Below the pieces are notes generated by a model. It was not told the origin of the DNA, ran no database searches, and was given only the letters and a program-made list of their open reading frames with translations. Positions 1-64,000 of a DNA stretch of 64,000 nucleotides are shown piece by piece. The translations under genes and the position numbers were made by a program. The stretch covers positions 1 through 64,000 of the forward strand of contig JAUIIJ010000014.1 of NCBI GenBank assembly GCA_030431825.1. Direction: 5' to 3'. Each line of letters starts with the position of its first letter. Positions within the stretch are counted from its first letter, which is position 1. This DNA comes from Alphaproteobacteria bacterium (GTDB lineage Bacteria > Pseudomonadota > Alphaproteobacteria > Rhodobacterales > Rhodobacteraceae).

Positions 1-122
1 CGGACGATCGAGAAATTTGAGGGCTCCGCGCCCGGCGCGCTTGCGCCAGACGGGGAACCAGAATACCCAAATCCAACCCGCAGACTCGCGTTATGAATGA
101 GGGAGCCTTAGGGGGCAGGTCA
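1..122 (+). mobile_element. IS3-family element, 3' (right-end) remnant: C-terminal tail of OrfB plus terminal sequence
   Basis: Nt 1-96 translate in frame to RTIEKFEGSAPGALAPDGEPEYPNPTRRLAL*, aligning with the OrfB tail at 5790-5894 ([31 protein letters not shown]). Both are followed by the near-identical end GAATGAGGGAGCCT(TA/CG)GGG(G/C)GGCAGGTCA. Confidence 0.75.
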
Positions 123-330
123 CCTGCAAGCGGGCCTTGCCGTGCAGCAGACCCTTCGCGGGTGGTGGTGAACGCGTCTCTCGTCGCGCTCATGCCCGTC
201 GCGCCTGCTGTTGCCCGACGAGTTCGACGAGACGCGCCCAGCGACCCCCAAAAAATCGCGCGCTGATGGGCGTCTCCGTGTCTTGGGCATCATCATGCCC
301 GCGAAGGCGAACCCCGCGTTAGACCCGCGC

Positions 331-882
331 TCATGCGGATTCGCGCGAAATGACGGCTTGGAGATCGGCAGTCACGTCTTGGACACCCGCGGCGTCCCAA
401 ATGTCGTCACGTAGCAAGAACCGATAGCTATTGGTGTGCTTGGTGAACTTGGAGCGGTCCCGCACAACCGATGATGGGATCAAAGCGGCTCGCGTCACAC
501 CAAATTCAGCGTTCAGCAATACACCTGCCAAAACATCGAACCCGGCCAAGTCTCGAATAGCAGACAGTTGGCGGGATGTGTTGTGCTGGTGCAGCCTCCT
601 GCCTTTGATCTGAAAGCGGGTGCCTTCCGCGTCCGTCGCATCGTAGCCTTTGACGGAATTTGCTGCTTGCTCCCACCCAAAGGCGCGGCAGAACAGCCAT
701 TCGGCATAGTCTCCCGTTGGGTTGTTTGCGCTACGTATAACTCCGCGCGCACGCAATTCGTCGAGAATCCCAGTATGGGCCTTGAGTAAATCGGAAACTG
801 AAAGCGTGGCGTAGTCCATATCGCCAGCGTAAGGGCCAATCATGCGAATGTCATTCCGCATCCTCATGCTAGTCCCCCGCAA
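331..882 (-). CDS. Hypothetical protein with PD-(D/E)XK-nuclease-like motif (GYDATDAEGTRFQIKGRR)
   Basis: 183-aa ORF starting 10 bp after the stop of the upstream minus-strand ORF. Contains E...D-x(n)-QIK motif typical of restriction-fold proteins. Confidence 0.6.
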   Translation of the reverse strand: MRGTSMRMRNDIRMIGPYAGDMDYATLSVSDLLKAHTGILDELRARGVIRSANNPTGDYAEWLFCRAFGWEQAANSVKGYDATDAEGTRFQIKGRRLHQHNTSRQLSAIRDLAGFDVLAGVLLNAEFGVTRAALIPSSVVRDRSKFTKHTNSYRFLLRDDIWDAAGVQDVTADLQAVISRESA

Positions 883-891
883 CCGCTGTTT

Positions 892-1614
892 TCAGTCTTT
901 GGTCGATGCCTTTGCTGACTGAAAACGCCAAATGGCATAGTCAAGGTGCAGGGGCGTCCATCGGTGCCCGCGCTGGCAAAGATCCCGCGCAGCCAACCGG
1001 ACGAGAATTGCCGCCTGACGCGGTTGTGGTATTGCGTCCAACTTCAAGGCGTTCCCAACGTATCGCTGCACCATGCGGTCGGGCTTTATTAGGTTATCGT
1101 CACCCGCTAGCATCATGAAATAGTCGAACGCGATACCGCTCGATTGGCCTGGCAAGCCCAAGATTATCGCCTCTGCATATTCCCGGCGGTTTTGCTCGAA
1201 GTCGTCAAAAGTGTTGATACCGGCCTCGGTCAACGCGCGGCAGTAAAGCAGGACCGCTGCGGCCTTGAGGATACCAGATCGCGACGACGTGCGCTGCCTA
1301 TTCTGGAACACGGTATCGGCCATCCCTTCGATTCCAAGAGTGTCGAACAGAGCCACCAGATCACATATCCCGTGTCCACCGGCCCCTCTTGACTCACGCG
1401 ATGAAGCATAACGGGGCCAGTCAGCGTATTCACACAAATTCGCGACCACCTTCTGTGTGCTCGTGTATCGAACTCCAATCGAAAAAACCGCATCGACGAC
1501 GCACAGCGGCAATGATGCGTAGCGGTATTCGTCCGCTAGCGCCGGAGCCATGAGCCCCGATTGTTCGATGTAATCGGCCAGTTTCGAAACTGGCGACGTG
1601 CTGATCAATTCCAA
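892..1614 (-). CDS. Hypothetical protein with helix-hairpin-helix/HhH-GPD-like segment (ILGLPGQSSGIAFDYFMMLAGDDNLIKPDRMVQRYV)
   Basis: 240-aa ORF. The segment resembles the LPGxG..A....LAG....KPDxxVxR pattern of HhH-GPD glycosylases. Apparent operon with the downstream ORF. Confidence 0.55.
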   Translation of the reverse strand: MELISTSPVSKLADYIEQSGLMAPALADEYRYASLPLCVVDAVFSIGVRYTSTQKVVANLCEYADWPRYASSRESRGAGGHGICDLVALFDTLGIEGMADTVFQNRQRTSSRSGILKAAAVLLYCRALTEAGINTFDDFEQNRREYAEAIILGLPGQSSGIAFDYFMMLAGDDNLIKPDRMVQRYVGNALKLDAIPQPRQAAILVRLAARDLCQRGHRWTPLHLDYAIWRFQSAKASTKD

Positions 1615-1630
1615 CCCTGTCGCAATTTGT

Positions 1631-1697
1631 AGACGATAAGTGACGCAAGAAGCGCATCCATCCTACTGACAGTCAATAGTAATGTCACTGATCGTCT
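1631..1697. promoter_or_regulatory. Candidate operator: inverted pair AGACGATAAGTGAC (1631-1644) / GTCACTGATCGTCT (1684-1697)
   Basis: Reverse complement of the first copy is GTCACTTATCGTCT, 13/14 identical to the second. Lies between the divergent HhH-like gene and the XRE gene. CGTCTGTAGACG at 1693-1704 is itself an inverted repeat. Confidence 0.5.
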
Positions 1698-1733
1698 GTA
1701 GACGCATTGGCGACATGCGCCGTCTTTAGCAGC

Positions 1734-1952
1734 ATGGAAATTCGTGCCCGCTTAAGTCTTAACATGCGCCGTTTGCGCCAGTCGAAAGGCTGGTCGCAAG
1801 AGGAGTTTGCGCATGGAGCGGGCCTGCATCGGACCTATGTCAGTGATCTGGAACGCGGTGCTCGTAACCCTACGATCACAGTCGTTGACAAGCTGGCCAT
1901 TGCCTTAGGCGTAAACGTCGGCGCGCTGCTCGACGAGTTGGAAGAAAGATAA
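1734..1952 (+). CDS. XRE-family HTH transcriptional regulator (restriction C-protein-like size)
   Basis: MEIRARLSLNMRRLRQSKGWSQEEFAHGAGLHRTYVSDLERGARNPTITVVDKLAIALGVNVGALL: classic HTH_3 domain. The ORF also has an upstream ATG at 1707. Confidence 0.85.
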   Translation: MEIRARLSLNMRRLRQSKGWSQEEFAHGAGLHRTYVSDLERGARNPTITVVDKLAIALGVNVGALLDELEER

Positions 1953-2083
1953 TTTGCAACCCTGCCCATGACATCCACAAAGGGACGGATTCGCTGCGTC
2001 TGTCGTCGAGGTCGTCGCAAAATCGCACAAGCGATGATCTGTCAGACAAAGGCTGCTTATAGGAGTTCTTCTGGTGCGCAGCG

Positions 2084-2944
2084 TCAGGCAAGCGTGACAA
2101 GTTCACGGAAGTCGGTCTCGCGGATGATGCGAAGTGGCTGACCTGCGGAAACCAGTCCCTCCGCCTTTCGATGCTTCGATGACTTGTCGTGCCCGGCCAG
2201 CTTGGTCACGTCCATGTCACCAACGACTAGCATGGTCGTCTTCTTGGTGACACTGTTAGCGACGGTGCATCCGACAGAGGCGGCAAGGTCCGCAGCCTCG
2301 CGACGCGGTATTTCAAGTGCACCCGTGAAGACGATCACCTCACCTGCAAAAGGTCCATCGGGATTTCCGTCGCGTTTGATTGAAGCGGAACCGCTCGACG
2401 AGGGGTCAATGGGTTGAAGCACTCGTTTCTGTATCGCGTCGAGGTCGAAACCGCTTTCCTGCATAGCGGCGAGCATGACGTGTCCCGCAGCTTTGGCGTC
2501 CTCCAAAGCGTTGTGATGCTCGAAGGTGTAACCGATCATCTTGCAGACATTCGCAAGGCCGTAGCCCGAGCGCGCGCATTCCGCCCATGTGCGACGAGCA
2601 ACGCGAGCAGAGTCGAGCCACGAACAGGTGGGCGCTGTGATCGACCACCGCGCCGCCGCTTGGTGCATCGCGACGCGGTCGAAATGCGTGTGGGTCACGA
2701 CAACCTGTCCCCCCAAGAAGCGGTCGATCTCGGATACTATATCCCGGAACGTCGGCGCGCCTTGCACGTCCGACTCCTGAATGCCGTGGATCGAGATATT
2801 GACCGGGTCGAAGAAGTCGTCCGGGTCGATCAGCGAATACCACTCCGACGCGAGCGCACCGTCCTCAAAGGCAGCGACGCCGATTGAGCAGAGTGACGCC
2901 ATGTCGGCATTGGCGGTTTCAACGTCGATGGCAACGAATTTCAT
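2084..2944 (-). CDS. DnaQ-like 3'-5' exonuclease (DEDDh) with C-terminal BRCT domain
   Basis: N-terminal FVAIDVETAN...SIGVAAFEDG...HHNALEDAKAAG (Exo motifs) and C-terminal FAGEVIVFTGALEIPRREAADLAASVGCTVANSVTKKTTMLVVGD (BRCT). Confidence 0.85.
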   Translation of the reverse strand: MKFVAIDVETANADMASLCSIGVAAFEDGALASEWYSLIDPDDFFDPVNISIHGIQESDVQGAPTFRDIVSEIDRFLGGQVVVTHTHFDRVAMHQAAARWSITAPTCSWLDSARVARRTWAECARSGYGLANVCKMIGYTFEHHNALEDAKAAGHVMLAAMQESGFDLDAIQKRVLQPIDPSSSGSASIKRDGNPDGPFAGEVIVFTGALEIPRREAADLAASVGCTVANSVTKKTTMLVVGDMDVTKLAGHDKSSKHRKAEGLVSAGQPLRIIRETDFRELVTLA

Positions 2945-3001
2945 GGGAACCTCAAACAGTCTTACTTTCTATTTATCTGAGGGCATGACAGGAGTCACCG
3001 T

Positions 3002-3559
3002 TTAGAAAGGTACGTCGTCTTCGGAGCACTTCGAGGGGTACTCCCCATCTGCCTTAGGTTCCTCGCCATCGGTGGCTAAGTCCTTTTCAATCATCCGCTC
3101 AAGCGCCTTGCCATAGGCTGGCATCCTCCACGACTTCTCGCCCGCCTCTTTGCCGCGCTCTTCCTGAATGACGTTAATCGGGCTTTTCGGATGCAGCCCA
3201 ATCAAATGGCCCTCGTGGCGTCGCACGCCGCCCGACTTGTTCGACCGCGGCCGCGTCTTCGGTAGATCGTAGAATGCTCGAACCTTTTCCCAATCGTCAG
3301 GGTCAAGCACTTCTTGGAAGAAGTGAAACCGTTCGTCGACTGTGAGTGGGCTGGCTTCCTCGTCGAACAGAAACACACGCCCCTCGGAATCGACGGTGAC
3401 GTTGCGCATGTGCTTCTCGCGGAAGTTGGGTGTCTTGTAGCGTGGCGATTTAATGAACTCGGACTTCATGCACTCAACGTTGAACAACCGCCGCTTCGCG
3501 GTCAAGCGCCTGATGCGAAATGCAAATAGGTGGGATTGGTCGAACTGCCCACGTTGCAA
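3002..3559 (-). CDS. Hypothetical protein (start may be internal Met, MKSEFIKSPRYK...)
   Basis: 185-aa ORF, no recognised family. Confidence 0.45.
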   Translation of the reverse strand: MQRGQFDQSHLFAFRIRRLTAKRRLFNVECMKSEFIKSPRYKTPNFREKHMRNVTVDSEGRVFLFDEEASPLTVDERFHFFQEVLDPDDWEKVRAFYDLPKTRPRSNKSGGVRRHEGHLIGLHPKSPINVIQEERGKEAGEKSWRMPAYGKALERMIEKDLATDGEEPKADGEYPSKCSEDDVPF

Positions 3560-3581
3560 AATCGTTGCAAAAACGAAAAAA

Positions 3582-3601
3582 GGCGATCCCGAAGGATCGC
3601 C
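3582..3601 (-). terminator. Rho-independent terminator downstream of tRNA-Asn
   Basis: Perfect 8-bp stem GGCGATCC-CGAA-GGATCGCC, followed on the minus strand by a T-run (AAAAAA at 3577-3581 on +). Confidence 0.8.
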
Positions 3602-3629
3602 ATTTTTACTTTACAACCAAGTGATTGTT

Positions 3630-3704
3630 TGGCTCCGGCGGTAGGGATCGAACCTACGACCAATTGATTAACAGTCAACTGCTCTACCGCTGAGCTACGC
3701 CGGA
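3630..3704 (-). tRNA. tRNA-Asn (anticodon GTT), encoded CCA
   Basis: Minus strand reads TCCGGCGTAGCTCAGCGGTAGAGCAGTTGACTGTTAATCAATTGGTCGTAGGTTCGATCCCTACCGCCGGAGCCA: complete cloverleaf with CTGTTAA anticodon loop and TTCGATCC T-loop. Confidence 0.96.
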
Positions 3705-4089
3705 ACGGTGCGGCGCATATATCAATCGTCAAATAGGTCGTCCAGTGGTATTTTGACGAAAATCGGCTATTTTATTTTTTTGCGCGGCCTAGGATCAGGA
3801 CTTCGGTAACGGGGGTGTCCCAGTCAAGCCGTTTCGCGCAAGACAATTGATCCGCCATAGCGGTTCCTTTGGTTTTTTGGGTGCCTGCCCTGGCTTCTGT
3901 CGCGGCTTTCGGCTGAGATCCTTGGGGTACATGCTTCGGTTCGTGGTCAGCGCGGCGGCTGCCAACATGATGCGGGTTCGATGTAATTCCGATGTGCCGA
4001 TCTCATAGGCGTGCTTGACTTCTGTCGGCGACAGTCCTGACCACGGCATCATCGGAACCACGTCCCTGCGGGACCTCGACAGCCTGCGA

Positions 4090-5163
4090 TCAAGCAGGCA
4101 ACGGGTGGCGGGTCATCCGGTCAGGCAAGGTCGGCGCGGCATCCGGCTGGAAGGTCGTGTTATCGATCCAAAGCCGGTGAAGTATAACAGCAATGCGGCG
4201 TGCGAGGGCGACCATCGCAATCTTCCGACCGCGCCGCTGCGCAAGCTGGGCTCCCCACGTTCTCAACCATGTCGATCGGCCACGGTTCATCATGACGGTT
4301 GCTGCCTGGCACAATGCGCGCCTCAGATTGACGTCACCAGCTTTGGTGATGCCGCCTGACACGTCCCGTTCACCGGACTGGTTGCGTGATGGTGTCAGGC
4401 CAACCCAGGGGCCAACCCTCTTTGAAGATCGAAAGCGTGTCGGATCATCGACAGCCGCACGGAAAGTCAGTGCGACGACGGCACCGATCCCCGGCATTGT
4501 CATCAAACGGTGGCACACTGGATCGTCCTGAGCGAGCTGACGCACCTGTTTCTCAAGTGCTGCCAGTTCCTGTCGCAACGTTTCTCTCGCGCGCAGCATT
4601 GGTGCCGTTGCTGTTTCCAGCATGGGGTTACCTTCCGCCAGCTCCTGTATGCGAGCCTCGAACCTGCCGCGGGAGATCGCACCGACCTTGAGGCCAAAAT
4701 TCCGCAGCAGTCCGCGCAGCGACATTTCCAGCGCGATCATGTTCTGTTGGATAGCCTTTCGAGCGCCGGGAACCGCCCGGGTTTCCTGAGCAGAGACGGA
4801 TTTACAGTGGACCGGGCGGAACCAGCCCAGATGAAGCAGGCGTGCAATCCCTTCTGCATCGCGCCGAGCCGTCTTGATCGGCATCGCCTTCAGCGCTCCT
4901 TTCACCTGGCGCGTTTCCATGAGCACCGCATCCAAGCCAGTTTCAGTCAGCCCTCGATGCAGCCATTGCGACAGTGGCCCGGCTTCCAGGCCAATTGCTG
5001 CGATGCAGCCGTCAAGTTCGTCCAACCAGCGCGCCAAAGCTTCGGGTGCACTTTCAGTCTCCCCCTCTTTGACGATCTTACCATGCTCGCTGACCACGCA
5101 GACTGCAGTCTTCGCCAACGACACATCCAATCCAACAAACAACTTCATCCCGTTCTCCTCCAT
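4090..5163 (-). CDS. IS110-family transposase (DEDD-type)
   Basis: MKLFVGLDVSLAKTAVCVVSEHGKIVKEG... and PGIGAVVALTFRAAVDDPTRFRSSKRVGPWVGLTPSRNQSGERDVSGGITKAGDVNLRRAL, the characteristic IS110 N- and C-terminal domains. Confidence 0.92.
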   Translation of the reverse strand: MEENGMKLFVGLDVSLAKTAVCVVSEHGKIVKEGETESAPEALARWLDELDGCIAAIGLEAGPLSQWLHRGLTETGLDAVLMETRQVKGALKAMPIKTARRDAEGIARLLHLGWFRPVHCKSVSAQETRAVPGARKAIQQNMIALEMSLRGLLRNFGLKVGAISRGRFEARIQELAEGNPMLETATAPMLRARETLRQELAALEKQVRQLAQDDPVCHRLMTMPGIGAVVALTFRAAVDDPTRFRSSKRVGPWVGLTPSRNQSGERDVSGGITKAGDVNLRRALCQAATVMMNRGRSTWLRTWGAQLAQRRGRKIAMVALARRIAVILHRLWIDNTTFQPDAAPTLPDRMTRHPLPA

Positions 5164-5289
5164 CTGGGTTCAATACGGGAATGGCGACAGCGCAGCGCTG
5201 ATCTGACAAGTGGCAACGGCGGCGCGTGACGCAGGCCCCGTTACAGCATCTCATAGCCAGTAGATGACGAGTGCTGCGAGTGCTCTGAG

Positions 5290-5920
5290 TTACCCCCCGA
5301 AATTCGGACACTGACATAAGCTACGATTTGCAGTCTGCTGATCTTCGACGAGAAGTAGATCAGAGATGTCGAAACGGAAGCAGCACGCGCCTGAGTTCAA
5401 GGCCAAGGTCGCGCTGGAAGCCCTGAAGGGCGAGGAGACGGCCGCCGAGTTGGCAAGCCGGTTCGGGGTGCATCTTGAACCGACAGGACATGCAAAGCAT
5501 GGCCATAAACTATAAACAGCGCTTCTGCCCGACGTGCCACGACATCCAGTTCACAAGTCGAGCGATCCTGAAGTGGGCCAACGACAACGGTGTCGAAGGG
5601 CATTACATCGATCCCGGCAAACCACAGCAGAATGTCTTTGGCGAGTCATTCAACGGCAGCCTGCGCGATGAACTTCTGAACGACGAGATGTTCGACACCC
5701 TTGAAGACGCCCGACGAAAGCTGACGCCCTGGCGATACGACTATAACAAGGTCAGGCCGCACTCATCGCTCGGGAACCGAACGCCCGCGAAAGCGCGCCG
5801 AACGCTTGAGTTAAATGAGGACTCCGCGCCCGGCGTGCTTGGTCAAACCGAAACCCAAGAATATGAAAACCAGACCTGCAGAGTCTCGTTCTGAATGAGG
5901 GAGCCTCGGGCGGCAGGTCA
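5290..5920 (+). mobile_element. IS3-family element, internally deleted or chimeric remnant (OrfA start fused to OrfB 3' end)
   Basis: OrfA fragment 5366-5515 ([36 protein letters not shown], then out of homology). OrfB C-terminal part 5475-5894 ([48 protein letters not shown]...). Right end at ~5920 matches the window-start remnant. Confidence 0.8.
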
Positions 5921-6077
5921 TTGTGAAAAAGGTTCCTCTTGACTGCCTTGCCATATGGGACTGTGATGGGGCTTGCTGTCACCGCAGCGGAAAGCCACTT
6001 CAGGTTCGGCATCAAAAGACCGGGCCGAGCGAGAGAAACAGGGGTGAACTACGATTGCCGCCGGCCAGGCATCGATC

Positions 6078-7043
6078 TTGCTCCTGTGTTCGGGAGGAGC
6101 GACGTCAATGATGTGTCTGGACGAATGGGACGAGACCATTCTAAGCAATTGCGGCCGCTTCCACACCGAACCCAAACGCGGCACGCGCAAGCAAATCGGA
6201 AATTTCGTCAAGCGCGCCCGGCTCGGAGTGGATATTGCCGAGATCGAGTGCACGATCGAACATATCCATCGCTCGCGTCTTGGTATCCGTCGCGACGATC
6301 AGGAATACATGTTCCTGCTGTATCAGAAAACCGGTGAGACCGCGGTGTCGCACAACCAGCGGGAAGAGGTCCTGACGTCTGGCGAATGTCTCCTGCTGGA
6401 TTCGACCAAAACCGCGATGATGGCGTTCAGCGGGCGGCATGCCAGCTTCTTTTCCGTGCATCTTCCGCGTGGGCTGTTCCTTGACGGGCGGGGCTCCTTT
6501 CCCGTGGCCGGGCGCAAGATCGGCGCCGGGCACGTGCTGCATGGCAGCCTGAACACGGTTCTGTTCGCGAAGGATACACAAGCCGAAACCGGTTTTTCTG
6601 CCGACTACCTGTTTGATTTCATCCGGATGGTCTTTGGCAGCGAAACCGGCGCGGTCGAAGCGTCGCGCTTTCGAAACCGCGACGACCTGTTTCGATATGT
6701 GCAGGACACGATTGACCGCAAACTGACGGATGCGAGCTTTACCATCGACTGCCTCGCGCGCGATGTCGGCCGGTCCCGGCGGCAACTTCAACGGGATTTC
6801 AGCGAAAACGGAACGAGTTTCACGCACGAGGTACAGCAGCGCCGCCTGATGTTCGTGCGCGCGCGGCTCGAACGGAATGCGCGGTTGGGAACGCGGGCGC
6901 CGATTTCGGAAATCGCCTTTCAATCCGGTTTCAACGACCTGTCGCATTTCAACCGGTTGTTTCGCAAACATCACGGGCTGTCGCCGCGCGAATTCTGTTC
7001 GCAGATCGCGGCCAATCGCGGGAGAGCTGAATCGCAACATTAA
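6078..7043 (+). CDS. AraC-family transcriptional regulator, FeaR-like
   Basis: C-terminal AraC HTH (DASFTIDCLARDVGRSRRQLQRDFSENGTSF...ISEIAFQSGFNDLSHFNRLFRKHHGLSPREF). N-terminal AraC-binding-like domain. Upstream of the amine dehydrogenase genes. Confidence 0.85.
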   Translation: MLLCSGGATSMMCLDEWDETILSNCGRFHTEPKRGTRKQIGNFVKRARLGVDIAEIECTIEHIHRSRLGIRRDDQEYMFLLYQKTGETAVSHNQREEVLTSGECLLLDSTKTAMMAFSGRHASFFSVHLPRGLFLDGRGSFPVAGRKIGAGHVLHGSLNTVLFAKDTQAETGFSADYLFDFIRMVFGSETGAVEASRFRNRDDLFRYVQDTIDRKLTDASFTIDCLARDVGRSRRQLQRDFSENGTSFTHEVQQRRLMFVRARLERNARLGTRAPISEIAFQSGFNDLSHFNRLFRKHHGLSPREFCSQIAANRGRAESQH

Positions 7044-7234
7044 TTTTGGCGCGATCCGCAGTATGCGTGGCGCATGAAACCAAGATTTGTCATCGTCGCC
7101 GTGATTAGGTGCCGTTCGCCGTGGCGAGAACGGCGGTTGCACGGCGGGGGAGTCGGTGGCGTGTCGCAGAAGTCCCGCAGGGCTTGAGCGGTGGAAAGCC
7201 GAGGCGCGCATGTCATATCGTGAGGAGGATTGGT

Positions 7235-8944
7235 TTGAATAGTGTGGAGCATGATCGTTCGGCGCCGGTAGATGGCAGGTCGCATGTCGTCGGCGCGATG
7301 GAGCCGGACCTGAAGGATGTGACCATCCCCCGGTTGTTCCGCGAAACGCTGGACGCGTTCGGCGACCGAGAGGCACTGGTCTTTTCCGAAACCGGCCTGC
7401 GCCTGACCTATCGGCAGTTCGACGAGCGGATCGATCAATGCGCTGCGGGCCTGCTTGCGCTTGGTCTGCAAAAGGGGGATCGCGTCGGAATCTGGTCGCC
7501 GAACCGGTTCGAATGGGTTCTGACACAGTTCGCCACTGCGCGGATCGGCGCGATTCTCGTCAATATCAACCCGGCTTACCGGTTGTCCGAATTGCAGCAC
7601 GCGCTTCACAAGGTGGGGTGCAAGGCGTTGATCGCCGCGCCGGTGTTCAAGAGCTCGAACTATGTCGACATGCTTTGCGAGTTGCTGCCCGAACTCGCGA
7701 GTGCAAAACCCGGTGCCCTGAATGCCGCGAGCCTGCCCGAACTGCGCCACGTCATCGTGATGAGTGCCGATCCGGGGGCAGGCATGATGTCGTTTGACGA
7801 CCTTGCGACACTCGGCGGGGCCGACGAACGCGCACAGCTTGATGCCATCGATGCGACGCTGACACCGCAGGAGCCGATCAATATTCAGTTTACCTCGGGC
7901 ACGACGGGATTGCCCAAGGGCGCGACCCTGTCGCATTTCAACATCGTCAACAACGCGCGGTTCGTGACCGACCGTATCGATATGACAGACGCGGATACCC
8001 TGGTGATCCCGGTACCGTTGTATCACTGTTTCGGGATGGTCATGGGTGTGCTTGGCGCGGTCAGCAAGGGCGCGCGCATCGTCTTTCCCGGCGAAGCCTT
8101 TGATCCGGTACAGACCCTGGATGCGACCGAGGCGGAACGCGCGACCGCGCTCTACGGGGTGCCGACGATGTTCGTGGCGATGCTGCAGGAACTTGGCAAC
8201 CGATCGCGCGACCTGTCGAGTTTGCGGACGGGTATCATGGCGGGTGCACCCTGTCCGATCGAGGTCATGAACCGGGTCGGCAGCGAGATGCACATGTCCG
8301 AGGTCACGATCTGCTATGGCATGACGGAAACGTCGCCGGTGTCATTCCAGAGCTTTACCAACGACCCGGTCGACAAGCGCTGTGAAACCGTGGGGCGTAT
8401 TCATCCGCATCTCGAGGTGAAGCTGATCGACGAGTCGGGCGAGACCGTGGCTGTTGGCGAACGCGGCGAGATTTGCACCAGAGGTTATTCGGTGATGACC
8501 GGGTATTGGGGCGACGAGGAGGCAACCGGAAAGAGCATCCGGGATGGGTGGATGCATACCGGCGATCTGGGTGTGTTCGACGAGCTTGGATTCTGCTCGA
8601 TCGTGGGACGGGTCAAGGACATGATCATTCGAGGCGGCGAGAACATCTTTCCGCGCGAGATCGAGGAATTCCTGATCCGGCATCCCGCTGTCAGCGAGGC
8701 GCAGGTGTTTGGCGTTCCCGATGAAAAGCTCGGCGAGGTCGTCTGCGCGTGGATCATCGAGAAGCCAGGCAGCGCGCTCGCGACCGAGGAGATAAGGGAA
8801 TTCTGCAAGGGGCAGATTGCCCACTACAAAGTGCCCAAACACGTGCGGGTCGTTTCCGAACTGCCAATGACCATCACGGGAAAACCGCAGAAATTCGTCA
8901 TGTCCGAACGCATGCAGGACATGCTGGCCAAAGAAGCGGAATAG
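7235..8944 (+). CDS. AMP-binding acyl-CoA synthetase (FadD-like)
   Basis: FTSGTTGLPKGATLSH, GMTETSPVSFQS, YWGDEEATGKSIRDGWMHTGDLG, GRVKDMIIRGGENIFPREIEEFL motifs. Start chosen as TTG at 7235 after GAGGAGG; ATG at 7298 is the alternative and the ORF opens at 7109. Confidence 0.88.
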   Translation: MNSVEHDRSAPVDGRSHVVGAMEPDLKDVTIPRLFRETLDAFGDREALVFSETGLRLTYRQFDERIDQCAAGLLALGLQKGDRVGIWSPNRFEWVLTQFATARIGAILVNINPAYRLSELQHALHKVGCKALIAAPVFKSSNYVDMLCELLPELASAKPGALNAASLPELRHVIVMSADPGAGMMSFDDLATLGGADERAQLDAIDATLTPQEPINIQFTSGTTGLPKGATLSHFNIVNNARFVTDRIDMTDADTLVIPVPLYHCFGMVMGVLGAVSKGARIVFPGEAFDPVQTLDATEAERATALYGVPTMFVAMLQELGNRSRDLSSLRTGIMAGAPCPIEVMNRVGSEMHMSEVTICYGMTETSPVSFQSFTNDPVDKRCETVGRIHPHLEVKLIDESGETVAVGERGEICTRGYSVMTGYWGDEEATGKSIRDGWMHTGDLGVFDELGFCSIVGRVKDMIIRGGENIFPREIEEFLIRHPAVSEAQVFGVPDEKLGEVVCAWIIEKPGSALATEEIREFCKGQIAHYKVPKHVRVVSELPMTITGKPQKFVMSERMQDMLAKEAE

Positions 8945-9417
8945 GGGGCGCCGATGCGCGTTGTCGGTGCTTGCAGGCATGGTCCCGACGGTCTTGCAAG
9001 CAACAATTTTGTTGATCGGCTGATGATCACTTCGTAGCATCAAGCGGGTGGCTTCAGGTGCCGGTCTGGCTTGAACATTGTGCAAGAAAGGGCGTCTGCA
9101 TTGAAAATAAAGGATAAAATTGGCGCATTTGTCCCGGCTTTTGGCGCGGCAGGCCAAGACCCGATCCTGTCCCTGTGGTGTCGTTTGATGCAACGCAGCC
9201 GGAACGCGATGATGGGGAGGGACGGCGATGGCTCTTATGAGACCAGGCCCGGCATGACGGGGCGGATGCCTTGTTTGCGGACAGTCGCGAATGCCGCGCC
9301 GCGCTTTCGATCGGATCGTTTGAGGCCCTGTTCCGCGCTCACCCTTCCCGCGCCCGACAGATGGAGGGCCGACGCATGACACTGAAACACCATTCACAAC
9401 ATACCAGCAGGTTGCCC

Positions 9418-10554
9418 ATGAAAAACAAAGCTATATCCGCCCTTTCGCTCCTGGCTGTCCTTGGTGGGCAGGCCGGCGCGCAGGAAGTTGACCTGGAACC
9501 GGAAACGCTTGTGGTCGAAGAGCGCATTTCCGAGGGAGAACATGTCTATGTCATGGATATGGGCATTTCCGGTCCCAGCTCCATCATGGTGCTGAATGCC
9601 GATGACCTGTCTCTGGAAGGGAACATCGGTGCCGGCAACTTCAGCCAGATGCTGATGAGTCCGGACAGGTCGAGCGTCTATACGTCATCGGTTTTCATGA
9701 GCCGCTACACTTATGGCGATGTCGAGGCCGTGGTGACCGAATGGGACTCGCAGGCGCTCACCGCCAAACGCGAAATCATCGTCTCCAACAAGCTCGCCCA
9801 GACCCTGAGCCAGCGCGGGGCGCTCAATCTGTCGTCCGATGGCGGTTATCTCGTGGTCCAGAACGCCACGCCCGCCACCTCGGTCAGCATTGTGGACCTG
9901 ACCGAAAACAAGGAACTCGTCGAAATCCCGACGCCCGGCTGCTGGACCGCCTATCCGGCGCTGGATGACATGGCCTTCTCGACGTTGTGCGGCGACGGCA
10001 CGGTGGTCAAATACACTTATGCGGCGGATGGCAGCTTTGGCGATCCGGCGAGATCCGACAAGATATTCGATCCCGATGCCAACCCGGTCTTTGGCAATGC
10101 GGTGCGCGTCGGCGGCAATCTCGTCTACGTGTCCTACGCGGGTGCCCTGCTGGTCGTTGACGACAGCGCAGACACGCCGACGCTGGTCAAGACCATCGAG
10201 TTTGCCGAAGAGGGCTGGGCTCCGTCGGGATATAATCTGATGGGGTATCACGAACCGTCCCAGACGCTGTTCATAACCATGCATTCCAACCCGTTTGATG
10301 GCTCGCACAAGCTGCCCGCCGAAGAAATCTGGGCGATCAACATGGAGAGCGAAACCGTCACCGGGCGGTCCGAAGCCAATGGCGAAGGCAATATCACCGT
10401 CAGCGGTGGTGATGTTCCCGCGGTGTTCGGTGTCGATCACCTTGGCGGCGTGCGTCGCTATGATGTCACGCTTGGCGATACGGTGAGCCTGGCCAAGGCC
10501 GCGGAAAGCGAAGGCGTCGTGTTCTTTGCCACCATCCTCTCGACCGACTACTGA
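9418..10554 (+). CDS. aauB: Aromatic/methylamine dehydrogenase heavy (beta-propeller) subunit
   Basis: Signal peptide followed by amine-dehydrogenase heavy-chain-like sequence (VYVMDMGISGPSSIMVLNADDLSLEGNIGAGNFSQMLMSPD..., PGCWTAYP, FAEEGWAPSGYNLMGYH). First gene of a B-E-D-A order. Confidence 0.88.
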   Translation: MKNKAISALSLLAVLGGQAGAQEVDLEPETLVVEERISEGEHVYVMDMGISGPSSIMVLNADDLSLEGNIGAGNFSQMLMSPDRSSVYTSSVFMSRYTYGDVEAVVTEWDSQALTAKREIIVSNKLAQTLSQRGALNLSSDGGYLVVQNATPATSVSIVDLTENKELVEIPTPGCWTAYPALDDMAFSTLCGDGTVVKYTYAADGSFGDPARSDKIFDPDANPVFGNAVRVGGNLVYVSYAGALLVVDDSADTPTLVKTIEFAEEGWAPSGYNLMGYHEPSQTLFITMHSNPFDGSHKLPAEEIWAINMESETVTGRSEANGEGNITVSGGDVPAVFGVDHLGGVRRYDVTLGDTVSLAKAAESEGVVFFATILSTDY

Positions 10555-10555
10555 G

Positions 10556-11086
10556 ATGGAGGCGATCGCCCCCCTTGCGTCGGTGACGATCACCACCTTT
10601 CTGGTGATCGTGATCATGCGCGCTGCCTGGCACAAGCTTGAACGGTTTCTTGAGACCGTGGGCTTTGCACAGGGCTACGGGGTGGTTCCGGACCGGTGGG
10701 CGGCGCCGATCGTGCGAATCTTGACGGCAATCGAAATCGGTATCGTGCTTGCCCTGCTGATCCCCGCAACGCGAATGCCCGGTGCGGTGGCCGCGGCCCT
10801 GTTGTTCACCGGTTACGGCCTGCTGATGGCAACCGCGCTGATGCGCGGGCGCAGCGAGATCGACTGCGGCTGTGGCGGTGCGCCACAGATCGTGTCGGGA
10901 TATACGTTGCTCCGGAACGCGATACTGGCGGGGCTCGCCCTGATCGTGGCCGTCTTGCCTGCGCAAGCCGTCGGAGCGGTTGATGCCGCTGCGGCGATTG
11001 CAGCCGCACTGGTTCTCGCCGCGATCTACGCGGTCGTCGAAAAACTCGCCTCGCACCTGCCCAATATCCGCGCAGGAGAAAGCTGA
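10556..11086 (+). CDS. mauE: Amine dehydrogenase accessory membrane protein MauE-like
   Basis: Multi-TM, contains DCGCGGAPQIVSGYTLLRNA. Lies between the heavy-chain gene and mauD. Confidence 0.85.
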   Translation: MEAIAPLASVTITTFLVIVIMRAAWHKLERFLETVGFAQGYGVVPDRWAAPIVRILTAIEIGIVLALLIPATRMPGAVAAALLFTGYGLLMATALMRGRSEIDCGCGGAPQIVSGYTLLRNAILAGLALIVAVLPAQAVGAVDAAAAIAAALVLAAIYAVVEKLASHLPNIRAGES

Positions 11087-11087
11087 C

Positions 11088-11678
11088 ATGACTCTGCTCG
11101 TCTTTTCCAACCTGTTGCTCTGGATCATCGTGATCGTTCAGATCGGAGTCATCTTTGCACTGGCCCGCCAGGTCGGCATCCTCTTTGAGCGGGTCTCTCC
11201 GGTCGGGGCGATGATTTCCGACAGCGGGCCGGGGTTGGGCGACAAGGTTGCGCCGATGGCGTTGCCAAACCTGAATGGCGAGGGCCTGACCCTCGCAGGC
11301 AGCGACGGGCGCGCGCAGCTGGTGTTTTTCCTCTCGACCAGTTGTCCGATCTGCAAGGCCCTGTTGCCGGCGCTGAAATCGATCCAGTCGGACGAGGCCG
11401 CATGGCTGGATGTGATCCTGGCGTCGGACGGCCGCGAAGCGCTGCACCGTCGCCTGATCGACGCGGAAGGGCTTCAGGGGTTCCCCTATGTCCTGTCTTC
11501 GGAACTCGGGATGAGTTTCCGGGTCTCCAAACTCCCCTTCGCCATTCTCATCGACAAGGAAGGCAAGGTTGACGCCAAGGGTCTCGTGAACAGCCGGGAA
11601 CAGCTTGAAAGCCTGTTCACCGCGTCCGAGACCGGAATACCCTCATATCAAGCCGCCGTTGCCGGCATGACATCGTAA
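11088..11678 (+). CDS. mauD: Amine dehydrogenase accessory protein MauD (thioredoxin-like)
   Basis: N-terminal TM, FFLSTSCPICKALLPALKSI thioredoxin-like active site. Confidence 0.88.
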   Translation: MTLLVFSNLLLWIIVIVQIGVIFALARQVGILFERVSPVGAMISDSGPGLGDKVAPMALPNLNGEGLTLAGSDGRAQLVFFLSTSCPICKALLPALKSIQSDEAAWLDVILASDGREALHRRLIDAEGLQGFPYVLSSELGMSFRVSKLPFAILIDKEGKVDAKGLVNSREQLESLFTASETGIPSYQAAVAGMTS

Positions 11679-11708
11679 CTCTTCGTTCCACCAAGAAGGA
11701 AACCGCCC

Positions 11709-12236
11709 ATGACCCGTATCATCGACAAACTCCTTGAACGTCTCGACAAGAGTGTCGAAACCAATATCCGCTCGTCGGCACGCCAACACGGTCGCCGCTC
11801 GTTCCTTGCACGCACCGGATCGGCGCTGTTCGGGGCGGCTGTTCTGTCGCCTGTGCTGCCGTTCGACCGTCGCGCCCATGCATCCGAAGGCGGTGGAGCG
11901 GAGGATCCGTGCAGCTACTGGCGCCACTGCGCCATTGACGGCTTCCTTTGCGATCAGTCCGGCGGTTCGCTGACCACCTGCCCGCCGGGATCTTCGGTGT
12001 CGGCGGTGTCCTGGGTCGGCACCTGCAGCAATCCGGATGACGGCAAGGAATACCTGATCAGCTATAATGACTGCTGCGGGAAACCGTTCATTCCGACCGC
12101 GACCTTCTGCAACAACAACAAGGGCGAGCGCCCCGGTTATCGTATGAGCCTGTATAACGACGTGAACTGGTGCACGGCCAACACCGACAAGGGCTATCAT
12201 TGTACCGTGTCGATTGTCGTGGGTACGGCGGAATGA
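11709..12236 (+). CDS. aauA: TTQ-containing amine dehydrogenase light chain (aromatic amine dehydrogenase type)
   Basis: Tat-like RRSFLARTG leader, then YWRHCAIDGFLC...SWVGTC...YNDCCGK...RPGYRMSLYNDVNWCTAN...YHCTVSIVVG with both TTQ tryptophans (SWVG, NWC). Confidence 0.92.
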   Translation: MTRIIDKLLERLDKSVETNIRSSARQHGRRSFLARTGSALFGAAVLSPVLPFDRRAHASEGGGAEDPCSYWRHCAIDGFLCDQSGGSLTTCPPGSSVSAVSWVGTCSNPDDGKEYLISYNDCCGKPFIPTATFCNNNKGERPGYRMSLYNDVNWCTANTDKGYHCTVSIVVGTAE

Positions 12237-12679
12237 ACCTGAGGGTTCTGCTTGGCGCGGCGACCCTGCTGTCCGGCGTTGGTCTGGCGCAGCAGGGGGC
12301 GGCGGACGGTGCCGAGCTGTTCGCGAATAACTGTGCCATCTGTCATAACGCGGGTGGTACGGGCACGCCTGGGCTTGCTCCTGCGCTGGACCGGCCCGAG
12401 TTCTGGCAGGCGCTCGGGGATAACGCGGGTGCCTATATCAGCACTGTCATGACAAAGGGTTTCAACATGCCGATCACCGTCCGTGGCGAGCGGTTTGCCG
12501 GTATGCCGATGATCCCTGTCACAGGCGTATCGGACGAGGATCTTGCCTCGATCGGCAGTTGGGTGCTCGCCAATCTGGGTGAACTGGACCAGACCGTCAC
12601 CGCTGAAGATGTCGCAAGCGCCCGTGGCGGTGCACTGGGCAACGCGGACCTCAAGGCGATGCGCCCAGAATCCGAATGA
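12233..12679 (+). CDS. Periplasmic monoheme cytochrome c
   Basis: Signal peptide and CAICH heme motif. Start overlaps the aauA stop. Confidence 0.85.
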   Translation: MNLRVLLGAATLLSGVGLAQQGAADGAELFANNCAICHNAGGTGTPGLAPALDRPEFWQALGDNAGAYISTVMTKGFNMPITVRGERFAGMPMIPVTGVSDEDLASIGSWVLANLGELDQTVTAEDVASARGGALGNADLKAMRPESE

Positions 12680-12686
12680 GGCTGAA

Positions 12687-13133
12687 ATGAAGCGGGTTCT
12701 GATTGCTCTGGCTGCGACGTGGATTGGCGCGGCACCTGTCGCCTCGTCGGAAAATGGGGCGACGATGTCGCCGCACGCCAACTATCTTCTCTATTGCTCG
12801 GGATGTCATCGTCAGGATGGTGCCGGTGCGATCGAAGGCGGGATCCCCGCTTTTCAGGATTCGGTTGGCTATATTGCCGGTATCGAGACCGGACGCACCT
12901 ACATCATGCACGTTCCCGGCGTGATTTCGACCAATATGTCCGATGCCGACGTGGCAGGCGTCCTGAACTACATTCTGGATCGATGGGGCGAAGAGGGCGG
13001 CGCGGATTTCTCCGCCGAGGAAGTCACCCGGCGCCGCGCCCTGCCGGTGGCAGATGTCGTCGTTTATCGTCGTCAGGTCGTGGAAGAACTGAAAGAGGCC
13101 GGGATAAAGATCGCCGATTATCCCTGGCCCTGA
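12687..13133 (+). CDS. Monoheme cytochrome c
   Basis: Signal peptide and CSGCH heme motif (YLLYCSGCHRQDGAG). Confidence 0.82.
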   Translation: MKRVLIALAATWIGAAPVASSENGATMSPHANYLLYCSGCHRQDGAGAIEGGIPAFQDSVGYIAGIETGRTYIMHVPGVISTNMSDADVAGVLNYILDRWGEEGGADFSAEEVTRRRALPVADVVVYRRQVVEELKEAGIKIADYPWP

Positions 13134-13232
13134 CCGGGGCCAGCCGCGCTATGCGGTCGATCCGGCTCACCTGTTACTGCCCGCCGTCGGGTTCGCTTCG
13201 TGAAATGTGGCGCGACATGTCATAGGTGGCCA

Positions 13233-13859
13233 ATGACCATTCTCGCAATCGTGATTGCATCGGTGTTCGCGACGACGTTCCTCGTGGGCCCGGTGGGAGG
13301 CGGATACTATTGGGATTTTGGCAATGCGCTCGGGTTCCTGGCCTTGGCGGGCCTGTTGTTCCAGATGGTGCCCTATCCGCGATCACAGGTTGCGCGGCGG
13401 CATGAAAGACTCGGCTATTGGGTGCTGGCACTTGCGATAGCCCATGCGCTCTGGTTTCTGGCAGGGGACGCGACAGTACGGGTTTACCTGCAGCCCGGCG
13501 CACCCTTCTACATGTGGGCTGGTCTGGTCGGTGTCCTGGCGATGGCGGCGCTTTGCAGTCTCGCGCGATTGCCCGACCGGATGCGCGTTCACAGGCGATA
13601 CAGCAGTTTTCGCACAACCCATCGTGTACTGGGATTCGTCGTTGTCGCGGCCAGTGTGATACACGTGTTGCCCAGCGGGTTTTACCTTGCGACATGGGTG
13701 CAATGGGGCGCGCTCGGCGCGATCGTGGCGTGTAGCTGCCTCGGTCGGGGCTACTGGGTTCGGCTGTCACGTCCGCCATCGGCGTCCACCGCCGTTTTCC
13801 TGGTGTGTGGCGGCGTCGCGGTTCTTTTGTTTGTCCTGCTGCGGAACGGGGTGACATGA
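13233..13859 (+). CDS. Membrane protein, cytochrome-b/ferric-reductase-like
   Basis: About six hydrophobic segments with paired His-containing helices (RRHERLGYWVLALAIAHALWF, FRTTHRVLGFVVVAASVIHVLP). Overlaps the next gene by ATGA. Confidence 0.65.
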   Translation: MTILAIVIASVFATTFLVGPVGGGYYWDFGNALGFLALAGLLFQMVPYPRSQVARRHERLGYWVLALAIAHALWFLAGDATVRVYLQPGAPFYMWAGLVGVLAMAALCSLARLPDRMRVHRRYSSFRTTHRVLGFVVVAASVIHVLPSGFYLATWVQWGALGAIVACSCLGRGYWVRLSRPPSASTAVFLVCGGVAVLLFVLLRNGVT

Positions 13860-14224
13860 AGGGGATCCTGGCAATCCTGCTGCTGCTCGCCGTCGCGCTT
13901 GTCGTGCTCGGGCCACCCTTCGCGTCTGTTTCGGCCGATCGCGCGGCCTTGTTCGAAAATGGTGAGCCGATATTGCCGATGACCTTCGCGCACAACGATC
14001 ATTTCCGCGTTGCCTGCGCGACCTGTCATCACGAATTTGTCGACGGGACGGGGGGGCTGCCCTGCATCGCATGCCATGCCACAGACAAGCAGGTCGCACA
14101 TCGGTTCGAAGAGCAGTTTCACACCCTGTGCCGCTCCTGTCATGTGCGGGAACAGGCACTGGGCAAACCAAGCGGCCCCACCCGACAATGCGCCGATTGC
14201 CACCTGCCCGACACAGCGTTCTGA
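13856..14224 (+). CDS. Tetraheme (class III-like) cytochrome c
   Basis: Four CxxCH motifs: CATCH, CIACH, CRSCH, CADCH. Confidence 0.85.
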   Translation: MKGILAILLLLAVALVVLGPPFASVSADRAALFENGEPILPMTFAHNDHFRVACATCHHEFVDGTGGLPCIACHATDKQVAHRFEEQFHTLCRSCHVREQALGKPSGPTRQCADCHLPDTAF

Positions 14225-14239
14225 TCGGGGCTTTATGGC

Positions 14240-14532
14240 GGTCGAAACGGGAACAGCGTCCGGCTTTGCGCATGGCCTTGGCGGCAAGAGCATTCTTTTG
14301 CTTAGCTACTTGTCCTCGATGACGGCGGCGCCTGGTTCCAGTTCTGGTATCGGCACCTGTTCGACATTGGCCGCAAAGACTTCGCCATCCATCGCACAAT
14401 GATCACCCATGGTGGGATAAGCACTTTGGCGCCGAGGCCTGAGTAGAGCGCCTGAATGCAGAGCCGCTTTACACAGGTCGCCAGATGCGACCGTCTGCTG
14501 GTGAAGACTTCCGGGTGTGAACACGCACGCAA
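14240..14532 (-). pseudogene. IS630-family transposase remnant (frameshifted)
   Basis: Minus strand encodes MDGEVFAANVEQVPIPELEPGAAVIEDK and, across a frameshift, VAKQKNALAAKAMRKAG, resembling the IS630 pattern 'G..F..YVEQVL.P.L.PG..V..DNL..HK...'. Confidence 0.5.
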
Positions 14533-14783
14533 GATTTGGGTCTGATTCGAAGTTGATGCACTTTGAAGGTTAAGGTGCCGTGAATAGGCATACCTTGAGC
14601 AGATCAGTGTTTGTACGGGCGGGTGTCCCGGATACCGTCATTGCGGGCGCAGATGGCGACGGAAGGCAACGGGCGGGACGCCGGTGCGGTGACGACCAGT
14701 GACAAGGGCGGTAGCGGTGAACAGGCACTCACGGGAGGGTGTGGGTTTTCGCGTTTCATGCTGCCGGTTACGGAAATGACGGA

Positions 14784-16385
14784 TCAGGCTGCCAAGGCCG
14801 CGCTGACCTTTTGCAGCGAATTGAGGGTGGAGTTGCGGATGTTGGTTTTGACAAAACCGTTGTTGTCGACCGCCTTGAAGAAGTCTGAATCCAGAACGCC
14901 CCTGTATGTTTCCACAATCTGCATCGCATTGTGCTTCAGCGCGTCGCGGGTTTCCGTGTCCTGCGCGTCGGCCATATCCTGCAAAGCCTGTTCCAGGCTC
15001 GTGTCGATACCCGAGATATAGTCGAACAGGACCGAGGATTTGGAAGAGACTTCTTCCATACCGTCAAGGCCCCTTGTCGCATCGTCGATTGCCGATTTCA
15101 GCTCTTCGATATCCTTCTTCATTCCAAGCCGCGTTTCGATCCAGGCCACTCGGAGTTTGACAAGCCCCTCTGGCGAAAGGTCCGCGGCCTCTTGCGCCGC
15201 CGCAGTGGTCTGCATGGTTGCTGCCTGCTTGAGCAGCTCGGCAGTCTTGGCTGCCGCTGTCAACGCGCTGGCATAGTTGCCCTGCGCCGCCTGATCCTTG
15301 GCGAAATCAAAGCTGCGGTTGATTGCAGCGAGGTCGCCGCGCTTGTCGGTCATTGCCTTGTCGACGACCGGTTGCAGACGCGCCAGAAAAGCTTCCCATT
15401 TCACGGCGTCGCCATCGTCACCTGTGGTTGCCGTCTTGGTCTTGTTGACGGCCGCTTCGATTTTCCCAAGCAGAGCGTCTGCCGCCTCGTGATTGCGCGC
15501 CTTGATGGTCTGAGCGGCGGTTGACAGCGCGGTCATCAGTTTGCCTTTCGCAGGTTCCGCGATATCGGCAATGCTCTGTTGCAGAGCTTTGGCGCGGGTG
15601 GCGAGGGCTTGGAAATCCGGTTGAGGTGAGGCGGGGTCCTGTCCTTCTTCCGGGACCTGCTCTGCTTCTGCGCGCTGGCGCAACCTGGCGACGGCGTTTT
15701 CCAGCGCGGTAATCGTCTTGTCCGCCTGCTCGAACGCAGAGGATTTTATCTGAGCGACCGCGCCGGTCATCGCCTTCTTCAGTTTTTCAGCGGCATCGTC
15801 GCTGGCCGCCGCGATATCGGGTTGCAGGGCTTTCAATCGCGCCGCCAGTGCGGCTGCGTCCATTGGGGGGGCGTCGCTCTCTTCGGGGGCATCCTCTTGC
15901 GCATCTTCAGAAATGTCATCCTGTGCTGGCGCGGCTTCGGTCGGCTCTTCGCTCGTGGCCTGGTCTTGCGGCGTTTCTTCCATCGTCGGATCGTCTGGCA
16001 AATCCTCGACATCGCTCTCCAGGGCGTTGCCGTCGGCGTCGAGGATCACCACGTTGACCAAGGTCTTCTGGGTCTTCAGGTATTTCTTGATCGTCTTGGC
16101 CATCTGCGGGACGGTGCGTTCGCAGGTCATTTCCATGACACGTCCCCTGAGTTCAAATGTTCCGAAGGCGACCTTCTTGCCGGTGCCTTCCTTGCGTGCA
16201 AGCTTGCCGAGCATCGCGGGCGCCTTGCGGCGATCGATCATGAGCGTGTGTTCATTTTGTGATCCAGGGCAGAACGCAAAGCTCAGAGGTTTCTTTTTGC
16301 CAAGCTTCACCATCTTCTTGAGCTCGGCGCCTTCGAGTTTGAGATCGGCCATAATGTCGGACCCTCTATACGTGTGGAAATTCAA
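14784..16385 (-). CDS. Hypothetical protein divergent from tssA; ~110-aa N-terminal domain, acidic linker, helical repeats
   Basis: 533-aa ORF (second Met MADLKLEGAELKKMVKLGKKKPLSFAFCPGSQNEHTLMIDRRKAP...). Internal repeats such as LAARLKALQPDIAAASDDAAEKLKKAMTGAVAQIKSSAFEQADKTITALE / LATRAKALQQSIADIAEPAKGKLMTALSTAAQTIKARNHEAADALLGKIE. Confidence 0.75.
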   Translation of the reverse strand: MNFHTYRGSDIMADLKLEGAELKKMVKLGKKKPLSFAFCPGSQNEHTLMIDRRKAPAMLGKLARKEGTGKKVAFGTFELRGRVMEMTCERTVPQMAKTIKKYLKTQKTLVNVVILDADGNALESDVEDLPDDPTMEETPQDQATSEEPTEAAPAQDDISEDAQEDAPEESDAPPMDAAALAARLKALQPDIAAASDDAAEKLKKAMTGAVAQIKSSAFEQADKTITALENAVARLRQRAEAEQVPEEGQDPASPQPDFQALATRAKALQQSIADIAEPAKGKLMTALSTAAQTIKARNHEAADALLGKIEAAVNKTKTATTGDDGDAVKWEAFLARLQPVVDKAMTDKRGDLAAINRSFDFAKDQAAQGNYASALTAAAKTAELLKQAATMQTTAAAQEAADLSPEGLVKLRVAWIETRLGMKKDIEELKSAIDDATRGLDGMEEVSSKSSVLFDYISGIDTSLEQALQDMADAQDTETRDALKHNAMQIVETYRGVLDSDFFKAVDNNGFVKTNIRNSTLNSLQKVSAALAA

Positions 16386-16529
16386 TTGACTTTAAGAAGA
16401 TGATAAGGCTGACTTGGGGTCAACAAAAAATGTTTTTCTGTTGTGTGAACTGCATTACAGCAGTCACGACCGGGAATTGGTTCAAGTGTAGTCGCGGCCG
16501 GGGTTTTGGCCGCTTCGAAGGGAGACACC

Positions 16530-17579
16530 ATGGACCCGGTAGTCCTTTTACAATCCAAGGGTGAAAATGCGCCGAGCGGTGCGAATCTCGAATACGAGAT
16601 GGTGTTTACCGAGATGGAGCTTGCCGCCCAACCGGTTGAAGAGCAGCAGGTCGGCGATGCGATTGCCGAGGGTCACGGGCCCGATTACCGGGAAGTCATC
16701 AAAAAGGCACTCGACGTGCTCGGACAGAGCCACGACCTGCGTGCCGGCGTGTTCCTTGCGGATGCGATCCTGAATGTCGAGGGGCTGCGAGGCTATGCCG
16801 ATGCGACCACCGTGTTGCGCGGCCACCTGGAAGACTACTGGGACAGTTGCCACCCCGAGCTTGACGAGGATGACGGCAACGACCCGACGATGCGGATCAA
16901 TGCGATCCAGGGGCTTTGCGGCCAACCCGACGGCATGGCGGGGCCGTCGCCGGCGTATCGTTCGCTGCGCCGCGCGCCATTGACCCGGAGCCGCGGGTTT
17001 GGCCTGTTCTCGATGCGTGACATCGAAATGTCCGAGGGGCAGGTTGCCGTGCCCGAGGGCGAGACCGGGCCGGACACCGCAACGATTGCTGCCGCATTCC
17101 AGGACACCGATGACGAGGTGCTGTCGGAAACACTGACCGCGCTGCAGACGGCCTCGGAAAATGTCCGGGCGATTTCTGCGGTGTTTGACGAAAAGACCCC
17201 GGGTCAGGGCCCTGAACTCATGCCGCTGGTCAAGCTTTTGGACCTGATGGCGCGCCGGGTCGGAGAGTATGCCTCTTCGGCGGACCCTGCGGATACTGCA
17301 GAAGAGCGCGCGCCGGTTGACCCGGATACCACGGCAACGGATGCGGCCCCCGCCGCGCCGGCGCAGGCGGTGGGGGCGATCAACTCTCGTACCGACGTGA
17401 TAAATGCTCTGGAGCGGATCGTCGGCTATTATCGCCAGAAAGAACCCTCCAGCCCGGTTCCGATCCTTCTGGAGCGCGCCAAGCGGCTGGTCAATGCCGA
17501 TTTCCTGACGATCATCCGCGATATTGCCCCCGGCGAATTCGACTCTGTCAAAAACCTTGGCGGAATAGACGATGATTAG
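16530..17579 (+). CDS. tssA: T6SS protein TssA (ImpA family)
   Basis: ImpA N-terminal domain (GENAPSGANLEYEMVFTEME...DYREVIKKALDVLGQSHDLRAGVFLADAIL...). AGGGAGA ribosome-binding site before the ATG. Confidence 0.9.
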   Translation: MDPVVLLQSKGENAPSGANLEYEMVFTEMELAAQPVEEQQVGDAIAEGHGPDYREVIKKALDVLGQSHDLRAGVFLADAILNVEGLRGYADATTVLRGHLEDYWDSCHPELDEDDGNDPTMRINAIQGLCGQPDGMAGPSPAYRSLRRAPLTRSRGFGLFSMRDIEMSEGQVAVPEGETGPDTATIAAAFQDTDDEVLSETLTALQTASENVRAISAVFDEKTPGQGPELMPLVKLLDLMARRVGEYASSADPADTAEERAPVDPDTTATDAAPAAPAQAVGAINSRTDVINALERIVGYYRQKEPSSPVPILLERAKRLVNADFLTIIRDIAPGEFDSVKNLGGIDDD

Positions 17580-17666
17580 CCTGCATTAACTTTTGATTAA
17601 CCCATTGGCGGCCTCTTTCGGGTCAGCCGCGAAACATGACGAAACAGGGATACCAAGGAGCACGAA

Positions 17667-18179
17667 ATGGCGGATAGTTCACAGAAATTCATAGCGCGGA
17701 ATCGCGCGCCACGGGTTCAGATAGAATATGATGTCGAGCTTTACGGTGCGGAGAAAAAGGTACAGCTGCCCTTTGTGATGGGCGTGATGAGCGATCTTGC
17801 CGGCAAGTCCGAAGCGCCGCAGCCCGCCGTTGCAGACCGCAAGTTTCTCGAGATCGACGTCGACAATTTCGACGACCGGATGAAATCGATGAAGCCGCGC
17901 GCCGCGTTTACGGTGCCGAACACATTGACCGGCGAGGGAAACCTCGCGGTGGATATCACCTTTGAGAGCATGGACGATTTCTCGCCCGCAGCGATCGCCG
18001 CCAAGGTCGAACCGCTTCGCGAGTTGCTCGAGGCGCGCACGCAGTTGTCCAACCTGATGACCTACATGGACGGCAAGACCGGCGCCGAGGACCTGATCAG
18101 CAAGATCATCAGCGACCCCGCATTGTTGAAAACACTGGCCGCGCAGCCTGCGCCCAAGGCTGAAAGCGACGAGGAATAG
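17667..18179 (+). CDS. tssB: T6SS contractile sheath small subunit TssB (VipA)
   Basis: SSQKFIARNRAPRVQIEYDVELYGAEKKVQLPFVMGVMSDLAG... Confidence 0.97.
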   Translation: MADSSQKFIARNRAPRVQIEYDVELYGAEKKVQLPFVMGVMSDLAGKSEAPQPAVADRKFLEIDVDNFDDRMKSMKPRAAFTVPNTLTGEGNLAVDITFESMDDFSPAAIAAKVEPLRELLEARTQLSNLMTYMDGKTGAEDLISKIISDPALLKTLAAQPAPKAESDEE

Positions 18180-18188
18180 GAGACACAC

Positions 18189-19685
18189 ATGGCTGAAGAA
18201 CAAGCCCAGGCAGAGGCCGGCGGTGAAGCCACCGCATTTGGTTCATCGGAATTCGAGGCGCTGCTGCAAAAGGAATTCCGCCCGAAATCCGATCAGGCCA
18301 AGACCGCCGTTGAAACCGCCGTCAAGACACTCGCCCAGCAGGCGCTCGAGAATGCGAACCTGATTTCCGACGACGCGCTGCGCTCGATCGAGGGCATCGT
18401 TGCCGAACTCGACAAGAAGCTGACCGAGCAGATCAACCTGATCCTGCATCACGAAGAATTCCAGCAGATGGAAAGCGCGTGGCGGGGGCTGCATTACCTG
18501 GTGAACAACACCGAAACCGACGAGATGTTGAAAATCCGGGTGATGAACATCTCGAAAAAGGACATGCACAAGACCCTGCGCAAGTTCAAGGGAACCGCGT
18601 GGGACCAGTCCCCGATCTTCAAGAAGCTGTACGAAGAGGAATTCGGTCAGTTCGGTGGCGAGCCTTATGGCACGCTGGTGGCGGATTACCATTTCGACCA
18701 CAGCCCGCCGGATGTGGAACTGCTCGGGGAAATGTCCAAGATTGCTGCCGCTGCGCATGCGCCGTTGATCACCGGTGCCCAGCCGAGCCTGTTCCAGATG
18801 GACAGCTGGGGCGAGTTGGCCAATCCCCGCGATCTGACCAAGATCTTCCAGACGCCGGAATACGCTTCGTGGCGCAGCCTGCGCGAGAGCGAGGATTCCA
18901 AGTATGTCGGCCTGGCGATGCCCCGCTTTCTGGGACGTTTGCCATACGGTGCGAAAACCGACCCGGTCGAAGCCTTTGCCTTTGAAGAAGACACCGACGG
19001 CGCGGACAGCAGCAAGTATGGCTGGGTCAACGCGGCTTACGGCATGGCGGTCAATATCAACCGGTCGTTCAAGACCTATGGCTGGTGCTCGCGCATTCGC
19101 GGCGTCGAAAGCGGCGGCGCGCTTGAAAACCTGCCCAGCCACACATTCCCCACCGATGATGGCGGGGTGGATCAGAAATGTCCGACCGAGATCGCGATCA
19201 GCGACCGGCGAGAGGCTGAACTGGCCAAGAATGGCATGATGCCGCTGATTCACCGCAAGAATTCCGACATCGCGGCCTTTATCGGGGCGCAGTCGCTGCA
19301 CAAGCCGGCGGAATATGACGATCCGGACGCGACCGCGAACGCCAATCTCGCGGCGCGGCTGCCCTATCTCTTCGCGACCTGCCGGTTCGCACATTACATG
19401 AAGTGCATGGTTCGCGACAAGATCGGTTCGTTCAAGAGCCGCAATGCCATGGAAGTCTGGCTCCAGGACTGGGTGAGCCAGTACGTGGACACCAACGCAG
19501 AAGTTTCTTCGGAAGCGGTCAAGGCGCGCAAACCACTCGCCGCCGCAGAGGTCGTTGTCGAAGAAGTAGAGGGCAATCCCGGCTATTATTCGTCGAAATT
19601 CTTCCTGCGCCCTCACTATCAGTTGGAGGGGCTGACCGTGTCCCTGCGCCTGGTATCCAAATTGCCTTCGGAGAAAGGAGCGTGA
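18189..19685 (+). CDS. tssC: T6SS contractile sheath large subunit TssC (VipB)
   Basis: ILHHEEFQQMESAWRGLHYLVNNTETDEMLKIRVMNISKKDM...AMPRFLGRLPYGAKTDPVEAFAFEE. Confidence 0.97.
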   Translation: MAEEQAQAEAGGEATAFGSSEFEALLQKEFRPKSDQAKTAVETAVKTLAQQALENANLISDDALRSIEGIVAELDKKLTEQINLILHHEEFQQMESAWRGLHYLVNNTETDEMLKIRVMNISKKDMHKTLRKFKGTAWDQSPIFKKLYEEEFGQFGGEPYGTLVADYHFDHSPPDVELLGEMSKIAAAAHAPLITGAQPSLFQMDSWGELANPRDLTKIFQTPEYASWRSLRESEDSKYVGLAMPRFLGRLPYGAKTDPVEAFAFEEDTDGADSSKYGWVNAAYGMAVNINRSFKTYGWCSRIRGVESGGALENLPSHTFPTDDGGVDQKCPTEIAISDRREAELAKNGMMPLIHRKNSDIAAFIGAQSLHKPAEYDDPDATANANLAARLPYLFATCRFAHYMKCMVRDKIGSFKSRNAMEVWLQDWVSQYVDTNAEVSSEAVKARKPLAAAEVVVEEVEGNPGYYSSKFFLRPHYQLEGLTVSLRLVSKLPSEKGA

Positions 19686-19753
19686 TTACGGCTTCAGGAA
19701 GGCACCCCTCCCCAAGAAAAGGCGCATTGCGCCACATTGTGAAAGGATAACCA

Positions 19754-20254
19754 ATGGAAAACGCATTTGTAGAAATCACTGGTGCCCCCGGCGAAAGCTT
19801 GGACAGCAACCATCCGGAATGGATTCCCCTCAAATCGGTGTCGTTCAATGTCGAACGCACCCTGGACATGTCCGATCTGGGCACCACCCAGCGTGGCTAT
19901 GCCAACGCCAACTTCGGGAAAATCAGCCTGACATCGGAACTTAGCCTGGCATCGCCCAAGCTCATGTTGTCGGTCGCCAACGGCACAGTGCGCGACAAGA
20001 CGGTTATCCATCTCTGCCGCTCGGGTCAGGACGGCAAGACCGGTATGGAACCCTATCTCATCTTCACGCTCACCCATTCGGTGATCGACAAGTATGAAGT
20101 GACAGGCGGGGAAGAGCAGATCCCGGAAGAAAGCTGGGAACTGGCCTATCGGACCATCAAGGTCGACTACAAGCAAGCCGATCCAGAAACCGGAGCACTG
20201 AACAAGGGTAAATCCGATTTTGCCTGGAACGTCATGAAGAGCGAAATGATCTGA
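19754..20254 (+). CDS. hcp: T6SS tube protein Hcp (TssD)
   Basis: Hcp-family ORF (ENAFVEITGAPGESLDSNHPEWIPLKSVSFNVERT...) placed after tssC. Confidence 0.93.
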   Translation: MENAFVEITGAPGESLDSNHPEWIPLKSVSFNVERTLDMSDLGTTQRGYANANFGKISLTSELSLASPKLMLSVANGTVRDKTVIHLCRSGQDGKTGMEPYLIFTLTHSVIDKYEVTGGEEQIPEESWELAYRTIKVDYKQADPETGALNKGKSDFAWNVMKSEMI

Positions 20255-20266
20255 TCGTTTCCACGG

Positions 20267-20295
20267 CATGCCCGACCGGATCACGGTCGGGCATG
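20267..20295 (+). terminator. Strong hairpin downstream of hcp (attenuator, terminator or mRNA-stabilising stem-loop)
   Basis: Perfect 12-bp stem CATGCCCGACCG-GATCA-CGGTCGGGCATG, followed by TTCATTTGATATTTTT. Confidence 0.7.
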
Positions 20296-20328
20296 TTCAT
20301 TTGATATTTTTCACCCGGAATCCTTTGT

Positions 20329-21150
20329 ATGACATCCGAAGAACTTCTGAAATCAGGCGATCCCAAGGCGGCACTCGCAGCCTTGCAGAACGATGTGAGG
20401 GCAAACCCGGCCGATCCAAAGCTCCGGATCTTTCTGTTTCAGCTTCTTTGCGTTCTCGGCGATTGGAAACGCGCCATCACCCAGCTCAAGCTGAGCGCCG
20501 AGATGGACGGGACGGCCACGATGATGGCCCAGACCTACCGCGAGGCGATCATCTGCGAGGTCTATCGCGAAAAGGTATTCGCCGGCGAAAAAGAGCCGTT
20601 GATTTTCGGCGAACCGGCGGAATGGCTGGCGCTGCTGATCGAGGCGCAGAAACTGCTGGCCGCCGGCAAACCCGGAGAGGCCGCGGCGTTGCGCGCCCGT
20701 GCCTTCGATGCGGCGCCTGCCTGTGCCGGAGTTATTGACGGGCAGGAATTTCAGTGGATTGCCGATGCGGATATGCGCCTGGGTCCGGTGCTCGAGATCA
20801 TCGTGAACGGACGCTATTTCTGGCTGCCCTTCAGCTCGGTCGCGTCGCTGTCGATGGAGGCACCCAGCGATCTGCGCGATGCGGTCTGGACCGCGGCAAC
20901 GCTTGGTTTGCGCAACGGTGGCGAGGTCGCCGCCCTGATCCCGACCCGTTATGCTGGCACCACCGATGGCGACGACGCCGCCAATATTCTGGCGCGGGCG
21001 ACCACGTGGTCGGACGCGGGGGGCGAGACATTTGTCGGTGCGGGCCAGCGACTGTTTGCGACCGATCAGGGCGATGTTGCGTTGATGGATGTCCGCAGCC
21101 TCGTCATGGAGGGCGCTCCGACTGCCGTGCGCGCATCCGACGATGGCTGA
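20329..21150 (+). CDS. tagJ: T6SS accessory protein TagJ (ImpE/SciE family)
   Basis: LLKSGDPKAALAALQNDVRANPADPKLRIFLFQLLCVLGDWKRAITQLK... Confidence 0.88.
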   Translation: MTSEELLKSGDPKAALAALQNDVRANPADPKLRIFLFQLLCVLGDWKRAITQLKLSAEMDGTATMMAQTYREAIICEVYREKVFAGEKEPLIFGEPAEWLALLIEAQKLLAAGKPGEAAALRARAFDAAPACAGVIDGQEFQWIADADMRLGPVLEIIVNGRYFWLPFSSVASLSMEAPSDLRDAVWTAATLGLRNGGEVAALIPTRYAGTTDGDDAANILARATTWSDAGGETFVGAGQRLFATDQGDVALMDVRSLVMEGAPTAVRASDDG

Positions 21151-21640
21151 CAAGACCCTTGCCGAACGCTTGCAACCGTCATTGCTGGACCGGTTGACCG
21201 ACAACGAACCCGGTAATCCCAAGGAGACCAGGGACTCGCGGGTGATCGACATCTCGCGCCTGCGCGACATCATCCAGCGCGACCTGTCCTGGTTGCTCAA
21301 CACCACCAATACCGAAAGTTCGTTTGACGCGGCAGCCCTGCCCAATGTCGCGCGAAGTGTCGTGAACTATGGCCTGCGCGAGGTGTCGGGCGAGTTTTCG
21401 ACAGCAGAACGGGCCGAGCGGATACGCCGCTCCATCGAGCGGGCAATCGCGGTTTACGAACCTCGCATCATAGACGGTACGGTAGAGGTTACGCTCAATC
21501 CGGACGACACCGGAACGGACACGACCGTCGCGCTTATCATCAGGGCGGACATGTGGGCGCAGCCCATGCCGCTCGAACTGTACCTGCGCAGTCAGGTGGA
21601 CGTCACGACCGGTGAAATCTCCGTGGACGGGGGCAGCTAG
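21143..21640 (+). CDS. tssE: T6SS baseplate subunit TssE
   Basis: gp25-like: LLDRLTD...IDISRLRDIIQRDLSWLLNTT...SVVNYGLREVSG. Overlaps tagJ. Confidence 0.9.
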   Translation: MADKTLAERLQPSLLDRLTDNEPGNPKETRDSRVIDISRLRDIIQRDLSWLLNTTNTESSFDAAALPNVARSVVNYGLREVSGEFSTAERAERIRRSIERAIAVYEPRIIDGTVEVTLNPDDTGTDTTVALIIRADMWAQPMPLELYLRSQVDVTTGEISVDGGS

Positions 21641-21645
21641 CCGTC

Positions 21646-23523
21646 ATGGATACACGCCTGATGAAGCATTACGAGAGCGAGCTGATCTTCCTGCGTGACA
21701 TGGGCGCCGAGTTTGCGGCGGCCTATCCCAAAATCGCCAGCCGGCTGGGCATGGAGGGGGTCGAGGTGCTCGATCCCTATGTCGAGCGGCTTCTGGAGGG
21801 GGTCGCGTTTCTCTCGGCGCGCGTGCAACTCGAGCTTGAGCTTCAATATCCGAGTTTTACCAGCAACCTGCTTGAGATCGTCTATCCGCATTACCTCGCG
21901 CCGACGCCTTCGATGATGATCGCCGCTTTCGAACCGGACACCTCCAATTCCGCGGTCAAGAGCGGCTATGTCCTGCCCCGTCATACCTCGTTGCGCAGCC
22001 GGTTGATGGAGGGCGAGAGCACACCGTGCGAATTCCGCACTGCCGCAGAGATGACGATGTGGCCGATCCGGATCAGCGAGGCGGAATATATCGACGGGCG
22101 GGGGGAACTGGTGGCCGCAGGCGTTGCCGGGCAGGCCGAGGCGCGCGCCGCCATTCGGCTCAGGCTCAGCCGTGCCGATGGCGGCCCGATCGCCGAGATG
22201 CCGATGGACGATCTGACCCTGTTTCTTGACAGCAGTGCCGGCAACAGTTGGGCGTTGCTTGAATTGCTGTCGACGCAGGTCAGCGCGCTTTGCGGTCGCT
22301 CCACCGACCGGCGGGCCGACTGGGCGGAACCGCTGGCGCGGGGTGCGGTGGTGAACCGGGGCTTTGATCAGGACGAAGCCCTGCTTCCGACGCCACGCCG
22401 TTCTTTTGACGGGTATCGGTTGTTGCAGGAGTATTTCGCGATGCCCGAGCGGTTCCTGTTCGTCGAACTGCAGGGGCTGCAACCTGCGCTTGCCCGCGCC
22501 ACCGGGCCGGATGTCGATATCTACATCCTGCTTCGGGAGGGGCGCAGCGAGGTGGCGCCGATGGTTGTTGCCGAGGCCTTTACCCCCAACGCGGTGCCCG
22601 CCATCAACCTGTTCCCGAAACGTTGCGACCGGGTGCATGTGCTTGCCAGCGATACCGAGCAGCATGTCATCCCCAGCCGCACGGCGGCGCTGGACTTTGA
22701 AATTCACTCACTTCAGAGCGTCACCGGCATCAGCAGTGCCGGTGGTGACGACGTCGTGTTCCGCCCGTTCTATTCCTCGACCGATTTTACCGCCGCGGGT
22801 GAAACCCACCCGGCCTATTACACGATTCACCGCCGTATGCGACAGCGCTCGGAAAAAGAGCGGCTGCGGGGCGTGCGCACATCCTATCTTGGTTCCGAGG
22901 TTTTTGTGACGCTGGTTGACCGCGCGCAAACGCCCTATCCGGCCAACCTCGATCAACTTGCAGTGCAGGCCATGTGCTCGAACCGCGACCTGCCGCTCTT
23001 GCTGGCGACCGGCGATACCGATGTGTTCCGCATGCCCGAGGGCGGCCCGGTCAAATCGATCCGCCTGCCTGTCTCACCGACACGCCCGCACCCGACGCTG
23101 GCGCAGGGGGATACCGCGTGGCGGCTCATCAGTCACCTGAGTCTCAACTACCTGTCGATCGCCGACGCCGGCAAGGGGGACTCGGCGGCGGCTTTGCGCG
23201 AACTGGTCGGTCTCTATGCGCCGCTGGGCGATCGGGTCACCGAAAAGCAGCTGGAAGGCATCGTTTCGGTTTCCAGCCGGCCCATCGTGCGCCGGATGAG
23301 CGACGAGATTCTGTCTACGGCGGTGCGCGGCGTCGAGGTCACGATCGGCATCGACGAGAGCTTTTTCGAGGGCACGAGCGCCTATGTCCTCGGCGCGGTG
23401 CTGGAACGGTTCATGCGCCGATACACAACGATCAACAGTTTTACCGAAACCGTATTGAAAACGCAGACACGCGGAGAAATTGCCAGATGGCGACCGGAAA
23501 CCGGACTGGGCCGGATGATTTGA
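21646..23523 (+). CDS. tssF: T6SS baseplate subunit TssF
   Basis: MKHYESELIFLRDMGAEFAAAYPKIASRLGMEGVEVLDPYVERLLEGVAFL... Confidence 0.95.
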   Translation: MDTRLMKHYESELIFLRDMGAEFAAAYPKIASRLGMEGVEVLDPYVERLLEGVAFLSARVQLELELQYPSFTSNLLEIVYPHYLAPTPSMMIAAFEPDTSNSAVKSGYVLPRHTSLRSRLMEGESTPCEFRTAAEMTMWPIRISEAEYIDGRGELVAAGVAGQAEARAAIRLRLSRADGGPIAEMPMDDLTLFLDSSAGNSWALLELLSTQVSALCGRSTDRRADWAEPLARGAVVNRGFDQDEALLPTPRRSFDGYRLLQEYFAMPERFLFVELQGLQPALARATGPDVDIYILLREGRSEVAPMVVAEAFTPNAVPAINLFPKRCDRVHVLASDTEQHVIPSRTAALDFEIHSLQSVTGISSAGGDDVVFRPFYSSTDFTAAGETHPAYYTIHRRMRQRSEKERLRGVRTSYLGSEVFVTLVDRAQTPYPANLDQLAVQAMCSNRDLPLLLATGDTDVFRMPEGGPVKSIRLPVSPTRPHPTLAQGDTAWRLISHLSLNYLSIADAGKGDSAAALRELVGLYAPLGDRVTEKQLEGIVSVSSRPIVRRMSDEILSTAVRGVEVTIGIDESFFEGTSAYVLGAVLERFMRRYTTINSFTETVLKTQTRGEIARWRPETGLGRMI

Positions 23524-24530
23524 GCCATTTTGACAGGCTGACGAGGGAACCGGAAAAGCACCACGTTTTTCAGGCGCTCCGGGTTATCGAAGCAACCTTT
23601 GAAGAGGCGCCCCGGCTGGGCGAGAGCCGTCGCCCCCGCGAAGACAAGGTGCGTTTGGGACAAGAGGCGGAAATGGCGTTTCCGCCATCGACGATTGCGG
23701 CGTTCAAACTGGGCGTCGGTGGTCGTCCGGCGCGGCTGACCAACCGGTTCTTTGGTCTCTTCGGACCCAATGGGCCGTTGCCCCTGCACATGACGCAATA
23801 TGTGCGCGACCGGTTCAGAAATCACCGCGACAGCACGTTCGTGGCCTTTGCCGACATGCTGACCCATCGCATGATGAGCCTGCTGTATCGCGCCTGGACC
23901 ACCGGCCAGCCTGCCCCGAGCTTTGATCGTGCGGACGACCCGATGGCACGCAAGGTGGCGGCCTTGTCAGGGTATCACGGTCCGGCATTGCGCGACCGTG
24001 ACGCGATGCCGGACCTGGCAAAGCTGCATTTTTCCGGGCATCTGTCACAAGCGTCGCGCAACCCCGAAGGGCTGGTCTCGATCCTCTCCGCATTTTTTGA
24101 GGCGCCGGTCCGGTTGCAGCAATTCGTCGGCAGCTGGCTCGATCTCGAACCCGGCGATCAGTGGCAGCTCGGCCAACGCGCCGCATTGGGCCGCAACACC
24201 AGCATCGGCCAGCGGGTGTGGACACGCGGGGCCAAGTTCAGGCTGTGCATCGGCCCGCTTTCGCTGTCCGAGTATCACCGCCTGCTGCCGGGAGGAGACT
24301 CGCTGGCGCGGTTGCAATCCATCGTGCGCAACTATGCGGGCGACAGCCTGGACTGGGACGTGAACCTTGTTCTGGCAGGAGACGAGGTGCCCCGCGCCAG
24401 CCTTGGAGGGGACACGCGGCTTGGACATACCAGCTGGCTCCGCGCGCGCCCCGACCCGGACGATCCGTGCCCGGACGCCACGGATCTGTTCCTCTACCCG
24501 GATGTTGCCACCGCAGGGGCGGGGCCGTGA
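23487..24530 (+). CDS. tssG: T6SS baseplate subunit TssG
   Basis: FQALRVIEATFEEAPRLGES...LFGPNGPLPLHMTQYVRDR. Overlaps tssF. Confidence 0.93.
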   Translation: MATGNRTGPDDLSHFDRLTREPEKHHVFQALRVIEATFEEAPRLGESRRPREDKVRLGQEAEMAFPPSTIAAFKLGVGGRPARLTNRFFGLFGPNGPLPLHMTQYVRDRFRNHRDSTFVAFADMLTHRMMSLLYRAWTTGQPAPSFDRADDPMARKVAALSGYHGPALRDRDAMPDLAKLHFSGHLSQASRNPEGLVSILSAFFEAPVRLQQFVGSWLDLEPGDQWQLGQRAALGRNTSIGQRVWTRGAKFRLCIGPLSLSEYHRLLPGGDSLARLQSIVRNYAGDSLDWDVNLVLAGDEVPRASLGGDTRLGHTSWLRARPDPDDPCPDATDLFLYPDVATAGAGP

Positions 24531-24558
24531 TGCGAATATTGACCAGGAAGGACACCAG

Positions 24559-27261
24559 ATGACCGAGATCAGCCGCGTAGCGCTCTTTGGCAAGCTCAAC
24601 AAGCTCGGCTACCAGGCCGTCGAGGGGGCCACGGTGTTCTGCAAGATGCGGGGCAATCCCTATGTCGAGGTCGTGCACTGGATGCATCAGATCCTGAACG
24701 CGCAGGACAGTGACCTGCATCGGATCATTGCTCACTACGATCTGGACACCGGCAGGATCTCCGGCGAATTGACCCGTGCGCTTGACGCCCTTCCACGCGG
24801 GGCGAGTGCGATCTCGGATCTGTCCGATCACCTGATGGACGCGATGGAACGCGGCTGGCTTTGGGGGTCGCTTCTGTTCAGTTCCAATCAGGTCCGCACA
24901 GGCCATCTTTTGCTCGGGATGCTCAAGACGCCCGCCTTGCGCAACATCCTGAAGTCGATGTCTTCCGAACTCGGCAGTATCGGCGCCGACGATCTGGCCG
25001 ACAACTTTGCCGCGGCAACCGATGGATCGCCGGAAGAGGCCATGCGCCCGAAGGACGGCAGCCAGACCGGCGGTGGCGCGGAACCGGGCGAAGCCAGCGG
25101 CGCGCGGCAGGCCCAGTTGGGCGGTACCGACGCGCTCGACCAGTTCTGTACCGACCTGACCGAACAGGCCCGCAACGGCGAGATCGACCCGATTGTCGGC
25201 CGTGACGAAGAGATCCGGCAGATCGTCGATGTGCTGATGCGCCGGCGTCAGAACAACCCGATCCTGACCGGTGAGGCGGGTGTCGGCAAAACCGCGGTGG
25301 TCGAAGGCTTTGCGCTGCGGATCGCGCGCGGCGATGTGCCGCCGGCGTTGCAGAACGTGCGCTTGCTCGTTCTGGACGTGGGGCTGTTGCAGGCCGGCGC
25401 CAGCATGAAGGGCGAGTTCGAGAACCGCCTGCGACAGGTGATTGACGAGGTTCAGGCCAGCCCGACGCCCATTGTGATGTTCGTGGATGAAACCCATACG
25501 CTGGTAGGTGCGGGCGGGGCCGCAGGCACCGGCGATGCGGCGAACCTGCTGAAACCGGCGCTGGCACGGGGCACCCTGCGGACCATCGGCGCGACCACCT
25601 GGGCCGAATACAAGAAATATATCGAAAAAGACCCCGCGCTGACCCGCCGCTTCCAGGTTGTGCAGGTCGACGAGCCCGGTATCGACAAGGCGATCCTGAT
25701 GATGCGCGGCATCGCTTCGATGCTGGAAAAGCACCACAAGGTGCAGGTTCTAGATCAGGGGATCGAGGCTGCGGTGACCCTTTCGGCGCGCTATATCCCG
25801 GCGCGGCAACTGCCTGACAAATCGGTCAGCCTGCTCGATACGGCCTGCGCCCGCGTCGCGGTCAGCCAGCACGCGGTGCCGGCGGAGGTAGATGACAGCC
25901 GCCGCCGGATCGAGGCGCTGGCAACCGAGCTCGAGATCATAGATCGCGACGAGACGGCGGGATATGACGTCGCAGAACGCCGCGATGCCGTTTCGGAGGC
26001 CAGGGCGACGGAAGAAGCCCGGTTGGCCGGTCTGACCGAACGGTGGGAGCGGGAGAAGGCGGTGGTTGAAACCATCCTCGATCTGCGGGCGCGGCTGCGC
26101 GAGGGCGGCACGCCGGTCGAGGCCGAACCCGGCAGCGAGGACGCCGAGGCCAGCCCGTTGAGCGACGCGGAACGCGCAGACCTGTTGTCGGAATTGAAGG
26201 CCAGGAATGCCGAACTGACCGAGGTGCAGGGGGAAAACCCGCTGATCCTGCCGATTGTCGATCACCAGGCGGTGGCCAGCGTCGTCGGCGACTGGACGGG
26301 TATCCCCGTGGGGCGCATGGTCAAGGATGAAATCGAGACGATCCTGAACCTCGAGGACCATCTGGCGAAACGTGTGATAGGCCAGGATCACGCGATGCGG
26401 ATGATCGCCAAGCGCATCCAGACCAGCCGTGCCGGACTCGACAATCCGTCCAAGCCGATCGGGGTCTTCCTGCTCGCCGGGACATCCGGCGTGGGCAAGA
26501 CCGAAACCGCGCTGGCGCTGGCCGAGGTTCTCTATGGCGGTGAACAGAACGTCATAACCATCAACATGAGCGAGTATCAGGAGGCGCATACCGTCAGCAG
26601 CCTCAAGGGCGCGCCTCCGGGCTATGTCGGCTATGGCGAAGGCGGGGTGCTGACCGAGGCGGTGCGGCGCAAGCCCTATTCGGTGGTCTTGCTGGACGAG
26701 GTGGAAAAGGCTCATCCCGACGTGCACGAGATATTCTTTCAGGTCTTCGACAAGGGCGTGATGGAGGATGGCGAGGGCCGCGTCATCGATTTCAAGAACA
26801 CCCTGATCCTGCTGACCAGCAACGCCGGCAGCGACCTGATCATGGATCTTTGCTCGGATCCCGATCTGATGCCCGAACCCGAAGGCATCGCCAAGGCGCT
26901 GCGAGAGCCCCTGCTGCGGATTTTCCCGGCGGCACTGCTCGGGCGTCTGGTGACGATCCCCTATTACCCGCTCAGCCTGGACATGATCGCGGCAATTACC
27001 CGCCTGCAATTGGGGCGGATCAAGCGACGCGTGGAAACGTCGCACGGGGTGCCGTTCGAATATTCGGATGCGGTTGTCGGCACCATTGTGGATCGATGCC
27101 AGGAACTGGAGAGCGGCGGACGCATGATCGATGCAATCGTCACCAACACGATGCTGCCGGAAATATCTGCGGAGTTCCTGCGCCGCATGATGCAGGGCGG
27201 GGCCGTGAGCAAGGTCGCGATAGACAGTGACGGTAAAAGTTTCTCTTACGCGTTCGAGTAG
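24559..27261 (+). CDS. tssH: T6SS AAA+ ATPase TssH (ClpV)
   Basis: Two AAA+ modules (GEAGVGKTAVVEG, AGTSGVGKTETALALAE) and a ClpV-type N-domain. Confidence 0.95.
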   Translation: MTEISRVALFGKLNKLGYQAVEGATVFCKMRGNPYVEVVHWMHQILNAQDSDLHRIIAHYDLDTGRISGELTRALDALPRGASAISDLSDHLMDAMERGWLWGSLLFSSNQVRTGHLLLGMLKTPALRNILKSMSSELGSIGADDLADNFAAATDGSPEEAMRPKDGSQTGGGAEPGEASGARQAQLGGTDALDQFCTDLTEQARNGEIDPIVGRDEEIRQIVDVLMRRRQNNPILTGEAGVGKTAVVEGFALRIARGDVPPALQNVRLLVLDVGLLQAGASMKGEFENRLRQVIDEVQASPTPIVMFVDETHTLVGAGGAAGTGDAANLLKPALARGTLRTIGATTWAEYKKYIEKDPALTRRFQVVQVDEPGIDKAILMMRGIASMLEKHHKVQVLDQGIEAAVTLSARYIPARQLPDKSVSLLDTACARVAVSQHAVPAEVDDSRRRIEALATELEIIDRDETAGYDVAERRDAVSEARATEEARLAGLTERWEREKAVVETILDLRARLREGGTPVEAEPGSEDAEASPLSDAERADLLSELKARNAELTEVQGENPLILPIVDHQAVASVVGDWTGIPVGRMVKDEIETILNLEDHLAKRVIGQDHAMRMIAKRIQTSRAGLDNPSKPIGVFLLAGTSGVGKTETALALAEVLYGGEQNVITINMSEYQEAHTVSSLKGAPPGYVGYGEGGVLTEAVRRKPYSVVLLDEVEKAHPDVHEIFFQVFDKGVMEDGEGRVIDFKNTLILLTSNAGSDLIMDLCSDPDLMPEPEGIAKALREPLLRIFPAALLGRLVTIPYYPLSLDMIAAITRLQLGRIKRRVETSHGVPFEYSDAVVGTIVDRCQELESGGRMIDAIVTNTMLPEISAEFLRRMMQGGAVSKVAIDSDGKSFSYAFE

Positions 27262-27291
27262 GACCCGGACATAGAACAAGGAGGCCCAGAC

Positions 27292-28152
27292 GTGCAGACA
27301 AGCCCGGACACCAAGCAGACAGCAACCCTGCGGGCAAAGGCGCTGGAGTTTGTCGAGCGTGACTCCGTCAAGAACGCGATTCTTGGCGTGATCATTTTCA
27401 ACGCGATCACGTTGGGAATGTCGACGTCGGAGAGCATAAATGCGGTGATCGGCCCGACGCTCAAGGTCGTCGACAAGATGGTTCTGATGCTCTTTGTCGC
27501 GGAACTTGCGCTCAAGTTCTTTGCCTACGGCATCCGGGGCTTCTTTTCCAACCCCTGGAACGTGTTCGATTTCATTGTCGTCGGGCTGGGCCTGCTGCCG
27601 GACAAGGGCGGGTTGTCGGCGTTGCGCGGGTTGCGGGTGATCCGCGCCTTGCGCCTGTTGTCGGTCATCCCGCAGATGCGGGCGGTGGTTCAGGCCCTGC
27701 TCGATGCACTGCCGGGCATGGGGGCGGTGATCATCATGATCTCGATCGTCTTCTATGTCTTTGGTGTGATGGCCACGCTGATGTACGGGCATGATTTCAG
27801 CCAGTGGTTCGGCACGTTGGGGCGCAGCCTGTACTCTCTTTTCCAGATCATGACTCTCGAAAGCTGGTCAATGGGCATCGTGCGGCCAGTGATGGAAGTG
27901 CACCCATACGCCTGGGCGTTCTTCGTGCCGTTCATCGTCATCACCGCCTTTTCGGTCCTGAACCTGTTCATCGGTCTGCTGGTCAATACCATGCAGGCGG
28001 CGGTGGAAGAGGAGAACGAGGCCGAATTCGAAAACCTGCGCGAGCTTGTGAGGAGCGAAACCGATATCGTCGATGCGCATGTCACGGAGATGCTTGCCGA
28101 GATACGCGCCTTGCGCGCCGAAGTTGCGGAACTCAGGGGAGAGCGGAAATGA
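27292..28152 (+). CDS. Bacterial voltage-gated sodium channel (BacNav family)
   Basis: Six-TM ion-transport protein. S4-like ALRGLRVIRALRLLSVIPQMR, pore TLESWSM, S6 FSVLNLFIGLLVNTMQ and C-terminal coiled-coil AEIRALRAEVAEL. GTG start. Confidence 0.9.
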   Translation: MQTSPDTKQTATLRAKALEFVERDSVKNAILGVIIFNAITLGMSTSESINAVIGPTLKVVDKMVLMLFVAELALKFFAYGIRGFFSNPWNVFDFIVVGLGLLPDKGGLSALRGLRVIRALRLLSVIPQMRAVVQALLDALPGMGAVIIMISIVFYVFGVMATLMYGHDFSQWFGTLGRSLYSLFQIMTLESWSMGIVRPVMEVHPYAWAFFVPFIVITAFSVLNLFIGLLVNTMQAAVEEENEAEFENLRELVRSETDIVDAHVTEMLAEIRALRAEVAELRGERK

Positions 28153-31100
28153 GTGACAATTCGCAGAAATTCATCTCCCGCAACCGCGCACCTCGGGTGC
28201 AGATCGAATATGATATCGAATTGTACGGGTCGGAAAAGAAGGTCCAGCTCCCCTTTGTCATGGGAGTCATGTCGGATCTGAGCGGCAAATCCCTGTCACC
28301 GCAGCCGTCGATCGACGATCGCAGGTTCCTTGAGATCGACGCAGACAATTTCGATGAACGCATGCGCGGGATGCAACCGCGCGCGGCATTCAGCGTGCCG
28401 AATACACTGACTGGCGAGGGCAATCTGGACGTCGATCTGACATTTGAACGGATGGAGGATTTTGCCCCCGAAGCGATTGCCGCCAATGTTGCCCCCCTGC
28501 GCGAATTGCTCGAGGCGCGCACGCAGCTTTCGAACCTCTTGGCCTACATGGACGGCAAGGTCGGCGCAGCAGCGTTGATCGAAAGGATACTGGCCGACCC
28601 GGCGCTGCTGTCGGCATTGGCTGGCGCGCAGCAGGACGGGGCGGATCGCACCGCCGTGCTGGACAGTTTGCGCGCCTTTGCCAGCGATGAGCCGGCGGCG
28701 CCGGATCCTGCGGACAGCGTACTTGACGGGTTGAGAAGCAGCGCCCCGAGGCAAGAGGCACAACCGGACACCGCGTCGGACGTGCTTGCCGCGTTGGCGC
28801 AATCGGCACCGGAACCCCCGGAGCAGGACAGTGCCGGTGAGGATGTTCTTGCCGAGTTGCGGGATCGCGCATCGGTGGACACGAGTGGCGGGGATACGAC
28901 GCAGGCGGCTCTGGACGCGCTGCGCAAGGATGCTCCGCCGGATGCCGCAGCGGATCACTCGGTTGAAAATACACTTGCGAACCTTGCAAATTCTGCGCCC
29001 CGAGAGGTTGGCGAACCGGATACCGCGTCCGGGGTTCTGGACAGTCTGGCGCAGGCTGGCATGCCCGAAGACACGGCAGGCGACGATCACGCGGATACCC
29101 TTGCCGGATTGGCCGCGGCGTCGCCGGACGAAGCATCCGAACCGGACGATCTGGACACGGCGCTCGACAGTCTGGCCAACGCACCCGTGGAGCAGCCGCG
29201 CGCCGATGAAAGCGCAAGTGACACGCTGGCCGATCTGGCAGAACAGCGCCCCCCTGATCCATCGCCGACCGATGATGTCGCCCTGGCAATGGACAGTCTC
29301 GCCGGGTTTGAAGAGCCGCCGGATGAAGACGAGACCGCCGACAAGCTGGCCGCGCTGTCACCGCGTGACGCCGGAGACGAGGATCGTCCGGATGCTCTTG
29401 CGTCGGGCGACGGTGAAGAGGAGCCGGCCGATGACCTGACAGATGTGCTGGCGGGACTGGCAGTCGAGGACGATGAAGCGACGGAAGTCGCCGATCTCTC
29501 CGACGATGACGCCGGCATAGACCCGCTGGATGATATTCTGGGAATGGGTGATGCCGATGATGAACCGGCGGACGGCGTGCAGCCGGAGGCGAACGCGCTT
29601 GACGATCTGCTCGGCGACCTCGGCGAGGCCGATCCGGACGAGCCTGAGGAGCCTGCACAGTCGCCAACACCATCTGACAGCGCATCGGAGGCGGACGGAC
29701 TGGAGGATCTTCTGGCCGATCTCGGATTCTCCGAGCCTGATGAGCCGGATGCAGGGGAAGCGGACCGGTTCGACGATCTGCCGGGAGACCTCGACGCAAC
29801 CGCAAAGCTCGGCGATGCGGCCAGCGCCGCCCCGGATGACGCGCAGGCCACCGAAGAGCGTGTTCCTGATCCTGACGAAATGCCTGTGGATGGCGCGCAA
29901 AATCACCTGGACGATCTCGATGACCTGCTGGGTGATCTGGTCGATCCGGCACCGGCGGATGAGACAGAGGACACGCTCGATGATCTTCTGGGCGCGGGCG
30001 ACACACCCGATGCCGAAGTTGATGATGTCCCGAACGAGGCTCCGGCGTCGGATGCCGGGGGCGATGCAACGCTGGTGGGCGGCGCCGGATTTGCCTTTGG
30101 TGTCCTGACAGGGGATCGCCCCGAACCGGAACGGTTGAACCGGACGCGTTTTCGCATCGCCTTGATGGGCGATTTCTCCGGACGCGCGGCGCGCGGGCTG
30201 GTGGAAACCGGCGATGCGCTGGCGGCGCGCGCGCCTGTGCTGCTGGATACGGATACCGTCGAGGATGTGATCCGGAGTTTCGCAACGACGCTGGTCCTGC
30301 CGATCGGCAAGGAGGGTGCGGGGGTCGAGGTGACGCTGAATGAACTGGACGACCTGCATCCCGACGAACTCTATGAAAACGTGCCGATCCTGTCCGAATT
30401 GCGGGCACTCCGGGCGCAGCTTGCGACCGGAACGACCTCCGCGAACGCTGCCGCACGGCTCAGGGCCTGGGGCGAGGCGCATGCAACGCCGGTTGCGCCG
30501 CCAAGATCGCGCTCGGCCGGCAATGCAATGCCCGCCAATCTGAAGCTGTCGGAATTTCAGAAACTGATCGGCGATAGTGGCGCGTCATTGGCAGGCCCGT
30601 CGCCGGTCGAAGACCTGATTGCGCAGATCGTCGGCCCGCATGTCCGCAAGGTGGCCGATGCCGACACGGTCGCGATGCAGCAGGCCGTGGATGCGGCATT
30701 GAGCGCGGCCATGCGGCTGATCCTGCATCACCCGGAATTTCAGGCGGTCGAGTCGCAATGGCGCTCGCTCGACCTGATCGCGCGCAGCATCGAGACCGAT
30801 GACACGCTCGACGTGACGCTCTATGATATTTCCGCCGAAGAGATCGGTGCAGACCTTGCCGCGAGCGATGACCTCGCCCGATCCGGGCTGGTGCGATTGT
30901 TGACGGAACTGCCACTTGATCCCGAGAACGGGCGCGGCGGTTATTCCGCGATCGTCGGGCTCTACAGCTTCGAGGAAACACCACCCCATGCGGAATTGCT
31001 CGGGCGGATCGCACGCGTGGCCGCGCATGTGGACGCGCCGTTTCTCGCGGCGCTGTCGTCGGGTATCGTAGAGACCGAGAAAGCCGATCGCCACCCGCTC

Positions 31101-31760
31101 GTGGCGACAGCATGGGACGAGCTGCGGGCGATGCCCGAAGCCGGCCATCTGGGGCTTGCCGCGCCCCGCTTCCTGTTGCGTCGTCCGTATGGGGCGAAAT
31201 CCGAGCCGATCCATGCCTTCGAATTCGAGGAGTTCACGATGGCCGAGGGGCTGCGGGGGATGCTCTGGGCCAATCCGGTGGTGCTCGTCGCGATCCTGCT
31301 GGCCAGATCATACAGGAAGAACGGCGCGCATATGGAATTGGGGTCGATCATGTCGCTGGGGGATGTGCCCTATCACCTCGTCACGGACCAATATGGCGAT
31401 CAGGTTGCATTGCCCTGCACCGAACGGAACCTGACGCTGGACAAGGTGGAAAAGGTCATGGCGCGCGGGCTGATGCCGGTGGTCTCGATCAAGGGGCGGG
31501 ATGAAATCCGCCTGGCCTCGTTCCAGTCGATGGCCGGTGGCGATATCCTTGGGCCGTGGTCGGATGTGCCGCCGCCGCCGCCATCACCGCCCCGGCCAGC
31601 GCCGATACCCGAAAGCAGCTCGCAACCCGCCGCTGCTCGGGACGAGAGCGAAGACCTGGATCTGGATGACTTGCTTGCCGGGTTTGACGATACCGGGACG
31701 CCGGATGGCGATCTTGCGGATGTCGACGCCGATCTCGCCGCCCTGCTGGAGGATTTGTAG
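28149..31760 (+). CDS. Composite T6SS sheath-like protein: TssB - 10x21-aa repeats - acidic LDDLLG linker - divergent TssB-like - C-truncated TssC-like - Pro-rich/acidic tail
   Basis: N-terminus MSDNSQKFISRNRAPRVQIEYDIELYGSEKKVQLPFVMGVMSDLSGKS closely matches TssB at 17667. Residues from ~30541 match TssC (LILHHPEFQAVESQWRSLDLIARSIETDDTL...APRFLLRRPYGAKSEPIHAFEFEE). ATGA overlap with the upstream channel gene. Confidence 0.9.
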   Translation: MSDNSQKFISRNRAPRVQIEYDIELYGSEKKVQLPFVMGVMSDLSGKSLSPQPSIDDRRFLEIDADNFDERMRGMQPRAAFSVPNTLTGEGNLDVDLTFERMEDFAPEAIAANVAPLRELLEARTQLSNLLAYMDGKVGAAALIERILADPALLSALAGAQQDGADRTAVLDSLRAFASDEPAAPDPADSVLDGLRSSAPRQEAQPDTASDVLAALAQSAPEPPEQDSAGEDVLAELRDRASVDTSGGDTTQAALDALRKDAPPDAAADHSVENTLANLANSAPREVGEPDTASGVLDSLAQAGMPEDTAGDDHADTLAGLAAASPDEASEPDDLDTALDSLANAPVEQPRADESASDTLADLAEQRPPDPSPTDDVALAMDSLAGFEEPPDEDETADKLAALSPRDAGDEDRPDALASGDGEEEPADDLTDVLAGLAVEDDEATEVADLSDDDAGIDPLDDILGMGDADDEPADGVQPEANALDDLLGDLGEADPDEPEEPAQSPTPSDSASEADGLEDLLADLGFSEPDEPDAGEADRFDDLPGDLDATAKLGDAASAAPDDAQATEERVPDPDEMPVDGAQNHLDDLDDLLGDLVDPAPADETEDTLDDLLGAGDTPDAEVDDVPNEAPASDAGGDATLVGGAGFAFGVLTGDRPEPERLNRTRFRIALMGDFSGRAARGLVETGDALAARAPVLLDTDTVEDVIRSFATTLVLPIGKEGAGVEVTLNELDDLHPDELYENVPILSELRALRAQLATGTTSANAAARLRAWGEAHATPVAPPRSRSAGNAMPANLKLSEFQKLIGDSGASLAGPSPVEDLIAQIVGPHVRKVADADTVAMQQAVDAALSAAMRLILHHPEFQAVESQWRSLDLIARSIETDDTLDVTLYDISAEEIGADLAASDDLARSGLVRLLTELPLDPENGRGGYSAIVGLYSFEETPPHAELLGRIARVAAHVDAPFLAALSSGIVETEKADRHPLVATAWDELRAMPEAGHLGLAAPRFLLRRPYGAKSEPIHAFEFEEFTMAEGLRGMLWANPVVLVAILLARSYRKNGAHMELGSIMSLGDVPYHLVTDQYGDQVALPCTERNLTLDKVEKVMARGLMPVVSIKGRDEIRLASFQSMAGGDILGPWSDVPPPPPSPPRPAPIPESSSQPAAARDESEDLDLDDLLAGFDDTGTPDGDLADVDADLAALLEDL
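28653..29282 (+). repeat. Ten consecutive 63-bp (21-aa) degenerate coding repeats
   Basis: AVLDSLRAFASDEPAAPDPAD / SVLDGLRSSAPRQEAQPDTAS / DVLAALAQSAPEPPEQDSAGE / ... / DTLADLAEQRPPDPSPTDDVA, each exactly 21 residues with an xxLxxLxxxxP core. Confidence 0.88.
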
Positions 31761-31814
31761 TGATGAGTTCCGTGTCCCGACCGGTTGCCCGGTGGTATTC
31801 CGAAAGGAAAGAAA

Positions 31815-34076
31815 ATGCCTGATTACAAGCCGTTTCCCGATGCCAGAAGCTGGATTTCTGGCGAGTTTTCCTGGCCCGGAAAGGGCGAGAGGGGGCCGAA
31901 CCTGTTCCGGGCGGTTGTCAAGGAAGGGTTGAGCACATTGACCGAAACCAGTGTCCTGCTCCGAAGTTGGTCGGAGGATGCGGATATTGGCGAGGTAGTG
32001 GGCCGCAACATGCGCGTCCATGTCAAGACCGACGACAAGAGCGAGCGCATTTTCAGCGGGCTGTGCATATCGATGGAGCAACTCGGCTACTACCAGGGCA
32101 ACTGGTATTATCTCGCCGATCTGCGCCCGTGGTTCTGGCTTTTGACGCGCAGCCAAAACTGCCGGATTTACCAGGAGATGAGCGTGCCAGACATCATTTC
32201 GGACCTGCTGTCGACGCATGGGCTGACCGATTTCGAGAACAAGCTGACCGGGACCTACGACGCCCGCACATATTGCGTGCAGTACCGGGAAAGCGATTAC
32301 GCGTTCCTGTGCCGCCTGATGGAAGAGGAGGGGATATATTTCTACTTTTCGAATGCGCCGGGTTCGACCGCGGTGGAAAAGCTGGTTCTGTGCGATTCCA
32401 TCAGCGCCCATTCCGAAGTGCCCGGTCATTCCACGATCACCTATCATGCGCGCCAGACGGATCGCGGGGCCGAGCGCGCGCGCGAGGATCATATCGCCGA
32501 ATGGACCGCGGCGCAGCGGGTGACGCGCGGCAAGGTCACACTGAACGATTTCGACTTCAAGTTGCAGAATGCCGATCTGAAATTCGTTCACTCAATCAAA
32601 TCGGGAAGCCATACGCACACGAGCCACGAAATTTACGATTATCACGGGCACCACCGCTATCCGGGTGCCTTTGAGAGCGACAAGAAACTGGGCGAGAGAT
32701 ACGCCGCGGTCCGGATGGAGGCAGAGACCGTGCCCTACCAGACCTTTCGCGGGGCTTCCAATGTCCGGGCCCTTGCTGCCGGACAGACCTTTGCGATGAA
32801 TGGTCATCCGGACAAGGCGGCGAATGCCACCTATCTGATCGTCTCGGCCGAGCATTATCTGCAGGACCAGAACTTTCTGGATGCCGAAGCGGACAAACAG
32901 GTCAGCAACCGCAGCAAACTGCGCAACGACATGAAACGCAGCGGGGTCGAGCAGTTTCTGTACGACTACCTGAACGAGCCCGAGCGAGACGAACGGCGCG
33001 ATCTGTCGATGATGCACAGCGACTTTCCCAAGTCGATGGAAAAGGATGCTTTTGCGTCGACGTTTCGCGCGATCCCCAAGACAACGCAATTCCGCGCGCC
33101 GATCAGCACGCCGTGGCCAAAGATCTCGGGGCCGCACACCGCCACGGTGGTGGGCAAGCAAGGCGAAGAGATCTGGACCGATGAATGGGGTCGGATCAAG
33201 GTTCAGTTCCACTGGGATCGTGACGGCAAGAAAGATGAAAAATCGTCTTGCTGGGTGCGGGTCATGACGCCCTGGTCCGGCACGGGATGGGGCATGGTCG
33301 CCTTGCCGCGTATGGGGCAGGAGGCGATTATCGAGTTCGAAGAGGGTGATCCCGACCGGCCGATCTGTACGGGGATGCTGTATAATGACTGGCAAAAGCC
33401 GCCGTATTCCTATCCGGACAATCCCACCGAACTTGGCATACGGACGCGATCGTCAAAAGACGGCGGCGACAACGAGTATAACGAATTGATGTTCGACGAT
33501 CTCCAGGGCGCGGAAAAAATGCGCGTTCAGGCACAGAGAGACCATCAGATGCTGATCAAGAACAAGTCGGTCGTGACCATCGGACTGGGCGCACATGAAC
33601 AGGTGGATGGCGAGGGAAAGATCAACTCGGAAGTCGAGGATGGCAGTCTGAGCGAAGTGATCAAGCAGAATGTCACGCGGGTGATCAAGGAGGGCGATCA
33701 CAGCCTGACACTGGAAAAGGGGGACGAGGAGTACCTGATCAAGACGGGCAGCCAGAACATAAAGATCAAGACCGACAAGACCCAAGCCATCGAAGGCAAG
33801 CATACCAAGACGGTCACCGGCGATGACACGACGACTGTCGATGCCGGAAACATGACGGTCGATGTGAAGTCCGGAAAGATCACCATGACCGCAGCGCAGA
33901 AAATCGAGTTGAAGGTCGGGTCTTCGTCGGTCGTCATCGATCCGGTCGGCGTAACGATCAAGGGCAACATACTCAAGTTCGAAGGCACGGCGATGGCCGA
34001 GCTCAAGTCCAAGCTGACCACGGTCAAGGGTGACGCGATGCTGACCGCCAAGGGCGGCATCACGATGATCAACTAG
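31815..34076 (+). CDS. vgrG: T6SS spike protein VgrG (TssI), no evident C-terminal effector extension
   Basis: gp27-like N-terminus (DYAFLCRLMEEEGIYFYF), gp5-like DEWGRIKVQFHWDRDGKKDEKSSCWVRVMTPWSGTGWG...PRMGQEAIIEFEEGDPDRPICTGMLYN. Ends in beta-helix-like repeats. Confidence 0.96.
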   Translation: MPDYKPFPDARSWISGEFSWPGKGERGPNLFRAVVKEGLSTLTETSVLLRSWSEDADIGEVVGRNMRVHVKTDDKSERIFSGLCISMEQLGYYQGNWYYLADLRPWFWLLTRSQNCRIYQEMSVPDIISDLLSTHGLTDFENKLTGTYDARTYCVQYRESDYAFLCRLMEEEGIYFYFSNAPGSTAVEKLVLCDSISAHSEVPGHSTITYHARQTDRGAERAREDHIAEWTAAQRVTRGKVTLNDFDFKLQNADLKFVHSIKSGSHTHTSHEIYDYHGHHRYPGAFESDKKLGERYAAVRMEAETVPYQTFRGASNVRALAAGQTFAMNGHPDKAANATYLIVSAEHYLQDQNFLDAEADKQVSNRSKLRNDMKRSGVEQFLYDYLNEPERDERRDLSMMHSDFPKSMEKDAFASTFRAIPKTTQFRAPISTPWPKISGPHTATVVGKQGEEIWTDEWGRIKVQFHWDRDGKKDEKSSCWVRVMTPWSGTGWGMVALPRMGQEAIIEFEEGDPDRPICTGMLYNDWQKPPYSYPDNPTELGIRTRSSKDGGDNEYNELMFDDLQGAEKMRVQAQRDHQMLIKNKSVVTIGLGAHEQVDGEGKINSEVEDGSLSEVIKQNVTRVIKEGDHSLTLEKGDEEYLIKTGSQNIKIKTDKTQAIEGKHTKTVTGDDTTTVDAGNMTVDVKSGKITMTAAQKIELKVGSSSVVIDPVGVTIKGNILKFEGTAMAELKSKLTTVKGDAMLTAKGGITMIN

Positions 34077-34084
34077 GTGATGGC

Positions 34085-34693
34085 ATGAGCGATAGATTCA
34101 AGGAATTGGTCAAGATCCCGCAAGAACCGGCGGCCAGGATACTGTCGAATGCGAATATCCGTCTGGACACGTTGATCCAGGCACCTGCAAGCGCGCTTCC
34201 TGGCGCGGTTCTGGACGAACTGCAGGCCAAGGAAGCGTGGATCGATATCCTGCTGTTGCTTGCGGCATTGCTTCCTGTGCGTGAACGGGTCTGGTGGGCG
34301 TGTCTGGCGGCACGCGACTATATCGGCCCGAAATCGCGAAACGACCCGCCATCGCTGGCCGCATCCGAGGCGTGGGTTTTCGATCCGACGGAAGAAAACC
34401 GCGAGGCGGCACGCGCGACGCTGGATCACGCCTATGTGGATGACGACACGGTAAATTGTGCGGTCGCGGTGCTCTATTCCGACGGAACGCTGGGGCCCGG
34501 AGATCTGGCCGAGTATCCCGCACCTGCCGGTGCATCCGAACTGGCGGCATTTGCCATGAATGTGGTGGCCTTGGGGGAACTATCTGATAGGTTTGATGCG
34601 CATGTTCAGGTGCTTATCGACCGGGCGGTGGACATTGCGAGGGGCGGGAACGGCAGAGTGTCGGAGCCCGACCCCAAGAAGGAGGCAAGCTGA
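34085..34693 (+). CDS. DUF6931-like protein between vgrG and PAAR (candidate adaptor)
   Basis: 202-aa ORF between vgrG and the PAAR gene (KEAWIDILLLLAALLPVRERVWWACLAARD). Family assignment from memory. Confidence 0.55.
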   Translation: MSDRFKELVKIPQEPAARILSNANIRLDTLIQAPASALPGAVLDELQAKEAWIDILLLLAALLPVRERVWWACLAARDYIGPKSRNDPPSLAASEAWVFDPTEENREAARATLDHAYVDDDTVNCAVAVLYSDGTLGPGDLAEYPAPAGASELAAFAMNVVALGELSDRFDAHVQVLIDRAVDIARGGNGRVSEPDPKKEAS

Positions 34694-34995
34694 TGACCAG
34701 ACCGCAGGCGCGCGTTTCCGATCAGGTGCTTTGCGCCATGTTCGCGCCATCGCCGGCAGGGCCGGTGCCGGGCGCGTCGCCGATCATACCACCCTGCGCG
34801 CCAACCGTGTTGGTGGGGGGGATGCCGGCGGCACGGATAGGGGACCTTCATCCGTCCGGACTGGGTCCGCATCCCAATGCGATGGGCTCGTCAACGGTGA
34901 TCATCTCCAAGATGCCCGCTTCGCGGATCGGCGACAGCACCGGCTGTGGCGGTGCGATCATCAAAGGTGATTTTACCGTGTTGACTGGAGGATAG
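34693..34995 (+). CDS. PAAR-domain spike-tip protein
   Basis: 100-aa protein with PAAR-like metal-site pattern (CAPTVLVGGMPAARIGDLHPSGLGPHPNAMGSSTVIISKMPASRIGDSTGCGGAI). Confidence 0.9.
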   Translation: MTRPQARVSDQVLCAMFAPSPAGPVPGASPIIPPCAPTVLVGGMPAARIGDLHPSGLGPHPNAMGSSTVIISKMPASRIGDSTGCGGAIIKGDFTVLTGG

Positions 34996-35003
34996 GCGCT
35001 GGA

Positions 35004-36422
35004 ATGCCCGTCACTCTGAAATTCCAGTCCTCGGGTACGATACCCGGTAATGCGCAACCCGTGCGGATGCAGGGTGGCAGTCTGACCGTAGGTCGCGGTG
35101 AAGCCAATGATCTGGTGCTGCCCGATCCTGACCGGTTGCTCTCCAAGAGTCATTGCGTGATCGAGGATCACAATGGCAACGTGGTGATTGTCGATCTGTC
35201 GACCAACGGGACCTATCTCAACTACAGCAAGATACCGCTTGGCAAGGTTCCCACACCGCTGAACAGCGGGGACGTCCTTGCGCTCGGGTCCTATGAACTG
35301 GTTGTCGACATCACCGATGATCTGGCAGAGGTCGAGCCGGGCCCCGCCGCCCCCCTGGCGCAGGGGCCGGCGTCGCATGGCGATGCTTCCAGGGCTCCCG
35401 ATCCGCTTGCGCTTCTTGACGATGCCGGGCCGGGGGGCGATTTCCTGGACGATCTTCTCGGGGAGGAAAAGGGGCCGACCGGCCCTTCGCAACTGAACCC
35501 AGTGGACCCGATCGACGAATTGCTGCCACCGCTGGGCGAGGACGAGGATGACCCGTTTTTCCGCAAGCCCGATGACGGGCGGCAGGGAGAGGGGGCCAGC
35601 GCGCCAAGCCATAATCCTTCGGCGCAGGACAGCTTTACGCCGCAATCCACCGGCGGCGGGGGCTTGATTCCGGATGACTGGGATGACGAATTCCTCGGGC
35701 CGTCCGATCCTGCAACCGATGCCGGACCCGAACCGGAGCACCCCGGTCCCGTGGTGCCTGCGCCGCCTGTGGCCACGCCGGCCGCACAGGACGGTGCCCC
35801 GGCAAGTTCCATACCGCCGGCAGATCCGGATGCTCCGGTCGATGATGATGCCGCGCGAGCGTTTTTGCGGGCGGTCGGGGCCGAGGAGGTCAGGATAGAT
35901 GACGCCGACATGGTCAACACCATGGCGCGCATGGGGCGGGTGATGAAAACGCTGATCACCGGCTTGCGGGAGATCCTGATGACGCGGACCTCGATCAAGA
36001 GCGAATTCCGGATCGAACAGACGATGATCGGGGCGGGGGGCAACAACCCCCTCAAGTTCTCGATCAGCCCCGAACAGGCGGTCGAGGCGATCGTGAAACC
36101 CGGCACGCGCGGCTATCTGAGCGCGGAATCCGCCGCCGAAGAGGCGCTGAACGATATCAAGGCGCACGAGATTGCGATGGTGACGGGCATGGAGGCCGCC
36201 CTGAAAGGTGTCCTGGCACGGCTCGATCCACAGGAACTGGCGAGCAGGATCGAAACCGGGGGTGGTCTTGGCGGACTGCTCAAGGGAAAGAAGGCGCGCT
36301 ACTGGGAAGTGTACGAGAAGCTGTATGCAGACATATCCGATCAGGCCGAAAACGATTTCCACGACCTGTTCAGCCGTGAATTTGCGCGCGCTTACAAGGA
36401 ACAACTGGACAAGCTGAAATAG
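35004..36422 (+). CDS. tagH: T6SS FHA-domain protein (TagH/Fha)
   Basis: N-terminal FHA (LTVGRGEANDLVLPDPDRLLSKSHCVIEDHNGNVVIVDLSTNGTYLN), acidic linker, C-terminal T6SS Fha domain. Confidence 0.9.
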   Translation: MPVTLKFQSSGTIPGNAQPVRMQGGSLTVGRGEANDLVLPDPDRLLSKSHCVIEDHNGNVVIVDLSTNGTYLNYSKIPLGKVPTPLNSGDVLALGSYELVVDITDDLAEVEPGPAAPLAQGPASHGDASRAPDPLALLDDAGPGGDFLDDLLGEEKGPTGPSQLNPVDPIDELLPPLGEDEDDPFFRKPDDGRQGEGASAPSHNPSAQDSFTPQSTGGGGLIPDDWDDEFLGPSDPATDAGPEPEHPGPVVPAPPVATPAAQDGAPASSIPPADPDAPVDDDAARAFLRAVGAEEVRIDDADMVNTMARMGRVMKTLITGLREILMTRTSIKSEFRIEQTMIGAGGNNPLKFSISPEQAVEAIVKPGTRGYLSAESAAEEALNDIKAHEIAMVTGMEAALKGVLARLDPQELASRIETGGGLGGLLKGKKARYWEVYEKLYADISDQAENDFHDLFSREFARAYKEQLDKLK

Positions 36423-36445
36423 CGTCCGAAAAGAAGGAGAGGCGA

Positions 36446-37786
36446 GTGTCCTGGGACAGCAAGGTGCTTTGGACCGAGGGGTTGTTCCTGCAACCTCATC
36501 ACTTCCAGCAGGCGGATCGGTATACCGAGGCACTGGTAACCGGGCTGGCCCGCCGCGTGCGGCCCTATGCCTGGGGGGTAAGCGCGCTGGAAATCGACGA
36601 AGAGGTGCTCAAGGTCGGGCAGTTCGCGCTGAAATCCTGTGCCGGGCTGACCCAGGACGGTACCGTGTTCCGCGTGCCCATGGCCGAGGATCACCCGCCG
36701 GCTCTGGAAGTGCCCGAAACCATCAAGGATTGCGTGGTCTACCTGACCGTGCCGCAACGGCGGCAGGGGGCCGCCGAGGTCGATCTGAGCGGTGCGGAAA
36801 TGTCGGCCAGCCGTCTGCGCCCCGGCGAGATCGAAGTCACCGATTCCATGGGGCAGCAGAAAAAACCCGTCATGCTCGGTATCGGCAAGATGCGTCTGCA
36901 ATTCGCGCTGGCGGTCGATGACCTGTCTGACCGGCTGGCGATCCCGGTGGCGCGCATCATCGAGGTGCGCCCTGACAAGGAGATCATTCTGGACCAGGCA
37001 TTCATCCCGAGTTGTCTGGATGTACGTGCGGCGCGATCGCTCGACGGGTTCACGCGCGAGCTTGAGGGTTTGCTGTCACACCGGATGCAGGCGCTGGCCG
37101 GACGCCTGTCCGAGGGGGGCGGCGCGCGTGGCGTGGCGGAAGTGTCGGATTTCCTGTTGCTGACGGTGGTCAACCGCATGATCCCGGTGATGCGTCATCT
37201 GTCGCGGATCGAGAACCTGCATCCGGAAGATCTCTATCGGCATTGCATCGCTCTGGCCGGGGAATTGTCGGTGTTCATGACCGCGGAAAAACAGCCGCCC
37301 GAGTTGCCGCCCTATCGTCACGACGATCTGACCGGCAGTTTCGCACCCGTCATCCGGTTGCTGCGGCAATATCTGAGTTCGGTGCTTGAACAGACAGCGA
37401 TTCCGATCAAGCTGGACGAGCGGAAATATGGTATAAGCGTGGGTGTGATCGCCGACCGCAAGCTGTTGGGAAATGCGGGTTTCGTTCTGGCAGTGGACGC
37501 GGATATTCCCGCCGAGGATGTGCGCCGCCATTTTGCGGGTCAGGCCAAGATCGGACCGGTCGAGGAAATCCGGCAACTGGTCAATTCCGCGCTGCCGGGG
37601 ATCACACTGCGCCCGATGCCGGTGGCCCCGCGCCAGATTCCCTATCACGCGGGCGTGGTCTATTTCGAACTCGACGCCGCCAGCCCGTACTGGGGCAAGA
37701 TGACCACGTCGGGCGGCATCGCGGTGCATGTATCCGGCCAGTATCCGGGTCTGAAGATGGAGCTTTGGGCGATCCGGAACGGCTGA
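36446..37786 (+). CDS. tssK: T6SS baseplate protein TssK (ImpJ/VasE)
   Basis: WDSKVLWTEGLFLQPHHFQQADRYTEALV... GTG start. Confidence 0.94.
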   Translation: MSWDSKVLWTEGLFLQPHHFQQADRYTEALVTGLARRVRPYAWGVSALEIDEEVLKVGQFALKSCAGLTQDGTVFRVPMAEDHPPALEVPETIKDCVVYLTVPQRRQGAAEVDLSGAEMSASRLRPGEIEVTDSMGQQKKPVMLGIGKMRLQFALAVDDLSDRLAIPVARIIEVRPDKEIILDQAFIPSCLDVRAARSLDGFTRELEGLLSHRMQALAGRLSEGGGARGVAEVSDFLLLTVVNRMIPVMRHLSRIENLHPEDLYRHCIALAGELSVFMTAEKQPPELPPYRHDDLTGSFAPVIRLLRQYLSSVLEQTAIPIKLDERKYGISVGVIADRKLLGNAGFVLAVDADIPAEDVRRHFAGQAKIGPVEEIRQLVNSALPGITLRPMPVAPRQIPYHAGVVYFELDAASPYWGKMTTSGGIAVHVSGQYPGLKMELWAIRNG

Positions 37787-37799
37787 TGGATTGGTATGA

Positions 37800-39185
37800 A
37801 TGATGTCTGACGACGACCCGTTTGCAGAACCCGATGACACCGACAAGACGGTGATCAGGCCGAATCCGGGCGGTCGGCGCAAGGTTGCGGCACAACCCGC
37901 CGCAGCACCCGCCGCCGACGCGTTCGGTGTGCCTGCTGCCGCGGCCCCGGAACCGGTATCCAGCCCCGCCGGGCCGCCGGACTCCGGTCCGACGCTCACG
38001 GGCATGAACCAGCTTGTCGCCTCTGCCAGCACGTTGTTTTCCCTGATCAGCCGCATTCGGAACCGCGCCCAGCACATGGACCCGGACAAGTTGCGCCAGA
38101 GCGTGATCGCCGAGGTGCGCGCGTTCGAAAACCGTGCCTTGCAGGCGGGCATCGCGGCCCAGACGGTCAAGGTCGCACGCTATGCGCTCTGCGCCACGCT
38201 CGACGATGTGGTGCTGAATACCCCGTGGGGCGGGCAGTCGAGCTGGGGTCTGCAATCGATGGTGGGCACGTTCCATCGCGAGACGGTAGGCGGCGACCGC
38301 TTCTATGATCTGCTGGCAAGGCTGGAAAAGGAACCGGGGCAGAATATCGACCTGCTCGAATTCATCTACATGTGCATGTCGCTGGGGTTCGAGGGGCGAT
38401 TGCGCGTCGAACAGGGCGGCGCCGAGAAGCATCTGCAAATCCGTGCCGCCCTGGCCCGTATCATCCGGGCGCAGCGGGGGCCGCTTGAACGGGACTTGTC
38501 GCCGCATTGGGAAGGCGTGGAAAAGCCGTTCAAGCCGCGCTCGGTCTGGCGGCTGGTGTGGATCGCGGTTGCGGTCACCGCCGGGCTCCTGGCGTTTCAG
38601 TTCGCGGGCCTGTCCTATGCCCTGTCGACGTCGACCGAGCGTGTGGTCGGCCAGTTGTCGGTCATCGACAGCGGCCCGGTGGCGGAACTGCAACGCCGCG
38701 CGCCACCGCCGCCGCCTGCGCCCGCCGCCCCGAGCGCAGAGGAACAGCTCAGGAAGGTCGAGGGATTTCTGCAGCCCGAAATCGACGATGGCGTTGTCGA
38801 GGTTTTTCAGAAGGGCAACACGCTGATCGTGCGCATCACCGGGTCGGGAATGTTCGGCTCCGGCTCTGACAGGTTGTCACAGAATTTCGAGGCACCGGTG
38901 GATCGCGTGGCGAGGGCGCTGAACGACGAGCCCGGCCCGGTCATCATCGCCGGCCATTCCGACAACGTGCCGATCCGGTCGTCCCGGTTCCCCTCGAACA
39001 TGGCGCTGTCGCTGGCGCGTGCGAAATCGGTGATGGAGCACATGTCCGGTGAACTGGATGATCCGGGCCGGTTGTCGGCCGAAGGGCGCGCCGACAAGGA
39101 GCCGATCGCGGATAACGGCACGCGCGAGGGACGCGCCCGCAATCGTCGCATAGAAGTGCTGCTGGTGCGGGAGGACGGGACATGA
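37800..39185 (+). CDS. tssL: T6SS membrane protein TssL (DotU) with C-terminal OmpA peptidoglycan-binding domain
   Basis: DotU domain (NQLVASASTLFSLISRIRNRAQHMDPDKLRQSVIAEVRAFE...) and OmpA (IIAGHSDNVPIRSSRFPSNMALSLARAKSVMEHM...RARNRRIEVLL). Confidence 0.94.
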   Translation: MMSDDDPFAEPDDTDKTVIRPNPGGRRKVAAQPAAAPAADAFGVPAAAAPEPVSSPAGPPDSGPTLTGMNQLVASASTLFSLISRIRNRAQHMDPDKLRQSVIAEVRAFENRALQAGIAAQTVKVARYALCATLDDVVLNTPWGGQSSWGLQSMVGTFHRETVGGDRFYDLLARLEKEPGQNIDLLEFIYMCMSLGFEGRLRVEQGGAEKHLQIRAALARIIRAQRGPLERDLSPHWEGVEKPFKPRSVWRLVWIAVAVTAGLLAFQFAGLSYALSTSTERVVGQLSVIDSGPVAELQRRAPPPPPAPAAPSAEEQLRKVEGFLQPEIDDGVVEVFQKGNTLIVRITGSGMFGSGSDRLSQNFEAPVDRVARALNDEPGPVIIAGHSDNVPIRSSRFPSNMALSLARAKSVMEHMSGELDDPGRLSAEGRADKEPIADNGTREGRARNRRIEVLLVREDGT

Positions 39186-42100
39186 TCCGCAGAACCCTGA
39201 GATTCATGTTCGGAACGATCTATTCGATCCTGGCGCTGGTGGCGCTCGTTCTGTCGCTGTGCACGTGGTATTTCGCACCTTATCTGGGGTGGGGCGACTG
39301 GTATCCCTTTGACAGCGTGACCACCCGCATCGTGACCATCTTCGCGATCTGGGTATTCTTCCTGCTGCTCATGGGGGTCGTCTTCTGGTGGCGCTGGCGC
39401 AAGGCGCGGGCGATGGGCAAGGAGATCGCAGAGACCGTCGAGTCCGATGCCGACGAGGTGTTGAACGAAGAGATCAGCGCGCTGAAGAGCAAGTTCAAGG
39501 CGGCGATCACCGAATTGCGCAAGTCCAGGAACGGACGGCGGCATCTGAGCGAACTGCCCTGGTATGTGATGATCGGCCCGCCCGGCGCCGGCAAGACCAC
39601 GGCGATCGTGAATTCGGGATTGCAGTTCCCGCTGGCGGACAAGACCGGCAAGGCCGCGGTCGGCGGGGTCGGTGGCACGCGCAATTGCGACTGGTGGTTT
39701 ACCAATCAGGCGGTGCTGATCGACACGGCGGGGCGCTATACCACGCAGGAAAGCGACAAGGATGCGGACAACGCGGGGTGGCTTGGCTTTCTTGATCTGC
39801 TGAGGCGGCATCGCAAGCGTCAGCCGATCAATGGCGCGATGATCGCGATCAGCCTGAGCGACCTGTCGCTGCAGGATGAAACGACGCAGAAAAGCCATGC
39901 GCTGGCGGTGCGCAGGCGGTTGAACGAACTGCGCGAGCGCCTGGGGGTGCGGTTCCCGGTCTATGTGCTGTTCACCAAGGCGGACCTGATCGCCGGGTTC
40001 AGCGAATTTCACGACAATCTGGGCAAGGAAGAGCGCGAACAGGTCTGGGGATTTACCCTGCCGCTGGATCAGAGCCGTGGCGAGGTCTCGCCGATGGGGG
40101 CGTTCGACGATGAATTTGCGCTGCTGCTGGGGCAGCTCAATGCGCAGTCGCTCGAACGCATGCAGGCGGAAACCGATCATCAGCGCCGCGCCCTGATTGC
40201 CGGATTCCCGAGCCAGGTCGCCTCGATGCGCCGTGTCGCGCGCGAGTTTCTGAACGAGGTGTTTCAGGACAACCGCTATGAGAAACGCCACATGTTGCGC
40301 GGGGTCTATTTCACGTCGGGCACGCAGGAGGGCACGCCGATCGACCGGCTGATGCTGAACATGGCGCAGACCTTTGGCATCGGGCGTCAGGCCATCGGGT
40401 CCGGCCAGGGCACGGGACGGTCCTATTTCCTGACCCGGCTGTTCGAACAGGTGATCTTCCCCGAGGCGGGGCTCGTGTCATCCGATGACAAGGTCGAGCG
40501 ACGCTATCGCTGGGCGCGCGTCGCGGCGATAGCGGCCACGGTTTTGGTTGCGCTGACCACCGGAAGCCTGTGGATCCGCAGCTATCTTGGAAATTCAGAG
40601 TTGCTCGATCAGGCCGAGGCGCAGGTGCAGGCCTATCAGGCGGCGGCGGCCACACTGCCGCCCAGCCCGGTGGGCGATACCGACCTGCCACCGGTGGTCG
40701 ATGCGTTGAACATTCTGCGGGACATGCCCGGCAACCCGGTACTCAGCGATCCGGCCCCCGACCGCAGCGTCACCTACGGATTGTACCAGGGCGAAGTCAT
40801 CGGGACACAGGCGGCGCAGACCTATCGCGCCGCGCTGAACCAGCGTTTCCTGCCGCGATTGCTGTTGCGGCTGGAAGAGCAGATGGCCGCCAACATGAAC
40901 AACACCGAGTTGCTCTACGAGGCGCTCAAGATCTACCTGATGCTCGGCCTTCAGGGACCGATGAATGCGGACCTGGTCAGGGAATGGCTGCAGATCGACT
41001 GGTCGCTCGCCTATTCCGGCCCTGCGCGCGACACCTTGCGGCGCGACCTCGCGGATCATCTCGATGCCCTGTTGTCGCAGCCGATGGAAGAGATCTCCCT
41101 GAACGGCCCGCTGGTCGAGCAGGTGCAGGGCCTGCTGCTAGAAATGCCGTTGTCGCAGCGCGTCTACAACGGCATCATCAACAGCCCGCAGGCCACCGGC
41201 CTGCCGGAATGGCGCATCACCGAGGCCGGCGGCCCGGCAGTGCAACGGGTTCTGGTACGCTCGTCGGGCAAACCGCTCAGCGATGGGGTCGAGGGAATTT
41301 TCACCTATGACGGGTTCAACAACGTCTTCCTGAACGAGGCGGTGGATGTCGCCGCGCGCGTTGCCAGTGAAAGCTGGGTTTTGGGACCGCGTGGCGAAGC
41401 CGAGCAGACCGAAGCGGCGCTTGTCGCGCTGAGCCGGGATGTTCTGAACCTGTACTACAACGATTACATTGCCCGTTACGACGCGGTGCTGGGCGATATC
41501 GACATCATACCGATGGAAAGCCTGTCGCACGCAGTGGAGGTCACGAATGTTCTGTCCGGCCCGACCTCGCCCATCGTCAACATCCTCATCGGGATCTCGG
41601 ACGAGACCCGATTGACCGAAGACCGCGCGGTGCTCGACACCAGCGAACTCAAGACCGGGGCGAGCGCCGCGGCCGCGATTGAATCCCGGTCCACGCTGAG
41701 TGCGCAGGCGCAGGTCATGTTGCGAGCCCTGTCGCGTGCCGCCGCGGCCAACTCAGGTGCGCCGCCCCGTCCGCCGGGTGCCTATGTCGAGGATCGTTTT
41801 GCCTGGCTGCATCAGCTTGTCGACCGCCCCGAGGGGCAACCCTCGCAACTTGACGGGCTGATGGGATCTCTGACCAATGTCTATCAGGAGCTGAACAAGA
41901 TGTCGTTCAGCGGAGTCAGCAGCAGCGCCGAAGGTGGTGCCGCGATCCAGCAGTTTCAGCAGGCCGCCAGCCGCATCGACGGACCGATCCAACGCTGGGC
42001 GTCGCAGATCACCACCGGCTCGTCCGGGATTGCGGCGGATGGCACGCGCGCGTCGATCAACGCCAGCTGGCAGGCCAGCGTGTTGCCGTTCTGCGAACAG

Positions 42101-42751
42101 GCGCTGAGCAATCGCTATCCGTTCAACCGCCGCGCGGGTGCCGATGTCGCCATGCAGGATTTCGCCCGGCTGTTTGCGCCACAGGGGCTGATCGACTCGT
42201 TCTTTACCGAACACCTGATCCGCTATGTCGATACCAGAACCCGGCCGTGGTCGTGGAAGCGGGTCAATGACGTGGATCTGGGCATTTCGCAATCGGTGCT
42301 GGAACAGATGCAATACGCCGCCGAGATACGCGACGCGTTCTTTGCCGCGGGTCCGACGCCGGCGGTACAGTTCCAGATCACGCCCGAGGCTCTGGACCCC
42401 AAGGCCAAGTCGGTGTCACTCGAAATCGACGGCCAAGCGGTCGAATTTGCGCATCGTGGCGGCCAGCCCAACCCGGTGGCGGTGACATGGCCCGGCTCGG
42501 TCGGATTGGCGCGGGTGACATTTCAGCCGGACAGGAAGAATATCGAGAGCACGCTGTCGCGGGATGGCCCGTGGGGGTGGTTCCGGTTGCTGGATGCGGC
42601 GGAGGTACGCCGCACCAACGTGTCGGACCGCAAGCGCGTGATCTTCAATGTGGGTGGCCGCATCGCGATCTTCCAGTTGCAGTCGGGCTCCGTGATCAAC
42701 CCGTTTGCCCTGCCGGCACTGGCCAAGTTCAATTGTCCAAAGTCGATGTGA
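39182..42751 (+). CDS. tssM: T6SS inner-membrane protein TssM (IcmF)
   Basis: Walker A GPPGAGKTTAIVNSGLQFPL, IcmF/DUF1215-type sequence. ATGA overlap with tssL. Confidence 0.96.
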   Translation: MIRRTLRFMFGTIYSILALVALVLSLCTWYFAPYLGWGDWYPFDSVTTRIVTIFAIWVFFLLLMGVVFWWRWRKARAMGKEIAETVESDADEVLNEEISALKSKFKAAITELRKSRNGRRHLSELPWYVMIGPPGAGKTTAIVNSGLQFPLADKTGKAAVGGVGGTRNCDWWFTNQAVLIDTAGRYTTQESDKDADNAGWLGFLDLLRRHRKRQPINGAMIAISLSDLSLQDETTQKSHALAVRRRLNELRERLGVRFPVYVLFTKADLIAGFSEFHDNLGKEEREQVWGFTLPLDQSRGEVSPMGAFDDEFALLLGQLNAQSLERMQAETDHQRRALIAGFPSQVASMRRVAREFLNEVFQDNRYEKRHMLRGVYFTSGTQEGTPIDRLMLNMAQTFGIGRQAIGSGQGTGRSYFLTRLFEQVIFPEAGLVSSDDKVERRYRWARVAAIAATVLVALTTGSLWIRSYLGNSELLDQAEAQVQAYQAAAATLPPSPVGDTDLPPVVDALNILRDMPGNPVLSDPAPDRSVTYGLYQGEVIGTQAAQTYRAALNQRFLPRLLLRLEEQMAANMNNTELLYEALKIYLMLGLQGPMNADLVREWLQIDWSLAYSGPARDTLRRDLADHLDALLSQPMEEISLNGPLVEQVQGLLLEMPLSQRVYNGIINSPQATGLPEWRITEAGGPAVQRVLVRSSGKPLSDGVEGIFTYDGFNNVFLNEAVDVAARVASESWVLGPRGEAEQTEAALVALSRDVLNLYYNDYIARYDAVLGDIDIIPMESLSHAVEVTNVLSGPTSPIVNILIGISDETRLTEDRAVLDTSELKTGASAAAAIESRSTLSAQAQVMLRALSRAAAANSGAPPRPPGAYVEDRFAWLHQLVDRPEGQPSQLDGLMGSLTNVYQELNKMSFSGVSSSAEGGAAIQQFQQAASRIDGPIQRWASQITTGSSGIAADGTRASINASWQASVLPFCEQALSNRYPFNRRAGADVAMQDFARLFAPQGLIDSFFTEHLIRYVDTRTRPWSWKRVNDVDLGISQSVLEQMQYAAEIRDAFFAAGPTPAVQFQITPEALDPKAKSVSLEIDGQAVEFAHRGGQPNPVAVTWPGSVGLARVTFQPDRKNIESTLSRDGPWGWFRLLDAAEVRRTNVSDRKRVIFNVGGRIAIFQLQSGSVINPFALPALAKFNCPKSM

Positions 42752-43422
42752 TGGCCGGGGCGTTCGGTGCGTTTGGCAAGATGCCCACTGTCGGGGATTT
42801 CTTTCGGTTGAACACTCCGGCGGGTTTCGTCTCGGTCTGGGATGACTGGATGCAGCGCAGCATGCTGGCGGCGCAGACCGCCCTCGGACGGCAATGGGAC
42901 GATCACTACATGTCATCCCCGATCTGGCGCTTCTGCCTGGCGCCGACACTGGCCGGTGCGCCCAAGATCATCGGTGTGCTGATGCCTTCGGTTGATCGTG
43001 TCGGGCGGCGATTTCCGCTGACTCTGATGGCGCCGTTTTCATCGCCGGGCACGATTGCGTCAGACCACTTTCGCGCCGCCCGATTATTTGAGAGACTGGA
43101 GGCGCTTGCCCTGGACGCATTGGAAGACGACATGAGCCGTGAAAAGCTTGAACAGAGGCTCGCCGAAATCCCGCCCCTCGCCGCGGGATGTTCGCCGTCG
43201 GTGTCACGCACCGGTCATTGCATCACGATGACGGGCAGCGATGTGGTCGCAGACCTTGCCGCCGACCGCATCGCGGATGTCTGTGCACGTCCGAGCATCT
43301 GGAGCGCGATGACAGGTGACGCGCAGCGGCTGATGCTGTGCGATGGCCTGCCGGAGGGACCGTCGGCCGTGGGCCTTTTTCACATGGACGCACCGATCTG
43401 GCGCTCTGGCCAGACCGCATGA
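42751..43422 (+). CDS. tagF: T6SS-associated protein TagF (ImpM/SciT)
   Basis: GAFGKMPTVGDFFRLNTPAGFVSVWDDWMQRSM... Confidence 0.9.
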   Translation: MAGAFGAFGKMPTVGDFFRLNTPAGFVSVWDDWMQRSMLAAQTALGRQWDDHYMSSPIWRFCLAPTLAGAPKIIGVLMPSVDRVGRRFPLTLMAPFSSPGTIASDHFRAARLFERLEALALDALEDDMSREKLEQRLAEIPPLAAGCSPSVSRTGHCITMTGSDVVADLAADRIADVCARPSIWSAMTGDAQRLMLCDGLPEGPSAVGLFHMDAPIWRSGQTA

Positions 43423-44132
43423 GCGGGGTTCGCTATAACGCCCGAACCCATGTGGGACATAAACGCAAGGTCAATGAGGATTCCTTGCTTGCGCTGCCCG
43501 AGCAGAGCATCTGGATGGTGTCGGACGGGATGGGCGGGCATGACGCCGGCGATTATGCCAGCCGGCTGATTGCGGACAGGGTTGCGATGATCCCGGCGGG
43601 GCTCAACCCGACGGAGCGGATGCATGCGCTTCGCAATGCGATAACTGAATCGCATGATATTATCCTCGGGGAAGCCACCGCGCGCGGGCGGGGCATTATC
43701 GGGGCAACCGTTGCCGCGCTGATGATCGCAAAGGGGCATTTCGTCGGGCTCTGGGCCGGGGACAGCCGGATATACCGGCTTCGCGACGGTCAGATAGAAC
43801 TCCTGACCACCGACCATTCCGCCGTGGCGGAGCTTGTTCTCGACGGTCAGATGACGTGGGACGAGGCCGATCAGCACCCGCAATCCAACGCGATCACCCG
43901 TGCAGTCGGGGTGGGGGACAGGTTGGAACTCGACAAGATACGCGGCGACGCCCTGCGCGGTGATCGGTTCCTGATCTGCTCGGACGGGCTGACGAAATAT
44001 GCAACCTTCGCGGTCCTGCAATCCGTGCTGTCGCGTGAACCGCTCGAGACGGTCTCCGACCGGCTGATCGAAATCGCCCTCGACGGCGGCGGCGCGGACA
44101 ATATCACCGCTGTCGTTCTGGACGTGCTCTGA
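43419..44132 (+). CDS. pppA: PP2C-type protein phosphatase (PppA)
   Basis: THVGHKRKVNEDSLLAL...WMVSDGMGGHDAGDYAS...WAGDSRIYRL...GGGADNITAVVLDV. Confidence 0.92.
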   Translation: MSGVRYNARTHVGHKRKVNEDSLLALPEQSIWMVSDGMGGHDAGDYASRLIADRVAMIPAGLNPTERMHALRNAITESHDIILGEATARGRGIIGATVAALMIAKGHFVGLWAGDSRIYRLRDGQIELLTTDHSAVAELVLDGQMTWDEADQHPQSNAITRAVGVGDRLELDKIRGDALRGDRFLICSDGLTKYATFAVLQSVLSREPLETVSDRLIEIALDGGGADNITAVVLDVL

Positions 44133-44136
44133 ACAC

Positions 44137-46317
44137 TCAGGGCGTCGCCGTGGTCAGGATGCGGCTGTCGAGCGACAGGATACTGGCCTGATTTGCCTCG
44201 ACGTGATCCTTGAGCGCCGCTGCATAGCCGCTTGCCGATTCAGATGTGGGGCGCAGCCCGTCGAACAGCGGTTCGCTGGAGTGAAGCACGATCACCTTGC
44301 TCTTGCCCAGCGAACTGTCATCGACGGTAAAGCCGATGCGGTTCTCGCGGGCGGCTTCTTCGACGCTGTAGGCTACCCGTACCTTGATCGGGCCCGTCTG
44401 CCCGTCGCGCAGCGCCGCCACCGCGTTTGCCTGCCGGTTCAGATTAGGCAACAGATGATAAACGTTTCCGGAAACATCGAGGATCGAGACGGTCAGGTAG
44501 CCGTCGGTCACATCCGCAGGCAATGCGATGTCGATTATCGGGTTCTCACCCACAAAAAACCGGCCGGACGGGTTTGGCTCATTCCGTCCGCCGACAATGA
44601 AATCTATGCCGATGCCCCCCGGAGGCGCCTTTGGCAGGTTGCTTTCGATGAGGCAGAGCGTGGGGTTCAGAACGTCAACATCCACGGCGACGTTTCGCTC
44701 CCCCGCAATCGCGCTCAGCGCGTCGAACAAGCCGATGCGGGTTGCCGTTTCGGCCACCTTTCCCGTCACCGTGATCGGGCTCTGCGGTCCATATCCCACG
44801 GGCGTTGCCCCCGGCGTCGCGATCGGGCCGCAATCCGCGAGTTCTTCCAGCACGGCAGTGACCTCGCCGGTTGGCAGGAACAGGGGGATCAGTTCGATAT
44901 CCGCACGTCCCGACAGCGCACCGGGCAGGCCATCGGCAAAGGTCCGGCTGAGGCGGGCGTGCAAGGCGGTGTCGGTGGTCGAGCCGCTGATCCGTGCGTT
45001 GTTGCCGTCAAGCACCAGCCGCCATTCGTCAAGATCGCGCAGGTCCGACAGCGTCGCCATGACATCGTTGCCCCAACTGTCGGCAATATTGCCGGTGGCA
45101 AGTCTCAGATCGGTTGTTCCTGACAGACCTGCCATCCACTCGTCCAGCGCCGCACGCACCTGCTCCGAAGGAACGTTTCCGGTGGCGCGGGGCCGCTCGT
45201 CCGCGGGATAGTCGACGATGAGTTCATACGGATCGGCAACCGGGTATTGCGGCCCAAGTAACTCGTCGAACAGCCCGCCGAAATACCCGCCGATACCACC
45301 AACGAGCAGGGCCAGCACGACAACGAGGCCGACAAACCCGCCGCGTGACCTGCGCGGTTCGTCACGCGCGGGCGAGGGGGGGGATACAGGCGGGGACGCA
45401 GACGGGGCGGCGGGAGATGGATCGGGTTCGGGTGCCGGATCGTCGGCGCGGGGCGGTGGAAAGATCACGGTTGCGTCCGGATCCGCGCCTGCCTCGTTCT
45501 CGCGCAGATAGGCCAGAACCTCGGCCGCCGTCTGGAAACGGGCGTCGGGGTCGGGCGCGGCCATGCGATCGATCAGGGTCCTGAGCGGCTCGGGCACGCC
45601 CGAAGTGTCGAGCGGCTCGCTCTTTTTCCTGACCACCTCCATCGGGTTCTTGCCGACATCGGGCGACGTTCCGCGAAAATTCGCCAGTAACATCGCACCG
45701 AGCGAATAGATATCGGAACGCGCGTCGGTCTGACCGTTCAGTTGTTCGGGCGCGGCATAGGCGTATTTTCCGGCGAATTCGTTCCCGACGATGGTCTGAG
45801 CGCCCGGATTGGTGTCCTTGGCGATGCCGAAATCGATGATCACCGCTTCTGCCGGGTTGCCGTTGCGCAGGATGATGTTGTCCGGGCTGAGGTCGCGATG
45901 CACGATGTTGCGCTTGTGCGCCGCCTCGAGTCCTTCGGCGACGCGACGACACACGGTCAGCAGATCCTCGGCGGACATCGGGCCTTCGCGCAGTTTCCTG
46001 TCCAGACCCGGACCGTCGACATAGTCCATGACAAGATAGACCAATCCGTCCTGCGTGCGGTGGTTTTCGGAATACCGTACCACGGCGTCATGGCGGATCT
46101 CGCGGATCTCCTCTTCGCGGGTCAGCAGGACAAGGTAATCGTCATTTGCGGAAAACTCGGCTTTCAGGACCTTGAGCGCGGCGAGTCGCCCCGAGATCTC
46201 GCTGCGTGCCTTGTAAACTTCCGAGGTGCCGCCGCGCCCGAGCATTGCTTCGACGCGGTAGGTGTTGTTCAGCACATCACCGGGCTGAAACGTATCCGTG
46301 GGGCGTGAGTCGATCAT
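44137..46317 (-). CDS. ppkA: Serine/threonine protein kinase (PpkA-like), TM, DUF4384-like C-terminus
   Basis: Kinase motifs IVHRDLSPDNIIL, VIIDFGIAKD, then TM GFVGLVVVLALLVGGIGGYFGG. Convergent with pppA. Confidence 0.9.
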   Translation of the reverse strand: MIDSRPTDTFQPGDVLNNTYRVEAMLGRGGTSEVYKARSEISGRLAALKVLKAEFSANDDYLVLLTREEEIREIRHDAVVRYSENHRTQDGLVYLVMDYVDGPGLDRKLREGPMSAEDLLTVCRRVAEGLEAAHKRNIVHRDLSPDNIILRNGNPAEAVIIDFGIAKDTNPGAQTIVGNEFAGKYAYAAPEQLNGQTDARSDIYSLGAMLLANFRGTSPDVGKNPMEVVRKKSEPLDTSGVPEPLRTLIDRMAAPDPDARFQTAAEVLAYLRENEAGADPDATVIFPPPRADDPAPEPDPSPAAPSASPPVSPPSPARDEPRRSRGGFVGLVVVLALLVGGIGGYFGGLFDELLGPQYPVADPYELIVDYPADERPRATGNVPSEQVRAALDEWMAGLSGTTDLRLATGNIADSWGNDVMATLSDLRDLDEWRLVLDGNNARISGSTTDTALHARLSRTFADGLPGALSGRADIELIPLFLPTGEVTAVLEELADCGPIATPGATPVGYGPQSPITVTGKVAETATRIGLFDALSAIAGERNVAVDVDVLNPTLCLIESNLPKAPPGGIGIDFIVGGRNEPNPSGRFFVGENPIIDIALPADVTDGYLTVSILDVSGNVYHLLPNLNRQANAVAALRDGQTGPIKVRVAYSVEEAARENRIGFTVDDSSLGKSKVIVLHSSEPLFDGLRPTSESASGYAAALKDHVEANQASILSLDSRILTTATP

Positions 46318-46364
46318 GTCTCAGCCCCTTGCTACATCTGGTCCTGCTTCAAACGTCAGCGGTC

Positions 46365-46937
46365 TCAGCCCAATGCCTGGAATTCGACCCGGCGATTGAC
46401 ATCTGCCCTCGGGTTGGCGGCGTCATATGGGGCGCTTTCGCCCATGCCGATCGCCTCGATCCGGTTTTCGGCAAGCCCGCAATCATCGACCAGGTGACGC
46501 TTGACCTCCTGCGCGCGCAGCAGCGACAGCCGTTCGTTATAGGATGCGGTTCCGGAACTGTCGGTATGGCCGACCACCTGATAGACCGCCACATCGACCG
46601 ACTTCATGACCTCGCAGAGCGTCACGAGCTTGGGTTTCTGATCGTCCCGCAACGCGGCGCTGTCAAAATCAAAGGCGATCTGGATATTGACTTGTTCTTC
46701 GGGTGTGACTGCCGCGTATTCCTTGGCTGCAGCGGGCGCGACGGTGGCGGTCTCGGTCGTATCGCCCTGCGGTGCGCTGGGCACGATCACCAGTCCCCGG
46801 GTCTTCTGCTTCTTGAACGCATCCGCGATTTCTTCGGCTGTCATCTCGTCCGCAGTCTGGGCGACGAGCGTGCCGGGAACGGCATGGCCAAGGCCAAGGA
46901 CAAGCGCAAATGCAAAAACTCTGGAAAAACAAACCAT
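46365..46937 (-). CDS. OmpA-family protein
   Basis: IAFDFDSAALRDDQKPKLVTL...VVGHTDSSGTASYNERLSLLRAQEVKRHL...NRRVEF. Confidence 0.87.
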   Translation of the reverse strand: MVCFSRVFAFALVLGLGHAVPGTLVAQTADEMTAEEIADAFKKQKTRGLVIVPSAPQGDTTETATVAPAAAKEYAAVTPEEQVNIQIAFDFDSAALRDDQKPKLVTLCEVMKSVDVAVYQVVGHTDSSGTASYNERLSLLRAQEVKRHLVDDCGLAENRIEAIGMGESAPYDAANPRADVNRRVEFQALG

Positions 46938-47120
46938 CTTGCGTCCTTTGCTGCTGTCGAAAGTTACCGTTGAAACTGTACACGACGCATCGGCATGTCA
47001 CAACGGTTTTGCAACCATTCGATGCAGTCGCATTATTCCGTTTCTCTTCGTGTTCGAGGAAAAAAGCGCTTTACTCGCTGTACTGAAGCAGGCTGAATTG
47101 CCCGAAACGATGAGGACGTG

Positions 47121-47963
47121 ATGCGATTTCTCCCGGCGATCATCATTGCCGTCGCCCTGGTATTGGCGCCTGCCATTTTCCTGGGGTTGAACTATCTCTT
47201 GTCCGAAGAGGATTTTCAGGGGTCTGCAGTGGATTCCGGTGCGCGGATCGAGATCGAGATGCTGCGCCAGCAGATCGAGGATTTGCAGAACCGCATGAAG
47301 GCACAGGAGAGCCAGATCGCAGGGCTGGCGGCGGGGATGGGGCGGCAAAACACGCTTGCGCCAAATCCGGATGACGAAGACGCGATCCTGCGGGGCACCG
47401 GGCCGAATGACATCATCGACGCCTATGCGCAGGTTGTGCTGATCGCCGATCGGCTGAATGTGAACCGGGGGCTGCAGGTTGCCGGTCCGCGCTATCTCGA
47501 GGAAAAACTCGGACGCCCGCGCGACACGCTGAGCGACACCTGCGAACCGATGACGAACCAGGCGCTGGCGAGCAAGCTGGTGCTGGAAAATGTCGGGCCC
47601 ATTCGGGTTCAGATGCTCAAGCCGGCGGCGGATTCGTTGCGCCGGGTGTTTGAAAACGTGCGGCGCGCCGACCCCGACCTGTATGCGCGGATCAACACCT
47701 CGGGATCGCTGTGTGTGCGGCGGATACGCGGTACCGTGAACAGCCTGTCCACCCACAGCTACGGGCTCGCGCTTGATCTCAATATCGACGGGCATCTGGA
47801 TAATTTCACCGACGGCAAGACACAGCTGGGCCTGACGATCCTGGCCGATTTCTTTCATGCCGAAGGCTGGGTCTGGGGCGCTGGCTTCCGACGCGAGGAC
47901 AGCATGCATTTCGAGATCAGCCGTCGCCAGCTTGACGAATGGATCGCGAAAGGAATGCTTTGA
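47121..47963 (+). CDS. TM-anchored VanY/peptidase-M15-like or extensin-like peptidoglycan peptidase
   Basis: N-terminal TM, coiled coil, then SLSTHSYGLALDLNIDG ... EGWVWGAGFRREDSMHFEIS (SxHxxGxAxDl and W...DxMHFE zinc-peptidase motifs). GTG at 47118 is an alternative start. Confidence 0.8.
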   Translation: MRFLPAIIIAVALVLAPAIFLGLNYLLSEEDFQGSAVDSGARIEIEMLRQQIEDLQNRMKAQESQIAGLAAGMGRQNTLAPNPDDEDAILRGTGPNDIIDAYAQVVLIADRLNVNRGLQVAGPRYLEEKLGRPRDTLSDTCEPMTNQALASKLVLENVGPIRVQMLKPAADSLRRVFENVRRADPDLYARINTSGSLCVRRIRGTVNSLSTHSYGLALDLNIDGHLDNFTDGKTQLGLTILADFFHAEGWVWGAGFRREDSMHFEISRRQLDEWIAKGML

Positions 47964-48136
47964 TTCCAATGCAGTGCGAAGCTCTTCGGGATGTTTTTCT
48001 TCGGACACTTCCCTATCGCCCGCGTTGCTGCAATAGTATTCCGATCAAGCGAATTGCGGGCCGGGGCCACACCGGGCTGCCGTCGATGAACAGCGCCTTC
48101 CGGCGCCCCTTGCCGGTAGATGACCCATCCTTCTGA

Positions 48137-49381
<1,245 letters not shown>

Positions 49382-49382
49382 C

Positions 49383-50396
49383 ATGGCACAGATGACGATG
49401 ATCGCGGCGATCCAGAACGCCCATGACCTCGCCATGGGGCGGGACGAGGATGTTGTCGTGTTCGGCGAGGATGTGGGCTATTTCGGCGGCGTGTTCCGCT
49501 GCACCGCCGGATTGCAGGAAAAATACGGTGCCGAACGCTGTTTCGACGCGCCGATCAGCGAATTGGGCATTGTCGGCGCAGGGGTCGGGATGGCCGCCTA
49601 CGGATTGAAACCCGTCGTCGAGGTGCAATTCGCGGATTACATGTATCCGGCCTATGACCAGATCGTGTCGGAAGCGGCACGGCTGCGGTATCGGTCGGCG
49701 GGCGAATTTACCTGCCCGATGGTGGTGCGGATGCCGGCGGGCGGTGGCATCTGGGGGGGACAGACCCACAGCCAGAGCCCGGAAGCGTTGTTTACCCATG
49801 TGTCCGGCCTGAAAACGGTGATCCCGTCGAACCCGCAGGATGCCAAGGGCCTGTTGCTGGCTGCGATTGCCGACCCGGACCCGGTGATCTTTCTTGAACC
49901 CAAGCGCCTGTACAACGGCCCGTTCGATGGCCACCACGACCGGCCGGTGCAACCGTGGAAGACGCATCCCTTGGGCGAGGTCGATCCGGATTACTATGAA
50001 ACACCGCTGGGCAAGGCGGCGATTGCGCGGCCCGGCGGGGAACTGACGGTGGTGACATACGGAACCATGGTTCATGTGGCCATCGCCGCAGCCGAAGAAA
50101 CGGGCATCGATGCAGAGGTGGTCGATCTTCGCACCCTGATGCCGCTCGATACGGAAACGATAATGGCATCGGTGCAAAAGACCGGCCGCTGCATCGTCCT
50201 GCACGAGGCGACGCTGACCTCGGGCTTCGGGGCGGAACTGGCCGCGCAGGTCCAGGCCGAGTGCTTTTATCATCTGGAAGCGCCGGTCGAGCGCATCGCG
50301 GGGTGGGATACGCCCTATCCGCACGCGCAGGAATGGGCCTATTTCCCGGGGCCGGAACGGGTCGGGCGCAAGATGAAGCAGCTGATGGAGGCGTAG
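49383..50396 (+). CDS. bkdA2: Branched-chain 2-oxoacid dehydrogenase E1 beta
   Basis: MTMIAAIQNAHDLAMGRDEDVVVFGEDVGYFGGVFRCTAGLQEKYG... Confidence 0.92.
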   Translation: MAQMTMIAAIQNAHDLAMGRDEDVVVFGEDVGYFGGVFRCTAGLQEKYGAERCFDAPISELGIVGAGVGMAAYGLKPVVEVQFADYMYPAYDQIVSEAARLRYRSAGEFTCPMVVRMPAGGGIWGGQTHSQSPEALFTHVSGLKTVIPSNPQDAKGLLLAAIADPDPVIFLEPKRLYNGPFDGHHDRPVQPWKTHPLGEVDPDYYETPLGKAAIARPGGELTVVTYGTMVHVAIAAAEETGIDAEVVDLRTLMPLDTETIMASVQKTGRCIVLHEATLTSGFGAELAAQVQAECFYHLEAPVERIAGWDTPYPHAQEWAYFPGPERVGRKMKQLMEA

Positions 50397-50398
50397 GC

Positions 50399-52039
50399 AT
50401 GGGACTGTTCACGATGAAATTGCCTGATGTCGGCGAGGGCATCGCCGAGGCCGAACTGAGCGCCTGGCATGTGAAGATCGGTGACGTCGTCAAGGAAGAC
50501 GAGGTGCTTGCCGAGGTCATGACCGACAAGGCATCGGTCGAGATTCCCGCTGCGGTGTCGGGCAAGGTGGTCTGGCTCGGTGGCGAGGCGGGCGACAAGA
50601 TGTCGATCGGGGCAGACCTGGTCCGGCTGGAAGTCGAGGGCGAAGGGAATACCTCCGCCGAACAGGCCGCCACCGCCGACACCCCGCCTGCGGCGGGCTC
50701 CGAACCACCGGAGAGCCCGGCATCGCCGGAACCGGCGATCGACATTCGGGCCGCCGAGGGCAAGGGCTTGTATGAAATCAAGGTTCCGGATGTGGGCGAG
50801 GGTATTGCCGAGGCCGAACTGACCGCATGGCTGACAAGCGTCGGCGCGGAATTGCGCGAGGACGATGTCGTTGCCGAGGTGATGACCGAGAAGGCATCGG
50901 TCGAAATCCCCACCAACGTATCCGGCAAGGTGCTGTTTCTCGGCGGCGCGGTCGGAGACACGCTGGCCATCGGCAGCACCCTGATGGTGATCGAAGTCGA
51001 GGGGGCGGGCAATACGACGGCCGAAGCGCTGGCCGGCAAACTGGCCAAGTCCACGGCCCCGGCTCCGGCCCCGGCGGAACCAGTGGCGAAGCCGGCACCG
51101 GCACCCGAACCCAAGAGGTCCAAGACGCCTGCACCGGTTGCCGCGCAGCGCCGTGCCGAAGGGGAAAAACCGCTGACGACGCCGTCGGTGCGCAAGCGGG
51201 CACGCGAACTCGGCATTGACCTGCGGCGCGTGCCGGGCAGCGGCCCCGCCGGACGGATCACGCACGAAGACCTGACCCATTTTCACGAGACAGGCGGGCA
51301 GTTCACAGGTGGCGGCGCTGTCAAACGGCCCATGCGTACCGGCGAGTCCGAGGAAAAGGTGATCGGCCTGCGCCGCAAGATCGCCGAGCGCATGGCGTTG
51401 TCCAAGTCGCGGATCCCGCATATCACGATTGTCGAAGAGGTCGATGTGAGCGATCTCGAGGACCTGCGGGCACAGCTGAACAGGGCGCGCGCCGAGGCCA
51501 GGGGCAAGCTGACGGTGCTGCCCTTCGTGATCCGCGCGATTGCCGACGCGGTTGCGGATCAGCCGGAGATGAACGCGCATTTCGAGGATGACGACAGCGT
51601 CGTCCGCAAGTTCGATGCGGTCCATATCGGCATCGCGACGCAAACGCCGGGCGGGCTGATCGTGCCGGTGGTGCGACATGCCGAGGCGATGGACCTTTGG
51701 GAAAGTGCGGCGGAACTGTCTCGTCTGGCCGCTGCGGCGCGTGACGGCAGCGCCAAGCGTGACGAACTGAGCGGGTCTACCATCACCATCACCTCGCTGG
51801 GCCCGCTTGGGGCGCTCGCGACGACGCCGATCATCAACTATCCCGAGGTTGCGATTGTCGGAATCAACAAGATGGAGGTGCGACCGCATTGGGACGGGTC
51901 GGGTTTCGTGCCCCGCAAGAAGATGAACATCTCGTGCAGCTTTGATCACCGGGTCATCGATGGCTGGGACGCTGCGGTTTTTGTTCAGAAACTCAAGATG
52001 CTGCTCGAAACCCCTGCGCTGCTGCTGCTGGAGGACTGA
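50399..52039 (+). CDS. bkdB: Dihydrolipoamide acyltransferase E2 with two lipoyl domains
   Basis: Two lipoyl motifs (EVMTDKASVEIPAAVSG, EVMTEKASVEIPTNVSG), E3-binding (TPSVRKRARELGIDLRRVPGSGPAGRITHEDL), catalytic SFDHRVIDG. Confidence 0.93.
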   Translation: MGLFTMKLPDVGEGIAEAELSAWHVKIGDVVKEDEVLAEVMTDKASVEIPAAVSGKVVWLGGEAGDKMSIGADLVRLEVEGEGNTSAEQAATADTPPAAGSEPPESPASPEPAIDIRAAEGKGLYEIKVPDVGEGIAEAELTAWLTSVGAELREDDVVAEVMTEKASVEIPTNVSGKVLFLGGAVGDTLAIGSTLMVIEVEGAGNTTAEALAGKLAKSTAPAPAPAEPVAKPAPAPEPKRSKTPAPVAAQRRAEGEKPLTTPSVRKRARELGIDLRRVPGSGPAGRITHEDLTHFHETGGQFTGGGAVKRPMRTGESEEKVIGLRRKIAERMALSKSRIPHITIVEEVDVSDLEDLRAQLNRARAEARGKLTVLPFVIRAIADAVADQPEMNAHFEDDDSVVRKFDAVHIGIATQTPGGLIVPVVRHAEAMDLWESAAELSRLAAAARDGSAKRDELSGSTITITSLGPLGALATTPIINYPEVAIVGINKMEVRPHWDGSGFVPRKKMNISCSFDHRVIDGWDAAVFVQKLKMLLETPALLLLED

Positions 52040-52041
52040 TC

Positions 52042-53436
<1,395 letters not shown>

Positions 53437-53574
53437 AGGCGAACGGGCGATCTGGTGGACGCGGTTGCGTCCATGAGGCAAAAGGTGCGCGGGCTTTGAC
53501 GGCTTGCCGAGGCGCCGAGCACAACGACACAGATTGCGGGTCAGGCCGCAGAGACGACACCCATGGAGGACCCG

Positions 53575-55293
53575 ATGGATCAGGATTTCACCAAGACCTT
53601 GTCAGACATGATGCTGACCGCAACCAGAACCCATCCAGTGTTCAAGGGGATGGACACGAGCGGACAGCAGAAATTTCTCGAGTCCTGGAACCGGGCCGCG
53701 CAATCCATGCTCGCCGCAGATACCTGGGGTGATTGGCTCAAGACCTGGTCTTCCTACCAGGCCGATATGGCACAGCTCTGGCTGTCGGGAATGGCGGGCG
53801 ATGCAACCCCGAGCAAGGATCGCCGGTTTGGCGACGAGGCCTGGAGCGAGGGTATTTATCCCTTCCTGCGCCAGTCCTATGAAATGACGGCCAAGGCAAT
53901 GGTCGATCTGGCGGACAGGGCGGGTCTGCCCGAACACGAGCAGCGCAAGCTCAGCTTCTACGCCCGCGTCGCTGCCGACAGCCTTTCGCCGTCGAATTTC
54001 GCCCTGATGAACCCGGAAGTGCTCAGGCTGGCGCAGGAAACCGGTGGCAAGAGCCTTGTTGACGGGTTCCAGAACCTGCTGGCCGACCTGGAAAAGGGCT
54101 ATATCACCACGACCGACGAGTCGGCCTTCAAGGTTGGCGAGAACCTGGCGACGACGCCCGGTGCCGTGATCTATCGAAATTCGCTGATCGAAGTGATCCA
54201 GTACGAACCGGTGACGCCGAAGGTGCGCGCCAATCCGATCCTGATCGTGCCGCCCTGTGTCAACAAGTTCTATATCTTTGACATCAATGAAAAGAAGTCG
54301 ATGGTGCGTTACCTGTTGGAAGAGGGGAATTCGGTTTTCATGATCTCCTGGCGAAACGCCGGCGAGGAGACACAGGACTACGGCTGGGACGAATACATCA
54401 CCGAGGGGGTCCTGGCCGCGATCGATGCAACCGCGGACGTCGCGAAGTCAGAGAAGCTCGACCTGCTGTCATGGTGCAATGGCGGGACGTTGCTGCTGGC
54501 GGCGCTGGCGGTCATGCCGCAGGCGCAGAAATCTCTCGTCGGGTCGGCCACGTTCCTGTCGGCGATGCTTGATTTCAGCGATCCGGGCGAGGTCGAGGTG
54601 TTCATCGATGATGCCCAGATCGCCGCCTATCAGCAACGGCTGGAAACGGCCAGGGTGGCCCCGGGGCGCGACATTGCCCGCGCGATGGCGATGCTGCACG
54701 TGAATGAATCGATCTGGGGTTTCGTGGTCAACAACTATCTCAAAGGCAAGACGCCGCCACCCTTTGACGTATTGTACTGGAATGCGGATACATCGAACCT
54801 GCCGGCGAAATGGTATTCCTATTTCGTGGAGGAGATGTACCACGCCAACCGGCTGAAGGAGCCCGGCGCGCTGACCCTGCTCGACACGCCGGTCGACTGC
54901 GGCAACATCGATGTACCGTGCTATTTCCTTGCCGCGACCGGGGATCATATCGTGCCGTGGAAGACGTCTTATTCCTCGACGACCCTGCTGCCGCAAGAGG
55001 CGGAATTCGTGCTGACGTCAGGCGGGCATGTTTCGGGCACCGTGATCAATCACCCGGTCAGGAACCGCCGCCATTTCATGTCCGGTGGCAAGCGTACCGG
55101 ATCGGCCGAGGATTGGCTGGCGTCGGCCACGAAATCCGAGGGAAGTTGGTGGCCGCACTGGTTGCAATGGCTCGACGAGACCAGCGGAGATGCACAGCGG
55201 CCGGCCCCCAAGGCGCTTGGCAACCGCAAGCACCCGGTGCTCGCCCCGGCTCCGGGAACCTATGTTCTGGAACAGGTGCCGCAGGACGGCTAG
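53575..55293 (+). CDS. phaC: Class I poly(3-hydroxyalkanoate) synthase
   Basis: PPCVNKFYIFDINEKKSMVRYLLEEGNSVFMISWRN, nucleophile region LDLLSWCNGGTLL, C-terminal GGHVSGTVINHP. Confidence 0.94.
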   Translation: MDQDFTKTLSDMMLTATRTHPVFKGMDTSGQQKFLESWNRAAQSMLAADTWGDWLKTWSSYQADMAQLWLSGMAGDATPSKDRRFGDEAWSEGIYPFLRQSYEMTAKAMVDLADRAGLPEHEQRKLSFYARVAADSLSPSNFALMNPEVLRLAQETGGKSLVDGFQNLLADLEKGYITTTDESAFKVGENLATTPGAVIYRNSLIEVIQYEPVTPKVRANPILIVPPCVNKFYIFDINEKKSMVRYLLEEGNSVFMISWRNAGEETQDYGWDEYITEGVLAAIDATADVAKSEKLDLLSWCNGGTLLLAALAVMPQAQKSLVGSATFLSAMLDFSDPGEVEVFIDDAQIAAYQQRLETARVAPGRDIARAMAMLHVNESIWGFVVNNYLKGKTPPPFDVLYWNADTSNLPAKWYSYFVEEMYHANRLKEPGALTLLDTPVDCGNIDVPCYFLAATGDHIVPWKTSYSSTTLLPQEAEFVLTSGGHVSGTVINHPVRNRRHFMSGGKRTGSAEDWLASATKSEGSWWPHWLQWLDETSGDAQRPAPKALGNRKHPVLAPAPGTYVLEQVPQDG

Positions 55294-55304
55294 TCTTGCG
55301 ACAT

Positions 55305-56165
55305 ATGAGGGAAGAGCAGGAGTATCGTATCGTGCCAGACAGTCATGCCGCGCCGGATGGTGGCGCGTTCCGGACCATCCGCGCAAACGGCGTGAACCTG
55401 CGGGTGTTCTGCGCGCGAGAAGGCCGCTCCGGCACGCCGATGGTGATCTGCAACGGTCTGGGGCAATCCGTCGAGATCCTCTATCCGCTGATGCACGAAT
55501 TTCCCGACCGTCCGCTCATCGCCTTTGATGCCGCCGGGGTGGGGCGGTCGGATGTGCCGGGAACGGACACGACCATCCCCCAACATGCCGCGATGTTGCG
55601 CCAGGTTCTGGATGAACTTGCGATCGGCGAATGTGATGTGATGGGTATTTCATGGGGTGGCGCGCTGGCCCAGCAACTGGCGCATGACCATCCGCAACTG
55701 GTGCGCAAGCTGGTGCTGGCCATCACCTCGGCGGGCGGGATCGGCAGCTGGTGGGGTACGCCGCTCGCGCTGGCCGAGATCATGTTTCCCATGCGCTATG
55801 TCAACAAGGCCTATGGCGATTTCATCGGTCCGTTCATGTACGGCGGAGAGGCGATGCTGCAGCCGGCATTGTTCAGGCAATACGCCAAGCACGCGATCCG
55901 GCCGAGCTATGAGGGCTATTCCGCGCAGGTTCGCGCATTGTGCAGCTGGACCAGCGTGCCGTGGCTGGCCCGCTTGCAACAGCCGACGCAGGTCATCGGC
56001 GGTGCGCTGGATACGCTGATCCCGGTGGCGAACCAGATCGCTCTTGCCGCGCTGTTGCCGAAATCCCGCATCAAGATCTATCAGGCCGGGCATCTGTTGA
56101 TGTATTCGCGGCGCGCCGAAGTCGGCGCACTGATCAACGGCTTTCTGGACGCACCATCCGCTTGA
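55305..56165 (+). CDS. Alpha/beta hydrolase, PHA-depolymerase (PhaZ)-like
   Basis: MGISWGGALAQQLAHDHP nucleophile elbow (GxSxG). Directly downstream of phaC. Confidence 0.8.
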   Translation: MREEQEYRIVPDSHAAPDGGAFRTIRANGVNLRVFCAREGRSGTPMVICNGLGQSVEILYPLMHEFPDRPLIAFDAAGVGRSDVPGTDTTIPQHAAMLRQVLDELAIGECDVMGISWGGALAQQLAHDHPQLVRKLVLAITSAGGIGSWWGTPLALAEIMFPMRYVNKAYGDFIGPFMYGGEAMLQPALFRQYAKHAIRPSYEGYSAQVRALCSWTSVPWLARLQQPTQVIGGALDTLIPVANQIALAALLPKSRIKIYQAGHLLMYSRRAEVGALINGFLDAPSA

Positions 56166-56260
56166 GCGCCTGCCGCATCGGTGAGGCAACCCTCATCTTT
56201 ACATGCGTGTCATGAAACGGTGGTTAACGGTGGCGGGAAATGCAGGAAAGGGACTTTGGC

Positions 56261-57181
56261 ATGAACAGCGACAAAGCCGAAGACGGGGCCATCGACTGGC
56301 TGCAGGCCGAACTGGCCGACACGCTCGATGAAGATTACGAGCTTGAGCTGGAAGATGCCGCGCTGTCGATGGAGATTCGCAAGATCTACCGTGCGGCACA
56401 TCCCGAAACGTTGCCCCGTGCCGAGTATTTCTCTGAATTGATTAAGTTGCAGGCCGAGTTGATCCGCCTTCAGGACTGGGTTGTGCACAGCGGTGAAAAG
56501 GTCGTTGTGCTGTTCGAGGGGCGCGACAGTGCCGGCAAGGGCGGCGTGATCAAGCGTATCACGCAGCGCCTGAATCCGCGTGTCGTGCGCACCGTGGCCT
56601 TGCCGGCACCGTCCGACCGGGAAAAGACGCAATGGTATTTCCAGCGCTACGTGCCGCATCTGCCCGCCGCAGGCGAGATCGTGCTGTTTGACCGCTCGTG
56701 GTACAACCGGGCGGGCGTCGAACGGGTGATGGGATTTGCCACCGATGCACAAGTCGAGGATTTCTTTCACGACGTGCCCGAATTCGAGCGGATGCTGGTG
56801 CGGTCGGGCATCCGCCTGATCAAGTACTGGTTCTCGATCACCGATGAAGAGCAGCAGATGCGATTCCTGATCCGGATTCACGATCCGCTGAAACAGTGGA
56901 AACTGTCTCCGATGGACCTGCAAAGCCGGGTCCGGTGGGAGAAATACACCAAGGCCAAGGAAGAAATGCTGCTGCGCACCAATATCGAGGAAGCGCCGTG
57001 GTATATCGTGCAGGGCAATGACAAGAAACGCGCGCGCCTGAACTGCATGAGTCACCTGCTCAGCGTGTTTCCCTATGAAGACGTGCCCAGCGAGGAGATC
57101 CACCTGCCCGAGCGCGAGTTCAACCCGGATTACGAGCGGGCCGTTCTGCCCGAAGAGCTCTACGTTCCGCAGAAATACTGA
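56261..57181 (+). CDS. ppk2: Polyphosphate kinase 2 (PPK2)
   Basis: VVLFEGRDSAGKGGVIKRITQRLNPR, FDRSWYNRAGVERVMGF. Alternative start at 56240. Confidence 0.95.
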   Translation: MNSDKAEDGAIDWLQAELADTLDEDYELELEDAALSMEIRKIYRAAHPETLPRAEYFSELIKLQAELIRLQDWVVHSGEKVVVLFEGRDSAGKGGVIKRITQRLNPRVVRTVALPAPSDREKTQWYFQRYVPHLPAAGEIVLFDRSWYNRAGVERVMGFATDAQVEDFFHDVPEFERMLVRSGIRLIKYWFSITDEEQQMRFLIRIHDPLKQWKLSPMDLQSRVRWEKYTKAKEEMLLRTNIEEAPWYIVQGNDKKRARLNCMSHLLSVFPYEDVPSEEIHLPEREFNPDYERAVLPEELYVPQKY

Positions 57182-57306
57182 GGCGCCGCCCGCCGCGACC
57201 AGAGTATGTCGCGATAAACCTGACTGATCTAACGCTGCCTGAAATCCCGGATTTCAACGCGTCAGATAATGCCAGATGTTTCAGGCCAATCGCGAAACGC
57301 TTTGGA

Positions 57307-58059
57307 TCAGGGTAGCCAGTTCAGGCTGCTTTCGGTGCGCGGTGTGCTGGGATTGTACTCGGCGCTGACCCAGCCGGAATAGCCGCTGGCGTCGATGGCG
57401 TCGAACAGTGCGTTGAAATCGGTGCTTCCGCTGCCCGGCTCGCTCCGGTTCGGGGCCGCGCCGATCTGTACATGCGTGGCGCGCTCGCGGTATTGTTCCC
57501 AGACCGCAAGCGCGTCCCCGTGAATGATCTCGGCATGGTAACTGTCGTATTGCAGCCCGACATTGGGCCGGTCGACCGCATCGAGGATCCGGGCCGCAAG
57601 CGCGTAATCGTCGAGGAAATAGCCCGGTTGGTCGCCGCGGTTCAGCGGTTCGATGGTAAACCCCTGCTCGGGGGCCTGATCGGCGGCCCATTGCAGGTTG
57701 CGGACAAATGTCTCTTCCGCCGCGTCATCCTCGGTGTAACCCGCCATGACATGCACGAGATCGGGACGCAACTCTCGCGCATAGCGCAGGGTGCGCCTGA
57801 TGTCGTGCTCAAACCGCCCTTCGCCGCCGGGAAGCGCGGCGTAACCGGGGGTCCCGCCGGTATAATTCGGTGGCGGGGCGTTGATCAGGACAAGTTTCAG
57901 GCCGTTGCGCAACAAGGCGCGGCGCGTCTCCTTGGCGGGAAAGTCATAGGGGAACAGGATCTCGACAGCCGTAAACCCGGCCGCGGCGGCGGCATCGAAC
58001 CTGTCCAGAAAGGGCAGCTCGGTAAAGAGCAATGTCAGGTTGGCGGCGAATTTTGGCAT
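57307..58059 (-). CDS. hyi: Hydroxypyruvate isomerase-like (TIM barrel) protein
   Basis: MPKFAANLTLLFTELPFLDRFDAAAAAGFTAVEILFPYDFPA...YDSYHAEI...GWVSAEY. Confidence 0.85.
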   Translation of the reverse strand: MPKFAANLTLLFTELPFLDRFDAAAAAGFTAVEILFPYDFPAKETRRALLRNGLKLVLINAPPPNYTGGTPGYAALPGGEGRFEHDIRRTLRYARELRPDLVHVMAGYTEDDAAEETFVRNLQWAADQAPEQGFTIEPLNRGDQPGYFLDDYALAARILDAVDRPNVGLQYDSYHAEIIHGDALAVWEQYRERATHVQIGAAPNRSEPGSGSTDFNALFDAIDASGYSGWVSAEYNPSTPRTESSLNWLP

Positions 58060-58259
58060 ATCATCTCGTTCCAGAGGGCTGATCTTGGCGTTTTGCCGTC
58101 AACTTTCGGCTCAATCCTTGTCTCAACGCGTTGAAATCGTGGGCTCGTGACTGGACAGCCTGCGCAAGAGCAGCGCCGCAACGCCTTAACCCTCCGGATC
58201 GGGGCATGCCAAGGGTGCTGATGGTGAAATTTTCCTAAAACCGGGCGGGTTTCCGCCAA

Positions 58260-58853
58260 TCAGAGGTTTTCCAGCTCGCTGGACGGGATGACCGCAAAGA
58301 ATTCGCCCGACGACCACAGCCCGAACCAGCCGTCATGATGATCGCCCAGTTCGACCAGACGATAAAAGCTCTTGCGGTCGATCAGCGCCTCGAGACCCGA
58401 GCGGATCATCACGTAGGGTGACGGTTCTCCGGTTTCGGCGTCCCGCGCAACGCGGATCGGGTGATCTGCTCCGGCAGTGGCGGTGTCGCCCACATGGGTG
58501 GTGAACGTCAGCACCTGGTTTTTCCCGGTGCCGTCTGCCTCGAAATCGACGGCGACAAAGGGGGCATCATCCACGGTGATTCCAACCTTTTCCACCGGCG
58601 TAACGAGGAAATACTTGCCGTCCTCCAGCTTGAGGATCGACGAGAAGAGCTTGACCAGCTCAAACCTGCCGATCGGTGTGCCAAGGTAGAACCACGTCCC
58701 GTCGCGGGCAATGCGCATGTCGAGGTCGCCGCAAAACGGCGGATTCCACAGGTGCACCGGTGGCAGGCCGCGCCCCTTTGCGGCGCTGGCGGCGGCGGCG
58801 ATGCCCTCGGCCGAGGGGGTAACAGCTTTTTGTCCACTCATAGCTTTTGCCAT
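58260..58853 (-). CDS. DUF1285 domain protein
   Basis: PPVHLWNPPFCGDLDMRIARDGTWFYLGTPIGRFELVKLFSSIL... Confidence 0.85.
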   Translation of the reverse strand: MAKAMSGQKAVTPSAEGIAAAASAAKGRGLPPVHLWNPPFCGDLDMRIARDGTWFYLGTPIGRFELVKLFSSILKLEDGKYFLVTPVEKVGITVDDAPFVAVDFEADGTGKNQVLTFTTHVGDTATAGADHPIRVARDAETGEPSPYVMIRSGLEALIDRKSFYRLVELGDHHDGWFGLWSSGEFFAVIPSSELENL

Positions 58854-58909
58854 TTCCTCCGGGCGCGATAGACTTATGCTCTAATGTAGGGTTCCCCGAA
58901 AGGAATGTC

Positions 58910-59917
58910 ATGTCCGATACCGACGATCTGGTTGCCGAAGTCGAGGCGCTGGAAACCAAGCTCGCGCAGGCCAAGGCCTCGATCACCCGGCGGTTCATCG
59001 GCCAGGAGCGGGTCGTCGATCTTACATTGACGGCGCTGTTGTGCGGTGGGCACGGCTTGCTGATCGGGTTGCCGGGTCTGGGCAAGACCCGCCTGATCGA
59101 GACCTTGTCGACTGTCATGGGGCTGCATGGCAACCGGATCCAGTTTACCCCCGACCTGATGCCAGCCGACATCCTGGGCTCCGAGGTGCTCGACACCGCC
59201 GCCGACGGAACCCGGTCGTTCCGGTTCGTCCAGGGGCCCATTTTCTGCCAGCTTCTGATGGCGGACGAGATCAACCGGGCCAGCCCGCGCACGCAATCGG
59301 CTCTTTTGCAGGCGATGCAGGAACGCACGGTGACGGTGGCGGGCGAAGATCGTCGTCTGGAGCCGCCGTTTCACGTGCTGGCGACGCAGAACCCGATCGA
59401 ACAGGAGGGGACCTATCCGTTGCCCGAGGCGCAGCTCGACCGCTTTCTCGTGCAGATTGACGTCGATTACCCGGATCGGGATACCGAGCGTGACATCCTG
59501 ATCGCCACCACCGGCGTTGAAGAGGACCAGTCAACCGAGGTCTTTTCGCGCAATGAACTGCTTGCGGCCCAGGTATTGCTGCGCCGGATGCCGGTCGGGG
59601 AATCGGTCGTCGAGTTGATTCTCGATCTGGTGCGGGCGTTTCGTCCGGACGAGCCCGGCGTATCGGATCGGGTTCGGGACACCGTGGCCTGGGGGCCGGG
59701 GCCGCGTGCGGCGCAGGCGCTGATGCTGACCGTGCGGGCGCGCGCGCTCCTCCAAGGCCGGCTTGCGCCCAATGCGGATGACGTGATCGACATGGCGCGC
59801 CCCGTCCTCAGTCACCGGATGGCGCTGAATTTCGCCGCGCGGGCCCGGGGAGACAGCCTGTCCGATCTGATCAATATCACCGCCCGCGCCTTGACCCGCG
59901 CCGAGGCGGCGGCGTGA
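58910..59917 (+). CDS. MoxR-family AAA+ ATPase
   Basis: GGHGLLIGLPGLGKTRLIETLS...FRFVQGPIFCQLLMADEINRASPRTQSALLQAMQE. Confidence 0.94.
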   Translation: MSDTDDLVAEVEALETKLAQAKASITRRFIGQERVVDLTLTALLCGGHGLLIGLPGLGKTRLIETLSTVMGLHGNRIQFTPDLMPADILGSEVLDTAADGTRSFRFVQGPIFCQLLMADEINRASPRTQSALLQAMQERTVTVAGEDRRLEPPFHVLATQNPIEQEGTYPLPEAQLDRFLVQIDVDYPDRDTERDILIATTGVEEDQSTEVFSRNELLAAQVLLRRMPVGESVVELILDLVRAFRPDEPGVSDRVRDTVAWGPGPRAAQALMLTVRARALLQGRLAPNADDVIDMARPVLSHRMALNFAARARGDSLSDLINITARALTRAEAAA

Positions 59918-60789
59918 CACAGCCCCTGTCCCTGCGGGAACGGGCCGAGATCGAAGCCGGCCGCATGCCGCCATTGCTGGCGCGGGCCGAGCATCTGGCC
60001 GGTACGGTCCTGTTGGGCGATCACGGACGGCGGCGTGCGGGGCTGGGGGATGATTTCTGGCAATACCGTCCGGCGCAGACCGGGGACAGCAAGCGGCTGA
60101 TCGACCATCGGCGCTCGGCGCGGGGAGACCAGCAATTCGTGCGCGAACGAGAATGGCAGATCGCCCAATCGGTGATGCTCTGGGTCGATCAGGGTGCGTC
60201 GATGCGTTTCGCCTCGGCTGACGGCCTGCCGACCAAGATCGAACGTGCGCGCCTGCTGGCGCTGGCCGTGGCGATCCTGCTGGTGCGTGGCGGCGAGCGG
60301 GTCGGGCTGACCGGTACGGCATTGCCGCCCCGGCGCGGCAAGACCCAGATCCTGCGATTGGCCGAGAGTTTTGCGCTGGACGCGCCGGAGGAGTATGCCG
60401 CGCCGGAGCACCGGGCCATGATCCCCCATGCCCGCGCGGTCTTCCTGTCGGATTTTCTCGGCGACATGGACGAGGTCGAACAGGCGCTGACCAAGGCGGC
60501 GGATCGCGGTGTGCGTGGCGCCATCCTGCAAATCCTAGACCCGAGCGAAGAGGCGTTTCCGTTCCGCGGACGGACCATCTTCGAAAGTGTCGGCGGCACC
60601 CTGCGTCATGAAACGCTCAAGGCGAATGAGTTGCGCGACCGCTATCTGCAACGGCTGGCGGAGCGCAAGGCGCGACTGGCGCATCTGTGCCGGACCACCG
60701 GCTGGCTTCTCGGGTTGCACCACACCAATGACAGCGCGCAATCCGGGTTGCTCTGGCTTTATCGCGCGCTGGATCGGGGCAGCCTATGA
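59914..60789 (+). CDS. DUF58 domain protein
   Basis: Follows moxR with ATGA overlap. DDFWQYRPAQTGDSKRLIDHRRSARGDQQFVREREWQIAQSVMLWVD. Confidence 0.9.
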   Translation: MTQPLSLRERAEIEAGRMPPLLARAEHLAGTVLLGDHGRRRAGLGDDFWQYRPAQTGDSKRLIDHRRSARGDQQFVREREWQIAQSVMLWVDQGASMRFASADGLPTKIERARLLALAVAILLVRGGERVGLTGTALPPRRGKTQILRLAESFALDAPEEYAAPEHRAMIPHARAVFLSDFLGDMDEVEQALTKAADRGVRGAILQILDPSEEAFPFRGRTIFESVGGTLRHETLKANELRDRYLQRLAERKARLAHLCRTTGWLLGLHHTNDSAQSGLLWLYRALDRGSL

Positions 60790-63551
60790 CGGTGCTTGGC
60801 GGAATCGGGTTCGCTTCGCCCTGGCTGTTGCTCGGCCTGCTTGCGCTGCCGGTTTTGTGGCTGCTTCTGCGGGCGATCCCGCCGGCCCCTGTGCGCCGCC
60901 GGTTCCCAGGTGTGGCGTTGCTGTTGGGGCTCACCGATGACGAAAGCGTTTCGGATCGTACGCCGTGGTGGCTGCTGCTGTTGCGGATGCTGGCGGTTGC
61001 CGCGGTGATTATCGGACTCGCCGGGCCGGTGCTGAACCCGCAGGAGAGCCGGGGCGGCTCGGGACCGCTTCTGATCCTGATGGACGCAAGCTGGGCCGGG
61101 GCGACGCTTTGGTCCGATACCGTCGATCTTGTCGAGGCGCAACTGACCGAGGCAGGCCGGACCGGTCGCCCGGTGTCGATCCTGCGACTGACCGATCCCG
61201 GCGTACCGTCGTTTCAGGCCGCCGATGCGTGGCGCAATCGTCTGCCCGGTCTGATCCCGGCTCCGTGGTCGGCAACCGAAACCCAGATTGACGCAACCAT
61301 CGCGGCCCTGTCCGGCGTGGAAGGCGGCTTTGATACCCATTGGATCAGCGACGGCCTTGACCACCCGGGGCGCGATGCCCTGCTTGACGCGCTGCGGCTT
61401 CGGGGGACCGTGCGGGCCTACCAGACCGGGAGCGCGGTGATGGGGCTGGCCCCGGCGCGGTACGAGGATGGTGCAGTGCAACTGCGCGCGATCCGTTCGC
61501 GCGCGGGAACGGAACGCGAAATCACCATTCTGGCGCAGGGGGCGGACCCGGCGGGCAACATGCGGGTTCTGGCCTCGGCATCGGCCACCTTTGAAAGTGA
61601 TGCGACAAGCGCCACCGCCGGCCTGTCGTTGCCGTCGGAGTTGCGTGCGCGCGTCGCGCGGTTCGAAATTCAGGGCCAGAGATCGGCGGGCGCACTGACC
61701 CTCAGTGATGATAGCCTGCGGCGTCGTGAAGTCGCCCTGATCGCGGGACGGGATGACAGGGAGGGCCTGGAGCTGCTGTCGCCCCTGCACTATCTCGAGC
61801 AGGCACTGGCGCCCACCGCGGATCTTCTGACCGGTGCGTTGATCGATCTTTTGCCGGCCAATCCGGACGTGGTGGTTCTGGCCGATGTCGCGACGCTGTC
61901 GGCGGCTGAAGAGGACGCGTTGAGCGAATGGGTCGATGCGGGGGGCACGCTGCTGCGGTTCGCGGGGCCGCGTCTGGCGGCCAGCGACGTCAGCCGGGAT
62001 GACGAACATCCGTTGATGCCGGTGCGTCTGCGCGCCGGTGGGCGAAGCGTCGGCGGCGCGATGAGCTGGGGCGAGCCAAAGTCGCTTGCGCCCTTCGCCG
62101 AAAACTCGCCGTTTCACGGGCTGACCATCCCCGAGGACGTTACCGTCTCTGCGCAGGTCATGGCGCAACCCGATCCGACGCTGGCCGATCGTGTCATCGC
62201 GTCGCTGGGCGACGGCACACCGCTGGTAACGCGCAAGACAGTGGGGCAGGGAAAGGTCATTCTGTTCCATGTTACGGCGAATGCCGAATGGTCGAGCCTG
62301 CCGCTCTCGGGCCTGTTTGTCGAGATGCTGGAGCGCCTCGCGGTGTCCTCGGCGGCGGCGACACCGCAAGCCGCGGAACTGGAGGGCACCACCTGGACCC
62401 CCGTGCAGGTGATGGACGGGTTCGGCACACTGTCTGACGCGGGCACGCTTGCGGGTGTCGATGGCGCGTCACTGGTCGATGGCCCGGTCGGTCCGGATTT
62501 GCGGCCTGGGCTGTATGTCAGCGGGGATCGGCGCCTTGCCCGTAACGTGCTGTCCGGTGAAAGCGAACTGGCGGTGGCGCGCTGGCCAGACGACGTTCCG
62601 GTCGAGGGGCTGGCGGTGGAGCGGGAAATGCCCTTGGGCGGGGAGCTGCTGGCTCTTGCGCTTGTCGTGCTGGCGCTGGATGTGGTCGCGTCACTCGCGC
62701 TGTCTGGGCGGCTGGGGCTGCCGCGCGCGGCGGCGGGGCTTGTCGGTGTTCTGCTGGTGTTGCAGCCGCTGCAGGGGCGGGCGCAGGACGACACCGATTC
62801 CTTTGCCATCGCCGTGACGAGCGAACTTGTGCTTGCGCATGTTCTGACCGGCGACGACGAACTCGACCGCATCGCGCAGGCGGGTTTGCGCGGCCTGTCC
62901 GAGACGCTGTTCTATCGAACCTCGATCGAGCCGGCCGATCCGGTGGGCGTCGATCTGGAACAGGACGAGCTGGCCTTCTTCCCTCTGCTGTACTGGCCCG
63001 TCACACCCGAGCAGCCGATGCCCTCGGCCGATGCCTATGCACGGATAAACGAATATCTTCGCTCGGGGGGGATGATCCTGTTTGATACCCGCGACGCCGA
63101 CATCGCCGGCTTCGGCGCGGCCAGCCCGAACGGACGCAAGCTGCAGCAATTGGCCGCCCCGCTGGATGTACCGCCCCTGGAACCGCTGCCGCCGGATCAC
63201 GTACTGACCCGGACGTTTTACCTGTTGCAGGATTTTCCGGGCCGCCACACCAGCCGCGAATTGTGGGTCGAGGCGGCGCCACCCGACGCCGAGCAGATCG
63301 AGGGAATGCCGTTCCGCAACCTCAACGACGGGGTGACACCGGTGGTGATCGGTGGCAATGACTGGGCCGCGGCCTGGGCGGTGGATGGCAATGGCCGGCC
63401 AATGTTGCCCATCGGGCGTGGATTTGCCGGTGAACGGCAGCGCGAGCTGGCCAATCGCTTTGGCGTCAATCTCGTGATGCATGTGCTGACCGGGAACTAC
63501 AAATCCGACCAGGTGCATGTTCCCGCGCTGCTTGACAGGTTGGGCCAATGA
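60786..63551 (+). CDS. DUF4159 domain-containing membrane protein (BatA N-terminal region)
   Basis: N-terminal FASPWLLLGLLALPVLWLLLRAIPPAP. C-terminal FFPLLYWPVTPEQPMPSADAYARINEYLRSGGMILFDTRD. Confidence 0.9.
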   Translation: MTVLGGIGFASPWLLLGLLALPVLWLLLRAIPPAPVRRRFPGVALLLGLTDDESVSDRTPWWLLLLRMLAVAAVIIGLAGPVLNPQESRGGSGPLLILMDASWAGATLWSDTVDLVEAQLTEAGRTGRPVSILRLTDPGVPSFQAADAWRNRLPGLIPAPWSATETQIDATIAALSGVEGGFDTHWISDGLDHPGRDALLDALRLRGTVRAYQTGSAVMGLAPARYEDGAVQLRAIRSRAGTEREITILAQGADPAGNMRVLASASATFESDATSATAGLSLPSELRARVARFEIQGQRSAGALTLSDDSLRRREVALIAGRDDREGLELLSPLHYLEQALAPTADLLTGALIDLLPANPDVVVLADVATLSAAEEDALSEWVDAGGTLLRFAGPRLAASDVSRDDEHPLMPVRLRAGGRSVGGAMSWGEPKSLAPFAENSPFHGLTIPEDVTVSAQVMAQPDPTLADRVIASLGDGTPLVTRKTVGQGKVILFHVTANAEWSSLPLSGLFVEMLERLAVSSAAATPQAAELEGTTWTPVQVMDGFGTLSDAGTLAGVDGASLVDGPVGPDLRPGLYVSGDRRLARNVLSGESELAVARWPDDVPVEGLAVEREMPLGGELLALALVVLALDVVASLALSGRLGLPRAAAGLVGVLLVLQPLQGRAQDDTDSFAIAVTSELVLAHVLTGDDELDRIAQAGLRGLSETLFYRTSIEPADPVGVDLEQDELAFFPLLYWPVTPEQPMPSADAYARINEYLRSGGMILFDTRDADIAGFGAASPNGRKLQQLAAPLDVPPLEPLPPDHVLTRTFYLLQDFPGRHTSRELWVEAAPPDAEQIEGMPFRNLNDGVTPVVIGGNDWAAAWAVDGNGRPMLPIGRGFAGERQRELANRFGVNLVMHVLTGNYKSDQVHVPALLDRLGQ

Positions 63552-64000
63552 CCGGAACCCTTGTGTTTGATCCCTCGATCCCCTGGGTCGCCATTGCCGT
63601 ACTGGGCGCACTGGCGCTCGCGGGGGTGGCGTTGGCAGGGTGGCGCGGTCTTGCGGGCTGGGGCTACAGGGCGCTTGCGGCGCTGGTGCTGCTTGGTGCC
63701 CTGGCCGGCCCGGTCTATCAGGTCGAAGACCGCGCGCCGCTGACCGATATCGTGATCATGATCGAGGATCGCAGCGCCAGCCAGATGTTGTCGGATCGGG
63801 CGAAGCAGATGGACGAGGCCGCCGATGCATTGGCCGCCGACATCGCCGCACGACCGAACACGGAACTGCGCCGGGTCACGGTGCGCGACGGCGAGGGGGA
63901 CGCCGGCACCGAATTGATGACTGCCCTGTCGTCGGTGCTCGCCGAAGAGCCAAGCGCGCGCGTGGCCGGGATCATCACGCTCAGCGACGGGCGTGTGCAC
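63548..64000 (+). CDS. Membrane protein of the MoxR/DUF58/DUF4159 operon, truncated by the window edge
   Basis: Open frame from ATG 63548 (MTGTLVFDPSIPWVAIAVLGALALAGVALAGWRGLAGWGYRALAALVLLGALAGPVYQVEDRAPLTDIVIMIEDRSASQM...) without stop to 64000. ATGA overlap with the previous gene. Confidence 0.8.
   Translation, partial: MTGTLVFDPSIPWVAIAVLGALALAGVALAGWRGLAGWGYRALAALVLLGALAGPVYQVEDRAPLTDIVIMIEDRSASQMLSDRAKQMDEAADALAADIAARPNTELRRVTVRDGEGDAGTELMTALSSVLAEEPSARVAGIITLSDGRVH

Follow-up and report, generated by a model that had tools for sequence, protein, structure and literature searches.

A glycosylase-fold protein and a BisI-family nuclease under a divergent XRE controller: a candidate anti-phage module in Rhodobacterales

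Introduction

BisI, NhoI and Eco15I are modification-dependent endonucleases of Type IIM. Enzymes of this family cut GCNGC sequences that carry several 5-methylcytosines (5mC) or 5-hydroxymethylcytosines (5hmC), and they are orphan enzymes (PMC11347163; PMC4926085). Base excision as a means of immunity has precedent in Brig1 (PMC11078745) and Brig3 (PMC13160076). The closest structural matches of Brig1 are uracil DNA glycosylases (PMC11078745), and its homologue Brig3 has an AAG-like core with a curved beta-sheet (PMC13160076). R.PabI, a glycosylase acting in restriction, has the HALFPIPE fold (PMC10273834).

In this work a stretch of 64,000 nucleotides from the genome of a marine Rhodobacteraceae bacterium (the window) was analysed, near the start of which lie three genes, designated here A, B and C. 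Like restriction-modification systems regulated by C proteins, the locus has a small XRE regulator, divergent promoters, inverted operator copies and an effector opposite the regulator; unlike them, it has no cognate methyltransferase in the window, and the effector opposite the regulator has a glycosylase fold. The first-pass annotation of this DNA had compared the layout with that of controller-regulated restriction systems. The comparison holds for the controller-type XRE gene and for the operator between divergent genes; it fails for the cognate methyltransferase, none being found beside the three genes, as the annotation itself had noted.

Gene A shares with BisI, NhoI and Eco15I the family, the E...D...QxK residues, the Arg/Gln/Ser pocket and the orphan state, and differs from them in its place behind an HhH glycosylase-like gene, with a divergent XRE gene as controller. 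A glycosylase partner is not mentioned in the BisI-family literature searched. With Brig1, Brig2 and Brig3 gene B has in common the location in defence islands and the proposed base excision on modified phage DNA, and it differs from them in being all-helical with structural matches to HhH-GPD proteins. If gene B acts as a restriction enzyme, the principle would be the same as in R.PabI, with an HhH fold instead of the HALFPIPE. The part of the module that deserves most attention is gene B, gene A being a familiar enzyme type.

Results

Organization of the locus

The three open reading frames reported at 331-1952 are present, and the XRE gene (C) is divergent from a unit consisting of genes A and B, as the first-pass annotation had described (Table 1). 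The open reading frame of gene A spans 331-882 on the minus strand; it is open from 882, its stop codon occupies 331-333, and the likely start is the ATG at 867, upstream of which there is a GGGGG run. That of gene B spans 892-1614 on the same strand and encodes 240 amino acids. All three genes are under purifying selection, with dN/dS values of about 0.14 (B), 0.08 (A) and 0.10 (C) in the closest pairs, which excludes that they are chance reading frames. For gene A, dN/dS in the comparison with locus L002 was 0.035/0.419.

Table 1. Features of the locus, with positions in the window
Feature	Position	Strand	Basis or remark
Gene A, BisI/NhoI/Eco15I-family modification-dependent PD-(D/E)XK endonuclease	334..867	-	homology, catalytic residues
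Gene B, HhH-GPD-superfamily DNA glycosylase-like	895..1614	-	AlphaFold and Foldseek; no Pfam family
HhH-proximal operator copy, inverted, partial, GTAGACGATAAGTGAC	1629..1644	-	kept in all XRE-HhH loci
XRE-proximal operator (21 bp), TGTCACTGATCGTCTGTAGAC	1683..1703	+	within a longer near-palindrome reaching about 1715
Gene C, XRE controller-type regulator, 72 aa from ATG	1734..1952	+	Pfam HTH_3 2.1e-17; PADLOC Control_protein 4.9e-19
DEDDh-BRCT exonuclease	2084-2944		right of module
tRNA-Asn	3630-3704		right of module
IS110-like and IS3-family transposase genes			right of module
IS3-type end	18-122		78% identical to copy at about 5816-5920

The neighbours listed by the annotation (a DnaQ-BRCT exonuclease gene, a tRNA gene and insertion sequences) were all found. 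The IS copies at 18-122 and 5816-5920 bracket a 5.7-kb stretch that holds the module. The loci of relatives contained no homologue of the DnaQ-BRCT gene or of the protein encoded at 3002-3559, and for this reason both were rejected as parts of the module; the DnaQ-BRCT gene probably lies outside it. The window and the 94.7-kb contig (C31) share their first base; the contig belongs to a 4.1 Mb genome that is 86% complete. Because the contig begins within the IS3-type end, sequence that once lay beyond gene A has been cut off, and because of the incomplete assembly, absences from this genome are provisional.

Gene A belongs to the BisI family

The nuclease-like gene in which the motif GYDATDAEGTRFQIKGR had been pointed out is gene A, and its assignment to the PD-(D/E)XK enzymes was confirmed by a PADLOC profile (mREase_II, PDLC03212, 7.8e-60) and by sequence matches in the PDB to Eco15I (3.8e-31 over residues 27-174) and NhoI (9.9e-27 over residues 17-177). 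The GDYAE, GYD and QIK segments of gene A align to the catalytic Glu of helix alpha1, the PD-motif Asp and the QxK of the NhoI and Eco15I sites. Mutants of Eco15I showed that all of these catalytic residues are required (PMC11347163). The pocket for the external methyl group, formed in NhoI by Arg84, Gln96 and Ser98, is kept as well: QIKGR and RQLS of gene A align with QVKAR and RQLS of NhoI. Judged by its sequence, gene A is thus a known enzyme type, which would be expected to cut DNA containing 5mC or 5hmC in GCNGC-like sites.

Since BisI-family enzymes cut modified DNA and are orphans, the missing methyltransferase is what would be expected for gene A. No C5-cytosine methyltransferase (PF00145) was detected in its own, 86% complete genome; the control search was positive in 10 of 14 genomes. 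Gene A is rare, with matches, some of them weak, in 8 of 397 genomes of the family, and as a single-protein query it found no relatives among viral contigs.

BisI-family genes were also seen in other settings. In two Rhizobiaceae plasmids (L046, 2418-4453, and L047, 2419-4474) a BisI-family gene is divergent from Shedu (SduA, 1.7e-156 in L046). A Roseinatronobacter plasmid (L048, 2955-4519) offers a second example of a BisI enzyme combined with an XRE gene and a nuclease-like protein: there XRE, HNH-like and BisI-family genes follow each other in what looks like an operon.

Gene B has an HhH-GPD fold

The HhH-like segment LPGQSSGIAFDYFMMLAG...KPDRMVQRYV lies in gene B. Pfam, NCBIfam and PADLOC contain no family that matches gene B, a sequence search of the PDB with gene B alone gave no match, and a gene B profile matched only Ogg2, weakly. 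The AlphaFold model (pLDDT 92.8) is all-helical, and its best 20 PDB matches in Foldseek were all HhH-GPD glycosylases with a probability of 0.92 or higher, although the scores were modest (TMq 0.38-0.61, best E 2.5e-3). They include Ogg2 of M. jannaschii, Mag1, Mag2, MagIII and EndoIII; the PDB title of the Mag2 entry describes a glycosylase homolog that sculpts abasic sites. UDG-fold or Brig structures were not among the PDB matches listed. The model and the structural matches thus bear out the HhH fold of gene B. Its role has to be revised: instead of an accessory HhH domain, gene B most likely provides a DNA glycosylase-type effector, to judge from the predicted structure.

In alignments of relatives D179, R180, K177, K117 and G160 of gene B are invariant. 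In the profile alignment D179, which is invariant in both alignments, coincides with the catalytic Asp that follows the hairpin in Ogg2. The position of the Schiff-base Lys is occupied in gene B by Ile161/Gly160; with the lyase Lys missing, gene B could be no more than a monofunctional glycosylase, if it is catalytic at all. Gene B therefore resembles archaeal Ogg2, MagIII, Mag1 and EndoIII in its fold and in having the catalytic Asp on the helix that follows the hairpin, and differs from them in having no Pfam match, no Schiff-base Lys, signatures of its own (NRQRTS and IKPDRM) and an accessory position under an XRE controller. Its rarity (5 of 397 genomes of the family, 9 of 395 of the order) shows that it is accessory and excludes a housekeeping repair enzyme.

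Relatives of gene B occur in the Bacillus phages AR9 and PBS1, where they are annotated as N-glycosylase or DNA glycosylase, and on plasmids of Bacillus and of actinobacteria. The single protein found no relatives among viral contigs, and an alignment used as the query found nine. A more canonical HhH-GPD-like relative, with GIGAQTIHMFLMYAG...KGDVHIRRFV, is encoded at 5382-6542 of L044 (genome G749) and could bridge the gene B family to the known glycosylases.

Gene C and the operator

The matches of gene C to Pfam HTH_3 and to the PADLOC Control_protein profile agree with the C-protein-type XRE regulator that had been proposed, and it shares 72-92% identity with its counterparts in other XRE-HhH loci. 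Six XRE-HhH loci, that of the window among them, have the operator TGTCACTGATCGTCTGTAGAC in exact form when one position is left free, and L003 and L062 have it with one mismatch; it is conserved in this way even though identity between the HhH proteins falls as low as 45%. At up to 3 mismatches the operator occurs as a single copy in the 4.1-Mb genome (control pattern, 0), and it is absent from the viral contigs. Within the window, a symmetric form of the consensus allowing 3 mismatches matched only at chance level, and the exact 21-mer was therefore used in the searches. Remnants of the operator are present in L018 and L002, in neither of which an XRE gene was found. Its placement and conservation suggest that the XRE protein would bind the predicted operator and regulate the genes on both sides.

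The conserved unit is the XRE-HhH pair

Conservation of the three-gene set elsewhere, which had been suggested as a check, was not found. HhH and BisI genes are adjacent in two genomes, that of the window and that of Aliiroseovarius crassostreae, the latter without an XRE gene; as there is only one other genome with this combination, the trio was rejected as one conserved operon. What is conserved is the divergent pair of XRE and HhH genes. Besides the window, seven Rhodobacterales loci have this pair (L003, L017, L020, L062, L063, L064 and L065; L020 and L063 are near-identical). Gene B also occurs, intact and conserved, without an XRE gene in L002, L018 and L019.

On the XRE side, L017, L020, L062, L063 and L064 continue with genes for a ParB-domain N6/N4 DNA methyltransferase and DUF5681 proteins. 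Among 198 genomes of the order, these five methyltransferases have 72-100% identity to the query and no other homologue exceeds 62%, a gap which indicates that a methyltransferase subfamily travels with XRE-HhH. The 86% complete genome of the window contained no homologue of this methyltransferase.

A nuclease-like protein takes the place of gene B in related cassettes

Eight further XRE-MTase-DUF5681 cassettes (L099-L106) were picked because an XRE gene lies near a methyltransferase gene. In the 13 cassettes, the gene opposite XRE codes for an HhH protein in 5 and for a PD-(D/E)XK-like nuclease in 8; none has both. This mutual exclusion places gene B where a restriction nuclease sits elsewhere. 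The nuclease-like protein, conserved, about 167 amino acids long and with a Q-x-K motif, occupies the HhH position near XRE in all eight and is weakly similar in sequence and fold to I-Ssp6803I (PDB 2ost). Its model is middling (pLDDT 71.6), and PD-(D/E)XK nucleases are among the first structural matches with no E value below 0.01, hence it is termed PD-(D/E)XK-like only. Apparently it is an uncharacterised protein.

The nuclease-type cassettes run on into a terminase gene, which marks them as phage-related, and the cassette methyltransferase could serve the phage and not a restriction system. In L100, L103 and L105 an HTH-fused C5 methyltransferase is encoded at the far end of the cassette. 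The presence of either a nuclease or an HhH protein opposite one kind of regulator amounts to a natural experiment, in which strand cutting would have been swapped for base removal.

Defence genes in the neighbourhood

The accessory, defence-like setting that had been assumed was borne out by PADLOC matches among the neighbours of gene B in the relatives. Gene B is followed by a BisI gene in the window and L002 and by DRT9 in L065 (2e-154); a HipA_2-like kinase lies downstream of or beside it in L003, PsyrTA next to it in L064 (7e-280 and 2e-117), Shedu and PtuAB (Septu) beside it in L062, and SIR2-HerA beside it in L020. Terminase-like genes are common to L002, L003 and L065, which points to one family of integrated elements with varying cargo after the HhH gene. 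At a threshold of 1e-30, 84 PADLOC families were obtained for 66 neighbours of gene B and 6, all helicase or Mko-type, for 102 control proteins encoded in ten regions chosen arbitrarily from these genomes; with a small control and overlapping PADLOC families these figures are no formal statistic. Taken together, a defence role of the module is well supported. Co-location in defence islands can also arise by hitch-hiking on mobile elements.

Discussion

We regard as reasonably probable that the locus is a laterally mobile, controller-regulated anti-phage module, in which an effector with a glycosylase fold is joined to a modified-cytosine-dependent nuclease. The XRE protein would occupy the two inverted operator copies and control how much of itself and of the divergent effectors is made, for which C proteins provide a precedent. 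The HhH protein would most likely remove a base that marks foreign DNA and so create abasic sites, the activity and the target base being suggested by the fold and the genomic setting. The BisI-family nuclease would cut DNA dense in 5-methyl- or 5-hydroxymethylcytosine at GCNGC-like sites, a specificity predicted from its relatives. The host would be spared, since its genome yielded no C5-cytosine methyltransferase, and phages with modified DNA would face both effectors in parallel.

A different role for gene B would be that of the restriction part of a base-excision restriction-modification system, in which the ParB-domain N6/N4 methyltransferase protects the host and which the copy in the window has lost or swapped. 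The methyltransferase subfamily specific to five XRE-HhH loci in four genera argues for such a system, as do the replacement by gene B of the PD-(D/E)XK-like nuclease of eight related cassettes and the precedent of the R.PabI family for glycosylases as restriction enzymes (PMC10273834). However, XRE-HhH is intact without an adjoining methyltransferase in the window, L003 and L065, and the lack of a homologue in the host genome should be lethal if gene B attacked unmodified DNA. Moreover, the MTase-DUF5681 pair occurs also without XRE or HhH, before a terminase gene, and may belong to phage packaging DNA. We therefore think this role unlikely. In a bolder form, which we put forward tentatively and consider rather doubtful, gene B founds a class of HhH-fold restriction glycosylases that are controller-regulated and replace the cassette nuclease, the partner being, depending on the lineage, the co-evolving ParB-domain methyltransferase or BisI, DRT9 or a HipA-like kinase.

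The fold of gene B is that of repair enzymes and many of its plasmid relatives have no clear defence neighbour, as would be the case if it were a repair glycosylase carried as plasmid or phage cargo, with defence neighbours by chance and gene A as the sole defence element. This explanation does not fit a gene that has a divergent XRE controller to itself and an operator found only once in the genome, and the rarity of gene B and its repeated defence neighbours are at odds with a general repair enzyme, which makes simple cargo improbable. It is also conceivable that C and B form a toxin-antitoxin-like addiction pair that stabilises mobile elements, B damaging DNA when C-dependent repression is lost. 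The divergent two-gene layout with a small XRE regulator and the occurrence in integrated elements and between insertion sequences would suit such a pair, but gene B is intact without XRE in L002, L018 and L019, so that B is tolerated without C, and we rate an addiction function as very unlikely.

If, as in the anti-phage module that we favour, gene B attacks phage DNA, the HhH-GPD fold of repair glycosylases also has an immune branch. The significance of this lies in the context that the Brig defence glycosylases are not HhH-GPD proteins and that R.PabI has a fold of its own. Since relatives of XRE-HhH recur among anti-virus genes, they may represent a mode of attack on viral DNA about which little is known.

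As to the base that gene B might remove, its BisI partner is a pointer to modified cytosine as a candidate substrate. The plant proteins ROS1 and Demeter are HhH-GPD enzymes. Both excise 5mC (PMC10273834), and a modified cytosine is therefore a reasonable first candidate for gene B. Excision of all 5mC is unlikely, because in L064 a C5 methyltransferase is encoded about 6 kb from gene B. Phages AR9 and PBS1 have uracil DNA and carry a relative of gene B, which makes plain uracil an unlikely target, at least in the phage branch. In AR9 the relative (L007, 3935-4645) is found in the same region as a gene for a uracil-DNA glycosylase inhibitor, which makes its substrate puzzling. In L067 (G357:C32, 3640-6264) genes for a PfkB-like protein, a QueC-family protein (Pfam, 8.5e-34) and an HhH glycosylase-like protein that differs from gene B and is more canonical (GVGPKT...VDRHI) stand in a row, which is possibly linked to 7-deazaguanine chemistry in DNA.
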